In this document: positions 1-64,000 of the stretch, in pieces
How positions within the stretch are numbered: position 1 is the stretch's first letter
How the letters are laid out: each line of letters opens with the position of its first letter
Assembly: GCA_022843745.1 (NCBI GenBank)
Contig: JALHNB010000003.1
Coordinates: 124,001 to 188,000 of the forward strand
Length of the DNA stretch: 64,000 nt
Origin: Anaerolineae bacterium
GTDB taxonomy: Bacteria > Chloroflexota > Anaerolineae > Aggregatilineales > Phototrophicaceae
Direction: 5' to 3'
Made by a program: the position numbers and the translations under genes
Notes under the pieces: generated by a model
The model's input: the letters and a program-made list of their open reading frames with translations, nothing else
Told to the model about the DNA's origin: nothing
Databases searched by the model: none

Positions 1-207
1 CCATCATCACCGCCCAGCCCGCGTGTCAGCGTACCGACGCGCATCCTGTGGGGAGCGCAGGATTCATTTCTGATTCGCGAAGCGCCCAAAATGAGCCTGG
101 AATTCCTGGATAATGGCGAGTTGACCTATTTCGAATCTGCATCTCATTGGCTTCAGCATGAAGAGGCCGAGCGCGTCAATCAATCATTGAGCGAATTTTT
201 GCGCTAG
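1..207 (+). CDS. Alpha/beta hydrolase, C-terminal end (partial)
   Basis: The reading frame is open from the first base and ends with TAG at 205-207, so only the last 68 residues are visible. They match the C-terminal part of alpha/beta-hydrolase fold enzymes of the epoxide hydrolase/haloalkane dehalogenase type. A strand PTRILWGAQD carries the usual late acid residue (D), and FESASHWLQHEEAERVN carries the catalytic histidine region and the closing helix. The nucleophile elbow lies upstream of the window, so substrate and exact subfamily cannot be given. The gene is convergent with the next one, and its stop abuts that gene's stop with no gap. Confidence 0.8.
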   Translation, partial: PSSPPSPRVSVPTRILWGAQDSFLIREAPKMSLEFLDNGELTYFESASHWLQHEEAERVNQSLSEFLR

Positions 208-1221
208 TTATAGCTCAAAACGCTGGACAGCAACCGTATACGCGCCTGTGCTTTCGCCCTCACGTCCGAAAATACGCACCTGCCATTTGCCCGTCTGGTT
301 AATATTGCAGACGAAAACGATGCCCGAATCGTCCTGTAAAATCGATTCGGAATGGCATACTCCAGAGGCAGCCTGCCCAGCTGGGTTGAAAATAGCGACA
401 TTGCGGCTGACTCGATGCGCGGTCATCGAGATAAACTGCACATAAATCGCCAGTTCTTCACCGCTGCGGGCATCAAACAGGTACTCATGTGCATAGCCCG
501 GCTCCAAAGCGTCAGCCAGTGCGTCGGTGCGTCCAACGGATTTACTCTGACTCGGCTCAACCAGATACACAGCATCGGCGCGATCAAAAATCGGTGTACC
601 CTCGATTTCCGTCACTGCACCTTGCTCACCCATCAACAGGGCGCGGATTTGCCCCGGCAGCGAAGATCCCAGAACCGTCAGTACGAAATAGCTGGCTGTC
701 ACACTCATCAGAATCGTTGCGCCGCAGCCGACATACGTCCACAGGCCGCGCTTTTTTTTCTCGCGTTTGACAGGCTTGAGCGCCCGCAGTTCCTCTCTTG
801 AGAGTTCTTTAGTAGCCCGTTTATCGGAAACAGGCTTATCAGCGGGCGCATCAGCCGAAAGATCGGGAAGCGCCTTTTTAATTTCAGCAGCAGATTTTGC
901 GGGAACGTTTGTGGATAGCGGGGAAACTGTAAATGGAGAGGGTGTCGTATCTGTACCCTGCGTTCTCTGTGTGCTTTGTGTACTTTGTGTTCCCTGACGC
1001 AGCGTATACAGGCGTGAACGCGCTTTGCCATGTGTCGGGTCGAGCGCCAGCGCACGTTGCAGCAAAGCCATCTCATGGTCAGGCGTTTCGCAGGCCTGTG
1101 CCGCCAGATACCACAAATCCGCCGTCGGGTTTTTCGCCAATAAAGGTTGCAGCAAGCGACGCGCCAGCCGTTTATCGCCCGTCTCAATGGCTTTGATAAT
1201 TGGAAAAAGTGTCTCCATCAT
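208..1221 (-). CDS. TPR-like N-terminus, single-helix membrane protein, paralog 1
   Basis: This is a 337-residue protein that I cannot assign to a named family. Residues 1-75 look like a short helical TPR-type repeat (WYLAAQACE, then LLQRALALDPTHGKARSRL). Residues 76-92 are a TQS/TQR low-complexity stretch from a 9-bp DNA repeat. Residues 93-160 are a charged linker ending in KREKKKRG. Residues 161-184 are one membrane helix. The last 130 residues look like a beta-sandwich resembling bacterial pre-peptidase C-terminal domains (HEYLFDARSGEELAIYVQF, then GKWQVRIFGREGESTGAYTV). The positive linker before the helix suggests the helical part is cytoplasmic and the sandwich is outside. The product is a clear paralog of the next gene. 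The start is MMETL, with the second Met at 1218 as an alternative. Confidence 0.75.
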   Translation of the reverse strand: MMETLFPIIKAIETGDKRLARRLLQPLLAKNPTADLWYLAAQACETPDHEMALLQRALALDPTHGKARSRLYTLRQGTQSTQSTQRTQGTDTTPSPFTVSPLSTNVPAKSAAEIKKALPDLSADAPADKPVSDKRATKELSREELRALKPVKREKKKRGLWTYVGCGATILMSVTASYFVLTVLGSSLPGQIRALLMGEQGAVTEIEGTPIFDRADAVYLVEPSQSKSVGRTDALADALEPGYAHEYLFDARSGEELAIYVQFISMTAHRVSRNVAIFNPAGQAASGVCHSESILQDDSGIVFVCNINQTGKWQVRIFGREGESTGAYTVAVQRFEL

Positions 1222-1245
1222 GGCAAATCACCGCCTTAAACTGCT

Positions 1246-1301
1246 CGTCTATTGATCTATTCGTCTATTGGTCTACTGGTCTATTTGTCTGCTCATCTAA
1301 A
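1246..1301. repeat. 8-bp tandem repeat, consensus NGTCTATT, about 7 copies
   Basis: Seven successive 8-bp units (CGTCTATT, GATCTATT, CGTCTATT, GGTCTACT, GGTCTATT, TGTCTGCT, CATCTAAA) lie between the two paralogous genes. The region is non-coding. Read on the minus strand it sits just upstream of the 208-1221 gene, so it may lie in that gene's leader. Confidence 0.85.
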
Positions 1302-1315
1302 AGAACTATTTTCGA

Positions 1316-2305
1316 TTAAAAACCTTCAAGCGTCACCACGTAAACACCCGTGCTTTCCCCGATGCGTCCAAAAATTTGCAGCTTCCAATCTCCCGTTTTG
1401 TGAACCTGACAGATAAAAGCGATACCGGAATTATCTTTCAAAATAGAGTCGCGTTGGCAGTGGTCTTCAGCGTTGACATCATCGGGATCAAGAACGGCAA
1501 CGTTGGGGCTGACATTTTGGGCAGTTGGCGAAAAAAACTGAATGCCTATCGCCAGTTCTTCGCCAGAATATCCCTGGAAGGTGTATTCATGTGTGTAGCC
1601 GGGGTCAAGTACATCGCTGAGGGGCTTTTGCCGTTGTAACGATTTGCTCTGGTTGGCCTGCACCGACATGGAGACGGATGGCAAAGCGGTCATGATCTGG
1701 CTGTCGGTATAGGCGTATGTTGCATCCGATGTGGGCAGGGAATCGTTGATTTCATCAACATATCTGCCAAATACAGGCGTGCCGTCGATGGCTACAGGAC
1801 GTGAGCCGGAGAAAAGACTCCGAAGCTGCGCAGGTATCGGCGAACCCAGCACTGTCAGCACGAAATAACTGAGCGACAAGGTGAGCAGAATCGACGCACC
1901 GAAACCAATATACGTCCAGGAAGTGCGCTTTTTACGCCAGATTTTTTTTGATATTTCTGCGTCATTTGGCTTTGGCGGCGGCGTGGATGGCGGTTCATCA
2001 CCAACCAGTGAGGAAAGCGGTGGAAGCGTAAAATCAAAGTGTGGGTCAGCCAGATCAGCCGGGGTGGCTTGATTTTCTTTGCGGAGTTTGGCGATCCGGC
2101 GTTTGGCTTCGATGTGAGTGGGATCAAGTGCTAAGGCGCGGCGCAGACAAGTGATCTGGTGTTCGCGTTTTTCGTACAATTGAGAGGCCAGATACCAGAC
2201 ATCCGCCGTTGGTTGGTTGTCCATCAGCGGACGCAGCAGTCGTTTTGCCAGCTTTTTATCGCCCGACTCAACCGCTTTGATGATCGGTAGAAGCGTCTCC
2301 GACAT
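1316..2305 (-). CDS. TPR-like N-terminus, single-helix membrane protein, paralog 2
   Basis: This 329-residue protein has the same plan as its neighbour. Residues 1-75 are TPR-like helices (WYLASQLYEKREHQ, CLRRALALDPTHIEAKRR). Then come a Pro-rich linker, KKIWRKKR, a membrane helix at about 129-152, and a C-terminal sandwich (YTHEYTFQGYSGEELAIGIQF, GDWKLQIFGRIGESTGVY). The frame is open 27 codons further upstream, but I start at MSETLLPIIK. That start aligns with METLFPIIK of the paralog, and the extra N-terminus would be translated from a palindromic repeat at 2349-2378. The two genes and the alpha-2-macroglobulin upstream run in the same direction and may be cotranscribed. The function is unknown. 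Confidence 0.75.
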   Translation of the reverse strand: MSETLLPIIKAVESGDKKLAKRLLRPLMDNQPTADVWYLASQLYEKREHQITCLRRALALDPTHIEAKRRIAKLRKENQATPADLADPHFDFTLPPLSSLVGDEPPSTPPPKPNDAEISKKIWRKKRTSWTYIGFGASILLTLSLSYFVLTVLGSPIPAQLRSLFSGSRPVAIDGTPVFGRYVDEINDSLPTSDATYAYTDSQIMTALPSVSMSVQANQSKSLQRQKPLSDVLDPGYTHEYTFQGYSGEELAIGIQFFSPTAQNVSPNVAVLDPDDVNAEDHCQRDSILKDNSGIAFICQVHKTGDWKLQIFGRIGESTGVYVVTLEGF

Positions 2306-2348
2306 GGGAAAAATCAGCGCCTCTGGAAATCTGAAATGCGAACGTGTT

Positions 2349-2378
2349 TGTAGGGGCGACGCATGCGTGGCCCCTACA
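2349..2378. repeat. REP-like palindrome, GTAGGGGC family
   Basis: A 30-bp imperfect palindrome with arms TGTAGGGGC and GCCCCTACA around a core containing GCATGC. It lies between the alpha-2-macroglobulin stop and the start of paralog 2 and could form a hairpin in their transcript. It belongs to the family found throughout this window. Confidence 0.85.
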
Positions 2379-2391
2379 CCAATCATAAACC

Positions 2392-8613
<6,222 letters not shown>

Positions 8614-8650
8614 AAATAGCTCCTGCGGTAAAGAAGATTCTTCTTACTTC

Positions 8651-8656
8651 ATTATA
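8651..8656 (-). promoter_or_regulatory. Candidate -10 box for the alpha-2-macroglobulin gene
   Basis: On the minus strand this is TATAAT, 38 bp before the start codon. A weak TTATCT lies 18 bp upstream as a possible -35. A near-palindrome AAGAAGATTCTTCTT lies between box and start at about 8634-8648 and could affect the 5' leader. Confidence 0.4.
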
Positions 8657-8737
8657 GCTCTAACATTAAGATTCAGATAACCCGCGCTCAAGCAACGCTT
8701 GCTCTACGCTCATCGCGCTCAGGCAATGATTACACGA

Positions 8738-8825
8738 AGTCGATGGTCTTTAGTCGGTAGCTTTTAGCCATTAGTCGATAGCTAAAGGCCAAAGACTATC
8801 GACTAAAGACTATGGACTAACGACT
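8738..8825. repeat. Nested inverted/direct repeats of a TAGTCGATAG-like unit
   Basis: The stretch is built from variants of AGTCGATAG/CTATCGACT in both orientations. The inner arms TTAGTCGATAG (8771-8781) and CTATCGACTAA (8796-8806) are perfect complements around a 14-nt loop. The outer parts pair imperfectly, giving a long hairpin of roughly 40 nt per arm. It sits between the DUF218 gene and the alpha-2-macroglobulin gene, so it may terminate or attenuate transcription of the former. No coding potential is seen. Confidence 0.75.
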
Positions 8826-8830
8826 GAGGT

Positions 8831-9472
8831 TCATAGAACAGGAACGTAAGTAAACGGCAGACCCAATATCTCCTTGAACGCCTGCCAGTGGAACGCGGCT
8901 AATTCGCGTCCCATTGAAGTGAGCCAATTACCGAAAGTCGGGTCAGCTGCCGGACTGGTATAAATCGTGAGGCCGACCTGATTGAATAGCCAATTCGCGC
9001 GGAGGAGATGATAGCCATCGCTGACCACAATCGCGGTTTTCCAGCCCTGTTCGTCCATCATCTGGCGGGTGTAAAAAGCATTTTCTTCGGTGCTGCGACT
9101 CTGGTCTTCGAGCAAAACAGCCTCAGAAGGTACACCTAACTCGATCAAAACTTCACGGCAGGCATCGGCTTCGCTGCGCTGCACCTCGCCGGGTGTGCCG
9201 CCGCTGCAAATAATCTGCGCAGCCAGACCCTTTTGCCACAATGTTGCGGCCTGTTCCGAACGCCGAATCAGCGATGGGCCAGGGCGATTATCAGGCTGGA
9301 CACCCGCGCCCAGGACGACGATCACATCGGCTTCCTGGGCATGGTCAATCCGTCCGTAGAAATAAATCGCGATTATCAGCAGGATAATCCCGATCAGCCA
9401 CAGCAGCGCCAGCCGCACGATCAGCCAGCGCAGATGCCGCCCTAGCGACAATTTTTTGATAAATACGCGCAT
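8831..9472 (-). CDS. DUF218 / YdcF-SanA family membrane protein
   Basis: The protein has 213 residues, with one N-terminal membrane helix (about 20-42) followed by a DUF218 domain. Family motifs are VIVVLGAGVQPDNRPG at the first strand, the RSEQAATLW helix, IICSGG, the EDQSRSTEENAFYT block and IVVSDGYHLLRA with the conserved His and Arg. Related E. coli proteins (ElyC, SanA, YdcF) are linked to envelope and peptidoglycan precursor integrity, but the reaction is not established. The C-terminal domain should face outside the membrane. It precedes the macroglobulin gene on the same strand. Confidence 0.85.
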   Translation of the reverse strand: MRVFIKKLSLGRHLRWLIVRLALLWLIGIILLIIAIYFYGRIDHAQEADVIVVLGAGVQPDNRPGPSLIRRSEQAATLWQKGLAAQIICSGGTPGEVQRSEADACREVLIELGVPSEAVLLEDQSRSTEENAFYTRQMMDEQGWKTAIVVSDGYHLLRANWLFNQVGLTIYTSPAADPTFGNWLTSMGRELAAFHWQAFKEILGLPFTYVPVL

Positions 9473-9479
9473 GAAATCT

Positions 9480-9570
9480 TAGTGGCGAATATCGCCGTTA
9501 TGTTCCGATCTAGTGGCGAATATCGCTGTTATGTCCTGATCTAGTGGCGAATATCGCTGTTATGTCCTGG
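9480..9570. repeat. 31-bp tandem repeat, 2.9 copies, overlapping a gene end
   Basis: Copies start at 9480, 9511 and 9542 with a period of exactly 31 bp and core TAGTGGCGAATATCGC. Copies 2 and 3 are almost identical. The third copy supplies the stop codon and the last codons (HNSDIRH) of the GvpU-like gene on the minus strand. Three contiguous units without unique spacers are not a CRISPR array. Confidence 0.9.
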
Positions 9571-10101
9571 CCCGATCATGCCCGGAATCGACGCCCCCAT
9601 CATCCAGCCATCAATATTGGCGATCCGAATTCGCATCACCGGGAAAGCGCCATCGGAAAACGTGATGGATGGCTGTGGCGAAATGATAACCGGGTCTTTG
9701 AGATGCAAGTGATAAATCGGATTAACACTGATCATGCTCTCAAAATTCTCGTCGCCCTCATTCTCGTCAGTCTCGTCCTCATCGTCATCGCCCATATCGG
9801 GGTAAAAATCTTCGAGCAAATCCGTGAGGTCGAATGCCGATTCCGCAATCGTTCGTTCTTCTTCGGTGAGTCCAGTGAGTGTCCGTCGAATCTGCGATTG
9901 AAGCATATCGCTGAGAATATCGAGGTATTCGCGTTCACCCACCAGCGTACCAGTGAGAATCGTGCCTTTCACCAGGAGGGTCATGCCAAGCGGTGCGCCT
10001 GCCAGGTTCACCAGCGCCGAAACGAGATAGGACAGAACAAAATCCGGCTCCATCCATGAATAAGTTTCAGACGACTCGGGGTCGTCGAATCGGTCAAACA
10101 T
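9541..10101 (-). CDS. GvpU-like protein of unknown role
   Basis: This 186-residue acidic protein resembles the gas-vesicle accessory protein GvpU by recalled motif order. LLVKGTILTGTLVGEREYLD, a long helix, a very acidic loop DMGDDDEDETDENEGDE, IYHLHLKDPVII, then RIRIANIDGWMMGASI correspond to the GvpU blocks around ISGTMISAKEYF, HFIHLKNTKIY and GKIAEVDGFFLG. No gas-vesicle structural gene (gvpA, gvpN, gvpF) is in the window, so a gas-vesicle function should not be assumed. Homologs of this fold may have other roles. The last codons come from a 31-bp tandem repeat. Confidence 0.55.
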   Translation of the reverse strand: MFDRFDDPESSETYSWMEPDFVLSYLVSALVNLAGAPLGMTLLVKGTILTGTLVGEREYLDILSDMLQSQIRRTLTGLTEEERTIAESAFDLTDLLEDFYPDMGDDDEDETDENEGDENFESMISVNPIYHLHLKDPVIISPQPSITFSDGAFPVMRIRIANIDGWMMGASIPGMIGPGHNSDIRH

Positions 10102-10168
10102 GCTATATTCCCTCCGGCTGATGCCGCGTATAATTGACTGAATATGGAGGCGGATTATACAACAAAAG

Positions 10169-10224
10169 TCGGAGACGCAGAAGAAATAGAAAGATAGAAA
10201 ATCGGAGACGCAGAAGAAATAGAA
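10169..10224. repeat. Direct repeat, 23 bp twice, 33-bp period
   Basis: The 23-bp purine-rich unit beginning TCGGAGACGCAGAAG occurs at 10169-10191 and again at 10202-10224. It lies in the 215-bp divergent gap between the GvpU-like gene and the DUF3105 gene, so it could be a duplicated regulatory site. It may equally be neutral slippage. Confidence 0.8.
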
Positions 10225-10316
10225 CCACGCCCGAAATTATTAACCTTCGCCTCATGATTGTCGTGCAAAATAGAACATTATGATAATTCCATTCAATCAC
10301 TTTTTAAGGAAGAGAC

Positions 10317-10943
10317 GTGAAAACGAACCGCCAACCACAGCCTGCCCCTCGCAAAAAACAACCACGATTCCCAATCGAGCTAACGACAGATCGGGTCATT
10401 ATTGGGGGGACGATCATTCTGATTATCGTCATCGTGGGTATCATCGCGATCAGTACCAGCCAGAATGCGACGAACCAGAATATCAACATCGAAGGGGTTG
10501 AGTTTTTCCCCGGTCTGATCGCCGAGCATCGGCAAGCGCTGGTAACATATGAGCAAACGCCTCCTGTTGGCGGCCCGCATCATCCCGCATGGCAAACCTG
10601 CGGCGTTTATACCTCGCCAATTTCCAATGAACACGCTGTCCATTCACTGGAACATGGGGCAATCTGGATTACTTACCAGCCCGATCTCCCTGCCGACCAG
10701 GTTCAGGTGCTTCAGGACATCACGCGCCGGGGAACGCACCGTCTGCTCAGTCCATACCCCGGCCTCGACAGCGCGGTTGTCGCCAGCGCCTGGGGCTATC
10801 AGATCAAAATGGATAGCGCCAACGATCCTCGGCTGAATCAATTTATTCTCAAATATGAACAAGGGCCTTCAACACCGGAATTGGGTGCATCGTGCAGCGG
10901 TGGTGAAACACGTACCTTGAGTCAGTTACCAGCAGGATTCTAA
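10317..10943 (+). CDS. DUF3105 membrane-anchored protein
   Basis: The protein has 208 residues. The basic N-terminus (about 1-24) and one helix (25-47) anchor a DUF3105 domain outside the cell. Typical motifs are PPVGGPHHPAWQTCGVY (His 88-89, Cys 95) and the paired block ISNEHAVHSLEHGAIWITY with His 106, 109 and 113, a set that looks suited to metal binding. The start is GTG at 10317, supported by AAGGAAGAGA just upstream. The function is not established. The next gene encodes a DUF305 protein 4 bp downstream, so the two are surely cotranscribed. Confidence 0.85.
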   Translation: MKTNRQPQPAPRKKQPRFPIELTTDRVIIGGTIILIIVIVGIIAISTSQNATNQNINIEGVEFFPGLIAEHRQALVTYEQTPPVGGPHHPAWQTCGVYTSPISNEHAVHSLEHGAIWITYQPDLPADQVQVLQDITRRGTHRLLSPYPGLDSAVVASAWGYQIKMDSANDPRLNQFILKYEQGPSTPELGASCSGGETRTLSQLPAGF

Positions 10944-10947
10944 TCGA

Positions 10948-11604
10948 ATGACTCTCGAACAAAATCACGATTCAGTCAATCTGGAACCAGAAAATACAGG
11001 GGCAACTCGCCGCGTCAGTATCGTTATCGTGATTTTCGGCGCTATGATTCTCATCATCCTGCTGGTGCTGGTTTTGCTGCGACCAAACACGGGAACAACT
11101 GTCAGCACGGATTCTCCTGTCGCGGGTTTTGCGCGGGACATGATCGTGCATCACAATCAGGCAGTCCAAATGTCGCTGCTGCTCTATGATCGCACCGAAA
11201 ATGAAACGCTGCGCTCGATTGCACTCGATATTCTGCTCTCACAGCAAAATCAGATTGGACAAATGCAGGGTTGGCTCTATCTCTGGGGCTTGCCCGTTGC
11301 CAGTGCTGAACTACCGATGGCGTGGATGGGTATGGTGGTCGAGGGCTTAATGCCCGGCATGGCAACCGATGAGCAAATGGCGGCTTTACGAGACTCAACG
11401 GGCGAAGATGCGGATCGCCTCTTTATCCAATTGATGATCCCGCATCACGAGTCGGCGATTCATATGGCGGAGGAGATTGCTGACCGCACTTCGATTCCCG
11501 CCGTGCAAAATTTCGTGCGCTCAGTCAACGCATCGCAGCAACGCGAGATTCACGAGTTGCAATTGATCGGTGAGGAACTCGGCCTCGATCTGGACGCTTC
11601 GTAG
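10948..11604 (+). CDS. DUF305 membrane-anchored protein
   Basis: A 218-residue protein with a single helix at about 24-44 and two copies of the ferritin-like DUF305 histidine signature. These are GFARDMIVHHNQAVQMS (His 68-69) and LMIPHHESAIHMAEE (His 166-167, His 172, Met 173). DUF305 proteins are often found with copper or silver handling genes, which fits the His/Met pattern, but no copper gene is nearby. It has no clear ribosome site and probably depends on translation of the DUF3105 gene 4 bp upstream. Its TAG stop codon is the first three bases of a palindromic element. Confidence 0.87.
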   Translation: MTLEQNHDSVNLEPENTGATRRVSIVIVIFGAMILIILLVLVLLRPNTGTTVSTDSPVAGFARDMIVHHNQAVQMSLLLYDRTENETLRSIALDILLSQQNQIGQMQGWLYLWGLPVASAELPMAWMGMVVEGLMPGMATDEQMAALRDSTGEDADRLFIQLMIPHHESAIHMAEEIADRTSIPAVQNFVRSVNASQQREIHELQLIGEELGLDLDAS

Positions 11605-11858
11605 GGGCGCAGCACACCGATAGCCCGGTCACGATTTTCAGGCCACTATCTGATCTCTCACAAGACTGCAAACAGGTCTTAAAAATCCCCTCTCCAACGC
11701 ATTGGAGAGGGGGAGTCAGACCGATTTGAAGCCCCTCCCTATTGCTATGGGGAGGGGTTTGGGGTGGGGATAGGCTTTCAGTACCGGACAAGCCTATTTA
11801 GGGGTGAGGTTAAATGACAAGGCTATCCTTGCACCCGTACAACTGCGCTGCGCCCCTA
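11602..11858. mobile_element. MITE-like 257-bp intergenic element with 12-bp terminal inverted repeats
   Basis: TAGGGGCGCAGC at 11602-11613 and its exact complement GCTGCGCCCCTA at 11847-11858 bound a non-coding stretch. Inside are a CCCCTCTCC/GGAGAGGGG hairpin (about 11689-11713) and a second one of CCCCTCCC with GGGGAGGGG (about 11732-11757). The ends are the arms of the REP family in this window. It fills the convergent gap between the DUF305 gene and guaA and may act as a bidirectional terminator. No transposase and no clear target duplication are seen. Confidence 0.5.
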
Positions 11859-11866
11859 TTTTGCCT

Positions 11867-13417
11867 TTATTCCCACTCAATCGTGCCGGGTGGCTTGCTG
11901 GTCACGTCCAGTACCACACGGTTCACACCGCGCACTTCGTTGACGATACGGTTGCTGGTGCGCGCCAGCAGATCATAAGGTAAACGCGCCCAATCCGCCG
12001 TCATAAAATCGTCAGTTGTCACCGAACGTAGCGCGATCACTTCCTCATAGGTGCGGTTATCGCCCATCACACCCACGCTTTTGACCGGGAGCAGCACCGC
12101 GAATGATTGCGCGGTACCCTTGCGCAGTAAGCCCTCTTTTTCGAGTTCATCCCGGAAAATCGCGTCGGCATCGCGCAATTTTTCCAGCCGTTCCCAGGTA
12201 ATTTCACCCAGACAGCGCACCGCTAGCCCAGGGCCAGGGAACGGCTGCCGCCAGACGATATGATCAGGGAGGCCGAGCGCTGTTCCAACACGACGCACTT
12301 CGTCCTTAAACAGATCGCGCAGTGGCTCGACCAGCTCAAATTTCAAATCTTCCGGGAGGCCACCGACATTGTGATGACTCTTGATATTTTTCGATTTCTG
12401 GCTGGAAGCTGCACTTTCGATCACATCGGGATAGATCGTCCCCTGCGCCAGAAATTTCACACCTTCCAGATTACGCGCTTCCTCGGCAAACACGTCGATA
12501 AACAGCTTGCCAATCGTTTTGCGCTTCTGTTCCGGGTCGGTCACGCCTTGCAACGCGCTCAAAAAAGTCTCCGTCGCGTCGATATTGATCAGGAACATGC
12601 CCTGTCCGTGACGGAAAACCTCGACCACTTCTTCCGGCTCATTTTTGCGCATCATACCTGTGTTGACGAAAATCGCCGTCAATTGATCGCCAATCGCGCG
12701 GTGAATGAGCGCCGCCGCAACCGCAGAATCGACACCACCACTCAGCCCTAGCAGCACACGCTCCTGACCCACCTGATGGCGGATCATGCGGATCGCGTCA
12801 TCAATGAAGGCTGCCGATGACCAGACATCTTCACAGCCGCACACGTCGAAAATAAAATTGCGCAAAACTTCGACACCCTGCGGTGTATGCGCGACTTCCG
12901 GGTGAAACTGGACACCATAAATCCCACGTTCGACATTGCCGATAGCGGCAAAAGGTGAATTATCGGAGTGCGCCAGCGACACGAATCCCGGCGGCGGCTC
13001 CTCAATGCGATCCCCGTGCGACATCCACACCTGAAAAGTGGGCATAATGCCGCGCAGGAGTACGCTGTCAGCCGTCTGGGTGACTTTTGCGGGGCCAAAC
13101 TCACGTGCCTGACCGGGAGCAACGACACCATTCAGTGCATAGGTGATGGCCTGCATCCCGTAACAGACACCCAGAATCGGCTTTTTCGTCTCTAGTAGAT
13201 GCGGTGGGAACTGCGGCGCACCGGGGTCATAAATGCTGTTGGGGCCGCCGGACAGAATGTAGCCGCGCGGATCATGTTGATTCATGCGCTCCGGGGCGGC
13301 ATCAAACGGAAAAACCTCGGCGTAAACATTTTGCTCACGCACACGCCGCGCGATCAACTGTGTGTACTGCGAGCCAAAATCAAGAATTACGATTCCGCCC
13401 TGTCGTGGATCAGTCAT
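11867..13417 (-). CDS. guaA: GMP synthase (glutamine-hydrolysing)
   Basis: At 516 residues it has the full length of the family. It makes GMP from XMP, ATP and glutamine in the cytoplasm, in the last step of guanine nucleotide synthesis. The N-terminal class I glutaminase domain carries GVCYGMQ (nucleophile Cys 85) and QFHPEVAHT (His 172, Glu 174). The ATP pyrophosphatase domain follows with the P-loop LSGGVDS at 225-231. The C-terminal dimerization domain ends with [11 protein letters not shown], the usual last residues. It lies 7 bp after the S9 peptidase gene and a short way from xpt on the same strand, so two purine enzymes share this gene run. Confidence 0.98.
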
Positions 13418-13424
13418 AGATGAA

Positions 13425-15230
13425 TCAACCTAATACTCGATAAGCAAAACGCAGCATCAATTCCTGATGCTCAATCTGCTGCTCCATCGCTCGTGCGCCG
13501 TGTCCGGCATCAAACCAATGGACTTCAATGGATTTTCGAAGTGAGTTGAGTTTGTCCTCGTAAACGCGCATCTGCCGAGCCGGACAGCGTGTATCATTAC
13601 TGCCCTGGATCACCTGAATCGGCGCTTTGATATTTTCAGCGTAGGTGATCGGCGAACTGTTGCGCGTCGCTTCTGGGGTTTCGTCCGGCGTTCCGCCAAA
13701 CAAGGCGCGTTGATAGCCCCGCAGCGTCTCAGCCTGATCCTCGTACATCAACTCCCAATCGGCAATTGCGATACCCGCCATGCCACCTGCCCACAAATCC
13801 GGGCGTTTACCAATCGCCTGAAGCGTCAGATAGCCGCCATACGACCAGCCCGTAATCATCACAGAGTCCGGCTCTGCGATGCCATGCTCGACCAGCCATT
13901 GATAAGCCGCCGCCATGTCATCGACTTCCAAATGACCGAGATTGCCCCAGATCGACTTTTCAAAAGCTTTGCCGAAAGTCGTTGAGCCGTGATAATTAAT
14001 CGTGCAAAAAGCGAAACCGTGATCCAACCACGCCTGACTGCGCGGCAAAAAGGTGTCCGTCATCACCGCTGTTGGGCCGCCATGTGTTTCTAAAATCGTG
14101 GGGAATGGGCCATCCCCCTCTGGTGTCGCCAGCCAACCCTGAATTTCTGCGCCGTTCGCTGATTCAAAACTAAACGACTTCCACTTGCGTCCGTCTGGCG
14201 GATCGCCCGCTGCCAGCACAACGCGACTCTGCTCACCAGTCACGCCATCGAGCGCGATCAAACGCGGCGGATTGACCGAATCTTGCCAGGTGACGAAAAT
14301 CTCACCTTTATCGGTGAAATAGCCACCCGTATATCCGCCCAAGACACCCGACGGGTGATTAAGCTTGTGGATCGCGCCCGTTTCCACCTCATAAGTGTAA
14401 GCCTGATACTCGGCCTTATAAAGCTGACAGAGCAGGATACGTTTGGTATCCAGCGACCAGCCCCAGGGTGTCACCTCACCGGGAATCTCATCAATCGCCA
14501 AATCCTGACGTTCGCCTGTGCGCGGATTACAGATCAACGGGCGGTTGTAACCCGAACGGCTGCTCGTCGCCAGGATGCGATCATCAGCAGGCGCGAATTG
14601 ATAAGCAGTAATGCTTGTGCCTTCGCCGTCCCAAAGTTCGCCAACTTGCTCACCGCTGGTCGTATCAAACGCGATCAGATTTGCTTCTAATGAACCTGAA
14701 CGTTCGGTGTTGCCAATGACCGCCGTTTTGCCATCATACGAAAGCGCTGGCCCAAATGTCAACCGAGGGTTGTGATAGATTTGCTGCGGCGCATTCCCAT
14801 TCCTAATGACGTAGATTCTAAAGCCATCTTTTCCAGCGGCGAGAAAGCCCAAAACTTCCCCATTCCGGCTCTGGCTGATGTTAAATGAGGCATAGAGTGG
14901 CATATCCGGCGTAATATCCTCTGGTTCGCCACCTTCGAACGGTACGCGCACATAATGACCGATTTCGTTGCCCTGTGCATCGTGATGATAGTAGACAAAT
15001 TGGCCGTCAGCGGAGATTAAACCCTGAACGATCCCTGTCGTATGGCTGGTGAGCTGCGTCAGGTCGCCCGTGTTCACATCCCAGGTATAAAGCTGATAAA
15101 TACCATCTTTGTTGGTGCAAACTACACCACGTGCGGGGTTGCGCCGCGCTACAGCCGACCATGCAATACTGGGAGCACGAAAACGCTGCTTCCAGGGCGC
15201 ATTCTCGCTTACATCAAGCGTACCTAACAT
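13425..15230 (-). CDS. S9 family (prolyl oligopeptidase-like) serine peptidase
   Basis: The protein has 601 residues and no signal peptide, so it is cytoplasmic. The N-terminal two thirds (to about 340) form a beta-propeller with repeats such as [16 protein letters not shown]. The C-terminal alpha/beta-hydrolase domain has the triad Ser 463 in GWSYGGY, Asp 546 in GSNDTRCP and His 577 in DAGHGAR. The closest known groups are acylaminoacyl-peptidases and dipeptidyl-peptidase-like S9C enzymes. They cleave short peptides that can enter past the propeller. The start at 15230 has GGAG 6 nt before it. That ribosome site lies in a 24-bp duplication of the end of xpt. Confidence 0.92.
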
Positions 15231-15232
15231 CT

Positions 15233-15280
15233 CATGCTCCTATTCCGCCAGCACATCATACTCCTATTCCGCCAGCACAA
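15233..15280. repeat. 24-bp tandem duplication carrying a stop codon and ribosome site
   Basis: The segment CTCCTATTCCGCCAGCACA occurs at 15237 and again at 15261, a period of 24 bp. The copy at 15261 is the 3' end of xpt (last residues LAE and stop, followed by GGAG). The second, extragenic copy provides the GGAG ribosome site of the S9 peptidase gene. Confidence 0.85.
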
Positions 15281-15845
15281 TTCTGCCATTATCCATATTG
15301 ATAATCGTTGCCAGCGCTTCAATCGGGAGATGGCTGTAACCATTCTGACGCATCAATTCGCGCCCGCCTTCAAACGACTTTTCGACCACCACACCCACGC
15401 CGACTACCTCAGCCTTCGCGCTCTGAACCATCCGCGCCAATGCCATCAGCGTCTTGCCTGTCGCCAAAAAATCATCGACGATCAGCACTTTTTCGCCAGC
15501 ATGTAAAAACTCCGCCGAAACCAGCAGCGGCACGTCGCCACCTTTGGTATGGCTCGGTGCAGTCTCCAGAAATACTGGCCCAGCCATCGTGATCGGTTTT
15601 TTCTTTCGCGCATAAACGACAGGCACATTCAGCACCATTCCCGTCGTCAACGCCGGGGCAATGCCCGAAATTTCCGCCGTCAGGATGCGATCAATATGAA
15701 TGCCTTCAAAGCGTTTTGCCATTTCACGCCCCATCTCGACCATCAAATCCGGGTAAATCTGATGATTGAGAATGCTGTCAATTTTAAGAATCCCGCTGCC
15801 CAGGTTCTGCCCCTCGGCCAATATCCGATCTTTCAACGCTTGCAT
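15264..15845 (-). CDS. xpt: Xanthine phosphoribosyltransferase
   Basis: With 193 residues it has the normal family length. It salvages xanthine with PRPP to give XMP, the substrate of GuaA encoded on the same strand. Motifs are the PRPP-binding loop VLIVDDFLATGKTLMAL, the N-terminal Xpt block RILAEGQNLGSGILKID, ILTAEISGIAPA and the flexible-loop region VVYARKKKPITM. The gene starts 9 bp after the EthD-domain gene, leaving no room for a purine riboswitch of its own. Confidence 0.95.
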   Translation of the reverse strand: MQALKDRILAEGQNLGSGILKIDSILNHQIYPDLMVEMGREMAKRFEGIHIDRILTAEISGIAPALTTGMVLNVPVVYARKKKPITMAGPVFLETAPSHTKGGDVPLLVSAEFLHAGEKVLIVDDFLATGKTLMALARMVQSAKAEVVGVGVVVEKSFEGGRELMRQNGYSHLPIEALATIINMDNGRIVLAE

Positions 15846-15854
15846 AGCTGTCTT

Positions 15855-16313
15855 TCAGTCCTTTGTTTCTGTAGCTTCTGGTGGTGCTGTGGTTTCTGTA
15901 GTTTCTGTAGTTTCTATGGGTGATGAGGCTTCTGTTGGCACGATGGTTTCTGATATTTCTGATGTGGTTTCTGTTGGCACGATGGTTTCTGTGGTTTCTG
16001 TCCTCGCGCCAGCTTCTTCATAAACTTCCGCAAAGATGAGTTCGAATGACTTCGGCGGGAAGCGCGAAATTTCACCGCCGGCTTCCTGACCACTTGGGGA
16101 GAGGAGCGACTGCTCCATCTTGGCCTGGCTCTCAAAATAGACTTCAAGAATGCGATAAATCCGCGAATCGCCGAGTGGACTCCCAACGACGCTGATAACC
16201 TGCCGCCGCGTGATGTCTGGCATTCGCTCGACCAGCGCTAACAGGTCGTTGTAGCTGTTCTCGAATTTTTCTTGATTAACCGGTTTGTTGAAGATAAGCA
16301 TGAATTTGAACAT
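15855..16313 (-). CDS. EthD-domain protein with Thr/Glu-rich tail
   Basis: Residues 1-100 of this 152-residue protein form an EthD-like ferredoxin-fold domain (MFKFMLIFNKPVNQEKFENS, VGSPLGDSRIYRILEVYFES). Residues 104-152 are a low-complexity tail built of TETTE, IVPTE and SEISE units, caused by short DNA repeats reading GTTTCTG/GGCACGATGG on the plus strand. The EthD fold is found in proteins around oxidative degradation and in unrelated dimeric proteins, so the role here is open. The tail probably varies between strains. It precedes xpt by 9 bp. Confidence 0.75.
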   Translation of the reverse strand: MFKFMLIFNKPVNQEKFENSYNDLLALVERMPDITRRQVISVVGSPLGDSRIYRILEVYFESQAKMEQSLLSPSGQEAGGEISRFPPKSFELIFAEVYEEAGARTETTETIVPTETTSEISETIVPTEASSPIETTETTETTAPPEATETKD

Positions 16314-16392
16314 AATTTGAACCCTAATCCTGATGCAAAAACCGGGCTGTTGTTAGCCCGGTCGCTGATTATATGCTCATTTGTGAAAAATG

Positions 16393-16767
16393 CTACTTGT
16401 TATCCCCGCGCAGCATTAAACCAAGCAGGAATCCGATAATAAGCGCGATGGCGACAGCACGCATGGGGTTTTTCGTGACGACGCGCGTGGCCTGATCGCC
16501 CATCTGATCGACAGAATGGGTATTGAGATAGTGGGCGGTTTTTTCGAGGTTTTTAGCCAATATATCAGCCTTTTCTACGGCTTCTTTATCGACTTTGGCA
16601 TCGCGCACTTCCTTGCGGATGGTGTGGGCAGCGTTATTGAGCTGCTTCACCGTTTCTTTCTTGACATCTTCAGCGCGCTGGCGGATTTCACGTCCCAGCT
16701 CGTTGGCTTCTTTCTTCAGCTCTTCAGCGACTTGCTCGACTTTTTCGTTTCCATTTAATGGAGACAT
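16393..16767 (-). CDS. DUF883/ElaB-YqjD-like membrane-anchored helical protein
   Basis: About 124 residues. Long charged heptad-rich helices (VEQVAEELKKEANELGREIR, then KKETVKQLNNAAHTIRKEV) are followed by a C-terminal membrane helix NPMRAVAIALIIGFLLGLML, the arrangement of the ElaB/YqjD family of membrane-anchored proteins in enterobacteria, some of which bind ribosomes. The frame is open further upstream, but AGGAGGG at 16773-16779 sits 5 nt before the ATG at 16767, so the protein starts there (the adjacent ATG at 16770 is too close). It is probably an inner-membrane protein of stationary phase or stress. The function is inferred only from architecture. Confidence 0.7.
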   Translation of the reverse strand: MSPLNGNEKVEQVAEELKKEANELGREIRQRAEDVKKETVKQLNNAAHTIRKEVRDAKVDKEAVEKADILAKNLEKTAHYLNTHSVDQMGDQATRVVTKNPMRAVAIALIIGFLLGLMLRGDNK

Positions 16768-17102
16768 CATTTCCCTCCTGATGGAATCAACTTTCCTATG
16801 ACTCCATTGTATCTCAAAAATTACCCGTTGCGGAGGGACGACTGGCCTATCTTGGATAGACAATCTACTGCAATTGAGGGAATAGACGCTATAATCCCCT
16901 CAATCTTTAGCGTACGTTGAGAACGTGTTTGAATATTCGCATTACAACTTATTATGATCTATTAAATGATGCTTTGATAGTTTGCATCCCGTCCAACGAG
17001 CTATATTTCTCCCCTTTCTCCATGCGATGGGGAAAGGGGTCGGGGGATAGGGGATGGATTTTCAACCAGGTTCTGAACGGCATTTTTATCAAGGATCAAG
17101 CG
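16768..17102. other. Divergent intergenic region with inverted repeats
   Basis: 335 bp separate the DUF883-like gene from the dioxygenase gene. A TATAAT at 16890-16895 is flanked by TTGAGGG (16874-16880) and CCCTCAA (16897-16903), so a -10-like box lies inside an inverted repeat. Near the 3' end, CCCCTTTCTCC and GGGGAAAGGGG (about 17010-17039) form a hairpin like those in the 257-bp element at 11.6-11.9 kb. No convincing small gene is seen. Confidence 0.5.
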
Positions 17103-17915
17103 ATGAATACTGAAGTTACGCCTGAACAAATCAATTTTTACCGTGAAAACGGATTCGTGGTAATCGACAATTTTCTGACCCCGGAAGAACTCGAAGTCTG
17201 GCGCAAGGCTGTCGATGAAGCTGTCGCCCAGCGCGAGGATTTCCTGATGGCGACACGGGAAGCTCGCGCCGACAAGGTTTTTTATGAGCAGGTTTTTATC
17301 CAGCGCATCAACCTGTGGAACGACCACGCCAAAATGAAAGAGTTGATGTTTGATGCCCGTCTGGGAAAAATGATGGCTGATCTGGCGGGCGTGGATGGCA
17401 TTCGCATCTGGCACGATCAGGCGCTCATCAAACCCGCCTGGGGCAACCCAACTGGCTGGCATCTGGATAACCCTTTCTGGTCGTTTACGTCGCGCGACTC
17501 GCTTTCTGTCTGGGTGGCGCTGGACGATGTGACGCTCGAAAACGGCTGTCTCTATTTCCTGCCGGGGACGCACAAACTCGGCGGTTGGGACGTGACCAAA
17601 ATCGGCGAAAATGTCGGCGATCTGTTCAAAATCTATCCCGAATGGATCAATATGAAAGCTATTCCCGCGCCCATGAAAGCCGGATCATGCTCCATCCATA
17701 ACGGCTTTACGGCGCACGGGGCGAACTCCAATATGACTCCCGGCCCGCGCCGCGCCATGACCTGCGCTTATATGCCGGATGGCAGCACCTTCAGTGGGCG
17801 CAAAAATATTCTGCCGCAGGAATATTTTGAAAAACTCAAACTCGGCGATTTGCTGGACGACGACAACCAGAATCCGCTGATTTATCACCGCACCAAAGAA
17901 TATGTGACGGCATAA
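17103..17915 (+). CDS. Phytanoyl-CoA dioxygenase (PhyH) family protein
   Basis: This 270-residue Fe(II)/2-oxoglutarate-dependent oxygenase-like protein starts MNTEVTPEQINFYRENGFVV, a typical PhyH opening. The iron-binding set is visible as HLD (His 120, Asp 122) in GWHLDNPFW and His 205 in GFTAHGANSN. Arg 216 in PGPRRAMTCAYMPDG would hold 2-oxoglutarate. The DENGCLYFLPGTHKLG-like turn is also present as ENGCLYFLPGTHK. The substrate is unknown. The longer open frame upstream would translate a GC-rich hairpin, so the ATG at 17103 is preferred. The glycoside hydrolase gene follows after 9 bp. Confidence 0.9.
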   Translation: MNTEVTPEQINFYRENGFVVIDNFLTPEELEVWRKAVDEAVAQREDFLMATREARADKVFYEQVFIQRINLWNDHAKMKELMFDARLGKMMADLAGVDGIRIWHDQALIKPAWGNPTGWHLDNPFWSFTSRDSLSVWVALDDVTLENGCLYFLPGTHKLGGWDVTKIGENVGDLFKIYPEWINMKAIPAPMKAGSCSIHNGFTAHGANSNMTPGPRRAMTCAYMPDGSTFSGRKNILPQEYFEKLKLGDLLDDDNQNPLIYHRTKEYVTA

Positions 17916-17924
17916 CGGTAAAAT

Positions 17925-19628
17925 TTGTTGATAAACTTGAAAATATTGCGCCGTCTGGCGGTTGTGTTGGTTGTCATCACTGTTTTGACGGGATTGTTAG
18001 CGCTCGATTTAGCCAATCACGGTCTGGCATGGCGAATATTCTGGAATCTGACAGGCGAGGAAACCCCGCTTGCTCAGGTGCGCGGGATGGTCGAATGGAC
18101 GGGTAATTTTATCCGTCCACAGCCGCACACCGACCCGATGACACCGATCAATCACACCGATGTCAACCCTTACGGCATCAACACCTTTCTTCAGCAGGAA
18201 GTCGAACTCAGCAAGCGTGAGCAGCAGGTGCAGATGATCGCCGATGCCGGATTCACGATGATTCGGCAGCAATTCCCCTGGGCGGACATCGAGATTGACG
18301 GGCGCGGCGATTTTGTGGATCGTCGCAACGACCTCAACGGCGATGGTATGAAGGACGAGATCAGCGCGTGGGATAAATACGACAATATTGTCGATCTCGC
18401 CGAGCAGTATGGCATAGAAATTCAGGCGCGGCTGGATAACCCGCCCCGCTGGTCACGCGCCAACCCCGATATTGGCGATTTCGCGCCGCCAGACGATTTT
18501 CAGGATTTTGTGAATTACACGGTTGCCGTCGCCGAACGTTACAAAGGCCGCATCCGCTACTATCAAATCTGGAATGAGCCGAACGCCAACGGGGAGTGGG
18601 GCAACCAGCCCGTCAGTCCCGAAGGCTATACCGATTTACTCTGCCAGACCTACACCGTGCTCAAGGCCATTGACCCGGAAATCGTGGTCATCAGTGGGCC
18701 GCTGTCACCTACTGTGTCGCTAACCGACCAGAATTTAAACGACTTCATTTTTTTGCAGCGCATGTACGATGCCGGCGCGGGCGCATGTTTCGATGTCATG
18801 TCGGCGCAGGGCTATGGATTTTTCAGCAGCCCTACAGATCGCCGCTTGCGCCCGATGACGCTGACCTACGCGCGGCATATCTACATTCGCGACATTATGG
18901 TCGCCAACGGGGACTCGCATAAACCCATCTGGATCAGTGAGGCTGCCTGGAATTCGCAACCGGAAGACCCGGCGATTATCGGCTATGGCGCGTATGGCAT
19001 TGTCACTGAGGAACAAGCCGCGCGTTACATGCCGCTGGCCTATCAACGAGCGCAGGAGGAATGGCCCTGGATTGGCAATATCAGCTATTGGTTTTTCAAA
19101 CGCGCCGACGACAGTGAACGCAGCCAAGCGTTTTATTATTTCCGTATGGTCGAGCCGGATTTCACGCCGCTGCCTGTGTATGACACACTGAAAAATTACA
19201 TCACCTCGCAAACGCCTGTGTTATATGTCGGGGTGCATCAGGCGGAAAACTGGGCGGTTGAATTACCTGATGATGCGCAGTTGATTGACGCTGAAGGCGC
19301 GGAATTCAGCAAAGCAGTTCAAACCAGTCGCTTCAAATTTGACTCCTACGGCACGGATGTGCTTATTCGCTGGCGCGGCGATGCAGCGGGCAAAGAAGGT
19401 GTCGTCACTTTGCCGGACGGCTGGAATTTGACCGTTGCGCGCGGACAGTTGATGCCGACAGTCAGCACATTTGAGACCGACCCTAGTGATACATGGGTGA
19501 TCGACTCGATTACTGTCCTTAATCGCACTTTCGAAAATATCTTCCCACTGGCGGCAGGCGCGGTGATCGCGGTTACGATGCTGCTCTGGGCGGTCATCAG
19601 CGGCTTGTGGGCACGTCGAAAATCATGA
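17925..19628 (+). CDS. Membrane-anchored glycoside hydrolase-like TIM-barrel protein
   Basis: A 567-residue protein with an N-terminal helix (about 8-27) and a C-terminal helix (about 540-562), so both ends are anchored and the barrel faces outside. The barrel has the clan GH-A pattern. YYQIWNEPNANGEWG carries the acid/base Glu 218, and PIWISEAAWNS carries the nucleophile Glu 339. This resembles GH39 and related families, but the substrate is not predictable. The start is TTG at 17925 with no clear ribosome site, so translation may be coupled to the oxygenase gene 9 bp upstream. A second WNEQN/SELGY barrel occurs at the right edge of the window. Confidence 0.82.
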   Translation: MLINLKILRRLAVVLVVITVLTGLLALDLANHGLAWRIFWNLTGEETPLAQVRGMVEWTGNFIRPQPHTDPMTPINHTDVNPYGINTFLQQEVELSKREQQVQMIADAGFTMIRQQFPWADIEIDGRGDFVDRRNDLNGDGMKDEISAWDKYDNIVDLAEQYGIEIQARLDNPPRWSRANPDIGDFAPPDDFQDFVNYTVAVAERYKGRIRYYQIWNEPNANGEWGNQPVSPEGYTDLLCQTYTVLKAIDPEIVVISGPLSPTVSLTDQNLNDFIFLQRMYDAGAGACFDVMSAQGYGFFSSPTDRRLRPMTLTYARHIYIRDIMVANGDSHKPIWISEAAWNSQPEDPAIIGYGAYGIVTEEQAARYMPLAYQRAQEEWPWIGNISYWFFKRADDSERSQAFYYFRMVEPDFTPLPVYDTLKNYITSQTPVLYVGVHQAENWAVELPDDAQLIDAEGAEFSKAVQTSRFKFDSYGTDVLIRWRGDAAGKEGVVTLPDGWNLTVARGQLMPTVSTFETDPSDTWVIDSITVLNRTFENIFPLAAGAVIAVTMLLWAVISGLWARRKS

Positions 19629-19699
19629 GCATCGTATGCGCTGCTTTGACAATAAATGGTAAGGCATTAGTGCGTACTATAAAAATTGCATTAGAATTA

Positions 19700-19713
19700 A
19701 GAACAATTGTTCT
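19700..19713. promoter_or_regulatory. Perfect GAAC-N4-GTTC palindrome, LexA-box-like
   Basis: AGAACAATTGTTCT is a perfect 14-bp palindrome that fits the GAAC-N4-GTTC pattern of Gram-positive SOS boxes. A half-site repeat (CCAGAACAATT) follows at about 19718. It lies 19 bp before the first possible start of the GT39-like gene. Regulation by LexA is only a possibility. lexA is not in the window. Confidence 0.35.
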
Positions 19714-19731
19714 GGTCCAGAACAATTTGGA

Positions 19732-21765
19732 TTGGGAATTCGCACATCATTTCTTTTGCAGGCCGCACAAGCGTCCGTAAACACCAGCGGATTAAGGCTA
19801 AACCCGATGTCGATGCCCCAACGCATCACTCCTACAAAATCTCTCTCTGCCTCCCTGCCTCTCCGCGCCTTTGCGTTGAGTATTTGCATTTTGCTTTTAG
19901 CCGCGCTCGTTCGATTTCACAACCTCGGCGCGCAATCCCTGTGGAATGACGAGGGCAATAGCTACGTCCAGGCGACGCGCTCATTCGCGGACATCGCCGC
20001 CAACGCTGCCCGCGATATTCACCCGCCGGGCTACTATTGGCTGTTGGCGGTCTGGCGCACCCTGACTGGCGAATCGGAATTTGCGCTGCGTTCGCTGTCG
20101 GCTTTCGCCAGCATCTTGACTGTCGCTTTCACTTATGCTATCGGCAGACGAATTTTCAGCCCATTGGCAGGGCTGGCAGCGGCGCTTTTCGTTGCGCTCA
20201 ATACGTTCAGCATTTACTACGCTCAGGAAGCGCGGATGTATGCCCTGCTGGCGATGTGGGCAGCGGCGAGTATGTGGGCGCTGGCGGGATTTTTGCGAAT
20301 GTGGCATGTAGGGGCGCAGCGCGCCGTGCCCCTACGATGGGCATTGGCATTGTCGATGTTCAACGCGGCGGGGTTATGGACACAGTACGCCTATCCGTTC
20401 GTGATGATGGCGCAGGGTGTTGTGTTTGCGGTGTGGTTTGTAGGGGCACGGCGCGCCGTGCCCCTACGCTTGATGACCCTTCCCTTGATTTTATACGTTG
20501 CCGCCAATCTGCTCACCATCATACTCTATTTGCCCTGGCTGCCGACGGCGATTGAGCGCGTCACGTCCTGGCCGAACACGGGCGAACCCACGCCTTTTAA
20601 CGCCGCGCTCGGCATGATTCTCGGCTGGTTTACATTTGGTATCACCTATACCGTCAACGATGCCAGTTGGGTCGCGATTGGGCTGTTTCTGCTGATTTTC
20701 GGGCTACGGGCGCGGCGAAATACTTGGCAATCGGTGGTTTTTTTGCCGTTGATCTGGGCGGCGCTGCCTGTCGCCATCTTTTTAGCGCTCGGCCTGTTCC
20801 GCGAAAGCAACCTCAAATTTTTGCTGCCGTCACAAATCGGATTCGCGCTGCTGATGGGGCGCGGCATCTGGATGCTGTGGACACTGGATATTCCGGCGCG
20901 TCCGGCACTCGCGAAAAACGCGCCCAAATTAGCCGCTGTCGCCGGATTTTTGGGAATTCTCGCGAATCTGTGGGCGGGCTTGACACCGCTTTATCACGAT
21001 TTTCAGCGGGCGGATTATCGCGGGATGGTCGCCGAGATCAGCGCGAATTTGCAGTCCGACGATGCGGTTATTCTCGACGCGCCGAATCAGGAGGAAGTTT
21101 TTCGCTATTATTATCGCGGCGCAGCACCCGTTTATCCGCTGCCACCCGGCCTGGGCGGTAACGACGACGAAACGCGCGAGCTTGTGCGGCAGATTATCGC
21201 CGATCACCGCCGGATATTCGTCGTATTTTGGGGCGAAACCGAACGCGACCCCAACCTTGCCGTGGAATCGACACTGGACAGTGAATCCTATGAAGCCCGC
21301 AGCGATTGGTATGGTGATGTGCGGTTAGTGCGCTATGTTACGCCCATCGAGCCGACAATTATTCGCGAATCCGGCGCACGTTTCGGCGAGTCGATCACGC
21401 TGGAAAGTTATGCTTTGAGCGCGGACTCGGTTCAGCCAGGTGATGTGCTGCAACTCCGGCTTACCTGGCAAACAGATGCGCCGCTGGAAACACGCTACAA
21501 AGTGTTCGTGCAACTGCTCGATTCTGACGGCGTTCTCGTCACCCAGCGCGATAGCGAACCCGGCGGCGGCTTGGCACTCACAACGACATGGAAAACAGGC
21601 GATTCGATCATCGACAATCATGCGCTCTTGCTTCCCGATAATTTATCACCCGCTAACTATGCGCTCATTATTGGCCTCTACAATATAGATGATCCGCAAG
21701 AGCGCTTACAAGTTGGCGAAGCGGATTATTTAAATTTGAGCGAAATCTCAGTTGTTGAAAATTAA
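19732..21765 (+). CDS. GT39-like membrane glycosyltransferase with two embedded REP palindromes
   Basis: 677 residues with about 10-12 membrane helices, of the ArnT/protein-mannosyltransferase-like (GT-C) type. These enzymes move sugars from polyprenyl-phosphate donors on the outer face. Motifs are SLWNDEGNSYV in the first outside loop with the catalytic acidic residues, DIHPPGYYWLLA and YYAQEARMYAL. A soluble C-terminal domain runs from about 515. The loops at about 193-202 (VGAQRAVPLR) and 237-246 (VGARRAVPLR) are translations of GTAGGGGC palindromes. The N-terminus is uncertain: the ATG at 19807 is an alternative, and residues 27-40 (TKSLSASLPLRAFA) look repeat-derived. Gene order suggests surface glycan work with the upstream hydrolase. 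Confidence 0.82.
   Translation: MGIRTSFLLQAAQASVNTSGLRLNPMSMPQRITPTKSLSASLPLRAFALSICILLLAALVRFHNLGAQSLWNDEGNSYVQATRSFADIAANAARDIHPPGYYWLLAVWRTLTGESEFALRSLSAFASILTVAFTYAIGRRIFSPLAGLAAALFVALNTFSIYYAQEARMYALLAMWAAASMWALAGFLRMWHVGAQRAVPLRWALALSMFNAAGLWTQYAYPFVMMAQGVVFAVWFVGARRAVPLRLMTLPLILYVAANLLTIILYLPWLPTAIERVTSWPNTGEPTPFNAALGMILGWFTFGITYTVNDASWVAIGLFLLIFGLRARRNTWQSVVFLPLIWAALPVAIFLALGLFRESNLKFLLPSQIGFALLMGRGIWMLWTLDIPARPALAKNAPKLAAVAGFLGILANLWAGLTPLYHDFQRADYRGMVAEISANLQSDDAVILDAPNQEEVFRYYYRGAAPVYPLPPGLGGNDDETRELVRQIIADHRRIFVVFWGETERDPNLAVESTLDSESYEARSDWYGDVRLVRYVTPIEPTIIRESGARFGESITLESYALSADSVQPGDVLQLRLTWQTDAPLETRYKVFVQLLDSDGVLVTQRDSEPGGGLALTTTWKTGDSIIDNHALLLPDNLSPANYALIIGLYNIDDPQERLQVGEADYLNLSEISVVEN
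20308..20335. repeat. REP-like palindrome inside a coding region (copy 1)
   Basis: GTAGGGGCGC and GCCCCTAC arms bound a 28-bp near-palindrome inside the GT39-like gene, read as VGAQRAVPLR. It falls in a loop between two predicted membrane helices. Confidence 0.9.
20440..20467. repeat. REP-like palindrome inside a coding region (copy 2, perfect)
   Basis: A perfect 28-bp palindrome with arms GTAGGGGCACGGCG and its complement, read as VGARRAVPLR in the GT39-like gene. It again lies between two membrane helices, 132 bp (exactly 44 codons) after copy 1. Confidence 0.92.
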
Positions 21766-21822
21766 AATTTTGAACCACTGAGACACTGAGTACACAGAGA
21801 CATCCTTTTAAGGAGAACCATC

Positions 21823-22746
21823 ATGCGTGTCATTATTACAGGCGGAACAGGTCAGATCGGCAGGCCATTGATCGCCGACCTACTGAAACAGGGTTATGAA
21901 GTCGTCGTCCTCAGCCGCAGTCCGGGGGTGGTCAAGGGATTGCCGAAAGATGTGATTATCGAGGGCTGGGATGCCCGTACTGCCAAAGGATGGGGACATC
22001 TTGCCGACGGCGCAGGCGCGATTGTCAACCTCGCGGGCGAAAATATCGCGGGTGAGGGCTTTTTGCCCGCAAAGTGGACGGACGAACGCAAAAAACGCAT
22101 TATCGACAGCCGCGTAAATGCAGGCAAGGCTGTCGCGGAGGCCGTCGAGCAGGCCGCGAAAAAACCGGGGGTGGTCATTCAAGCCTCAGCCGTCGGCTAT
22201 TATGGCCCGCGCGGGAGCGAAGAAATTACCGAAGACACACCGCCAGGGAGCGATTTTCTGGCGAAAGTTTGCATTGACTGGGAAGCCTCATCAGCATCGG
22301 TTGAAAAACTGGGTGTGCGCCGCGCCGTCATTCGTACTGGGATTCCGCTGAGTTTTGAAGAAGGCGCACTGTCACGGATGGCGCTGCCGTTCAAGCTGTT
22401 CGCGGGCGGCCCACTCGGCAGCGGCAAGCAGCAGTTCCCCTGGATTCACCCGGCTGACGAGACACGCGCGATTCGCTTTTTGATCGAAAATTCGAATGCC
22501 AGCGGCGCGTTTAACCTGACCGCGCCCAATCCGCTGTCTAACGCCGAGTTCAGCCGCGCGTTGGGCAAGGTGATGGGGCGACCATCCTTTGTACCAGCGC
22601 CCGCCTTTGCATTCGAGATGGCGTTTGGCGAGGCCGCCTCGCTGGTGCTGACCGGACAACGTGCCGTCCCCAAGCGATTACTGGAAGCGGGCTACAAATT
22701 CCAGTTCACCGATGCCGAGGCTGCCCTGCGCAACATCTACCGCTAA
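21823..22746 (+). CDS. TIGR01777 family NAD(P)-dependent epimerase-like protein (SDR39U1 type)
   Basis: With 307 residues this is a complete extended/atypical SDR. The dinucleotide-binding motif is GGTGQIG at the N-terminus. The family blocks [44 protein letters not shown] and [13 protein letters not shown] are all present. The C-terminal DUF1731 domain starts near 250 ([21 protein letters not shown]) and ends with [19 protein letters not shown]. The substrate of this widespread family is not known. AAGGAG lies 7 nt before the start. The upstream gap holds ACTGAGACACTGAG-type simple sequence common in such genomes. Confidence 0.93.
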
Positions 22747-22829
22747 AAACGCACTCCAAACATGCGCTCCCGAAATTCTGAATATGAGTCACAATAGTGA
22801 AGCGATATTCAAAATTAAAGGAGCGCTTT

Positions 22830-23930
22830 ATGTTAAATTTTGACCCCTGGGATACCGAAAAGCTGAAAAAACACAGCCTCGAACCGCGCCAGTTTATCGA
22901 CTTCCGCCAATCGACGCTGCCCAACGGAATGCGGATTATCGAGGCCTACAACGGCAGCGGTTTGACATTCACGGTCTTGCCGGATCGTGGGCTGGACATC
23001 TGGACGGCACATTACAACGGAATCCCGCTGACGTGGATCAGCCAGGGTTCGCCACATGCCCCGGATTTCGGTCAGCTCTGGAAGCAGCAGTTCAACGGCG
23101 GCCTGCTGACCACATGCGGTTTGACGCATGTCGGCCCGCCAGAAAATGACGATCTGACGGGCGAATGGCGCGATATTCACGGCCTTTACAGCCGTCTACG
23201 TGCTTATAACGTCAGCGTCACCAGCGACGACGATCATCAGACTCTCAATCTCAGCGGCACAGTCAGCGAAAATGTGCTTTTCGGCGAACAGTTGCGGTTG
23301 ACTCGCAATATCCGCATCACGCTCGGCAAACCGCAAATCGAAATTTCCGATACAGTTGTCAATTTGGGTGATGAACCAGCGCCATTGATGATTCTCTATC
23401 ATTGCAACCTCGGCTATCCGTTAATTTCCGACCATACCCGGCTGCACACTGCCGATCAGGGCGTTTATCCCCGTGATGATGCCGCACGTCCTGGCTTTGG
23501 CACATGGCCGGATTACGCCGCAGCCGCCCCACGCTACGCCGAGCAGGTTTTTTATCATCACGTCAAACACGCCGGAAAAGATGCTGCTGGTCGCGAAGTT
23601 TCCACCGCCGCCCTGTTACAAGAGCGCTGGGGGCTGAAATTTGAATGGGACACGAGTACGCTGCCCTATTTATGCCAGTGGAAAAACACGCGCGAGGGCA
23701 TCTACATTGCGGGAGTCGAACCCGGCAACTGTGTTCCCGAAGGCCGCAATGCCTCGCGTCAAAATAATCGTCTGGTGATGCTCGAACCCGGTCAGAAGCA
23801 GGATTTTTACCTCCGCTTAAGCATTGTGGACGGCGCGGAAAACGTCGAAAGCATGAAGCAGCAGGTCAGCCAGTTGCAGAGCAGCGGAAGCCCGGCTGCG
23901 TCCTGTCGTCTGGACGATTACGCCCGTTAA
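22830..23930 (+). CDS. DUF4432 aldose-1-epimerase-like protein
   Basis: 366 residues of a galactose-mutarotase-like beta-sandwich protein. The diagnostic blocks are GSGLTFTVLPDRGLDIW, GGLLTTCGLTHVGPP, the HGLYSR region, MILYHCNLGYPL and YIAGVEPGNCVPEGR. Members bind sugars, and the catalytic role of the family is not fixed. The start is placed at ATG 22830 because AAAGGAG at 22817-22823 precedes it, although the frame is open 11 codons further. It lies in a run of carbohydrate-related genes, which fits a sugar isomerization role. Confidence 0.88.
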   Translation: MLNFDPWDTEKLKKHSLEPRQFIDFRQSTLPNGMRIIEAYNGSGLTFTVLPDRGLDIWTAHYNGIPLTWISQGSPHAPDFGQLWKQQFNGGLLTTCGLTHVGPPENDDLTGEWRDIHGLYSRLRAYNVSVTSDDDHQTLNLSGTVSENVLFGEQLRLTRNIRITLGKPQIEISDTVVNLGDEPAPLMILYHCNLGYPLISDHTRLHTADQGVYPRDDAARPGFGTWPDYAAAAPRYAEQVFYHHVKHAGKDAAGREVSTAALLQERWGLKFEWDTSTLPYLCQWKNTREGIYIAGVEPGNCVPEGRNASRQNNRLVMLEPGQKQDFYLRLSIVDGAENVESMKQQVSQLQSSGSPAASCRLDDYAR

Positions 23931-23973
23931 GACTACAATCGGCGGCGGTTTATTGTTAGCAAAAGGTTGTTTT

Positions 23974-25305
23974 ATGCGCCAATGGATCGCCGTCGTCTGT
24001 ATTTTACTGTTATGTTTGCTGGGAATGATCGTCAACGCTCAGGATGTTGGCCTCATGACCGAAGACACCACCGTTATCACCCAACTCGATGCCTACGGGC
24101 AGGAAATCAAGGTCGCTCAAGGGCTTCTCGTTAATCGGGGCGAATCCGCCTTCAATAACATCAGCCTGCTGGCCGAAGTTTATAACGCCAATGACGAAAT
24201 AATCGGCGAGGGTTTCGGCTATCCAGTCAAGGCCTGCGGTGAAGGGCTGCTGCCGGAGTTCACCATGCAGCCCGGTATGACAGAGGCTTTTACCGTGCCG
24301 CTGGATATTTTTGAGCCGGAGGCCGCGATTGATCGCGTGGAGATTATTCCGCAGGCCGATTCGATAGCCGCCGATGAAACCATTGCGCGGCCTGCTTTTC
24401 AATCAGGCATCACCGTGATTTCCGGGCGCGAAGTCGTCACAGTGGAATGGCTGGATAACGAAAATTTACTCTTTAGCGCTGGCTGCTGGCGTGATATTTT
24501 TACCAATCGAAGCTGGTATGACTACAACGTGCGATCTGGTATCCAATCGCCCATTGAGCATCCCAGAGCCGTCGAAATCACTGATGCGCTGCGCAACACC
24601 ATTGACCTGACTGATCCTCTGTTATTTAATCGCTCATTTTTCAGCTTCGCGCCGGGGCAAAATCGCGCCGTCTACCAGACCGAACTCAACACACTGGTAA
24701 CGTCTGAAGCGGACGGCTCATTCCCGCGCGTGTTATTTGACAGGCTCTACAATATTTCGCTTCAGGGCATCAATTTTATCCAGGGCGGCGTTTTTGTGGC
24801 CTACTATCACGGTGGCTATGGCGACAATGTGCTTTATCTCACCGCCAATGCTAACGGTCAGCAGCTCAGTCAGCATCCGGCGGTCAGCCTGCCCTCGCTT
24901 ATTGTGCCGGGTGTTTCGCCCAACGGTCAGCGTGTGATTATCGCTGCCGAAATCAACGGTGTGACTGGCTATTACCTCAGCGCGACCAACACGGAATTTC
25001 AAGAACTGCTTTTTGAGTCCGAGCCACCGGGGAATAATTGGCCTGCGCCGCTTTACAACATCACGCAAGACTCCAGACGATATGTTTATATCGCTCGTCC
25101 GGTTGATGGCGAGGCGCGACTGCAATGCTACAACCCGGACAGCGATATTCTGCACGATCTGACCTCGCTGCCGCTGAATCTGGAAACCGATGAGCGCGGC
25201 TGGATGTGGCTCTCGCCGGACGGGAGCAAAATCGCGCTGGCGGCAAACGGTCTGCGCGGCGGCCTGTGGCTGATCGACCTGAACGAGTTTGAAGCGTGCG
25301 ATTAA
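23974..25305 (+). CDS. Secreted protein with FxLYD-like and beta-propeller domains
   Basis: 443 residues with a Sec signal peptide MRQWIAVVCILLLCLLGM ending near VNAQD. Residues 25-130 resemble an FxLYD-type Ig domain (VAQGLLVNRGESAFNNISLL, then AEVYNANDEIIGEGFGYP). The remainder looks like a WD40/TolB-like propeller (RAVYQTELNTLVTSEADGSF, RRYVYIARPVDGEARLQCY, MWLSPDGSKIALAANG). The start at ATG 23974 has AAAAGG 7 nt before it. It overlaps the next gene, so both are cotranslated. I see no catalytic motif. It may bind cell-surface or extracellular ligands. Confidence 0.75.
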   Translation: MRQWIAVVCILLLCLLGMIVNAQDVGLMTEDTTVITQLDAYGQEIKVAQGLLVNRGESAFNNISLLAEVYNANDEIIGEGFGYPVKACGEGLLPEFTMQPGMTEAFTVPLDIFEPEAAIDRVEIIPQADSIAADETIARPAFQSGITVISGREVVTVEWLDNENLLFSAGCWRDIFTNRSWYDYNVRSGIQSPIEHPRAVEITDALRNTIDLTDPLLFNRSFFSFAPGQNRAVYQTELNTLVTSEADGSFPRVLFDRLYNISLQGINFIQGGVFVAYYHGGYGDNVLYLTANANGQQLSQHPAVSLPSLIVPGVSPNGQRVIIAAEINGVTGYYLSATNTEFQELLFESEPPGNNWPAPLYNITQDSRRYVYIARPVDGEARLQCYNPDSDILHDLTSLPLNLETDERGWMWLSPDGSKIALAANGLRGGLWLIDLNEFEACD

Positions 25306-27299
25306 AATCCTCCCGTATTTTCGAAGCGCTGGCAATCCTGTCGATTTTGCTTCTCGCTGCGTGGCTGCGCTTCGGCTGGCCGGGGGTCAATTCGTTCGCA
25401 TTTGACGAGGCACGTTTAAGTTTAATCTCGCTGGACATGGCACGAGGCGGAGAGTTCGCGGCATTGGGGATGCCGTCGTCCGTTGGTGTGCCGAATCTGC
25501 CTGCCGCCGCCTGGATTTACGCGATCCCCTATCTTTTTTCAACCGATCCGCTGGTCGCAACACAATTTACAGGGCTTTTGAGCCTGGGCGCGGTATTCGG
25601 CGTATGGCTGCTGGCACGGCGCGGTTGGGGTGCATGGGCAGGTTTGGCGGCAGTGCTCAATATGGCGACTTCCCCCTACAGTGTCCTCTATTCGCGCAGC
25701 ATCTGGGCGCAAAATTTATTACCCGTGCTGGCGCTGGCGTGGGGATGGGCGGGATTTTTAGGCGCAGCGCGAAAAAATCGAATCGCGATTGCCGCCAATA
25801 TTTTCCTCGCAGGATTTGTTTTTCAAGTGCATTTCGCGGGTATCGCATTGGCGCTTGGTTCGCTGTATCTGATCGCGCGTTATGGCTGGTGGCGACGACC
25901 TCCACCGATTCTGATCGGCGGCGGTCTGGCACTGCTGGCACTTTTACCATTTGTCGCGCGGGTAATGTGTTGTGCGCCGGAAGTGATCGACCAATTTCGA
26001 AATGCGCTTGGCGGTTCACCGCAAATTGATGGGATCAGCTTTCAAGAAACCGTGCGTTTAGCTTATGGTTCCGGCTGGCAATATTTATCCAGCGGATCGC
26101 GAACGATTGATTTTACGCCTGATCTGACTGGCCTCGTCGGGATTTGCGTGGCGATTGGTTTGACGGCGGGGTTAATCGCGATTTTTCGGATGTTGGCGTG
26201 GGCAATAAGGGCGCAATATATTGCGCCTCTACAGGAACACGATGTAAATGAGGCGAGTCGGCGACCAACGGACATCCCTGTGGGACGAGTCGGCCCTGCG
26301 AATGGCAATCCATCTCTGATTCTGGCGGAAATCACGCTGATCTGGCTGGTCGTTTCGCCGCTGTTTTTTGTGCGCCATAGTACGCCCGTGTTCATCCATT
26401 ATCAACTGGCCTCGCTGCCCGCGATTGCGCTGGTGATCGGCGCGGGGACGCAGCTTTTCAAACGGCGCTGGTGGCCTCCCCTAATCACAGTTTTGATGAT
26501 TGTGGCGGCCTATCAGTGGAGCATGGAGATTCGCGCCAGCTTGAATCGCGCCGAAAATTTTGCGACACCGGACGGCCTGGGAACGCCGCTGGAAATTTCG
26601 CGAAACGTCGCCAGCAGCGTACCGGAGAATACGCCCGTTTTATTTTTCACGCACGGCGACGATCCGAACGTTAACGGCGAGGCAGCGGTCTTTGATGTGC
26701 TGTGGTGGGAACGCGACCATCGCATCGTCAATGGCGAATCGCTGCTGATTTTGCCGCCTTATTCTGCCTATCTGATGGCGACACTCGCGCCCTTTCAGGC
26801 GTGGGAAGAAATCGAAGCGGCAAATCTGGCGCAAAATATTCAAACGGTTGATCGCCGCGAGAATGAAGGGCCGGGGTTCGTCGCGACGCTTTATGACGGC
26901 GAATCCCTGCCAGCGGGATTCACGTCGATTGAGCCGATTGCGTTCGCGGACGGCGCACAGCTTGAAGGCTGGAAAGCACGGATGGTCGGGCCGCGTTTGC
27001 GTATCTCGACTCTGTGGCGTGTGTTAGAGTCTCCACCAGCCGGAACCTATCAACAATTTCATCATCTGCGCAGCGCTGAGTCGCTCGAAGGCGAACCATT
27101 GATGGTTTCAGACGTGCCAATTTCGACGCAGGATTGGCGCGTTGGCGATAGGCTGATCGTCATGGGCGATTTTTTTGTTGATCAGCAAACTGAATTTTGG
27201 GTAGATATTGGGCATTACAGCCTGCCAGATGTGGCTCGTGTCCCGCGCGTGGATGGAACCGGTGACAGTGCCCGTCTTGGGCCGTTTAATCTCTCGTAG
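25296..27299 (+). CDS. GT39-like multi-pass glycosyltransferase with repeat-derived loop
   Basis: 667 residues, 9-11 membrane helices, and an outside loop after the first helix with FAFDEARLSLISLDMARGG carrying the Asp/Glu pair of GT-C enzymes. Other blocks are SVGVPNLPAAAWIYAIPY and TSPYSVLYSRSIWAQNLLP. A soluble C-terminal domain runs from about 445. The start is GTG at 25296, overlapping the previous gene's stop by 10 bp. Residues about 304-340 (AQYIAPLQEHD, RRPTDIPVGRVGPANGNP) are translated from a repeat element that includes a perfect 18-bp palindrome. It interrupts the protein exactly between two membrane helices. Donor and acceptor are unknown. Confidence 0.8.
   Translation: MRLKSSRIFEALAILSILLLAAWLRFGWPGVNSFAFDEARLSLISLDMARGGEFAALGMPSSVGVPNLPAAAWIYAIPYLFSTDPLVATQFTGLLSLGAVFGVWLLARRGWGAWAGLAAVLNMATSPYSVLYSRSIWAQNLLPVLALAWGWAGFLGAARKNRIAIAANIFLAGFVFQVHFAGIALALGSLYLIARYGWWRRPPPILIGGGLALLALLPFVARVMCCAPEVIDQFRNALGGSPQIDGISFQETVRLAYGSGWQYLSSGSRTIDFTPDLTGLVGICVAIGLTAGLIAIFRMLAWAIRAQYIAPLQEHDVNEASRRPTDIPVGRVGPANGNPSLILAEITLIWLVVSPLFFVRHSTPVFIHYQLASLPAIALVIGAGTQLFKRRWWPPLITVLMIVAAYQWSMEIRASLNRAENFATPDGLGTPLEISRNVASSVPENTPVLFFTHGDDPNVNGEAAVFDVLWWERDHRIVNGESLLILPPYSAYLMATLAPFQAWEEIEAANLAQNIQTVDRRENEGPGFVATLYDGESLPAGFTSIEPIAFADGAQLEGWKARMVGPRLRISTLWRVLESPPAGTYQQFHHLRSAESLEGEPLMVSDVPISTQDWRVGDRLIVMGDFFVDQQTEFWVDIGHYSLPDVARVPRVDGTGDSARLGPFNLS
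26210..26312. repeat. Repeat-derived insertion in a coding region
   Basis: GGCGCAATATATTGCGCC (26210-26227) is a perfect palindrome flanked by CTCTACAGG. It is followed by about 85 bp that encode RRPTDIPVGRVGPANGNP. The whole segment lies in frame in the GT39-like gene. It looks like an inserted REP-type element with attached sequence rather than native protein code. Confidence 0.6.
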
Positions 27300-27310
27300 A
27301 AAGTTTCAGC

Positions 27311-28171
27311 ATGTCGAATCTCGCATTTGGCCTTGTGATGGCCTCCGCTTTTACCCACGCGATCTGGAACTGGCTGGCGAAACGTGCCGGAGGTGGAACC
27401 GCTTTCGTCTGGTTATTCAGTACCCTCTCGACGCTATTTTATCTCCCACTAGCGATATTTATCCTGGTGCGCGATCAACCAATTATTGGCACAGATCAGG
27501 TGATTTTTCTGGTGGGGACGTGTGTGCTTCATCTGGCTTATTACACGCTGCTTTCACGCGGCTATCGTGTGGGCGATCTCTCGCTGGTCTATCCGCTTTC
27601 GCGCGGCACTGGCCCGATGCTTTCGACCATTGGCGCGATTTTTTTGCTCGGTGAGCGTCCAACTGTCGTCGCTGTTATTGGGGCGATTCTTGTGACCATC
27701 GGCGTATTTGTCCTCACAGGCAATCCGTTCACCATCGCTAAAAGGCAGAATTTACCCGCTGTCATTTATGGCTTGCTGACCGGATTAACGATTGCCGCCT
27801 ACACACTCTGGGATAAACAGGCCGTCAGTACCATTCTCATCCCCCCGCTGATTTTGACGTGGGTCAGCGGCGCATCCCGCGCGATCATGCTCATGCCATT
27901 TGCGTACCAGCATTGGGATGAAGTCCGGGCAGGCTGGCAAAAACACCGCCGCGAGGCTATCGGCATTGGTATACTGGACGCTTTATCATACATGCTATTT
28001 TTGATCGCGCTGGTTTTCAGCCCCGTCAGCTATATGGGGCCAGCCCGCCAGGTCAGTATCCTCTTCGGCGCACTGCTGGGGACGCAGCTACTCGCGGAAG
28101 GCGATTCTCGCCGCCGCCTGATCGCCGTTGGAGTAATGATGCTCGGACTGGTTTCACTCGCTCTGGGTTAA
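27311..28171 (+). CDS. EamA/DMT-superfamily transporter
   Basis: 286 residues and about ten membrane helices arranged as two EamA repeats. The first starts MSNLAFGLVMASAFTHAIWN and contains SLVYPLSRGTGPMLSTIGAI, and the second covers about 145-286 (GLLTGLTIAAYTLWDKQAV, ARQVSILFGALLGTQLLAEG). Family members export or import small metabolites such as amino acids or nucleotide sugars, and the substrate cannot be read from sequence. The gene begins 11 bp after the glycosyltransferase gene. It overlaps the convergent URO-D-family gene by 4 bp at their stops. Confidence 0.88.
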   Translation: MSNLAFGLVMASAFTHAIWNWLAKRAGGGTAFVWLFSTLSTLFYLPLAIFILVRDQPIIGTDQVIFLVGTCVLHLAYYTLLSRGYRVGDLSLVYPLSRGTGPMLSTIGAIFLLGERPTVVAVIGAILVTIGVFVLTGNPFTIAKRQNLPAVIYGLLTGLTIAAYTLWDKQAVSTILIPPLILTWVSGASRAIMLMPFAYQHWDEVRAGWQKHRREAIGIGILDALSYMLFLIALVFSPVSYMGPARQVSILFGALLGTQLLAEGDSRRRLIAVGVMMLGLVSLALG

Positions 28172-29253
28172 ACGAGATTTTTGACCAGTTCACCCACCAA
28201 TCGCACACGCTCAATATCCCCATCTGGCGGGATTTCATCCGAAATGCCGAGCACGAGATGCGGATAAAATAACTCGACGACACGCTTCGTACAGGCGATC
28301 AGGTCAGACTCGGCATATGATGGCAAAAAATAAAGAGCCGGGATACCGTCCAGCAGAACCAGATCGCCCAAAGCCTCTTTGATTTCTTCCAACGTGACAT
28401 CTCCCTGCGGAACAGGCGTAGCGGCTTCGATGCCGTCCCAGGCACATTCATGCAGATAGGGCAGCAGTGGTTTCATTGTGCCATCAATGTGGATATGTAC
28501 GTATTTACCCGCCGCCTTGAGCTGATCGACACGCTTGCGATAGTAAGGCGTGAGATAAGTCTTCCAGATGCGCGGTGAATCCATGTGCGCGGCGATATTC
28601 TCGCCCAGGTTGATAATGTTCAGCGGACAAGCGCATAACACGTCATAAATTTTGTCATCCGCCGTTGATGTCATTTCGAGATAGGCTTGCAGCATATCGG
28701 GATAATCGTGCATCCAATAAACAGTATTCTGGAAGCCCATCTCCTCTATAAACAGGCGTTGAAATGGCGAACGCCGGAAGAAAAATTGTGGAGCGCCATA
28801 TGCTCCGAAGCGTGCTATTTCCTGCTCATAGGCGTGCTGATCCCAATACCATTCCTCGTCATCCAGCACATAAGCCAGCGTTTTGAAGTCATCCGGGGTC
28901 TGCAAGCGATAATCTGTCCAGTGAAATGAAAGATTCCATTCGTCATACGTCCAGACTTCACTTAATTTGCCGACAGGTGTTTTCCATGTATGGCGCAGGT
29001 GGTTTTCGTCATCCCAGTTTTCGCTGTATTCCACATTTTTATAGCGAAGCCGCAAGCCATTGCCGAAGTAACGCACGGAGGCATGACAATAATCATAAAC
29101 GTCGAGAATGTCGGCATCTCGGAGGTGAGGCGGCATTGTCCCACGTTTTTTATTCACGCTGTACCAGAACTCCAGCCGGGGCTGCCACAGCACGCCTCCA
29201 GGGTCTTTGCCCGCAAAAATCGCCAAATCCATCGCTCGGTAATCAGGTCGCAT
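28168..29253 (-). CDS. Uroporphyrinogen decarboxylase (URO-D)-superfamily protein
   Basis: 361 residues of the URO-D/CMTR TIM-barrel superfamily. The C-terminal blocks HIDGTMKPLLPYLHECAWDG, IEAATPVPQGDVTLEEIKEA and GDLVLLDGIPALYFLPS match the branch of URO-D proteins related to methyltransferases (MtaA/CmuA type) and uncharacterized enzymes, not heme-pathway HemE. No zinc site of the MtaA kind is obvious to me. AAGGAGG 7 nt before the ATG sets the start. No methyltransferase partner or corrinoid protein is nearby, although a cobalamin adenosyltransferase gene lies 3.5 kb away. Confidence 0.82.
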   Translation of the reverse strand: MRPDYRAMDLAIFAGKDPGGVLWQPRLEFWYSVNKKRGTMPPHLRDADILDVYDYCHASVRYFGNGLRLRYKNVEYSENWDDENHLRHTWKTPVGKLSEVWTYDEWNLSFHWTDYRLQTPDDFKTLAYVLDDEEWYWDQHAYEQEIARFGAYGAPQFFFRRSPFQRLFIEEMGFQNTVYWMHDYPDMLQAYLEMTSTADDKIYDVLCACPLNIINLGENIAAHMDSPRIWKTYLTPYYRKRVDQLKAAGKYVHIHIDGTMKPLLPYLHECAWDGIEAATPVPQGDVTLEEIKEALGDLVLLDGIPALYFLPSYAESDLIACTKRVVELFYPHLVLGISDEIPPDGDIERVRLVGELVKNLV

Positions 29254-29514
29254 AATTTGCCTCCTTATACCCGATGTCGCGCGTCAACACGAAATACAAA
29301 AACTTCATTGTGATGTTGACACAGAAGAACCTATTCTTACTTTATCAAGTTGGTTTGTGGGAAAAAAGTCGATTCATCGATAAAAATCACGACATTCGTC
29401 CTGTTCTCTGGATAACAGCCATTCCACCTCTTTGATTCCAGGCATTGGTATGGCTAAACTTTCGCATTTGGGCTGTTCGGCCTACAGTTAAAAGGCGAAC
29501 ATCAAGAGGTGAAG

Positions 29515-30618
29515 ATGGACATTTTATGGTTTATTCCGACCCACAACGACACGCGCTATCTGGGAACCGCGGTGAGCAAACGCCATGCCACTCATGCTTA
29601 TCTGACGCAGGTTGCACAGGCTGTTGATGCGCTCGGTTATACGGGCGCTCTCCTACCAACGGGGGCGGCCTGCGAAGACTCGTGGGTGGCGGCTTCTTCG
29701 CTGATCTCAGTCACAAAACACCTGAAATTTTTGATTGCGGTGCGCCCCGGCAGCCTCTCACCCACATTAGCCGCGCGGATGGCCGTTTCATTTGACCGGC
29801 TATCTGGTGGCCGCCTGCTCCTGAATATCATCACAGGCGGTGATCCGGTTGAACTGGCTGGAGATGGCACATTTTTGAATCATGACGAGCGCTACGAAGT
29901 CACCGAGGAATTCCTGAGCATATGGCGGGAATTGATGACCGGAGAAGAAACGACATTTTCCGGCACACATCTCGAAATTAAGGGCGGAAAACTCATCAAT
30001 CCGCCTGTGCAGCGCCCTTCACCACCGCTTTATTTTGCCGGTTCATCGCCAGCGGCGCATCGTATCGCAGCGAAGTATGCCGATTTGTATCTGACGTTGG
30101 GCGAGCCGCCTGCCGCAGTCGCGGAAAAAATTGCCGATGTGCGCCGTCAGGCAGCGGAACAGGGCCGCACGATCCGCATTGGCGTGCGCCTGCATATCAT
30201 TGTTCGCGACACCGACGCAGAAGCATGGGCAGCAGCCGATGATCTGATGAAATATGTCGATTCTGCCGCGATTGCCAAGCGACAATCCGAATTGGCGCGA
30301 TTCGATTCAGTGGGTCAGGGCAGGATGCGAACTCTGCATCATGGCAGCCGCGAATCGCTGGAAATCAGCCCCAATTTGTGGGCAGGCATCGGCCTGATTA
30401 ACAAAGGCATCGGCACAGCCCTCGTCGGCGACCCAGACACCGTAGCCGAACGCCTGCAAGAATATGCCGACCTGGGGGCCGATACGTTCATCCTCTCCAG
30501 TTATCCCCATCTGGAAGAAGCCTACCGTGTCGCGGAATTGGTGCTGCCGCGTTTGCCTGCCTGGAAGCCGCGAAATGAGCAGGTTTTTAAGCCGGACGTT
30601 CCGACAAGCTGGAAATAA
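29515..30618 (+). CDS. ssuD: FMNH2-dependent alkanesulfonate monooxygenase-like protein
   Basis: The 367-residue protein is of the bacterial luciferase-like fold and matches SsuD/MsuD throughout: [75 protein letters not shown] and [15 protein letters not shown]. It would release sulfite from alkanesulfonates using reduced flavin supplied by a separate reductase, in sulfur starvation. The transporter and reductase genes (ssuABC, ssuE) are absent here. The start at ATG 29515 is chosen over the in-frame GTG 6 bp upstream because AAGAGG sits at the right distance. Confidence 0.93.
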
Positions 30619-30723
30619 ATTAGCCATTCTTTCCCATAAGGGCGACAAGGTGTGTCACTGCTATTCCACTATTTCGAATATTTGCTATCAGCCGATACTA
30701 TTGATAGGAGGAAGGAGCAGCTC

Positions 30724-31599
30724 ATGCCAAAAATCGACGATTGGAAAGCATCCGCCGGGCGCATTATTTTGCTCACGATTGGGGCGCTGGTTTATGCCGT
30801 CGCCGTCAACCTCTTTTTTAAGCCTTACCAGATCGCGCCCAGCGGCGTTTCCGGCGTGGCAGTCATTCTCAATTCGCTGATCGGCACACCCGTCGGCCTC
30901 ATCATTATTATCGGCAACATCCCGATTCAAATTCTGGCTTATCGTTCACTTGGCGGCTGGAAAATTGTCGCACGGACCGTTTACGTGATTGTGCTGTATT
31001 CGATTGCTATTGACATGCTCACACCTTATTTTCCCGCCACAGGCATCACCGACGATTCACTCCTCAGCACGATTTTTGGCGGCATTCTGGGCGGAATCGC
31101 GGGAGGTTTGATCTATCGTGCGGGCGGCACGCTCGGTGGCACTTCGACTTTGGCACGTATCCTGCAACTCCGGCTTGGTACATCGCTCAATAACACCTAT
31201 TTGTATACGGATTCGCTGGTCGTCCTGCTGGCAGGATTGGTCTTCGGCTGGGAGGGTGCGCTCTATGCGATGGTCGCGATTTTCGTGGATGGCGCGACGG
31301 CGGATTATGTCCTCGAAGGCCCCAGCACGATCCGAACGGTCACGATTGTCACCAACCACCCGCGCGAAGTCGCCGATTTGATCCTCGATTCGCTGGAACG
31401 AGGCGTCACGGGCTGGCAGGGCGAAGGGATGTATACCGAGCAACCGCGTACCGTGCTGTTCGTGACGATTACGCGAACAGAAATTAACGACCTGAAAGCG
31501 CTGATTTTCTCGGTTGATCCCGGCGCGTTTATCGTCATCGGCCAGGGGCATACGGCTTACGGAGAAGGTTTTCAGTCGATCACACCACGCGGGACGTAA
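30724..31599 (+). CDS. YitT family membrane protein with DUF2179 domain
   Basis: 291 residues. Five or six membrane helices cover residues 10-195 (GVSGVAVILNSLIGTPVGL, GGILGGIAGGLIYRAGGT), followed by the cytoplasmic DUF2179 domain (RTVTIVTNHPREVADLIL, GVTGWQGEGMYTEQPRTVLF, KALIFSVDPGAFIVIGQGH). This is the complete YitT architecture. The transported molecule is not known. A strong AGGAGGAAGGAG precedes ATG 30724, so the longer open frame upstream is not used. Confidence 0.92.
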   Translation: MPKIDDWKASAGRIILLTIGALVYAVAVNLFFKPYQIAPSGVSGVAVILNSLIGTPVGLIIIIGNIPIQILAYRSLGGWKIVARTVYVIVLYSIAIDMLTPYFPATGITDDSLLSTIFGGILGGIAGGLIYRAGGTLGGTSTLARILQLRLGTSLNNTYLYTDSLVVLLAGLVFGWEGALYAMVAIFVDGATADYVLEGPSTIRTVTIVTNHPREVADLILDSLERGVTGWQGEGMYTEQPRTVLFVTITRTEINDLKALIFSVDPGAFIVIGQGHTAYGEGFQSITPRGT

Positions 31600-31658
31600 A
31601 TATAATCTGATTCTATCATTTGTATGCTACATTACGATTCATATAAATGGAGATTGTC

Positions 31659-32720
31659 ATGATTAAGCTCGAAAACATCAAAGATCTGCTCGACCAAACC
31701 GACGACGCAACACTAACGCTTTATGTGAACGTGGATAAAGCAGCGATGGAAAATCAGGCGACGACTCCAGCCTGGCGCATATGGGTAAAAAATACACTTC
31801 GCGATCTGGATAGCAGCGCGGATGCAGAAGCCTGGAACACCGTCCACGATTGGGTACAAAATTATTTCAACGACTATGAGCCAACCAGCAAAGGATTACT
31901 CATATTTGCGGGAGTTTCCTTCCAGGAAGTCCATGAGCTTCCACTGCAATTTGAAAATCATGCCACTTTCGGCGAACCCTTTCTGACCCCACTTCTGTCG
32001 GCAATGGACGAATATAAACCTTATCTCGTCACATTGGTCGATCAGGAGTCCGCCCGCTTCTTCATTGGCTACCTGGGAGAAATTGGCTTCCAGGAAAGCA
32101 TGGAAATTGATCTGGAGGAATACGACTTCCAGCAAAAGACACTCACACTCTCTTCAGCCGGTCTAGGGGTCACGCAAAGCAGCAACCAGGAAGCCTTTGA
32201 CCGGATGATTGACGAGCATCGTAACCGTTTCTATCGAGACGTGATCGAGACAACTCAGAAATTAGCTGAACACAATCAAATTCGTCGGGTGATTTTGGGC
32301 GGCAGTGAGCAGTCCGCTTTTGCGCTGCAACACCTCATGCCCGATTCGCTCAAAGCGGATGTGGTTGGTGTGCTCAATATCCCCATGCGCTACAATGCGT
32401 CAGACATTTTCCAGCACGTTCTGCCCGTAGCGCAGGAGGCCGAGGAAAAGCAGGATATGGACATCGTGAATCAAGTGATTGATTTTGCCAAGTCACGAGG
32501 GCGCGGCGCGTTAGGCGAGGAAGCCGTCAAGATGGCACTCGATATGCAGCAGGTCGAACTATTGATCCTGCCCTGGCCGTCACAAAAACCAGAATTATCC
32601 GACAGTCTGGCTTTCCAGGCCTTGCAGCTCAACAGCAAAATCGAACTGGTGCACGGAGAGGCTGCGGAACGCCTGAACGAAGAAGGCGGGATCGCCGCGC
32701 GGCTTTATTACGCCCCTTAG
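31659..32720 (+). CDS. Bacterial release-factor-like (baeRF/Vms1-type) protein
   Basis: A 353-residue cytoplasmic protein of the baeRF group, distant relatives of archaeal/eukaryotic release factor eRF1. Typical parts are an N-terminal domain with TLTLYVNVDKA, a central block LVTLVDQESARFFIGYLGEI, the HRNRFYRDVIETTQKLAE region, and the C-terminal RRVILGGSEQSAFALQHL, then VNQVIDFAKSRGRGALGEEA. These genes are thought to act in ribosome rescue or tRNA-end processing, but this is not proven for the family. GGAG lies 6 nt before ATG 31659. It is convergent, without a gap, with the adenosyltransferase gene. Confidence 0.8.
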   Translation: MIKLENIKDLLDQTDDATLTLYVNVDKAAMENQATTPAWRIWVKNTLRDLDSSADAEAWNTVHDWVQNYFNDYEPTSKGLLIFAGVSFQEVHELPLQFENHATFGEPFLTPLLSAMDEYKPYLVTLVDQESARFFIGYLGEIGFQESMEIDLEEYDFQQKTLTLSSAGLGVTQSSNQEAFDRMIDEHRNRFYRDVIETTQKLAEHNQIRRVILGGSEQSAFALQHLMPDSLKADVVGVLNIPMRYNASDIFQHVLPVAQEAEEKQDMDIVNQVIDFAKSRGRGALGEEAVKMALDMQQVELLILPWPSQKPELSDSLAFQALQLNSKIELVHGEAAERLNEEGGIAARLYYAP

Positions 32721-33260
32721 TCAGCGTACCGACCAGGTTTCGTCGGGAATTCCGGCCTTCAGATTTTCCCAACGCGCCAGCGTAAACAGAAAGTCTGACA
32801 GGCGGTTGAGATACGGTACAACATGCTCACCAATCGGCTCGTCTTCCTGCAAGGTGATGACGAGCCGTTCTGCACGGCGGCAGATCGTTCGTGCAACGTG
32901 GATGTGTGCTGCTGCCGGAGTGCCGCCGGGAAGGATGAAATTTTTGAGTTCGGGGAGCTGCGCCGTCATCTCGTCGATCCCGTTTTCCAGCCATATAATG
33001 GTGTCAGCATCCATGCGGACGACCCAACTGCTTTTGGCATCGAGTGGAGTCGCCAGGTCTGCGCCCAGATTAAACAGTTGATGCTGAATGCGCACCAGCC
33101 AATCATCGCCATGCGGCTTGCAGGTACGCGCCACGCCCAGAACGGAATTCAGTTCATCCACCGTGCCATAACTTTCGACGCGCAGGTGATGCTTGGGGAC
33201 ACGCCCACCGGAAAAAAGGCTCGTTGTGCCGTCATCGCCGGTTCGAGTGTAAATTTTCAT
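32721..33260 (-). CDS. Cob(I)alamin adenosyltransferase, PduO type
   Basis: 179 residues, the usual size for a PduO/ATR five-helix-bundle enzyme that transfers the adenosyl group of ATP to cob(I)alamin. Motifs are YTRTGDDGTTSLFSGGRV (ATP-binding N-terminus), VESYGTVDELNSVLGVAR, FILPGGTPAAAHIHVARTIC with RRAER, and YLNRLSDFLFTLAR. It would make coenzyme B12 for enzymes encoded elsewhere. No B12-dependent enzyme or cobalamin riboswitch is visible in the window. Confidence 0.95.
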   Translation of the reverse strand: MKIYTRTGDDGTTSLFSGGRVPKHHLRVESYGTVDELNSVLGVARTCKPHGDDWLVRIQHQLFNLGADLATPLDAKSSWVVRMDADTIIWLENGIDEMTAQLPELKNFILPGGTPAAAHIHVARTICRRAERLVITLQEDEPIGEHVVPYLNRLSDFLFTLARWENLKAGIPDETWSVR

Positions 33261-33290
33261 AATATTTGCCCTGCCTTTACCTTGCTATTT

Positions 33291-33306
33291 TAGAACTTTT
33301 GTGCTA
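33291..33306. promoter_or_regulatory. Candidate SOS box upstream of recA
   Basis: TAGAACTTTTGTGCTA is a near-palindrome with the GAAC-N4-GTTC layout and one mismatch (GTGC). It lies 109 bp before the recA start. A -10-like TAGAAT is at 33376-33381. recA is commonly under LexA control, which makes the site plausible. Confidence 0.4.
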
Positions 33307-33414
33307 TCCTAATCATTCTTAAATTGCCGCATCATTATGCGTGTAGGCTGGCAAATTCTCCAGATCAGACTACACTAGAATAATGCAAGAATCGAATGAA
33401 AAGAGCGTAATCCT

Positions 33415-34488
33415 ATGGTGAAGAAAAAAGAAAAGCCGGAAGGCGATAGCGACCCTACTCTTTTTGTACAAGACGAAGGGCGTATGAAGGCGTTAGAAGC
33501 TGCCTTGCAAGACCTGACCAAGCGCTTTGGTGATGGAACGATTATCCGCCTGGGAGATGCTGTTCACCTGGCTGTTGAGGCCATCCCCACCGGATCATTG
33601 GGTGTTGATATTTCCATCGGCGTAGGCGGGATTCCACGCGGACGCATTGTTGAGATTTATGGCCCGGAATCAAGCGGTAAAACGACCCTCTGTTTGCATG
33701 TGATCGCCGAGGCTCAAAAACGTAACGGCCTGTGCGCGTTTATCGACATGGAACACGCGCTTGACCCGGCTTATGCCCATCGCTGCGGCGTGAACATGGA
33801 CACGCTGTATGTCGCGCAGCCGGACACAGGCGAAAATGCCCTGGAAATTACCGAAGCTCTGGTGCGCTCTGGTGCGCTGGATGTGATCGTGATCGACAGC
33901 GTGGCGGCACTCGTCCCCCGCGCTGAAATTGAAGGCGAAATGGGCGACAGCCACGTCGGTTTGCAGGCGCGTCTGATGAGCCAGGCTTTGCGCAAGCTCT
34001 CTGGCGCGATCAAGCAGTCCAACGTGTGCGTGATGTTCACCAACCAGATTCGCGAAAAGGTGGGTGTCATGTATGGAAGCCCCGAAACGCAGCCGGGTGG
34101 TCGTGCGCTCAAATTTTATGCCAGCGTGCGCCTGGATATTCGTCGTGTCGAGGGCATCAAGATCGGCGGCGATACCGTTGGCAACCGCACCCGTGTGCGC
34201 GTCACCAAAAACAAAGTCGCTGCGCCCTTCCGTGAAACCGAATTTGACATCATGTTCTATGAAAATGGGATCAGCAAAACAGGCGAGATCGTCGATTTTG
34301 GTGTTGAACTGGGCCTGATAGAAAAGCGCGGCGCGTTCTACCGTTATAACGACGGCCTGCTGGGACAAGGGCGCGAAAACGCGAAAGTATTCCTGAAAGA
34401 AAACAAAGTCGTAGCCGACGAAATTGAAGACGCGATTCGTGCGCATTATGGCCTGCCAACAACAGTTGCGCCGCCGCCTGCGCAGTAA
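33415..34488 (+). CDS. recA: Recombinase A
   Basis: At 357 residues the protein has normal length. It forms filaments on single-stranded DNA, drives strand exchange and promotes LexA self-cleavage. Visible landmarks are Walker A GPESSGKT at 83-90, [19 protein letters not shown], Walker [11 protein letters not shown], loop L1/L2 regions ([40 protein letters not shown]) and [17 protein letters not shown]. The usual last acidic residues are replaced by [10 protein letters not shown]. The protein is intact. No recX or lexA is adjacent. Confidence 0.98.
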
Positions 34489-34649
34489 TTTAAGAATCAG
34501 TGTAGAATGTATTAAATAGCCTTAAAGACAGGGTGGCTTACAGGCATCCTGTCTATATTGTAAGTGCTAGTTAACCCAAGAGGTTGACACAAATTTCGTA
34601 TATTGCTATGATGGCAGAACAGAAATTCTTAAGGAGAGACTTATATATC

Positions 34650-35108
34650 ATGGCTACCTATAATCCCGATCACGAAAAAGCTCTGAATGCAGCAATGAAA
34701 GGCGTTAAGGGCGCGACTGCCGAGAAGATGTTCGGCTTCCCCGCCTACAAGGTCAACGGCACACTCGCCGTCAGCGTCAAGGCTGAAGGCATCGTCGCTA
34801 AAGTCGGCGAGAAAAGCGCTCAGAAGCTCATCGGCAAAGCAGGCATCAAAGCCTACGAGCCGCTGCCAGGCCGCGTCTGGAAAGAGTGGGTTCTGATTAC
34901 CAGCGACTTTGACAAGAACAAGTCTGTTTTTGACGAAGCTGCCAAGTATGTCGCTGCTGATACGAAGACTGCCGCCAAAGCTGAGAAGCCTGCCAAGGCA
35001 GCACCCGCGAAAGCCGCCGCCGCTGAGAAGCCTGCTGCCAAGAAGCCCGCTGCTCCCAAGAAAGCCGCAACGACAGACAAGAAACCGACTACAAGTAAAA
35101 AGAAATAA
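34650..35108 (+). CDS. TfoX/YjbR-like domain with histone-H1-like Lys/Ala tail
   Basis: A 152-residue protein. Residues 1-95 form a small alpha/beta domain (EKMFGFPAYKVNGTLAVSVK, KLIGKAGIKAYEPLPGRVWK) of the TfoX N-terminal or YjbR type. Residues 100-152 are a tail of AKAEKPAKAAPAKAAAAEKP character, rich in Lys, Ala and Pro like histone H1. Such tails bind nucleic acid non-specifically, so the protein may be nucleoid-associated. AAGGAGAG precedes ATG 34650 by 11 nt. The frame upstream of that start is weak. A hairpin follows the stop. Confidence 0.72.
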   Translation: MATYNPDHEKALNAAMKGVKGATAEKMFGFPAYKVNGTLAVSVKAEGIVAKVGEKSAQKLIGKAGIKAYEPLPGRVWKEWVLITSDFDKNKSVFDEAAKYVAADTKTAAKAEKPAKAAPAKAAAAEKPAAKKPAAPKKAATTDKKPTTSKKK

Positions 35109-35126
35109 GCTGACGGTTTCGCAAAA

Positions 35127-35157
35127 GCATCTTGCCCTGATTCAGTGGGCAAGATGC
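35127..35157 (+). terminator. 11-bp stem hairpin after the TfoX-like gene
   Basis: Arms GCATCTTGCCC (35127-35137) and GGGCAAGATGC (35147-35157) pair perfectly around a 9-nt loop. There is no T-run, and TATAAT (35158-35163), a possible -10 box for the next gene, follows at once. Terminator and promoter may therefore be back to back. Confidence 0.6.
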
Positions 35158-35192
35158 TATAATGTCCCGATCATTGGAGCAAAGAGAGGGAC

Positions 35193-36494
35193 ATGATGAT
35201 TGCAGAAATTGATGCCATAATGAGCGCTGAGGTCAAAGCAGGTGGCCCTGGCGCAGCGATAGCGATTGCAAAAGACGGAACGGTTGTGCATCGCGCCGGA
35301 TATGGATTGGCGAATGTCGAGTGGAATATTCCGAATCAAGCCGATACTGTATTCCGATTAGCCTCAATCACCAAACAATTTACCGCCGTAGCGATTATGA
35401 TTCTCGCCGAACAGGGTAAACTCCGCGTTGACGACCCGCTTACCAAATTTCTGCCGGATTACCCCACCAGCGGACATCACATCACCGTCCATCACCTGCT
35501 GACCCATACCTCTGGCATCTTCAGCTATACCAGCGACCCAGACGCGATCAATAAGCTCCTGCTCGATAAATCCCCACAGGAAATATGCGATTCGTTCTCG
35601 CGCATACCCTTTGACTTCAAACCCGGCGCACGCTATCTCTATAACAATTCGGCCTATATTTTGCTTGGCATGATTATCGAAAAGCTGTCTGGCATGAGTT
35701 ATGCCGAATTTATCCAGAAGCATATTTTTGACCCCCTGGGCATGACCAAATCGTATTATCTAAGCAACGAGCCAATCGTCTCCTGTCGTGCATCTGGCTA
35801 CGATGAAGGGCCAAATGGAATCCAAAACGCACGCTATCTGAGCATGACTCAGCCTCACGCAGCAGGTGCGCTGGGGTCTACAGTGGACGATCTGATTTTG
35901 TGGAATCAAGCGCTGGTGGAAAATCGTATCATCTCCGCCGAGTCGCTGGCGCAGATGCACACCTCGGCTGTACTGGATGATGGTACCGCAACTGATTATG
36001 GTTATGGTTGGGGACTCGAGCCTTATCAACAACATCGGGCTTTCCATCACGGCGGCGGCATTTTCGGTTTCAGCACCTATATCTCCTATCTGCCTGATGA
36101 CGCGCTCAGTATCGTCGTGCTGACCAATTATTCCGGCTTCGACAGCAGCAAAATTGCAGGCATGATCGCCCGCCACATGCTTGGCCTGCCCGAAGTCAAG
36201 CACACGCCGATTGAATTGAGCGCAGATAGCCTCAAAAAATACGCGGGTTCTTATCGCATGGATCGTTACCCCGGAACTTTAAAGGTTGTGGCCGAGCCGG
36301 ATGGCACATTAACGCTCCACGAAGGACGGCCTACGACGATTGTTCCGATCAGCCAGAGCGAGTTTTCCGTACCCAACAACTCTGAAAAAATGGTTGTATT
36401 TTCGGATGAGCAGGATGGGGTGTTCACAAAGATGACCTTGAGCGCCGCATTCAGCACCGAAATCACCCGCCGTGTACCCGATGAGCAAGCATGA
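35193..36494 (+). CDS. Serine beta-lactamase/PBP-family (class C-like) protein
   Basis: 433 residues with a Beta-lactamase (PF00144-type) domain to about 340 and a small C-terminal domain. The active-site set is SITK (Ser 58, Lys 61), YNN (Tyr 150) and HGG (His 286) in place of KTG. There is no signal peptide, so it may act in the cytoplasm as an esterase or D-amino-acid peptidase rather than as a drug-resistance enzyme. The stop TGA overlaps an ATG that opens a 7-codon mini-ORF leading to the TIR-like gene. Confidence 0.9.
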   Translation: MMIAEIDAIMSAEVKAGGPGAAIAIAKDGTVVHRAGYGLANVEWNIPNQADTVFRLASITKQFTAVAIMILAEQGKLRVDDPLTKFLPDYPTSGHHITVHHLLTHTSGIFSYTSDPDAINKLLLDKSPQEICDSFSRIPFDFKPGARYLYNNSAYILLGMIIEKLSGMSYAEFIQKHIFDPLGMTKSYYLSNEPIVSCRASGYDEGPNGIQNARYLSMTQPHAAGALGSTVDDLILWNQALVENRIISAESLAQMHTSAVLDDGTATDYGYGWGLEPYQQHRAFHHGGGIFGFSTYISYLPDDALSIVVLTNYSGFDSSKIAGMIARHMLGLPEVKHTPIELSADSLKKYAGSYRMDRYPGTLKVVAEPDGTLTLHEGRPTTIVPISQSEFSVPNNSEKMVVFSDEQDGVFTKMTLSAAFSTEITRRVPDEQA

Positions 36495-36514
36495 ATAGTG
36501 AGGATCAAGGATGA
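36491..36514 (+). CDS. Mini-ORF 1, MNSEDQG, in a translational chain
   Basis: ATG at 36491 overlaps the stop of the beta-lactamase-family gene (ATGA). It is followed by six codons and a TGA at 36512-36514, which itself overlaps the next ATG. GAGG sits 7 nt upstream of that next ATG. Whether this is translated is inferred. Confidence 0.35.
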   Translation: MNSEDQG

Positions 36515-36530
36515 ATAGTGAGGATCAAGG
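36491..36530. repeat. 20-bp tandem duplication of start codon and ribosome site
   Basis: Two exact 20-bp units, 36491-36510 and 36511-36530, each begin with ATGAATAGTG and end in GAGGATCAAGG. They are followed by ATGAATCAGG, the TIR-like gene's start. The end of the beta-lactamase-family gene is a degenerate earlier unit. Confidence 0.92.
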
Positions 36531-36534
36531 ATGA
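36511..36534 (+). CDS. Mini-ORF 2, MNSEDQG, in a translational chain
   Basis: Identical to mini-ORF 1. Its TGA at 36532-36534 overlaps the ATG of the TIR-like gene at 36531. The chain beta-lactamase gene, mini-ORF 1, mini-ORF 2, TIR-like gene is thus linked by three ATGA overlaps. Confidence 0.35.
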   Translation: MNSEDQG

Positions 36535-37166
36535 ATCAGGACGAGTATTACAGCGACGAAGAAGATGAGGATGAGCCATTAGAGGCCTATTGTGTTCGCT
36601 GCAAACAAACCGTCGAAGTCGAAAATGCGAAGGCCGTATGGACGCGACGGGGAATGCCTGCCACGCGCGGTGACTGCCCTGACTGTGGTGGAACGGTCTT
36701 TCGCATGGGACGCACCGCCGCCCACAGCAAGATGAATCGTCCAGCAGCAGTTCAAGTGGCTGCCAACAGCCGCGCCAAACTGCCGCAGGATACCGCTTAT
36801 ATCAATTTTGCCGTTCAGGACGAAATTGTCGCTGTACAAATCGCCGCTGATCTGGAAAAAATCGGTATTGCAAGCTGGCTGCACGATGCCGAGGCCGCAG
36901 AAGCCGATTCGACACAATGGGCGGGTGGCGTTCATCCCGCGCTCAGCGAGTGCGCCCGTATGGTGTTCCTGCTGTCACCCTCGGCGCTGATCTCGGAAAG
37001 TGCCGAAACTGCATGGCGCTTCTTCAAGGAAAAACGCAAGCCCATCGTCATTGCGCTGGTAGAGACGGCAGAGCCGCCGGATGCCATTCGCCGCAGTCCT
37101 CGCTTTGATTTCATCAGCGATTACAAACTGGCTTTCCGTCAAATGGTGCAGGCGTTAAGCCAGTAA
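36531..37166 (+). CDS. Zinc-ribbon (DUF5679-like) plus TIR-like domain protein
   Basis: A 211-residue protein. The first 18 residues are very acidic. Residues 19-65 form a zinc ribbon with CVRC (21, 24) and CPDC (49, 52), like DUF5679. Residues about 86-205 look like a TIR domain: AYINFAVQDEIVAVQIAADL, GIASWLHDAEA, WAGGVHPALSECARMVFLLS and SPSALISESAETAWRFFKEK. Glu 159 falls where the catalytic Glu of NADase TIR domains usually is. TIR proteins either cleave NAD or serve as adaptors. No known defence partner (Sir2, SAVED, STING, Thoeris) is next to it. Start and translation are discussed under the tandem repeat. Confidence 0.72.
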   Translation: MNQDEYYSDEEDEDEPLEAYCVRCKQTVEVENAKAVWTRRGMPATRGDCPDCGGTVFRMGRTAAHSKMNRPAAVQVAANSRAKLPQDTAYINFAVQDEIVAVQIAADLEKIGIASWLHDAEAAEADSTQWAGGVHPALSECARMVFLLSPSALISESAETAWRFFKEKRKPIVIALVETAEPPDAIRRSPRFDFISDYKLAFRQMVQALSQ

Positions 37167-37176
37167 CCGCGTCAAT

Positions 37177-37273
37177 TGTAGGGGCGACCCGCCGAGATGC
37201 CAGGGCGCAAGGCCTTGCGCCCCTACAAAAACTTGTGTATTTTGATTGGGACGACCCGGCGAATCGCCCCTAC
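37177..37273. repeat. Double REP-like palindrome in a convergent gap
   Basis: A first element (37177-37227) has arms TGTAGGGGCG and CGCCCCTACA with GGGCGCAAGGCCTTGCGCCC inside. A second, degenerate one (37248-37273) ends in TCGCCCCTAC. They fill the gap between the TIR-like gene and the convergent lipoprotein gene and may terminate both. Confidence 0.85.
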
Positions 37274-37761
37274 GACACCACAAATTCGATCTCGTATTCT
37301 GCTGCGTTGGGGATGCCGAGCCAGAATGGGCGTATCAATTCATAATTGCAATCGCCCTCTGTGATGAATTCAAGCTGGATAACCACTCTTCTGGCAGAAT
37401 CGTCGCGCTCGAACTGGGTCAAATTATGATGTGCGCTGCAACCGATACCTTTACTCCATAATCCCGCCAGGACACGTTCCCCGTTAAAATCAAACGGAAG
37501 CCGCGTGACCGGATGGCGACAAAGGCGGCTGTTATCCGCCAGATCGTAAAAATGGATATGTTCTTCGGCATCGCGCACAATAAATATCTGCCCAGCAGCG
37601 TCAAAAGCGGCTTCGAAACAAATGCCACTGACGACAGCGCTTTCATCGACCCAGAGCGCGGGGTTTTGAGTCGGCGGGTGAGGCGTTACGATCTGCGGCA
37701 TACAGGCAGACAGCAAAATCGCCACACCAATCCAAAATTTCCATCCCTTAGCAGAAATCAC
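37270..37761 (-). CDS. Lipoprotein of unknown function
   Basis: 163 residues with a lipoprotein signal: basic start, hydrophobic WIGVAILL and a lipobox LSAC with Cys 20 to be acylated. A Thr/Pro stretch follows. The rest has a propeller-blade-like pattern (GQIFIVRDAEEHIHFYDLAD) and cysteines at about 48, 82, 108 and 138 that could pair outside the cell. I do not recognise a family. It is divergent from the phosphoesterase gene and convergent with the TIR-like gene. Confidence 0.7.
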   Translation of the reverse strand: MISAKGWKFWIGVAILLSACMPQIVTPHPPTQNPALWVDESAVVSGICFEAAFDAAGQIFIVRDAEEHIHFYDLADNSRLCRHPVTRLPFDFNGERVLAGLWSKGIGCSAHHNLTQFERDDSARRVVIQLEFITEGDCNYELIRPFWLGIPNAAEYEIEFVVS

Positions 37762-37888
37762 TAAATTGAGAAATCTTTCACTTAAAATTCATACCGATTA
37801 AAAGAAAATAACTCGCCTAGCACCCTAAAGCGTGGTAATATGCAAAATATATCATCCGTTAAATCCAGGTTAAAGCAGGTTCACCCCT

Positions 37889-38620
37889 ATGCGCATTCTC
37901 GTCATTTCAGATATTCATGCCAACCTTACCGCTTTTGAGTCTGTTTTGAAAGATGCCAAAGGACAATGGGAGTACGTGTGGTGTTTGGGTGATGTCGTGG
38001 GATACGGGCCAGACCCTAACGAATGTGTCGAGCAACTGCGCAGTATGCCGCACCTTTGTCTGGCTGGAAATCATGATTGGGCGGCTCTGGGACGGCTGGA
38101 TATTCGCACCTTCAACCCAGACGCGCGCAAAGCGGTGAACTGGACACGCGAAACGCTTACCGCAGAAAACACCGCTTACCTCGAAGACCTGCCCACGACT
38201 TTTGTTATTGGCGATTATACGCTGGCACACGGCAGCCCGCGCGAACCCGTCTGGGAATATATCCTTGAGCCGCTGATCGCCGCGCTGAATTTCCCCCATT
38301 TTGAAACACCGTACTGCCTGGTTGGTCATACACACCAGCCTGTTATTTATGAGCAAGTCAATGATAAAGGGGATACCGAAGCAATTATGCCCGCCTACCG
38401 CCAGCAGCGGCATCTCAATGGACGGCGGCAGATTATTAATCCCGGCAGCGTCGGTCAACCGCGCGACCAGAATCCCGATGCGGCCTATGCAATTCTTGAT
38501 GTTGAAACCAATACGTGGGAACATCGTCGTATTGCCTACGACATTCCCGCTGTACAGAAACGTATGCGTACTTTTGATATGCCCGAACGCTTGATTACCC
38601 GCCTCGAACATGGATGGTGA
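37889..38620 (+). CDS. Metallophosphoesterase (YfcE/DUF-type calcineurin-like)
   Basis: A 243-residue protein with all metal-binding motifs of calcineurin-like phosphoesterases in order: SDIHAN, GDVVGYGPDP, GNHDWAA, LAHGSPREP and VGHTHQP, then INPGSVGQPRD. The YGPDP and GSVGQPRD blocks are typical of the YfcE/YsnB-related group that acts on phosphodiesters or as phosphatases. The substrate is unknown. It overlaps the DtxR-family gene by 7 bp, suggesting translational coupling, so a metal-related link is possible but not shown. Confidence 0.92.
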   Translation: MRILVISDIHANLTAFESVLKDAKGQWEYVWCLGDVVGYGPDPNECVEQLRSMPHLCLAGNHDWAALGRLDIRTFNPDARKAVNWTRETLTAENTAYLEDLPTTFVIGDYTLAHGSPREPVWEYILEPLIAALNFPHFETPYCLVGHTHQPVIYEQVNDKGDTEAIMPAYRQQRHLNGRRQIINPGSVGQPRDQNPDAAYAILDVETNTWEHRRIAYDIPAVQKRMRTFDMPERLITRLEHGW

Positions 38621-39315
38621 GTGCCAGTTTGGACATGAACGATGAACTCAGCACGACGATGCGCGATTATCTGGCAGACATTTATCGCCTGAGTGATCGC
38701 GGAAGCCAGACCAACGATTTTGTGAGCACCTCAACCCTCGCTGATGTGCTGGATGTCAGTGCGCCAGCCGTCAACCGTATGGTGACAAATCTTAAAAATA
38801 AGGGACTTCTGGAACACGAGCCTTACCAGGGCATCCGTTTGACCGAGGCCGGAAAGCGTGAGGCGCTCAAGGAACTGCGCCGCCACCGCATCGCCGAAGC
38901 ATTTCTGGTCAAGGTGATGGGCTTCAACTGGCACGAAGTCCACGAAGAAGCCAACCGGATGAGTGGCGCCTTGAGCGAAATTCTCACAGACCGCATGGCG
39001 CAAATGGCCGGAAACCCGACCCGCTGCCCGCACGGTGAGCCTATTCCTTCAGCCGATGGGGTGATTATTCCGCTGGACGATCAGTTGCTTTCAGATGTTG
39101 AAGAAGGCGGCCTGTACGAAGTGACCCGTGTCCGCACACGCGAAGCAGATCGGCTGGATTATATGGCGGCGCTAGGGCTAACCCCTGGAAAAATTGTACA
39201 GGTTCTGCACCGCGCACCCTTCAGCGGCCCACTTCAGCTTAAAGTGGGCGAAGAATATCGCATCGTCGGTCATAATCTTGCGGAATTGATCCGAGTCAGG
39301 GTGTCCGGCAATTAG
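38614..39315 (+). CDS. DtxR-family transcription regulator with altered primary metal site
   Basis: A 233-residue protein with a winged helix (residues about 12-70, STSTLADVLDVSAPAVNRMV), a dimerization domain and a C-terminal FeoA/SH3-like domain (GLTPGKIVQVLHRAPFSGPL). In DtxR, His79, Glu83 and His98 make the ancillary site, and they remain here (RHRIAE, EVHEEA). The primary site Cys102, Glu105 and His106 is replaced by Asn, Ser and Gly in EEANRMSG. It may not be activated by iron or manganese in the usual way. The start at 38614 overlaps the phosphoesterase gene, and ATG 38635 is an alternative. The TAG stop lies in a palindromic repeat. Confidence 0.88.
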   Translation: MVSASLDMNDELSTTMRDYLADIYRLSDRGSQTNDFVSTSTLADVLDVSAPAVNRMVTNLKNKGLLEHEPYQGIRLTEAGKREALKELRRHRIAEAFLVKVMGFNWHEVHEEANRMSGALSEILTDRMAQMAGNPTRCPHGEPIPSADGVIIPLDDQLLSDVEEGGLYEVTRVRTREADRLDYMAALGLTPGKIVQVLHRAPFSGPLQLKVGEEYRIVGHNLAELIRVRVSGN

Positions 39316-39340
39316 GGGCGACCCGGCGGGTCGCCCCTAC
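39313..39340. repeat. REP-like palindrome whose TAG is a gene's stop codon
   Basis: TAGGGGCGACCC (39313-39324) and GGGTCGCCCCTA (39328-39339) are perfect complements around GGC. The first three bases are the stop codon of the DtxR-family gene. It fills the convergent gap before the kinase gene and could terminate both. Confidence 0.93.
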
Positions 39341-39357
39341 AAAACCCCTCGTTACGG

Positions 39358-41343
39358 TTACTGGAGCTGCTTCTGCGCCTCAAGCAGTTCTTTGGTCATG
39401 ACAATTCCCGGCGGCGCGAGAATCTGCTCCGGTATTGTCCCCCCTGCTAACAACTGAATGGCAATATCAATTGCCGTCTTTGAAACTTCTGCGCGTCCTG
39501 GATCAACTGAGCCGCGTATGTAGTGGCCTTCAAGGATGTATTCGCGTGCCTGGACTTCAGCATCGACACTGGTAATAACGACTGATTCAGGGGGGATATT
39601 GGCAGCTTCCAGCGCGGCAATTGCCCCAAACGAACCCGCATCATTAATGCTCAGAATCACGTCAAATTCGACACCCTGATCGAGCAGGTCACGGACTGAT
39701 TTTTCGGCAAATTCGCGCGTTGCCCCCAGATAACGCCCAATAATCTTTGCATCTGGCGCAAATTCTAACACGCCCGCTTCCAGCCCGTTAGCACGCATGA
39801 CGATATGCGGTAAATCGGGATAATCCAGAATAATCACATTGGCCTGACCGCCCATTTCATCGCGGATAATCTGCCCAGCCAGTTCGCCCGGCTTTTTACC
39901 AAGCAAAAATTCATCTCCGACTAACTGCACTCCACCATAACCCGGAATATCCGAGGACAACAGCACTAACGGAATACCCGCATCCTGAACCGATTTGAGC
40001 GAACCATCCAGCAGTTGAGCATTGAGAGGACACAAAATGATCGCCTTCGCGCCATCGGTACGAGCGTTTTCGATCTCCGTCAGTTGTTGATATTCGTCGG
40101 TATCGCTATCGTAAACACGGTAGCCCAACCCCATTTGCCGCGCGAGATCACCCATTTCACGAGCTTGCGTGGCGTGGTATTCGCTGGACTGGTTGCAGGT
40201 CACATAGGCGATAAATCCGTCCCCCAGGACTTGCTTGGCTGTGTTGATCTGCGCATCTGTCGGGATAATATCACTCGCGCTGCCTACCTCACCAATCTGG
40301 ACAACAGCCTTCGGCGGAAGCATCATCCGATTCTGCGTGATGATGATTAAACCAGCGATGAGAGCAATCACCACTGCCGAGGCTATGGCAGCAAAAAGCG
40401 GCAATCGCGAGGGTTTCACGGAGGGTTTCGTTAAGGGTTTAGTGGAAGGAGCAGACGGGTTAAAACGCGGCATCGGTGACGGCGTCCCAAATGTGCTGCC
40501 CACTTTCCGCCCTAATGCCCTATCGAGGTCATCCGCCATTTGGCGCACATCGTTATAACGAAGGTCGGGGTTTTTCTCCAGCGCACGCATAATAACGACT
40601 TCCACCGCTTGCGGGATTTCGGGGTTAATTTCGCTCGGTGCGGGTGGAATCTTTTCGAGATGCTGATAAATCAGGCTTACGATGTCGCTGCTCGAAATCT
40701 CAAACGGCGGGCGTCCAACCACCATATGGTAGAGAATAATCCCCATGCTGTAGATGTCGGCGCGATGGTCAACCACTTCGCCGCGCAGTTGTTCAGGCGA
40801 CATATAAGCGGGTGTACCGACGATATTTCCGGTTTTAGTCAGTTCTGGCGCGTTGACGATCCATTTGGCAAGGCCAAAATCGGTCAGATAGGCATTGCCA
40901 GCGTCGTCGAGCAAAATATTGCTGGGCTTGAGATCGCGGTGGATAATGCCTTTACTATGGGCGTAACTCAATCCGCGTGCGATCTGCCCAAAAATCTCTG
41001 CTGCATTGTCCAGAGGAAGTGCGCCGTCGGTGAGCAGATCGGAAAGTGAACCGCCACTCAACAGCCGCATTGCCAGATACGCACGACCCTCGGCAACACC
41101 ATAAGCATAAACAGGCAGAATATGGATATGTTCCAGGCGAGCGACCACCTCAGCTTCCTGAGCAAATCGCCGCCGAAATTCGTCTTTTCCGTCCGTCTCG
41201 TCATAGGGAATCACCTTGAGCGCGACCTGACGATTCATCGACGGTTGATAGGCACGATATACGCTTGCCATTCCCCCGCGTCCTATCCGCGCCTCAATAT
41301 GAAATTCGCCGATTTGCTTGCCGACAAGATCGTCTTTTAGCAT
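39358..41343 (-). CDS. Serine/threonine protein kinase fused to an extracellular sugar-binding domain
   Basis: 661 residues. The Hanks-type kinase (about 13-275) has the glycine loop GRGGMASVY, Lys 43 in ALKV, HRDLKPSN with Asp 137, DFG with Asp 155 and SPEQ in the APE position, so it should be active. A Pro/Lys linker and a membrane helix (315-337, LPLFAAIASAVVIALIAGLI) lead to residues about 370-660, which resemble a Peripla_BP_4 ribose/galactose-type binding domain (GFIAYVTCNQSSEYHATQA, GAKAIILCPLNAQLLDGS, VILSINDAGSFGAIAALEA). In PknB-like kinases the outer part is usually PASTA. Here ligand sensing by a sugar-binding fold is likely. Confidence 0.9.
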   Translation of the reverse strand: MLKDDLVGKQIGEFHIEARIGRGGMASVYRAYQPSMNRQVALKVIPYDETDGKDEFRRRFAQEAEVVARLEHIHILPVYAYGVAEGRAYLAMRLLSGGSLSDLLTDGALPLDNAAEIFGQIARGLSYAHSKGIIHRDLKPSNILLDDAGNAYLTDFGLAKWIVNAPELTKTGNIVGTPAYMSPEQLRGEVVDHRADIYSMGIILYHMVVGRPPFEISSSDIVSLIYQHLEKIPPAPSEINPEIPQAVEVVIMRALEKNPDLRYNDVRQMADDLDRALGRKVGSTFGTPSPMPRFNPSAPSTKPLTKPSVKPSRLPLFAAIASAVVIALIAGLIIITQNRMMLPPKAVVQIGEVGSASDIIPTDAQINTAKQVLGDGFIAYVTCNQSSEYHATQAREMGDLARQMGLGYRVYDSDTDEYQQLTEIENARTDGAKAIILCPLNAQLLDGSLKSVQDAGIPLVLLSSDIPGYGGVQLVGDEFLLGKKPGELAGQIIRDEMGGQANVIILDYPDLPHIVMRANGLEAGVLEFAPDAKIIGRYLGATREFAEKSVRDLLDQGVEFDVILSINDAGSFGAIAALEAANIPPESVVITSVDAEVQAREYILEGHYIRGSVDPGRAEVSKTAIDIAIQLLAGGTIPEQILAPPGIVMTKELLEAQKQLQ

Positions 41344-41597
41344 CTTTTAATCGTTTCTCTGCCGGGTGAGTTCGGATGCGTTACAATTTCTTAAGGGTCA
41401 CATTTTACCCAGTATAGTTTAACAAACCAAACGAACAATAGGAAATCGACAAAATTCGGCCTAACGTCAGGCATTCGTAGCCCAGCCATAGAGACAAGGC
41501 TGGAAGGCGGGATTATAATCATAGACATAACCCTGGAAGGCGGGGTAATAATCTCGGTATACTATGGTAATAAACGGATGAATGAGGCTTTTAACGT
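41344..41597. other. Divergent intergenic region with a 33-bp tandem duplication
   Basis: Between the kinase and C39-like genes. CATAGA- and GGAAGGCGGG-containing segments at 41487-41519 and 41520-41552 are imperfect 33-bp tandem copies, each with ATAAT-like sequence. TATACT at 41559-41564 is a possible -10 box for the C39-like gene. No small gene is evident. Confidence 0.5.
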
Positions 41598-42683
41598 ATG
41601 AAACGTGTTTATCGCTATCTCCTGCTGGTGGCTGCTCTCGCGGTGTTTTTCCCCGTAAGCGGTGTTCTGGCTCAGGATACGACTATTACGCAAACCGTAC
41701 CGCCATCCTATCAATTGAATGGTGTAACGTTTGAATATCAGGGCTGGAATAACTGTGGCCCAGCGACTCTGACGAACGCCTTGACCTATTTTGGCTACGC
41801 GGACGATCAGAACCGCGCCGCAGGCTGGCTGAAACCCAATAACGAAGATAAAAATGTCAGCCCCTCGCAGATGGTCGAGTTCGTCAATAATCAGGTGCCA
41901 GAACTGCCCGTCCAGGCGATCAAGCGCTATGGTGGCACACTCGATCTGCTTAAAATTCTGCTTTCGAATAATTTTCCCGTCATCATCGAGGCTGGTTATG
42001 ACCCTCCGCCGCACGATTTAGGCTGGATGGGACATTATCTGCTGGTGATCGGCTATGATGAGAGCCAGCGTGTACTGATAACACACGATTCGTATGATGG
42101 CCCTAACCTGAATTACGAATATGACTACATTGATGGCTTCTGGTTGGATTTTAACCGCACCTATATCGTCCTCTATGAAACCGTGCGCGAGGCCGAACTG
42201 ATGACTCTGCTTGGCAGCGATGCCGACCCGACACAAAATGCGCTGAATGCGCTGGAAAAGGCGCGTCAGGAAGCGGTTGAAAACCCAACAGACCCCTTTG
42301 TGTGGTTTAATATCGGTTCAAGTTATGTCGAGCTTGCGCCAGTCTATCAGCAGCAGGCTTATGAGTACGCGGTGACGGCCTACGACGAAGCCCGTAAACA
42401 TGGCCTGCCCTGGCGTATGATGTGGTATCAGTTTGGACCGTTTGAAGCCTATAACGCTGTGGGACGCTACACGGACACGATTGCGCTGGCGGATGCGAAT
42501 TTGAACGATGGCGGTGGGCAGTGGGTCGAGGAAACATTCTATTATGCGGGTGTCGCACGTGAAAATCTGGGCGAGACTCAACGGGCGCTGGATAATTACC
42601 AGCAGGCCGTATTCCTCAATCCCAATTTTCATCAGGCTCGTGAAGCGCGTGACCGTTTACAGGCATCGCTGAGTACGGGGTAA
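41598..42683 (+). CDS. Secreted C39-like cysteine peptidase with TPR tail
   Basis: 361 residues. Sec signal peptide (MKRVYRYLLLVAALAVFF, cut near VLAQD). A Peptidase_C39_2-type papain-fold domain covers about 35-200, with the nucleophile Cys in WNNCGPATLTNALTYFG, His in GHYLLVIGYDES and Asp in ITHDSYDG. TPR repeats fill the C-terminus (WFNIGSSYVELAPVYQQQAY, AGVARENLGETQRALDNYQQ). It is probably an extracellular peptidase or a non-catalytic relative that binds peptides. C39 peptidases of bacteriocin exporters are membrane-bound, so this one is a different kind. Confidence 0.88.
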   Translation: MKRVYRYLLLVAALAVFFPVSGVLAQDTTITQTVPPSYQLNGVTFEYQGWNNCGPATLTNALTYFGYADDQNRAAGWLKPNNEDKNVSPSQMVEFVNNQVPELPVQAIKRYGGTLDLLKILLSNNFPVIIEAGYDPPPHDLGWMGHYLLVIGYDESQRVLITHDSYDGPNLNYEYDYIDGFWLDFNRTYIVLYETVREAELMTLLGSDADPTQNALNALEKARQEAVENPTDPFVWFNIGSSYVELAPVYQQQAYEYAVTAYDEARKHGLPWRMMWYQFGPFEAYNAVGRYTDTIALADANLNDGGGQWVEETFYYAGVARENLGETQRALDNYQQAVFLNPNFHQAREARDRLQASLSTG

Positions 42684-42708
42684 TCAACGAGAGTAACAGA
42701 ATTCCGCT

Positions 42709-43551
42709 ATGCTGGTAGAACTTGCTGTTGGCGATGCTTACGGGGCTGGTTTTGAATATGCCGATGAGATGATTGAAAAACATAATAATCTCTCGCGATA
42801 TATTCAACATCCCCGTCATCGTGGAATATGGCCCGGGCGCTACACAGACGATACCCAGATGAGCATCGCCATCTCGGAGCTTATTATTTCAGGCGAATCC
42901 TGGACACCGCTGAATATCGCAGGCGCTTTCGTCAAAGCTTTCAAGCGTGATCCACGAGAAGGTTATTCTGGAAACTTCTACGAATTCCTTCAAGCAACAA
43001 AAGATGCACAGGATTTTCTGACAAGAATTATTCCGGATAGCGACAAGAGTGGGGCGGCGATGCGCGCTGCTCCTATTGGAATATATCCTGACATCTCCGA
43101 AATCATTGAAAAGTGTTCTATTCAAGCCAGCATTACCCATAACACACCTGATGGTATTCAGGCCGCCTGTGCCACTGCATTAGCTTCACATTATTTTCTT
43201 TATGATTTAGGTCCAAAGCATGAGCTAGAGGCTTTTCTTAGAACTCATGTACCCGGTCAAATGTGGAGCTATGAGTTACCTGCTAAAGTAAAGGCCAAAG
43301 GTTGGATGAGCGTTCGTGCAGCAATCCTCGCCGTGATGCGAAATGATCGCTTAAGCGCTCTGCTTCAAGATTGCGTCAATTTTCGTGGGGATGTCGATAC
43401 CGTCGCGACTATCGCACTTGCTGTGGCTTCATGTAGCCATGAATATGCCCAGGAAATACCCCAAAATTTGATTTATGGACTTGAAAATGGGCAATTTGGC
43501 AGGGATTATCTACTGGAATTGGACAAAAAGCTTTTTGAAATTCAAAAATAG
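42709..43551 (+). CDS. ADP-ribosylglycohydrolase (DraG) family protein
   Basis: 280 residues. The magnesium-binding signatures are present: AVGDAYGAGFE, RYTDDTQM (Thr-Asp-Asp) and RGDVDTVATIALAVA near the C-terminus, with SGAAMRAAPIGIY between. These enzymes remove ADP-ribose from proteins or nucleic acids or hydrolyse related compounds. The N-terminus starts only seven residues before GDAYG, and an in-frame stop occurs five codons upstream, so a short start or slight N-terminal loss is possible. Codons are more AT-rich than in neighbours, notably in 43100-43550, which may mean recent transfer. Twenty-five bp separate it from the C39-like gene. Confidence 0.88.
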   Translation: MLVELAVGDAYGAGFEYADEMIEKHNNLSRYIQHPRHRGIWPGRYTDDTQMSIAISELIISGESWTPLNIAGAFVKAFKRDPREGYSGNFYEFLQATKDAQDFLTRIIPDSDKSGAAMRAAPIGIYPDISEIIEKCSIQASITHNTPDGIQAACATALASHYFLYDLGPKHELEAFLRTHVPGQMWSYELPAKVKAKGWMSVRAAILAVMRNDRLSALLQDCVNFRGDVDTVATIALAVASCSHEYAQEIPQNLIYGLENGQFGRDYLLELDKKLFEIQK

Positions 43552-43559
43552 ATTTTATG

Positions 43560-43585
43560 AGGGCGACTTCCGCGAGTCGCCCTAC
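43560..43585. repeat. REP-like palindrome in a convergent gap
   Basis: AGGGCGACT (43560-43568) and AGTCGCCCT (43575-43583) are complements around TCCGCG. The element lies between the ADP-ribosylglycohydrolase gene and the convergent aminotransferase gene. Confidence 0.85.
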
Positions 43586-43596
43586 AATACCGGAAA

Positions 43597-44775
43597 TTAC
43601 GCGCTCAAGACCACCTTCACTGCCGAAATCACATCCTCAACATCTTCGTCGGTTAATTTCGCCGAAAGCGGCAGGCTGACCGTCTCACGGCCAACACGCA
43701 AGGCATGAGGATAGTCTTCCGGGTCCCAGCCATACTTATCCTGATAAAATGGATGCTCCGGGACGCTTAAATAATGCACGCCTGCGCCAACATTTTGCGC
43801 GGTCATGGCGTTCAGGAAATTATCGCGGCTGATTCCGGCACGGTCATGATCGACCATGATCGTATACAGATGATAAGCATGGCGGGTATCGGCCTCAACG
43901 GGTGCGGGGATACCGATGGGGAGATCGGCAAACGCTTCGTTATAACGCTTCCAGATTTGTTCGCGGCGTTTCCAATAGGGTTCGACGCGCTTGAGCTGCT
44001 GCACACCAATCGCCGCCTGCAAATCCATCATGTTGTATTTAAACCCGGCTTCGACCACCTGATAGTGCTTGTAACCTTCATTACCGAAGCGTTTCCAGGC
44101 ATCTTTATCCATGCCGTGCAGTGACAGCACTTTCACATGGGCGGCGTGAGAGGCATCCTTAATAAGCACCATGCCGCCCTCGCCCGTGATGACGTTTTTG
44201 GTCACATAGAAGCTGAAGCAGCCGAAATCACCGATTGTGCCTGCTTTCTGGCCTTTATATTCGGTTTCAATGGCGTGTGCGCAGTCCTCAATCACAATTA
44301 AGTTATGCTTTTTCGCCAATGCACCGATAGCGTCCATATCGCAGGCGCGTCCAGCCAAATGGATCGGCATAATGGCACGGGTACGCTCGGTAATCTTTTT
44401 CTCGACTTCCGCCGGATCAATATTCATGGTCAGCGGGTCAATATCCGCCATGATCGGCGTTGCGCCAGCATGAATAATGGTATTGACCGTCGCGCAGAAG
44501 GTGAGTGGGCTAGTAATCACTTCATCGCCGGGTTTCAGGCCAGCAGCGATCAAGCTCAAATGCAGGGCTGCGGTACAGGAATTCAGCGCAAGGGCGGCGT
44601 TCGCGCCTTTGTAGGCTTTGAAATCTTCTTCGAATTGTTTGGTTTTGGGGCCAGTGCCGAGCCAACCGCTGCGCATGGTATCGACGACGGCTTCAATATC
44701 TTCTTCTTCGATAGCGGGTGAGCCAAAAACCAGAAAACGGTCTTTGCTGCGGACAGGATTCTTGACTTGTATCAT
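43597..44775 (-). CDS. DegT/DnrJ/EryC1/StrS-family aminotransferase
   Basis: A 392-residue PLP enzyme of the family that transaminates sugar nucleotides. Blocks: SGWLGTGPKTKQFEEDFKAY at the start, ALNSCTAALHLSLIAAGLKP, TFCATVNTIIHAGATPIMAD, VIEDCAHAIE and the Schiff-base Lys in FYVTKNVITGEGGM, then GFKYNMMDLQAAIGVQQL. It likely makes an amino sugar for a surface glycan or secondary metabolite, but no dehydratase or sugar gene flanks it. I start at ATG 44775 (MIQVKNP), which has AAGGAC 8 nt upstream. The open frame continues 15 codons further. Confidence 0.93.
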   Translation of the reverse strand: MIQVKNPVRSKDRFLVFGSPAIEEEDIEAVVDTMRSGWLGTGPKTKQFEEDFKAYKGANAALALNSCTAALHLSLIAAGLKPGDEVITSPLTFCATVNTIIHAGATPIMADIDPLTMNIDPAEVEKKITERTRAIMPIHLAGRACDMDAIGALAKKHNLIVIEDCAHAIETEYKGQKAGTIGDFGCFSFYVTKNVITGEGGMVLIKDASHAAHVKVLSLHGMDKDAWKRFGNEGYKHYQVVEAGFKYNMMDLQAAIGVQQLKRVEPYWKRREQIWKRYNEAFADLPIGIPAPVEADTRHAYHLYTIMVDHDRAGISRDNFLNAMTAQNVGAGVHYLSVPEHPFYQDKYGWDPEDYPHALRVGRETVSLPLSAKLTDEDVEDVISAVKVVLSA

Positions 44776-44858
44776 GTATTTTGTCCTTACAATCGTAAAA
44801 ACGTCTCGAAACTCTATCACATCATATCACCAGAGAGAATGGTATAACCAATAGAGTC

Positions 44859-44888
44859 TTGACAATGATTCTTAATCGGATGTTAAAT
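44859..44888 (+). promoter_or_regulatory. Sigma-70-like promoter before a leader hairpin
   Basis: TTGACA (44859-44864), 18-bp spacer, TTAAAT (44883-44888). The start of transcription would be near 44895. A terminator-like hairpin follows within 40 bp, and then the ABC exporter genes at 45069. Confidence 0.55.
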
Positions 44889-44905
44889 AGGAATCCTGCA
44901 ACGCG

Positions 44906-44929
44906 AACCACCAACAAGGTGGTTTTTTT
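44906..44929 (+). terminator. Short intrinsic-type terminator in the exporter leader
   Basis: AACCACC (44906-44912) and GGTGGTT (44918-44924) form a 7-bp stem around AACAA, followed by five more T residues. It is far from any plus-strand gene end upstream, so it would cut transcripts from the promoter at 44859 unless read through. It is a candidate attenuator. Confidence 0.65.
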
Positions 44930-44948
44930 GCGCCATGTTAAGAAACAG

Positions 44949-44972
44949 AGTCCAATTATCGGTAATTGGACT
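44949..44972. promoter_or_regulatory. 24-bp palindrome, arms AGTCCAATTA
   Basis: AGTCCAATTA, loop TCGG, TAATTGGACT, a 10-bp perfect stem. It lies between the leader terminator and the exporter start, so it could be an RNA hairpin of the leader or an operator. Confidence 0.5.
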
Positions 44973-45068
44973 GCAATGGCGTATAAAAACAGACGTAGAA
45001 TTTTAAGTAGAGGCACATACATTTTTCGCTCGCCGGAAAAAATCACGTCTCGAGGTTAAATCCCCCCT

Positions 45069-46871
45069 ATGGAAATCCCAGTTCATGAGTATCGGGACTT
45101 GTTGGTCAAGTACCTCAAGCCCCAACGTTTCCGTGTCGCCTTATTGGCGGTGCTGTTATTCAGCAGCATCGGTCTGACCCTCCTCAACCCGCAAGTGATT
45201 CGCTATTTCATCGACACTGCCACCGCGCCGAATCCTGCCTTGACGGTCAGGTCGCTGCTTGTTTTTGATCTGCCACCGAGCGCCGCCGAAGTCCAGCGAG
45301 AATTGCTGATCGCCGCGCTGATCTTCATCGTGGCAGCGATCATTCAGCAAGCCGTCGCGGTGGGTGCAGTCTATACGGGTGAAAACGTTGGCTGGACGGC
45401 AACCAATATGATGCGGGCTGATCTGGCGCTGCATTGTATGCGGCTGGACATGACCTTCCATAATGTGCGAACACCGGGTGAAATGATCGAGCGTATCGAC
45501 ACCGACATCACCCAGCTTGCCAACTTTTTCTCACAATTTGTCATTCTGGTTCTGGGCAACATCGTTTTGCTGGGGGGCGTTGTCACGCTGCTGTTCCTGG
45601 TGGATGCCCGTGTCGGCGTGATTATGTCGCTGTTTTCGCTGTTTACGCTGTGGGCGCTCAACCGTGTGCGCAGCATCGCCGTGCCGCACTGGATCGCCGC
45701 CCGCGAGTCCAGCGCAAAATATTACGGCTTTCTCGAAGAAAAACTAGCGGGCACAGAAGATATTCGCTCCAGCGGTGCAGGCCCGTTTATCATGCGCGGC
45801 CTGTATGTGCTGATGCGTGACCGCCTGAATACCGAACTCGCCGCCAACCGCATGAACCTGATCGTTTTCAGCGTAGCGCTGCTCCTGATGACGACAGGCA
45901 CGATGGCAGCCTTTGCGATGGGTTATCTGCTGTTCAACGGTGGGCTGGCAACCATCGGTACGGCCTATATCATTGTCAACTACACAGGTCTGATGTTCCG
46001 CCCTCTGCGCGAAATCACCAACCAGATTCAGGAATTGCAAAAAGCGGGCGCAGGCATCGGACGTGTGAACGAACTTTATCGCATCAAGGCGACCATCGTA
46101 GACGGCCCAGGCACGAAAATTCCCAGCGGCCCGCTGTCGGTAGAATTCCGCAATCTCGATTTTGCTTACAACAACGATGAGAAAATTCTCGACAATTTTT
46201 CGTTCCAGCTTCAACCCGGCAAAGTGATGGGCTTATTGGGGCGCACGGGCAGCGGCAAATCGACTATTACAAGGCTGCTGTTCCGGCTCTATGACCCAAC
46301 AGGCGGCGCGATTTATCTGGGTGGCACCGATATTACCCATGCCAAGCTGATTGACCTGCGCCAAAGCGTGGGCGTTGTAACACAGGATGTGCAGTTATTC
46401 CGCGCCAGCGTGCGCGATAATCTGACATTTTTCAACCGCAATATCCCCGATGAGCGCATTCTCGAAGTCATTGACGACCTGGAACTGCGCGAGTGGTTTG
46501 ATCGCCTCCCGGATGGGCTGAACACAGAACTGCGCTCCGGCGGCAGCGGTTTATCGGCAGGCGAGGCACAGTTATTGGCGTTTACGCGCGTGTTTTTGAA
46601 AGACCCCGGTCTTGTGATCCTGGACGAAGCCTCATCGCGGCTCGACCCCGTGACAGAGCAGCGCATTGAGCGAGCGATTGACAAGCTGCTGCACAATCGA
46701 ACCGGCATTATCGTGGCGCACCGTCTGGCAACCGTCCAGCGTGCCGACGAGATCATGATTCTCGATCATGGGCAAATTTCTGAGTATGACGGGCGCGAAC
46801 GGCTGGCGACCAATCCCCAGTCACGTTTCTATCATCTGCTGCGCACCGGGCTTGAAGAGGTGATGGCATGA
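45069..46871 (+). CDS. ABC exporter subunit 1 (permease-ATPase half transporter)
   Basis: 600 residues. Five to six helices cover about 20-320, then the nucleotide-binding domain with Walker [10 protein letters not shown] (391-399), Q-loop VVTQDVQL, Walker B LVILDE with Glu 520, D-loop SSRLD and the His switch in IIVAHRLAT. The signature is LSAGEAQ at 495-501, not the consensus LSGGQ. It ends within the next gene's start (46868), so the two form a heterodimer. Its Walker B is canonical and the partner's signature is canonical, so the intact ATP site would use those parts. Substrate is unknown. Confidence 0.93.
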
Positions 46872-48658
46872 AAAACACGAAAGACTGGCAAATTATCTGG
46901 CGTGCGATCAACCTGATGCCGCGCATGTATTTCTCCAGCATGATCTATCTGTCCGTGATTTTTCTGCTGCTACAAATTCCAGCGCTGGTGACTCGTGAAT
47001 TTTTCGATCAATTAAGCGGCAACGCACAGACCGGGCTAAATGTGTGGACGCTGATCGCCTTCCTGTTGATTACATCCATTGTTGAGCTGGTTCTGCGCTA
47101 TGGCCTGATGTTCTCGCGCGTGACATTTTATTTCACCGCTGGTGCCATCATTCGCCAGAATATGTTCGCCTACGTTCTCAAGCAGCCGGGAGCGCGTCCA
47201 ATGCCCAATTCACCGGGCGAGGCTATCAGTCGTTTCGGCGGCGATGTAGACGAAATCATGGAATTCTGCATGTGGGTGCGCGAACTCGGCGGCCTGTTTG
47301 TCTTCGCCGTCGTGTCGGTCATCATTATGTTGACCATCAACCCGCTGATTACACTGGTGACATTTGCGCCGCTTATTCTGGTGCTGCTCGTCTCGAACTT
47401 TACTCTCTCCCGTGTGCTGCTTTATCGTGAAGCCAGCCGCCGCGCCGCCAGCCGTGTGATCGGCTACATTGCCGAAACCTTTGGCTCGGTGCAAACCATT
47501 AAAGTTGGGACAGCCGAAGAAACGATCAACGAGCAGTTCAAGGTTCTCAACGAAACCCGGCGAACAACCGCCCTCAAAGACCGTGTTTTTGAGCAGCTTC
47601 TCGGCTCGATCTACTGGAACGCCGTTAATATGGGTACGGGTATCATTCTCATTCTCGCCGGAAGTTACATGCGGGCCGGGACGTTCACCGTTGGCGATTT
47701 CGCGCTGTACGTGTTTTACCTGGAATGGCTGACCCACTTCATGCGTATCACAGGCATGGTGATCGCCAAATATAAACAGGTCGGTGTCTCGCTGGAACGC
47801 ATCAATTTCCTCATGGGCGGGGTGGGACGCGAGGTTATGGTCGCACGTGGCCCGGTCTACATGAAAGGCGACTTGCCAGAAATTCCCTACACGCCTAAAA
47901 CCGCTGAACACAAACTGAGTGAACTGGAAATCTGTAACCTGAGCTACACGCATCCCGATTCAGGGCGCGGCATCGAAAATATCAACCTGCATATTCGTCG
48001 GGGCGAATTCACTGTTATCACCGGGCGCATCGGCTCCGGCAAAACGACACTCCTGCGCGTCCTGACTGGGCTACTGCCCAAAGATGAGGGCGAAATTCGC
48101 TGGAATGGCGAACTTGTAACCGCACCAGCAGAGTTCTTTGTGCTGCCACGCGCTGCCTATACGCCGCAAGTCCCGCGCCTCTTCAGCGATGCTCTGCGCG
48201 ATAACATCCTGATGGGCTTGCCAGAAGAAAAAAGTGATATTCCCGAAGCGATTCGGTTGGCTGTGATGGAACGCGATCTCAAGAATCTCGATCATGGGCT
48301 GGATACATTCGTCGGGCCGAAAGGTGTGCGCCTTTCCGGTGGGCAGATGCAGCGTGCTGCCGCCGCGCGGATGTTCGTGCGCGAGCCAGAACTGCTCATT
48401 TTTGATGACCTTTCGAGCGCGCTGGATGTGGAAACCGAACAAACACTGTGGAGTCGCGTCTTTCAAAAAGAAGGGGCGACCTGCCTGGCCGTTTCGCACC
48501 GTCGGGCTGCGCTGCGCCGCGCCGATCACATCATTGTGCTGAAAGACGGCAAGATCGAAGCGGAAGGTACGCTGGAGCAACTGCTGGAAAGCAGCGAGGA
48601 AATGCAGCATCTCTGGCAGGGCGATGTGGGCGAACAGAAGCCTGTCGTCGCGAAATAA
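46868..48658 (+). CDS. ABC exporter subunit 2 (permease-ATPase half transporter, degenerate site partner)
   Basis: 596 residues with the same plan: helices to about 320, Walker [10 protein letters not shown] (386-394), signature LSGGQ (489-493), Walker B LLIFDD with Asp 514 where the catalytic Glu is normally found, SSALD and SHRRAAL. In heterodimeric exporters such as TM287/288 one ATP site is degenerate. Here that site would combine this subunit's altered Walker B with subunit 1's altered signature, which is a consistent pairing. The start overlaps the upstream stop by 4 bp (ATGA). A REP palindrome and the convergent peptide-permease gene follow. Confidence 0.93.
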
Positions 48659-48682
48659 AATCCTCGGCTCATGTACGTCATC

Positions 48683-48710
48683 GTAGGGGCGCAGCGCGCT
48701 GCGCCCCTGC
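48683..48710. repeat. REP-like palindrome in a convergent gap
   Basis: GGGGCGCAGC and GCTGCGCCCC arms make a 22-bp perfect palindrome with GTAGGGGC-type flanks. It is located between the exporter operon and the convergent permease gene. Confidence 0.92.
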
Positions 48711-48722
48711 AAAGTTCCAATT

Positions 48723-49679
48723 TCAGACTTTTTTATCCGAACGCGGATCGAGCGCGTCGCGCAGGCCATCTCCCACGAAATTGATGCTCAATACGGTCAA
48801 CAAAATCAGCATACCGGGGAAAAACCAGTACCAGGGCGCATCCTTGATGATCTGGAACTCCTGCGCTTCCGTGAGAATATTGCCCCAACTCGCCGTCGGT
48901 GCCTGCACACCCAACCCCAAAAAGCTGATATAAGCTTCGGACAGGATCGCCCCGGCGACTCCCAGCGTACCAGCGACGATGATCGACGCCAGCGAATTCG
49001 GCAGGATGTGAGCGATGATGATGCGGCTGTTAGTTGCCCCCAGCGCACGTGCGGCGTGGATAAAATCCTGCTCTTTCAGCGACAGCACCGTCGAACGCAC
49101 AATTCGCGCCAGTGTCATCCAGCTTGTCAGGCCGAGGATGAAAATAATAACGACCACACTGCCACTAAAAGTACGCCCAAACAAATGGACATCGGGAATT
49201 TGCCCACTAAAAAATTTCGCCATCACCAGCAGCAGCAGCAGTGACGGAATACTGAGCATCGCCTCGGTGAAGCGCATCAGCAATGAATCGATGATGCCGC
49301 CGTAATAGCCGGCAATCGCGCCCAGAGCCGTCCCCAACGTCACTTCGACGATGACCGCCAGTGCGCCAATAATCAGCGAAATCTGCCCGCCATAGATCGT
49401 CCGCGCCATGATGTCACGCCCGACACGATCCGTCCCGAAAGGATGCTCGGCGGACGGCGGCATGAGGCGAATGCTGGTGTCATTAAAATTGGCATCTTTT
49501 TCAGTAAAAATAAACGAGCCGATGATGATATATAAAAAAACAGCCATCATCAGAACAAACCCCATCATCGCGGCACGATGACGCGCAAAACGGGTGATCG
49601 CCATTTGCAGCGGTGTGCGGGTTTTGTGATTCGCTTCAATGGAGGCAATTTTGATAGGCTGTGAAGTTGCGGTTGCCAT
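48723..49679 (-). CDS. Peptide/nickel-type ABC transporter permease (DppC-like)
   Basis: 318 residues with an OppC N-terminal domain and five or six helices. It shows DRVGRDIMARTIYGGQISLI after the first loop, and the EAA motif with the conserved G (HAARALGATNSRIIIAHILP). It pairs with the DppB-like permease encoded 13 bp upstream to form the channel of a solute importer. It would bind ATPase subunits that are not encoded nearby. Confidence 0.93.
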   Translation of the reverse strand: MATATSQPIKIASIEANHKTRTPLQMAITRFARHRAAMMGFVLMMAVFLYIIIGSFIFTEKDANFNDTSIRLMPPSAEHPFGTDRVGRDIMARTIYGGQISLIIGALAVIVEVTLGTALGAIAGYYGGIIDSLLMRFTEAMLSIPSLLLLLVMAKFFSGQIPDVHLFGRTFSGSVVVIIFILGLTSWMTLARIVRSTVLSLKEQDFIHAARALGATNSRIIIAHILPNSLASIIVAGTLGVAGAILSEAYISFLGLGVQAPTASWGNILTEAQEFQIIKDAPWYWFFPGMLILLTVLSINFVGDGLRDALDPRSDKKV

Positions 49680-49692
49680 AATCCAGCCTCCT

Positions 49693-50724
49693 TTAGTTAT
49701 AGCGGATACGTGGGTCGAGCCAGGTATACAAAAGATCGGTGATGAGTTGAAATAACACGACGGCGGCGGTAATCATCATGAGAATACCCATCAAAACCGC
49801 GTAATCCAGCCGTTCGAGATGGTCGATAAACAGCCGTCCCATACCAGGCCAGGCGAATATTTTCTCGGTGACAATCGCGCCACCCAGCAAAAACGGCAAG
49901 TCCAGACCAATGAGCGTCACCAGTGGGAGCGAGGCATTTTTAAACGCATGGACATAAAGAATGGTGCGCTCTTGCAGTCCTTTCGCACGGGCTGTGCGGA
50001 TGTAATCGGAATTGATGACTTCCAGCATGTTCGAGCGAATAAAACGGCTGTACCCGGCGACACCGATGAGCGCCAAGGTGGTGATGGGCAAAACCATATG
50101 CCAAACCACCTGCGCGATGGTGCGGCCTTCGGCGGGGTCGAACATGCCTGCTGTGGGGAAATAAGGCAGTCCCCACTCACGCGTTTTGACCGCGAAAATG
50201 TACATCAGTATAAACGCCACGAGGAAAATCGGCATCGAAAAAGCGATAAACGAAAAACCCGTCAATATATTATCCAGAAGCGAATATTGTCGAATCGCAG
50301 AAATCACGCCGACCACCAGCGCCAGTGAAATGACCAGGATTTCCGCCGACAGCATTAAAATAAGTGTATTGGGCAGGCGATCCACGATGATTTGCAGCGC
50401 GGGCTGACGTGTGACAATGGATTGGCCGAAATCGCCACGCAGGACTCCGCGCCGTGTACCTGGGGTTTCGCCTTCACCATCACCATCGCGGTCAATCATC
50501 ACCCAATCGTTGCCGATCAGCCAATAGACATACTGAGTCAGCATCGGTTGGTCGAGTCCGAGTTGGCGGCGCAGGCGTTCGCGGTCTTCGGCGCGGGGCG
50601 GCACCCGGCCTCCCATCGTCGCCAGCGGGTCGCCAGCCGATTGTAACAGTATAAAAATAACCAGACTGGTCATAAATAAGAGGGGTATAGCCTGAAGCAA
50701 GCGGCGAACAATATATTGACCCAT
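49693..50724 (-). CDS. Peptide/nickel-type ABC transporter permease (DppB-like)
   Basis: 343 residues, six helices, an OppB/DppB-type N-terminus (MGQYIVRRLLQAIPLLFMTS) and LRRQLGLDQPMLTQYVYWL. The EAA region RTARAKGLQERTILYVHAFK is intact. A loop at about 77-96 (DWVMIDRDGDGEGETPGTRR) is an uncommon Asp/Gly insertion with a calcium-loop look. It follows the solute-binding gene after a terminator hairpin. Confidence 0.93.
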   Translation of the reverse strand: MGQYIVRRLLQAIPLLFMTSLVIFILLQSAGDPLATMGGRVPPRAEDRERLRRQLGLDQPMLTQYVYWLIGNDWVMIDRDGDGEGETPGTRRGVLRGDFGQSIVTRQPALQIIVDRLPNTLILMLSAEILVISLALVVGVISAIRQYSLLDNILTGFSFIAFSMPIFLVAFILMYIFAVKTREWGLPYFPTAGMFDPAEGRTIAQVVWHMVLPITTLALIGVAGYSRFIRSNMLEVINSDYIRTARAKGLQERTILYVHAFKNASLPLVTLIGLDLPFLLGGAIVTEKIFAWPGMGRLFIDHLERLDYAVLMGILMMITAAVVLFQLITDLLYTWLDPRIRYN

Positions 50725-50772
50725 GAGTCACTCCGATAATTTTTGTTTGCCTCGCCTGTGATATAAAAAATT

Positions 50773-50796
50773 CCCCTCTCAAGTGTTTGAGAGGGG
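50773..50796 (-). terminator. Terminator/attenuator between binding protein and permeases
   Basis: CCCCTCTCAA (50773-50782) and TTGAGAGGGG (50787-50796) pair perfectly around GTGT. On the minus strand it is followed by AATTTTTTATAT, so it is a good intrinsic terminator directly after the binding-protein gene. Readthrough would express the permeases at lower levels. Confidence 0.8.
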
Positions 50797-50818
50797 ATTC
50801 AAAAGCGAAGTTACGGAA

Positions 50819-52456
50819 TTAACTGGCGATTGTCCAGTTGGCGATATTCCACAGCGGGTCTGCGCCGCTGACACGAGTATTCTCGTATTTGTTGCTGATC
50901 GCCCACAGGTCGGGGTCATACCATATGCCAACCCAGATCACATCATCAGTGATGATCTGGTCGATCTGGTGGAAAAGTGCAACACGACTGTCATAATCCA
51001 CTGTCTGTGACTGCTCTGCCAGCAGTTCGTCCAGTTGCGGATTGCAGTAGCCGGCATCGTTCACGCCTTCAGGTTTGGCATCGCTGGCGATTTCCGAGCA
51101 GAGGAAGCGAGAAACATCCGGGTCAGGGAAGGCGGTGGGGCTGGAGAATTCCTGAATATCGTAGCGTCCACGCGCGGTTGGGCCGTCGTCGGCATAGCTG
51201 GCGAAAAATACTTCGGAGGGATAATTTTCCAAAAGTAGGGCGACACCGATGTCCGCCAATGCCTGCTGCGCGATCACCTGAACATCCACGCGAATCTGGC
51301 GCTGGTTAGTCACAAAGCGCAGTTCCAGTTTCACGCCGTCCTTATCACGCACACCGTCCCCATCGCTATCCACCCAGCCTGCCTCGTCGAGCAAACGGGA
51401 AGCCTCTGCCGGGTCATAGGGGGGCGGTGTCGCACCGGGGCGCATATAGGGCGTATCCTGCCAATAGCTGGCGGGGGTGAACGTCAGACCGCGATTCAGA
51501 TCGGTATTGATCTTATCGCGATCTACGGCCATCGAGAGCGCTTTGCGGACATTAATGTCGGTCATTGCGGGGTGCGCTGTCGCCGGGTCTACGTTGAAGA
51601 ACCAGCCTTCGTTATAGCTTGACGGCACCAGCACAATATTGACATTGCCAGATTCTTCGAGCGCTTCGGTATCACCATAAGCCAGGAATGTCCCGACATC
51701 GGTGTCACCGCTGACGAGCGAGGCAACAACCGTCGCATCTTCCGGCACGAAGCGGATAAATACGCCATCCAACTGCGCGGGTTCGTTAAAATAGGCATCG
51801 TTGCGGACAAAGCTCATGTGGCTACCGGGTTCCCATTCTTCAAAAACGAATGGGCCACTGACGACATCTGGCGCACGATTCCAGGCCGCATTATCCAGTG
51901 AGCCTTCGGAGTCGAAAACGGGTTGCAGTGTGTGTTCTGGCAGTGGAGCAGAACCGCCCTGGAACAGGTTACTCAGCCAGGGCGCATAGGGCGAGTTAAA
52001 CGTCACGACGACGGTGGTCGCATCCGGCGCTTCCACGCTTTTCACGTGCGTATCATAGGGGAAACGCGACGATGGCGTATTGGCTGGATCCATAATCATG
52101 TTATAGGTGAACACAAAATCGTCTGAGGTGATCGGTTCGCCGTCTGACCACACGATGTTATCGCGCAGCTTGAGCGTAATCACCGAGCCGTCTTCGTTAA
52201 TGCCACCGTTTTCGGCGCTGGGGATTTCTGTCACCAGGACCGGGACAGGCGCGAGGGTTTCATCAATAAACCACGCTGGCGAAAGGTAGAGATCCATCGC
52301 TGTCGTTGAAAACCACATTTGGGTATAAATAGGGTTCAGCGTGTCCAATTCCTGCGTAAAATCGATTCGCAGGATATTGCTGTCCTGGGCGGATGCCGGG
52401 CTAAATACACCGACAACTAGCAGTAATATCGTGACTACTAAAAAAATTTTCCTCAT
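50819..52456 (-). CDS. Extracellular solute-binding protein, family 5 (peptide/opine type)
   Basis: 545 residues with a Sec signal peptide (MRKIFLVVTILLLVVGVF, cut near SASAQDS), not a lipoprotein. It has the SBP_bac_5 pattern: TLNPIYTQMW, LKLRDNIVWSDGEPITSDDF, FVFTYNMIMD, ALSMAVDRDKINTD, and EAGWVDSDGDGVRDKDG near 360 with an Asp-rich turn. Ligands may be oligopeptides, sugars or opines. The preferred ligand is not inferable. GGAGG lies 8 nt before the ATG. With the two permeases it forms the operon. Confidence 0.92.
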   Translation of the reverse strand: MRKIFLVVTILLLVVGVFSPASAQDSNILRIDFTQELDTLNPIYTQMWFSTTAMDLYLSPAWFIDETLAPVPVLVTEIPSAENGGINEDGSVITLKLRDNIVWSDGEPITSDDFVFTYNMIMDPANTPSSRFPYDTHVKSVEAPDATTVVVTFNSPYAPWLSNLFQGGSAPLPEHTLQPVFDSEGSLDNAAWNRAPDVVSGPFVFEEWEPGSHMSFVRNDAYFNEPAQLDGVFIRFVPEDATVVASLVSGDTDVGTFLAYGDTEALEESGNVNIVLVPSSYNEGWFFNVDPATAHPAMTDINVRKALSMAVDRDKINTDLNRGLTFTPASYWQDTPYMRPGATPPPYDPAEASRLLDEAGWVDSDGDGVRDKDGVKLELRFVTNQRQIRVDVQVIAQQALADIGVALLLENYPSEVFFASYADDGPTARGRYDIQEFSSPTAFPDPDVSRFLCSEIASDAKPEGVNDAGYCNPQLDELLAEQSQTVDYDSRVALFHQIDQIITDDVIWVGIWYDPDLWAISNKYENTRVSGADPLWNIANWTIAS

Positions 52457-52792
52457 CGAACAAACCTCCTGAAAGTAATTTTGTGTGCAATATGATACAC
52501 ACTTGGCAATAGGTTAGCAAAATATAAACGAATCGCACGGCAAATTTGAGCGTGTAAATGGCTGAAAGTTCGCCGAAAATGCTGGCGGTTTTTACCACCT
52601 GCAAGCTGTATTCATTACTAGAGTCGATGGAGGATTGTTCAAAAGAGCGTGTGAGCTGGTCAGCCAGTCAGCTAAAAACAAAGACCTGAACTGAGAGTAG
52701 AAAGTGCTGAGTACCGAGTGCTGAGTAAAGCACCCTCTTTTACTCAGCACTTTTCACTTTTCAATGAGCGCTAAAAGCTGACCAGTTACCCG
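52457..52792. other. Intergenic region with operator-like and hairpin repeats
   Basis: 336 bp upstream of the binding-protein gene and downstream of the bactofilin-like gene. GTGTG and CACAC (52483-52502) form a small inverted repeat 27 bp before the binding-protein start. Farther on, AGTGCTGAGTAAA (52717-52729) and TTTACTCAGCACT (52739-52751) make a 13-bp stem with an extra direct copy of AGTGCTGAGTA at 52703-52713. On the minus strand this hairpin follows the bactofilin-like gene by about 42 bp. No gene is seen. Confidence 0.55.
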
Positions 52793-53917
52793 CTATCCCT
52801 GCACAAAGTAGCTTTTGTGCGAGGGTTTCGTCCCCATGCGCGTCAAGACCGCCGCACCAAGCCCGATGGATGTGGGGATCACCAGTGCCAGCAGTGCGGC
52901 TAAAGGGATCAACAGCAGAAATTGCCAGATGAGGAACAGCGTAAAATTGCCGACTGCCGCCGTCACCAGAGGCGGGAAAGCCGTCCGTGTGAAGCGCCGC
53001 AGCAGGAGATCGCCAAACAGCAGCGCAACCGTAATCCAGCCCGCCAGCGTCATGCCGAAAAAAATCAACGCACCGATAAAATAAACCGGGATCAGCAGCA
53101 CACCTAGAGGCGGCAAAATCGCGAGGATCACAGCGAATGCAAAGCTGATGCCAATCACCAGCAGGAACACCATAAACCCGATCTGCCCCAGGCTGCGGGG
53201 GTTTGCGCGGATTGATTCTTCCATATGGCTCACCTGACGCGGGAAAATGACGACGGCCAGGATCGACAGGCCGGAAAGTGCGAGTGCGCCTAAAATCGAG
53301 AACAACCATCCTACAGCAGGCGAATTGCCGACATGGATGTTCAGCGGAGGCAGCGTAAAATCGGGATCGTTGAAAATATCGCCGCTGTCCAGGTTCGCCA
53401 GCGTTTCACTCTCGTCGCAAGGTCGCACCTGTTCGGAGCGAAGATTGTTGTCATAATTCAGGGTGGAGGTACAGGCAAAAATATCCCCGGCCAATGTCGC
53501 CTCAGGATTGATTTGCAGATTTTCGCCGCGCATATTGATGACCCCATCAACACGCCCGTTAATCGTGACTTCCTTTACCAGAAAAGTCGCTTCGCCCATG
53601 ATCTCCGCCGCCGGGCCGAGTAAAAGCGATTCGCCGACTGCCGTCAGATCGCCGTTGATGCGCCCATTGATCGTGATTGTTCCACCAATTAATGCGGCAT
53701 CGCCATGAACAACGCTGCCTGCGTTCAGGTCAATCGTTTCTGCCAGCGCTGCCAGGTCATCGTCCAGTTGACCATCGAGCTGATACGACTGCCCCAGAGC
53801 GACACTGCTGCTGTCCACGAGGGGTTGGCGCATGACTGTATGGCGCACCGCATTTGCCAGTACGACCAACAACAGACAACCCAGCCCCAAAATGAATAAT
53901 CCCCGGCGAATCCGCAT
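52793..53917 (-). CDS. Bactofilin-like (polymer-forming) domain membrane protein
   Basis: 374 residues. An N-terminal anchor helix (6-24) is followed by a beta-solenoid-like stretch to about 150 with repeats of GDAALIGGTITINGRINGDL and GRVDGVINMRGENLQINPEA, as in bactofilins. Then come a linker and four or five membrane helices from about 200 (GWLFSILGALALSGLSILAV, then LLGDLLLRRF). Bactofilins form filaments on the cytoplasmic face. Here the topology places the solenoid outside, so it may be an external scaffold. It is the last gene of the sigma/anti-sigma run, 37 bp downstream of the anti-sigma gene. Confidence 0.78.
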   Translation of the reverse strand: MRIRRGLFILGLGCLLLVVLANAVRHTVMRQPLVDSSSVALGQSYQLDGQLDDDLAALAETIDLNAGSVVHGDAALIGGTITINGRINGDLTAVGESLLLGPAAEIMGEATFLVKEVTINGRVDGVINMRGENLQINPEATLAGDIFACTSTLNYDNNLRSEQVRPCDESETLANLDSGDIFNDPDFTLPPLNIHVGNSPAVGWLFSILGALALSGLSILAVVIFPRQVSHMEESIRANPRSLGQIGFMVFLLVIGISFAFAVILAILPPLGVLLIPVYFIGALIFFGMTLAGWITVALLFGDLLLRRFTRTAFPPLVTAAVGNFTLFLIWQFLLLIPLAALLALVIPTSIGLGAAVLTRMGTKPSHKSYFVQG

Positions 53918-53953
53918 AATACAGTCCTTGTGATGATTCCGTGTTACAACTCT

Positions 53954-54502
53954 TTACGTTGGATTCGCGCTGCGGTTGCGCGGCACGAAACGTAGTAACC
54001 AGAACAGCGAAACCGGGATGAGCGAAATCATCAATATGGGGAGTTCAGGATGAGCCGAAAGAAATTCCTGTATCTGTCGGATCACCGCTTCCAGCAGCGC
54101 GATAGCAACCGCAAGGAGGCTGACAATCGTGCGGATCGCGGTGGTGAGCGCTCCGGCGCTGCCAAGTGCACCCAAAAGCAGCCAACCAGCCGCCACGAGC
54201 AACGGGATCATAATTCCGGCGACCAGCGACAAGCCCAGCGCCAGCGCCAGCCCGGATATACGTGAAAGCTGCTGCGGACTCATCGTTTCCGCCAGACGCG
54301 CCATAATGCTCATCGCCAGCCGATGCGGTGCGCGTTCATGCGGGGCGTTCCGCAGCATGTGATCGACCTGCTTTAAGCGGTCAAACGCAGCCGCATCCCG
54401 CGCATCCTGGTTCAGATGGGAGTAAAGTTCGGTACGCGCTTCTGACGATAAATTCTCGTCCAGCGCTTCCTGCATAAGGCGCTTTTGTCGTTCGTTTGCC
54501 AT
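53954..54502 (-). CDS. Putative anti-sigma factor without zinc cysteines
   Basis: 182 residues. A helical N-terminus (QKRLMQEALDENLSSEARTE, LYSHLNQDARDAAAFDRL) has the layout of anti-sigma domains but contains no Cys, so it cannot be a zinc anti-sigma. Three or four membrane helices follow from about 80 (LALALGLSLVAGIMIPLLV). The start shares one base with the sigma gene's stop (TAATG). It would hold the adjacent ECF sigma factor at the membrane until a signal releases it, which is inferred from position. Confidence 0.7.
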   Translation of the reverse strand: MANERQKRLMQEALDENLSSEARTELYSHLNQDARDAAAFDRLKQVDHMLRNAPHERAPHRLAMSIMARLAETMSPQQLSRISGLALALGLSLVAGIMIPLLVAAGWLLLGALGSAGALTTAIRTIVSLLAVAIALLEAVIRQIQEFLSAHPELPILMISLIPVSLFWLLRFVPRNRSANPT

Positions 54503-55101
54503 TACAAACTCTCCAAAATCGGCCTGATAAGGCTGCTGGCGTTGGATTGCGAGGCCAGTTTATCGGCCAATGCTTGCCTTGCCCGGAACAGGCGGCTTTT
54601 AATTGCACTCTCAGTGGTGTCTAAAATATCCGCAATCTCCGTATAAGAATAATCGTACCAATATCTCAAAATGACGGCAGCGCGGTATTCGGTGCTTAAT
54701 TCATTTAACAACGCTTGTATGGCTTGACTGCGTTGATCTTTGATCGTGGCTTCTTCTGGCTCTGGTTCGTCGCTGCTCAACATGATATTGGGTGGCAGCG
54801 GCTCATCCAATGAGAGCCAAGTCAGGCGGCGGCGGCGCAGGCGGTCAATGCAATGATTCGAGGCAATGGACAACAGCCATGTTTTAAACGAACGCGCGGG
54901 GTCGTAGCGCTGTAAATTCATGTACGCGCGTAAAAATGCTTCTTGGGCAGCGTCCTCGGATTCGGTACGTTCGCCGAGCATCCGATAACAGAGGTTGTAC
55001 ACGGCGTTCTGATAAGTATTGACCAGTTCGGCAAACGCATCCTGATCGCCTTCAAGCGCTTGCTCTACCCACCGCAAAATTGTTGGATCGGTTACGGACA
55101 C
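54502..55101 (-). CDS. ECF (sigma-70 family, SigW/RpoE-like) sigma factor
   Basis: About 199 residues. Sigma region 2 is DQDAFAELVNTYQNAVYNLC with AQEAFLRAYMNLQRYDP and FKTWLLSIASNHCIDRLRRR. Region 4 is LLNELSTEYRAAVILRYW plus YSYTEIADILDTTESAIKSR with LFRARQALADKLA. Its target promoters are unknown and may include this operon itself. I place the start at GTG 55101 because AAAGGGG lies 7 nt upstream. A GTG at 55125 is an alternative. It heads a sigma, anti-sigma, bactofilin-like operon. Confidence 0.9.
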   Translation of the reverse strand: MSVTDPTILRWVEQALEGDQDAFAELVNTYQNAVYNLCYRMLGERTESEDAAQEAFLRAYMNLQRYDPARSFKTWLLSIASNHCIDRLRRRRLTWLSLDEPLPPNIMLSSDEPEPEEATIKDQRSQAIQALLNELSTEYRAAVILRYWYDYSYTEIADILDTTESAIKSRLFRARQALADKLASQSNASSLIRPILESL

Positions 55102-55180
55102 GTCTTTACCCCTTTGGAGCCGCACCTCTCAGTGCAGCACTTCATCCCTTTATACGCGGGGCAGCGAATAAAGTTGCAAA

Positions 55181-55828
55181 TTAATCGCTGTTTTCGTCTT
55201 CCGGCGCATCAGGCGGGCGATTCGTGAGGAAAAATGAGATGAACAAACGGTAGACTTTTACGTTGTCTGTCGTTTCATGCTTCAGATCAGAAAACTCATT
55301 GACCAGTTCAACCAGACGCTTATTGAAATTTTTGGCATCTTCGCTGGTCAATTCCAGGCTGTGTGTGCCAAAATTGAAGGAGGTGTGAGTGCCATTTTCT
55401 TTGGAAAGATCGACCACACCATCGCGCACACTTTCCAGCAGAAGCTGCTTGTTGTCTTCAAAAATGCTGTCGAGCATGACCTCCCAGCCTTCGGTGTTCC
55501 CCGTCCCGCTTGGAGAAAGCAGTCCCTTGGCAGGTGTAAGCTGATGCGCGCTAATTAAATATAATTTTTCGATAATGCCAGACACGATGCGCGTATCAAC
55601 CACTCGGATCAGGCCATGTTCTTCCAGCATGTTGACGTGGTAATAAAGTTTGTTGGGTGGGATGCCCAGCACTTTCGCGATTTGTTTGACGGTGTGCGGT
55701 TTGTCGCCAAAAGCGTCCAAAATCCGCAGCCGCAGGGGATCGGCGACCACTTTCAACGTTTCCAGATTTTCGATCACCAGTTTATCAGCGATGTGATATT
55801 GATCCTGGGTGGTGTTTGCGTCAGACAT
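55181..55828 (-). CDS. ArsR-type winged-helix regulator
   Basis: 215 residues. The winged helix (about 18-85) shows LKVVADPLRLRILDAFGDKP, the recognition helix PPNKLYYHVNMLEEHGLIR and the wing DTRIVSGIIEKLYLISA. The C-terminal part (about 100-205) is an effector domain of the HTH_20 type with no cysteine pairs, so this is not a metal sensor. It lies downstream of the MFS exporter gene and may control that operon through the palindrome at 57667-57684. Confidence 0.85.
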   Translation of the reverse strand: MSDANTTQDQYHIADKLVIENLETLKVVADPLRLRILDAFGDKPHTVKQIAKVLGIPPNKLYYHVNMLEEHGLIRVVDTRIVSGIIEKLYLISAHQLTPAKGLLSPSGTGNTEGWEVMLDSIFEDNKQLLLESVRDGVVDLSKENGTHTSFNFGTHSLELTSEDAKNFNKRLVELVNEFSDLKHETTDNVKVYRLFISFFLTNRPPDAPEDENSD

Positions 55829-55983
55829 ATAATTTAAGCCTCTCTTTGCTACCTCTCTAATAATAACGCCGTCTCATAGTTCTTGTCTATGCAAACGGCG
55901 TGTCTTTCATTTAAATTTTTGATTTTTATGGGAGCAAGAGGCTCAGGTAGCAGCCAGATTAACAGGCTCGTGAAAACAAACGA

Positions 55984-57342
55984 TTATACAGCCGCCATAT
56001 CAATGGCCTCGCTGGAGATTTCAGCACCATCGGAAGCTGCTACAGGAACGTTATAATCCGGCAAATTAGCTTCCAGATGCCGAATAGCTGGAACTGCGTA
56101 GACGATCAGCGAAATAATCGCGGTGAGTACACCCGCCAGGAACAAAATCAAGCCCATCCCCGCGCCCGGCCCGCTGCCCACCAACGGCGCGACGGCCTCC
56201 CAGCCAGGCTGACCGACGGCAGGCTCAAACACGTTATCAGCCAGTGGCCCTACCAGCAGATAAGCCAGCGGCAGCAGCAGCATCGAAATCTGATCGCCCA
56301 GCGCGAACACACGCCCCTGCACATCTGCCGGAACTTTGGCTTGCATGAGCGACATAAAGGAGGCGTTGACAAAGGGCAGCGGAAACATAAAACAAAGCAT
56401 TGTTATGCCGAGCGCCAGTCCTGTTTGGGACATGCCCACCAGTGCCAGAAGACTTCCGCCCAGGATAACTCCGATCATAATCGTGTGAATACGGGGACGT
56501 GTGCCGCCCCATGCTCCCATAACGACAGCACCAGCAATCGCGCTGATATTAAACACGGCTAAAATAATGCCGAGTGTGGTTTGGCTGTTGGTTCGTGCAA
56601 GAATATAGGGTGTACTTAATGCCATCGCGCCCGCCACCAGGAAATTAACGATGGATATGTACAGGAAGTTAAAAAATAAGCCGCGCCGTTCCAGCAGGAA
56701 ATACAGACCACCTAAAGCCTCTTTCCACAGTGAAGTCTTTAATGCGCGACCTTCATCACTTTGTTCCGGCTGTGGAATAGGCACGACCAGCACGACAGAC
56801 ACCGCCACCAGAAAAGTGAGCAAATCAATCACAATCGCGCCAGTGATGCCGACGAGCGCGTAGATGAAACCTGCCAGCGCCGGAGCAATAATCCCCGCTG
56901 CTGGCCCGCTGATCTGTTGTATCGCATTGGCGCGGTCACGCTGTTCGTCCGGCACAAGCAGCGTAACAGATGCCTGGAAAGCCGGCCCTTGGAATACACC
57001 AAAGAGTGATTGAAACAGCGATATGGCGTACAGATGCCAGAGTTGGAAATTTCCTGACGAGAAACTGATAAGCAGCAAAACCGTTCCCACTGCCTGCCCC
57101 GCATCCGCCAGCGCCATCACGTAGCGCCGATTCCAGCGGTCAGCCAGTAAGCCCGATAAAGTCGAAGCCAGAACGGTAGGCAAAATCTGGAAAAAAGCCA
57201 CCAGCGTCAGGGGAGTTGCGTTGCCTGTTTGAGCAAAAACCCACATACTGATTGCCAGTCCGCTGATGCGACTGCCAATCAACGAAAATGCCTGAGACAA
57301 AATCAATGTGTAAAACGTCCGCATATCGTAAGTGGATTTCAT
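55984..57342 (-). CDS. MFS exporter (macrolide/drug efflux-like)
   Basis: 452 residues with 12 helices. The N-terminal half shows TFYTLILSQAFSLIGSRISG and LAISMWVFAQTGNATPLTLV, then the conserved loop LSGLLADRWNRRYVMALADA (motif A type). The C-terminal half shows GITMLCFMFPLPFVNASFMS and GRVFALGDQISMLLLPLAYL. It matches the MFS_3/NreB-like group that pumps drugs or metals out. I start at ATG 57342 with GGGCGGG just upstream. Two 17-bp direct repeats precede it (57374 and 57414). The substrate is unknown. Confidence 0.9.
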   Translation of the reverse strand: MKSTYDMRTFYTLILSQAFSLIGSRISGLAISMWVFAQTGNATPLTLVAFFQILPTVLASTLSGLLADRWNRRYVMALADAGQAVGTVLLLISFSSGNFQLWHLYAISLFQSLFGVFQGPAFQASVTLLVPDEQRDRANAIQQISGPAAGIIAPALAGFIYALVGITGAIVIDLLTFLVAVSVVLVVPIPQPEQSDEGRALKTSLWKEALGGLYFLLERRGLFFNFLYISIVNFLVAGAMALSTPYILARTNSQTTLGIILAVFNISAIAGAVVMGAWGGTRPRIHTIMIGVILGGSLLALVGMSQTGLALGITMLCFMFPLPFVNASFMSLMQAKVPADVQGRVFALGDQISMLLLPLAYLLVGPLADNVFEPAVGQPGWEAVAPLVGSGPGAGMGLILFLAGVLTAIISLIVYAVPAIRHLEANLPDYNVPVAASDGAEISSEAIDMAAV

Positions 57343-57373
57343 GTCCCGCCCTTTTGGAGTGTATCCGTGATAT

Positions 57374-57430
57374 TTTGCAATACGGCCTGAGACACGATTT
57401 TGTTGCATTCTGGTTTGCAATACGGCCTGA
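57374..57430. repeat. Direct repeat TTTGCAATACGGCCTGA, twice
   Basis: The 17-bp sequence TTTGCAATACGGCCTGA occurs at 57374-57390 and 57414-57430 (40-bp period), with a degenerate third copy near 57475-57487. The copies lie upstream of the MFS gene on the minus strand. They may be regulator sites. Confidence 0.8.
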
Positions 57431-57450
57431 CACGCGAATTCTGGCAGGGT

Positions 57451-57615
57451 TTAGGCAATCAGCAACCACAGACTGGCAAATACGGCTGTCAAACGATTAC
57501 CGCCACTCTTGCTCTTTCCCTCAGCCACTTGCCCCAAGCGGTGCTGTTCGGCTTCGCGCATCTTACTCTGACGATGTAGTTGGTTAATCTGATAGTCTGA
57601 CCAATTGCCGTTCAT
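57451..57615 (-). CDS. Small protein (54 aa) with a C-terminal hydrophobic segment
   Basis: MNGNWSDYQINQLHRQSKMR starts a soluble part, and the C-terminus LTAVFASLWLLIA is hydrophobic and could anchor it. GAGGAG lies 7 nt before the ATG, so a translated small gene is plausible. It would be the first gene of the MFS/ArsR transcript, driven by the promoter at 57681-57709. No function is assigned. Small ORFs of this size can arise by chance. Confidence 0.5.
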   Translation of the reverse strand: MNGNWSDYQINQLHRQSKMREAEQHRLGQVAEGKSKSGGNRLTAVFASLWLLIA

Positions 57616-57666
57616 CGTTGCGCTCCTCATCTCTAAACGAAACTCATTCAACGTTAAAATTTATTT

Positions 57667-57684
57667 GAATGATTTAAATCATTC
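57667..57684. promoter_or_regulatory. 18-bp palindrome overlapping a -10 box
   Basis: GAATGATTTAAATCATTC is a perfect palindrome overlapping the -10 of the minus-strand promoter at 57681-57709. It is a good candidate operator for the ArsR-type regulator encoded at 55181-55828. Confidence 0.6.
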
Positions 57685-57709
57685 TATGATGGCTATCTTG
57701 TATTGTCAA
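57681..57709 (-). promoter_or_regulatory. Sigma-70-type promoter for the small protein-MFS-ArsR run
   Basis: On the minus strand TTGACA (57704-57709), 17-bp spacer, TAGAAT (57681-57686). This is near consensus and reads toward the small gene at 57615. The operator-like palindrome overlaps its -10. Confidence 0.75.
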
Positions 57710-57742
57710 GTAGTTTTTGACGTTAAAATAAATTCAAATGAC

Positions 57743-57770
57743 TTGACAGGCCACATCTGATGGCTAACAT
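57743..57770 (+). promoter_or_regulatory. Candidate promoter for homoserine dehydrogenase gene
   Basis: TTGACA (57743-57748), 16-bp spacer, TAACAT (57765-57770). It is divergent from the promoter on the other strand, and the two share ACGTTAAAAT sequences (about 57652 and 57720). Confidence 0.45.
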
Positions 57771-57818
57771 AATCGCCGCTATCAATATCGGATTTTGAAA
57801 CAAACAGGGGATCGCGTG

Positions 57819-58835
57819 ATGAAACTCGCACTTATCGGATTTGGCGTTGTGGGTCAGGGTTTAGCGGAGATTTTGCGCGATAAAGCAGACGACTTGCACC
57901 AATCATATGATTTCGCGCCACAGATTGTTGCTGTAGTGACTCAGCGGCGCGGCTCACTCTACTGTCTCGACGGCTTGCGGATTGATGATCTGCTCTCAGC
58001 GATGACAAAAGGCCATCTTGACCACTACCCCGATGCTGCCGGGTTGATACGCGATTGGGACGCGCTTCGCATCATTCGCGAAAGCAACGCTGATGTGATG
58101 GTCGAATCGACGCACTCCAATTTTGAAACCGCCCAACCTGCGCTGGATTACTGCCGCGCAGCTTTTGACAGCGGCAAGCATGTGGTTCTGGCGAATAAAG
58201 GCCCGGTGGCGCTGGCTTATTCTGAATTAGTCACTCTGGCTGATAGTGCAGGGAAAAAGCTCTTTTTCGAAGCAACTGTCATGGCGGGAACGCCCTCCAT
58301 CCGACTGGCGATGGATGCCTTGTCCGGTTGTCAGATTACCGAAGCGCGGGGCATTCTCAATGGCACGACCAATTACATTCTGATGCAGATGGAAAATGGA
58401 ATGCCCTATGGTGAGGCGCTCGCTCAGGCGCAGTCACTCGGTTATGCCGAAGCCGATCCCGCTGGCGATGTGGACGGATGGGATGCCGCTGGCAAAGCGC
58501 TGATTCTGGCAAACGCGGTGTTCGGTACGCCCTTAACACTCAGTCAAATGACTGTAAAAGGGATCAGCAATCTTACGCAGGCAGACATCGAAACGGCGCG
58601 TCATGCCGGAGAGCGCTGGAAACTCATCGCCCACGTGACACCGGAAGGCGGCAGCGTCCAGCCGACTCGCCTGCCTGTCACCGACCCGTTGGCGAATGTG
58701 TCTGGCGCAAACAACGCGATCACCTATAAAACGGACCTCCTGGGAAGGGTCACGCTCATTGGAGCAGGTGCGGGACGTTTGCCAACCGGATTTGGCCTGC
58801 TGTCTGATTTATTGAACATTCACCGTTTGGCATGA
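57819..58835 (+). CDS. hom: Homoserine dehydrogenase
   Basis: 338 residues. The NAD(P) loop is LIGFGVVGQGLAEIL, the catalytic domain has VVLANKGPVALAY, FEATVMAGTPSI, GILNGTTNYIL and AEADPAGDVDGWDAAGKALI. These are the conserved parts of the enzyme that makes homoserine from aspartate semialdehyde on the way to threonine and methionine. The C-terminal ACT domain of larger forms is absent, so feedback control by threonine through that domain is not expected. I start at ATG 57819, which has CAGGGG 8 nt upstream. It stands alone, divergent from the MFS run. Confidence 0.93.
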   Translation: MKLALIGFGVVGQGLAEILRDKADDLHQSYDFAPQIVAVVTQRRGSLYCLDGLRIDDLLSAMTKGHLDHYPDAAGLIRDWDALRIIRESNADVMVESTHSNFETAQPALDYCRAAFDSGKHVVLANKGPVALAYSELVTLADSAGKKLFFEATVMAGTPSIRLAMDALSGCQITEARGILNGTTNYILMQMENGMPYGEALAQAQSLGYAEADPAGDVDGWDAAGKALILANAVFGTPLTLSQMTVKGISNLTQADIETARHAGERWKLIAHVTPEGGSVQPTRLPVTDPLANVSGANNAITYKTDLLGRVTLIGAGAGRLPTGFGLLSDLLNIHRLA

Positions 58836-58914
58836 TGCAAAACTTGTCTAGTTATGCTGAATTCTCTATGAAATACAGGGGTTTATCATATAAAATATTA
58901 TAAAACTTAAACGA

Positions 58915-60102
58915 ATGGAATCGGATAACGTGAACCAAAAGGAACAAGGCTGGGGCAGTGTTGATAATCCCCCGTCAGCAGCCGAAGGAATAAAAGCGAG
59001 AATTTTACTGGTTGAAGATGATGTTAACTTGTTAGAAGGTGTTCGCAATATCCTGGAACTCGACCACTATGATGTATTGACGGCTGAAAACGGCATCGAA
59101 GCGCTGGAAATTCTGCACGCCGAGACAATACCACCTGATCTCATCCTTTCGGATATTATGATGCCCCGCATGGATGGCATCCGCTTGTTAGAAGAAGTGC
59201 GCAAAGAGCAGCGTTGGGTTTCAATCCCTTTTATTTATTTGACCGCAAAGGGTGAAAAAGTCGATATTCAAAAAGGCAAACTGCTTGGTGTCGATGATTA
59301 TGTGGTCAAACCTTATGACCCGGATTATCTGCTCGTTGCTATCAAATCACGCCTGGATCGCCATCGCAAATTGAATGATTATTATTCGGCTGCGATGAAC
59401 GAACTCAAACACAGCATTCTCACGATTCTGAATCACGAGTTCCGTACCCCGCTGACCTTTGTAGTCGCGTATGCCGATATGTTAAATTCGCCGGAGCCGC
59501 TTGAATTAAGCACCAGTGAGCTACAGGATTACCTGAGAGGCGTGAGCGTTGGTGCGGATCGTTTGCGCCGCCTGATCGAGAATTTCATTCTATTGGTCGA
59601 GCTTGAAACCAATGATGCCCGCAAAACCTATCAGGCTCGTAAAGCGCCCATTACGGACATCCAGATGCTACTGCTATCCGCCTGGAACGAGATCACAAGC
59701 CGCGACGGTATGACACACACCTGTAACATCCAAGTTGAAGCATCGCTCCCACATTTTTTTGGGGATGTGCAGTTTTTCAAACGGGCGCTGGTGCAATTAT
59801 TGGATAATGCGGTGAAATTTTCGCCGGAAAATAAGGTTATCAATATCGGCGCGAAGATGGAAGGCAATGAGATTTGCGTTTGGATTCAAGATCATGGGCG
59901 CGGCATTCCCGAAAATGAACACCGCAAAATCATGGAAAGTTTTTATCAGATCAATCGTCCTGTAAACGAAGACCAGGGCGCGGGCGCAGGGCTGGCAATC
60001 GTCAAAGGCGTTGTTAATCTGCACGGTGGACGCATCTCGATTGTGAGCGAAGTCGGCAAAGGCAGTACATTTTCGATCTATTTACCCGTCGCACCGGGTT
60101 AG
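58915..60102 (+). CDS. Receiver-histidine kinase hybrid protein
   Basis: 395 residues. The receiver domain (about 27-150) has acidic residues at 34-35 (VEDD), phospho-acceptor Asp 80 in ILSDIMMPRMDG and Lys 132 in VVKPYDPDYL. The HisKA domain has His 174 in ILNHEFRTPLTF, and the HATPase domain has LLDNAVKFSPEN, IQDHGRGIPEN and GAGAGLAIVKGVVNLHGGRI. No membrane helix is present, so it is cytoplasmic. The input probably comes from a partner kinase phosphorylating the receiver. The partner and target gene are not adjacent. Confidence 0.93.
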   Translation: MESDNVNQKEQGWGSVDNPPSAAEGIKARILLVEDDVNLLEGVRNILELDHYDVLTAENGIEALEILHAETIPPDLILSDIMMPRMDGIRLLEEVRKEQRWVSIPFIYLTAKGEKVDIQKGKLLGVDDYVVKPYDPDYLLVAIKSRLDRHRKLNDYYSAAMNELKHSILTILNHEFRTPLTFVVAYADMLNSPEPLELSTSELQDYLRGVSVGADRLRRLIENFILLVELETNDARKTYQARKAPITDIQMLLLSAWNEITSRDGMTHTCNIQVEASLPHFFGDVQFFKRALVQLLDNAVKFSPENKVINIGAKMEGNEICVWIQDHGRGIPENEHRKIMESFYQINRPVNEDQGAGAGLAIVKGVVNLHGGRISIVSEVGKGSTFSIYLPVAPG

Positions 60103-60205
60103 CGTTTATGATCGTAGGCTTTTCGTACTATTCAAGTTGAGCGAAATCTTGGGTATCACTCTATAATGAAAGAAGTTTTGTAATGTACCGAGAGGATTAC
60201 CCACA

Positions 60206-61363
60206 ATGAGAATAAAACGCGCTTTGCTTCTTTTGCCTATTTTGCTCCTGAGCTTTATTATTCAGGCACAGGCTCAGTCTGTTTCGCCCACCGAAGAAGC
60301 CGATCCGAACGCCAATATCAGTTGGCCGCCACCCGTCTATGTCCTGCGCGGCGAGTTTTCGCTGCGTGGTTCAGCCAACCTCGCCAATATGGTGAGCTAT
60401 TTTATCGAATATCGTCAGCTTAATGACGACCTCACGCCCCAAGCCGATAACATTCCCTGGCTTCCGGCCACGCTGCCAAGTTCAGCGCCCGTTCTCGATG
60501 ACGTACTGGGCGTATGGAACACGGTCACTGAAGAGGATGGCGTTTATGAACTGCGCCTGACCATCAATATTCGCGGTGGTGATCCGGTATTTGCCCGTGT
60601 AAGCCCAGTACGTGTCGAGAATAACCCGCCGCCGTTCGCTGTTGTCGCTACCGCCACGCCAGACCTCGTTCTGCCGACGATTGCGCCGCAGCCCACCATC
60701 GCGCAGGCTGTTCCGACGCTCCTGCCCACACCGACTGCTTTTGATCCGACCCCGCGCGTCACGCCAAATCGCGCGATTGATGTCAATATTCGCAGCGGTG
60801 ATAACACCAGTTACCCGATTGTCGGGAGTCTACGGCAGGGCGAGTCGGCAATTATCCTGGGTATCAGCAATACAGGCTCAGGCTGGTTCCGCGTCCAATT
60901 GGTAAATGGCACAGTCGGTTGGGTCGCCGGGGGTGTTGTCACCATCACCGGGGATATTGGCAACGTTCCGCGTGTCTCACCACCTGCCACACCCACCCCA
61001 ATCGCTACCGCGACACCCACGTTACCGGATGTGACCATCACAGGTTTGCGTTATGACCGGGGACAGATCAAGCAGGGCGAAGCCTTCCAGGTCATCGTCA
61101 CGGTACGCAATAACAGCGGTGTCTTTATGCCGGATACGCAGCTTCTCTGCACCATCAAGCCGATGAATGTTGAGACGAGCGCCAATACCGGCAGCCTGAA
61201 CGCCTTTGAACAGCGTGATGTCTTTATGCCGGCCCGCACACTCACCACAGGCGGCGGTGGCAACGTCACTGTTGACTGCGCGGTAGATGTCAATCGCCTC
61301 GTGGCTGAAATCGACGACAACAATAACTTCTTCAGCATCACGACGCAGTTAGCCGCGCCATAA
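60206..61363 (+). CDS. Secreted WPPPVY-module, SH3b and CARDB protein, paralog 1
   Basis: 385 residues. Signal peptide (MRIKRALLLLPILLLSFIIQ) cut near AQAQS. Residues 33-140 are an Ig-like module with ISWPPPVYVLRGEFSLRGSA, IPWLPATLPSSAPVLDDVLG and YELRLTINIRGG. A Thr/Pro-rich linker follows. Residues 190-250 are an SH3b domain (NIRSGDNTSYPIVGSLRQGE, GWFRVQLVNGTVGWVAGGVV). Residues 275-385 look like a CARDB Ig domain (QGEAFQVIVTVRNNSGVFMP). It probably binds cell wall or glycan. TATAAT at 60162 is a possible -10. Two further genes start with the same module. Confidence 0.85.
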   Translation: MRIKRALLLLPILLLSFIIQAQAQSVSPTEEADPNANISWPPPVYVLRGEFSLRGSANLANMVSYFIEYRQLNDDLTPQADNIPWLPATLPSSAPVLDDVLGVWNTVTEEDGVYELRLTINIRGGDPVFARVSPVRVENNPPPFAVVATATPDLVLPTIAPQPTIAQAVPTLLPTPTAFDPTPRVTPNRAIDVNIRSGDNTSYPIVGSLRQGESAIILGISNTGSGWFRVQLVNGTVGWVAGGVVTITGDIGNVPRVSPPATPTPIATATPTLPDVTITGLRYDRGQIKQGEAFQVIVTVRNNSGVFMPDTQLLCTIKPMNVETSANTGSLNAFEQRDVFMPARTLTTGGGGNVTVDCAVDVNRLVAEIDDNNNFFSITTQLAAP

Positions 61364-61377
61364 AATCACATCTTATT

Positions 61378-61405
61378 TGTAGGGGGAGGCATGCCTCCCC
61401 CTACA
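61378..61405. repeat. REP-like perfect palindrome, TGTAGGGGGAGG type
   Basis: TGTAGGGGGAGGCA and TGCCTCCCCCTACA form a perfect 28-bp palindrome. It lies 15 bp after the stop of SH3b protein 1 and could terminate or stabilise that transcript. The core differs from the GCGC copies. Confidence 0.92.
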
Positions 61406-61538
61406 TTTCCCGCATTTTGATAAACGATCATCGTGAATGAGTGGGGTAATCGTCTCTTTGGCGCACAGCAGCGCACAGGGAATTTCTCTACGATGAGATT
61501 CAGAATTAACAATGCTGCTTTTGCACAAGGATGATTTT

Positions 61539-62699
61539 ATGATGTTCAAATTGCGATCTGTCGTGATTTTGCTGCTGATTCTCATCTTCGCCGTGAGCGT
61601 TCAGGCACAGGAGAACACCCCGGTCAACCCCAACGCCATGATAACGTGGCCGCCACCTGTTTATGTGGTCAGCGGCGAGTTTGTCATTCGCGGCTCGGCG
61701 AATCTGCCGAATATGACCAATTATTTTATCGAGTACCGCGCGCTCAACGAAGATCAAACGATCCCCAATGAGATTGCGCCCTGGCTTCCGGCGACCCTGC
61801 CCAGCGCCGCACCTGTCTTAAACGATATATTGGGAACGTGGAACACGACAACCGAAGAAGATGGGCTTTATGAGCTACGCCTGACCCTCAACGTGCGTAG
61901 TGGTACACCCGTGATTTTTCCCGTGAGTCCGATACGCATCCTGAACGCGCCACCGCCGTTCGCAGTGATTCCGACTGCGATTCCTACCACGCTTCCAGTC
62001 CTGCCAACTGTCGCATCGCCCATTCTGGCAACCGCCACAGCAACACCATTCGACACGACTCCGAGCGTCACAGCGACGACAAATGCCAATATCCGGCGCG
62101 GCGACAGCACATTTTATGAAGTTCTTGGTGCGCTACGCCCCGGCGACTCGGCGACGATTATCGGTATCAGCGCGACGGGTTCAGGCTGGTTTAACATTCA
62201 ATTATCGAACGGCTCACGCGGTTGGATCGCGCCGAGCGTCGTCAATGTTTCCGGCGACACGCGCAACCTGCCCTTTATCTCGCCACCTGCGCCGCCAACA
62301 GCCACCCCGATTCCGTTCACACCGACACCAATCACACAAGCAAATCTGGCTGTGAATAGTCTGAGTTTGTCTATTGATCCGCCGCGCTGTAAAGAAACAT
62401 TCGTCATCACGGTGCGTGTCACCAATTTCGGCTCCGGCCCAACGTCGTCCAGCGGCTCGATTGCGGTGCAGGATGTTCGTACCGCAAATGGCACGATAGC
62501 GGCAACGACCAGCGGTGGCTTCCCCATTCTCAGCGCTGGACAATCGTTTGACGCCACGATCCCGCTCACCGTCGATACATTCTTCGATGAAGCTCATCGC
62601 ATCACGATTGTCATTGACTCGCAGAACCAGGTCGTGGAAACGAACGAAAGCGATAATACTGTCGTGCGCGATTACACCCTGCAAAAGGCTGCCTGCTAG
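61539..62699 (+). CDS. Secreted WPPPVY-module, SH3b and CARDB protein, paralog 2
   Basis: 386 residues, same plan. Signal peptide (LRSVVILLLILIFAVSVQAQ), module with ITWPPPVYVVSGEFVIRGSA and APWLPATLPSAAPVLNDILG, Thr/Pro linker, SH3b domain with NIRRGDSTFYEVLGALRPGD and GWFNIQLSNGSRGWIAPSVV, then a CARDB domain (CKETFVITVRVTNFGSG, with a VVETNESDNTVVRDYTL end). It is a tandem paralog of the preceding gene. The start is ATG 61539 with AAGGA 7 nt upstream. Confidence 0.85.
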   Translation: MMFKLRSVVILLLILIFAVSVQAQENTPVNPNAMITWPPPVYVVSGEFVIRGSANLPNMTNYFIEYRALNEDQTIPNEIAPWLPATLPSAAPVLNDILGTWNTTTEEDGLYELRLTLNVRSGTPVIFPVSPIRILNAPPPFAVIPTAIPTTLPVLPTVASPILATATATPFDTTPSVTATTNANIRRGDSTFYEVLGALRPGDSATIIGISATGSGWFNIQLSNGSRGWIAPSVVNVSGDTRNLPFISPPAPPTATPIPFTPTPITQANLAVNSLSLSIDPPRCKETFVITVRVTNFGSGPTSSSGSIAVQDVRTANGTIAATTSGGFPILSAGQSFDATIPLTVDTFFDEAHRITIVIDSQNQVVETNESDNTVVRDYTLQKAAC

Positions 62700-62714
62700 A
62701 ATTATGCTATAGTC

Positions 62715-62741
62715 GTGGGGACGATTTGTAACCGTCCCCAC
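62715..62741. repeat. REP-like hairpin
   Basis: GTGGGGACG (62715-62723) and CGTCCCCAC (62733-62741) pair around ATTTGTAAC. The element lies between SH3b protein 2 and the last gene and is a variant of the window's REP family. Confidence 0.75.
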
Positions 62742-62762
62742 AACATCATGGAGAAGTAGTTG

Positions 62763-64000
62763 ATGAAAAAACGAACTTTCTTAGGGTTGATCCTTTTTTT
62801 GCTGTTTATAGCCTTACCGCTTTCGGCGCAGGACGCGGGAATCTCGATTGATTGGCCGCCACCTGTTTACGACCTGACCGGGAAAGTGAATGTCACAGGC
62901 ACGGTCAATCCGCCTGATCTGGTCAATTATTTTCTGGAAGCCGCCGAGTTTGACGAATCGGTAGAGCCTTTCTGGATTCCAGTCAGCCTGCCGAGCAACG
63001 TCCCTGTCGTGAATGGCGTTCTGGGCGTATGGGATACCACACTCTACGCTGACGGCCTGTATCAACTGCGGCTGCATGTGCGTTCGCGTTCCAGCGAGGA
63101 TGCCTATGTGATCGTCGGGCCGCTGCGCATCGCCAATACGCTCGAACGCCCCATCGGAGAAACTCAGCCGCCTGTTGCGTTACCAACCATTGCGGCAACG
63201 GTAGCGCCTGCCGCAACCCTGCCACCTGAACCGACAGAAGTGGCTGTAATCCCGCGTCCACGCCCTGTGAATCAACTGCCGATTCCGGTGGGCGGTCATG
63301 TGATTAAATTTGAGCAAACAACGGTTGATGCCATGAACAGCGCCGGGATGACCTGGATGAAATGGCAGATTCCGTTCGTCATTGGCGACGACTCGCTGGT
63401 GCAGGTCGCGCTGGATCGGCTCAATTTTGCCCATCAGAACGGCTTTAATGTGCTGTTGAGCATCAAGGGTGACAAAAACGAACTCGACGAACTCGACGAG
63501 GAATATTATCCGCTGTTCGCCGATTTTGTCGGACGCATCGCGGCGCTAGGGCCGGACGCGATCCAAGTGTGGAATGAGCAAAATCTGGATCGTGAATGGC
63601 CGAACGGAAAAATCGACCCGGCGGCCTACGTTGAGATGCTGCGTCAGGCTTATGAGGCCATCAAAGCCGCTGATCCCGAAGTTTTCGTTATCACAGGTGC
63701 GCCCGCACCAACCGGAGCTGAAGGCGCATTCGGATTGGCGGCGGTCTGGAATGATGATCGCTACTACCAGGGCATGGCGAACGCAGGCGCGGCGAATTAT
63801 GCTGACTGTATCGGTGTGCATTATAACGAGGGTATCATCGCGCCGCAGCAGCAGGGCGGCGACCCACGCACACCGGATTATCCCACACGCTATCTGCCGT
63901 TGATGATCCAGCGGGCGGCGTTCCCCTTCCGCGGCGACAATATTCCGCTGTGTTTTTCAGAACTGGGCTATCTCACGCCGGATGGCTACGGCCCGCTGCC
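62763..64000 (+). CDS. Secreted WPPPVY-module protein with glycoside hydrolase-like barrel (partial)
   Basis: The ATG at 62763 opens a frame that has no stop before the window end, so at least 412 residues are present and the C-terminus is missing. A signal peptide (MKKRTFLGLILFLLFIALPL) ends near SAQDA. The module reads ISIDWPPPVYDLTGKVNVTG and has WIPVSLPSNVPVVNGVLGVW. A Pro-rich linker leads to a TIM-barrel part from about 178, with QVWNEQNLDREWPNG (Glu candidate) and PLCFSELGYLTPDGYG. That resembles the clan GH-A pattern in the hydrolase at 17.9 kb. Function in glycan degradation or binding is inferred. Confidence 0.8.
   Translation, partial: MKKRTFLGLILFLLFIALPLSAQDAGISIDWPPPVYDLTGKVNVTGTVNPPDLVNYFLEAAEFDESVEPFWIPVSLPSNVPVVNGVLGVWDTTLYADGLYQLRLHVRSRSSEDAYVIVGPLRIANTLERPIGETQPPVALPTIAATVAPAATLPPEPTEVAVIPRPRPVNQLPIPVGGHVIKFEQTTVDAMNSAGMTWMKWQIPFVIGDDSLVQVALDRLNFAHQNGFNVLLSIKGDKNELDELDEEYYPLFADFVGRIAALGPDAIQVWNEQNLDREWPNGKIDPAAYVEMLRQAYEAIKAADPEVFVITGAPAPTGAEGAFGLAAVWNDDRYYQGMANAGAANYADCIGVHYNEGIIAPQQQGGDPRTPDYPTRYLPLMIQRAAFPFRGDNIPLCFSELGYLTPDGYGPL

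Follow-up and report, generated by a model that had tools for sequence, protein, structure and literature searches.

Two identical seven-codon open reading frames stand between a serine hydrolase gene and the gene for a TIR-like protein in an Anaerolineae genome, and each of them begins on the stop codon of the frame before it. The locus raises the question of how such a chain comes about, and of whether the number of its units could set how much of the downstream protein is made. The window, that is, the whole stretch of DNA analyzed here, comprises 64,000 nucleotides (G000:C3:124001-188000) of the 7.96-Mb draft genome G000, and all coordinates are given in the window unless another contig is named.

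A tandem repeat that chains itself

Across the junction the window sequence, its positions rechecked, reads CAAGC ATGAATAGTGAGGATCAAGG ATGAATAGTGAGGATCAAGG ATGAATCAGG. Direct reading and a tandem repeat search both place two identical 20-bp units at 36491-36530 of the + strand (36491-36510 and 36511-36530), followed by the ATGAAT of the TIR-like gene; Tandem Repeats Finder gives 36486-36536, with a period of 20, 2.5 copies, and 96% matches. The hydrolase frame ends in GAT GAG CAA GCA TGA, and its TGA at 36492-36494 lies inside the ATGA at 36491. From this stop the order is mini-ORF 1 (MNSEDQG and a stop, 36491-36514, + strand), mini-ORF 2 (the same peptide and a stop, 36511-36534, + strand), and the start of the TIR-like gene, with every step joined by ATGA and the co-directional genes linked by three consecutive NTGA overlaps of -4 nt. 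An earlier note on this DNA had described 20-bp tandem units that each contain a start, a GAGG, and a stop overlapping the next start, and that description is exact. Coupling is reported to be most efficient at spacings of -4 to +3 nt, and the -4 nt overlap is the commonest spacing of all and couples well (PMC12548453). The junction is probably one of translational coupling that has been expanded by tandem duplication.

The 20-bp repeat is more than chance. When exact repeats with a period of 10-80 and at least two copies were counted, 246 kb of the contig held three head-to-tail repeats, compared with 0, 1, and 0 in three mononucleotide shuffles. On both strands of the contig, a large ORF joined to a second one through two successive mini-ORFs occurs once; a single mini-ORF bridging two ORFs of at least 80 codons occurs in nine cases (6 + 3), some of which are probably spurious ORFs. 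Once the repeat exists, arithmetic accounts for most of the chain. The unit starts with ATGA and its length of 20 is 2 mod 3, which makes each copy a seven-codon ORF whose stop lies over the next start. To put numbers on this, we duplicated in silico the 8-40 bases after each of 1161 + strand ATGA on contig C3, and scored self-chaining when the ORF of the first copy stopped exactly on the second ATG. With periods of 2 mod 3, 9978 of the 12771 simulated duplications chained themselves (78%), and 924 of 1161 did so at period 20; with other periods the count was 0 of 25542. An ATGA-led duplication with a period of 2 mod 3 tolerates the gain or loss of a unit, and the earlier claim that the chain survives a change of one 20-bp unit follows from the same property.

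The repeat also carries an initiation site. The Shine-Dalgarno core of the TIR-like gene is a GAGG at 36520-36523 (+ strand) in the second unit, with its equivalent at 36500-36503 in the first, and such a GAGG stands 7 nt ahead of the second and third starts only, those of mini-ORF 2 and the TIR-like gene. For these two the anti-Shine-Dalgarno duplex energy is -6.4 kcal/mol, and for mini-ORF 1, without a clear site of its own, it is -2.0. Since the energy is -2.0 before the array and -6.4 inside it, the array brings an ordinary site that is absent from the hydrolase tail. In a survey of 177 contig ORFs, whose starts were picked by Shine-Dalgarno strength in a way that flatters genes, the median was -6.6 and 44% had a site no stronger than that of the TIR-like gene; a site this strong was present at 10% of 2000 random positions.

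With 0, 1, 2, 3, and 4 units, the predicted openness of the Shine-Dalgarno core was 0.24, 0.41, 0.40, 0.41, and 0.48, and that of the start region was 0.46, 0.46, 0.45, 0.49, and 0.59. One unit already supplies the Shine-Dalgarno site of the TIR-like gene, and the step from none to one is predicted to weigh more than the next two copies. Because the site and the start are the same with at least one unit, and accessibility is nearly constant at one to three, no strong copy-number effect is predicted from sequence. The same constancy, together with the presence of the unit in just 1 of 98 genomes, leaves the earlier proposal of a tunable translational dosage device unsupported; tuning of dosage by unit number appears unlikely.

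The flanking genes and the same junction in relatives

The gene families had been named correctly. Upstream, at 35193-36494 (+ strand), lies a 433-aa serine hydrolase of the beta-lactamase superfamily (Pfam PF00144, 1e-77). It falls below the curated cut-offs in the 25 listed of 48 NCBIfam matches, so that by those it is no named beta-lactamase, and it scores 105.4 bits against the best class C beta-lactamase model, whose cut-off is 415; the assignment reaches the PF00144 superfamily and not the named class. This family is common, with 19 matches in G000 and matches in 51 of 61 genomes, and the nearest paralog stands at 44%.

Downstream, at 36531-37166 (+ strand), the 211-aa product combines DUF5679 (1.6e-14) with TIR_2 (1e-10), and many genomes of the order contain relatives of full length. 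Its start is backed by the N termini of orthologs, which are D/E-rich and several of which open with M/V/L-N. In an alignment of 37 sequences inspected by eye, no invariant Glu stood at the expected place after a conserved W, a place that we take to be the site of the catalytic glutamate in NAD-cleaving TIR effectors. The best PADLOC match had an E value of 0.018, which is nothing meaningful, and DUF5679 was absent from the open-licence literature searched. As a separate observation, proteins with DUF5679 + TIR_2 are found widely across the order and share a conserved W..GVHPAL motif, without an obvious catalytic Glu. Runs of D and E in a nascent chain destabilize translating ribosomes; the TIR-like protein and its orthologs have such a run near the N terminus (SDEEDEDE, within 36531-36590), and it could interact with the coupled start.

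Two further + strand genes precede the hydrolase. The nearer, at 34650-35108, is presumably YjbR/TfoX-like, a name given on weak similarity (Pfam TfoX_N, 0.028, below cut-off); the other, at 33415-34488, which we take to be recA-like, marks the start of a block shared with relatives. DUF5679 + TIR_2 genes adjoin recA-like and YjbR/TfoX-like genes in some genomes.

The TIR-like protein was matched in 59 of 61 genomes, G000 included, with many matches spanning one domain only, and even its nearest relatives are only about 67-68% identical. For comparison of the junction we used 36 ortholog loci, 29 of them from the best 30 matches (the window's own set aside) and seven from a scan of contigs of relatives labelled Chloroflexi or Anaerolineae/Anaerolineaceae, with one Bacteroidetes. 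L004 and L037, two of the 36, seem to come from one contig, and several loci have short flanks, down to 72 bp upstream in L027. By tblastn, 10 of 36 loci have the YjbR/TfoX-like gene immediately before the TIR gene, 6 of 36 have the recA-like gene (79-82% identity), and within the flanks covered, several of them short, the hydrolase is found in 0 of 36. The hydrolase-TIR junction looks specific to this genome. Furthermore, the upstream stretches of the 36 other TIR-gene loci, read by eye, hold no 20-bp array, and a search of 98 family genomes, with one mismatch allowed, located the 20-bp unit in G000 alone. The identity of the two copies and the restriction of the unit to one of the 98 family genomes searched are consistent with a recent event.

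The hydrolase and TIR-like genes also differ in promoter-like boxes. A TATAAT matching 6/6 lies at 35158-35163 (+ strand), 35 nt before the hydrolase start and with TGC ahead, like an extended -10; the best box of the TIR-like gene in the window matches 4/6. A stricter general promoter scan lists neither of these, and it returned 3 sites compared with 2.3 expected. On the + strand these were one ahead of the YjbR/TfoX-like gene (34584-34612) and a weaker one within the hydrolase gene (36139-36166). Among the orthologs, with TIR starts chosen by script and a few of them doubtful, 23 of 36 have a box of at least 5/6 within 100 nt before the start and 11 of 36 have a 6/6 box. The corresponding rates were 21% and 1.6% in random 100-nt stretches of C3, and 7% and 0% inside TIR genes (n = 240). 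We infer that the main message for the TIR-like gene is now the hydrolase mRNA. Loss of a promoter of its own is not certain, because 13 of 36 orthologs are without a box of 5/6 or better.

A second array and wider scans

G000 contains another period-20 array, on the minus strand of contig C18 at about 43375-43433 (loci L084 and L113). There, an ORF ending in KRKAKGNAP, the mini-ORFs MSKGNAP and MSKGNAL, and a 290-aa ORF starting with MSTRID are all ATGA-linked. The array runs to 3.1 copies, between which there is one mismatch, and its unit, which includes AAAGGA, is unrelated in sequence to that of the window. For the upstream ORF, similarity to PKD/Ig-like domains is weak and stays below cut-offs; the downstream 290-aa ORF has no Pfam match up to an E value of 1.

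This second array bears on several explanations. The mini-ORF could be a regulatory leader peptide that acts through its sequence, for example by acidic residues that stall or abort translation as in mgtQ, an intergenic small ORF reported to need its acidic codons (PMC8092293). In favor of this, MNSEDQG contains E and D, and a D/E-rich run also opens the TIR-like protein. Yet C18 encodes the unrelated MSKGNAP, and a DNA search (rather than a peptide search) found the unit of the window in none of the other 97 family genomes, so that we hold a leader peptide to be very improbable. Alternatively, the array could be an artefact of the assembly, a draft in 117 contigs with 4.04% contamination. However, the unit boundaries are clean, the flanking frames are intact, and the gene junctions are coherent at both arrays, and we would give an artefact very little credence.

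In a selected translational relay, the number of units would vary in populations and set how many ribosomes reach the TIR-like gene. In favor of a relay, one genome holds two period-20 arrays that are independent yet alike in design, each unit of which has a purine-rich Shine-Dalgarno-like core; both periods are 2 mod 3, which has a chance of 1 in 9 if periods are free; and a 2.246-Mb scan at periods of 10-90 brought up no other real junction array. That scan of G000 yielded 38 tandem arrays and 96 NTGA junctions, for which the expected number of arrays on junctions ranges from 0.03 (coding rate) to 0.36 (non-coding rate); the 2 observed are counted after one spurious case was dropped, and one of the two had been preselected by the earlier note. 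The candidate dropped, a period-11 junction on C20, has an upstream ORF antisense to a more gene-like ORF and a downstream ORF of only 62 codons. In G000, period 20 is not generally overrepresented: seven arrays have period 10, seven have period 14, and two have period 20. Nor is G000 richer in arrays, since its relative G027 has 12 in 0.4 Mb, none of them on junctions, compared with the 38 in 2.246 Mb. Two repeats of other kinds were seen along the way: a 31-bp tandem repeat of 2.9 copies at 9480-9569, outside the ORFs of a simple gene call, and recurring short repeats, alike by eye, of GTCTATTG and TAGTCNTTAG type at 1241-1299 and on other contigs of G000.

Against the relay stands its distribution. 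When the whole of G000 was searched by pattern, three ATGA spaced by 20 bp turned up in four places, two of which are true repeats. Across the family, the pattern occurs in 46 places in 31 of 98 genomes (9 for a reversed control pattern), and by eye only two of the 46 are true period-20 repeats, both of them in G000 and none in the other 97. In the phylum sample, where purines were required at the Shine-Dalgarno place, period 20 gave 17 rows in 4 of 321 genomes. Fourteen of these rows, in G195 and G218, are repeats, and one in G237 is not; the four loci read among the 14 (L224, L226, L235, and L238) are, by eye, intergenic repeat clusters off gene junctions. The purine-core repeats in the 320 other phylum-sample genomes lie off junctions where read, and a scan of viral contigs for period 20 with GG fixed in the core gave 0. 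No further period-20 gene-junction array was recognized in the genomes scanned, in a survey that covers arrays with three ATGA at period 20 and, through the purine-core patterns, periods 21 to 23. The period controls gave 0 of 321 genomes at period 23, 1 of 321 at period 22 (imperfect, in G195), and 13 of 321 at period 21, numbers too small for a test of selection on period mod 3. Period 21, read as pattern rows, is no clean control: the rows listed are mostly ATGARGG-type heptamer tracts, along with a 21-bp array derived from heptamers in G403 and one non-repeat each in G245 and G418.

In G195 (L224-L238) and G218 (L226), tandem 20-bp ATGACAGARRGG and ATGACATGTGAGGG arrays lie by intergenic repeats that contain GGATCC or TCATCCC and are MITE-like by eye. 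Long ATGARGG-type heptamer tracts occur in G145, G155, G164, G223, G401, and other genomes, and with a 7-bp unit the ATGA recurs in all three frames.

No variation in unit number was seen, the unit being confined to one genome of 98, and according to the folding predictions one, two, or three units make no clear graded difference. We therefore regard a selected relay as unlikely. We think it similarly doubtful that the lineage repeatedly builds self-chaining 20-bp Shine-Dalgarno/start relays at junctions, with copy change keeping the operon and adjusting downstream translation, although the unrelated array on C18 speaks for this reading. A second, unrelated array of like design in one genome is not what a single slip would lead one to expect, and the C18 array pulls weakly against a one-off accident.

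Known systems and a probable origin

The closest parallels are mycobacterial MIRUs and bicistronic leader ORFs. MIRUs are longer than 20 bp, and in MIRU-VNTR typing they are tandem and of variable copy number. They are reported to enter at the start codon of a gene in a way that gives -4 nt coupling and, like the array, are gene-junction repeats with an internal ORF in -4 nt overlap with the next gene (PMC12548453). The internal ORF coupled by -4 nt at a gene start, the same overlap logic as in MIRUs, would suit a MIRU-like element, a mobile short repeat at gene junctions whose internal ORF preserves coupling. MIRUs are described as dispersed and apparently mobile (PMC12548453), whereas the 20-bp unit, even with one mismatch allowed, occurs at one place only in the 7.96-Mb genome, with no copies dispersed across junctions. 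In addition, the C18 array differs in sequence, and both arrays look duplicated in place rather than inserted. We consider a MIRU-like element extremely improbable.

A bicistronic leader ORF contains the Shine-Dalgarno site of the next gene. In each unit of the array, too, a short ORF holds the next site, a GAGG 7 nt ahead of the following ATG, and ends in a stop that overlaps this ATG. Bicistronic short ORFs have natural and engineered uses in delivering ribosomes to the next gene (PMC12548453, PMC5995908). The array is natural, has two copies, and lies behind a full-length gene, not at the beginning of an mRNA. Minigenes are likewise mini-ORFs near a downstream start, and are reported to raise or lower translation; txe mg2 and the double mini-ORF before Bacillus subtilis ycbK have two codons and, in the available portion of the source, are not described as tandem start-segment repeats, unlike the seven-codon tandem units here (PMC8708949). 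Leader genes also place a short ORF near a structural gene, whose translation they are proposed to raise by reinitiation, but their spacing peaks at 10-11 bp and they lie in 5' leaders (PMC4833913), whereas the array has a -4 overlap inside an operon. Finally, short tandem repeats at translation starts are reported as TAACTGA heptamers in Beggiatoaceae and as promoter-to-start tracts in Moraxella; some start-codon repeats overlap the end of the upstream ORF, their length changes in repeat-unit steps, and a translational role is proposed for the Beggiatoaceae heptamers, which show little Shine-Dalgarno character and bring stop codons in every frame (PMC4679880). The unit of the array, by contrast, combines a Shine-Dalgarno site, a start, and a stop and chains itself. 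In the open-licence literature, as far as its text was available, no tandem start-site array of this design was found.

On balance, we think it fairly likely that a short, recent tandem duplication expanded an ordinary stop-start overlap, with the coupling junction kept, the mini-peptides functionless, and the extra units near-neutral. In such a history, the serine hydrolase would first have come between the recA/YjbR-like block with its -10-like box and the TIR-like gene, to which it became joined by ATGA; the difference itself comes from the comparison, and its direction, an insertion, is our reading of the absence from relatives. A segment running from GAGG to ATGAAT, that is, the Shine-Dalgarno core and the TIR gene's own start, would then have been duplicated with a period of 20, probably by slippage between near-identical CAAGSATGAAT stretches. 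The TIR-like protein may now arise in two ways, from ribosomes that terminate on the hydrolase and reinitiate by way of the mini-ORFs, and from direct initiation at the GAGG of the unit. The mini-ORF peptides would have no function of their own. The first unit would matter because the Shine-Dalgarno site comes with it, and further units would have little effect or cause a mild loss at each relay step.

The locus has implications for the annotation of short ORFs. When a start segment at an ATGA junction is duplicated with a period of 2 mod 3, chained mini-ORFs usually result, even as a by-product, and this offers a null model against which such ORFs can be judged. The array is also a simple test bed for reinitiation. 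If its units do relay ribosomes, slippage would change the output of the downstream gene in a frame-neutral way, unlike phase variation that switches the reading frame.
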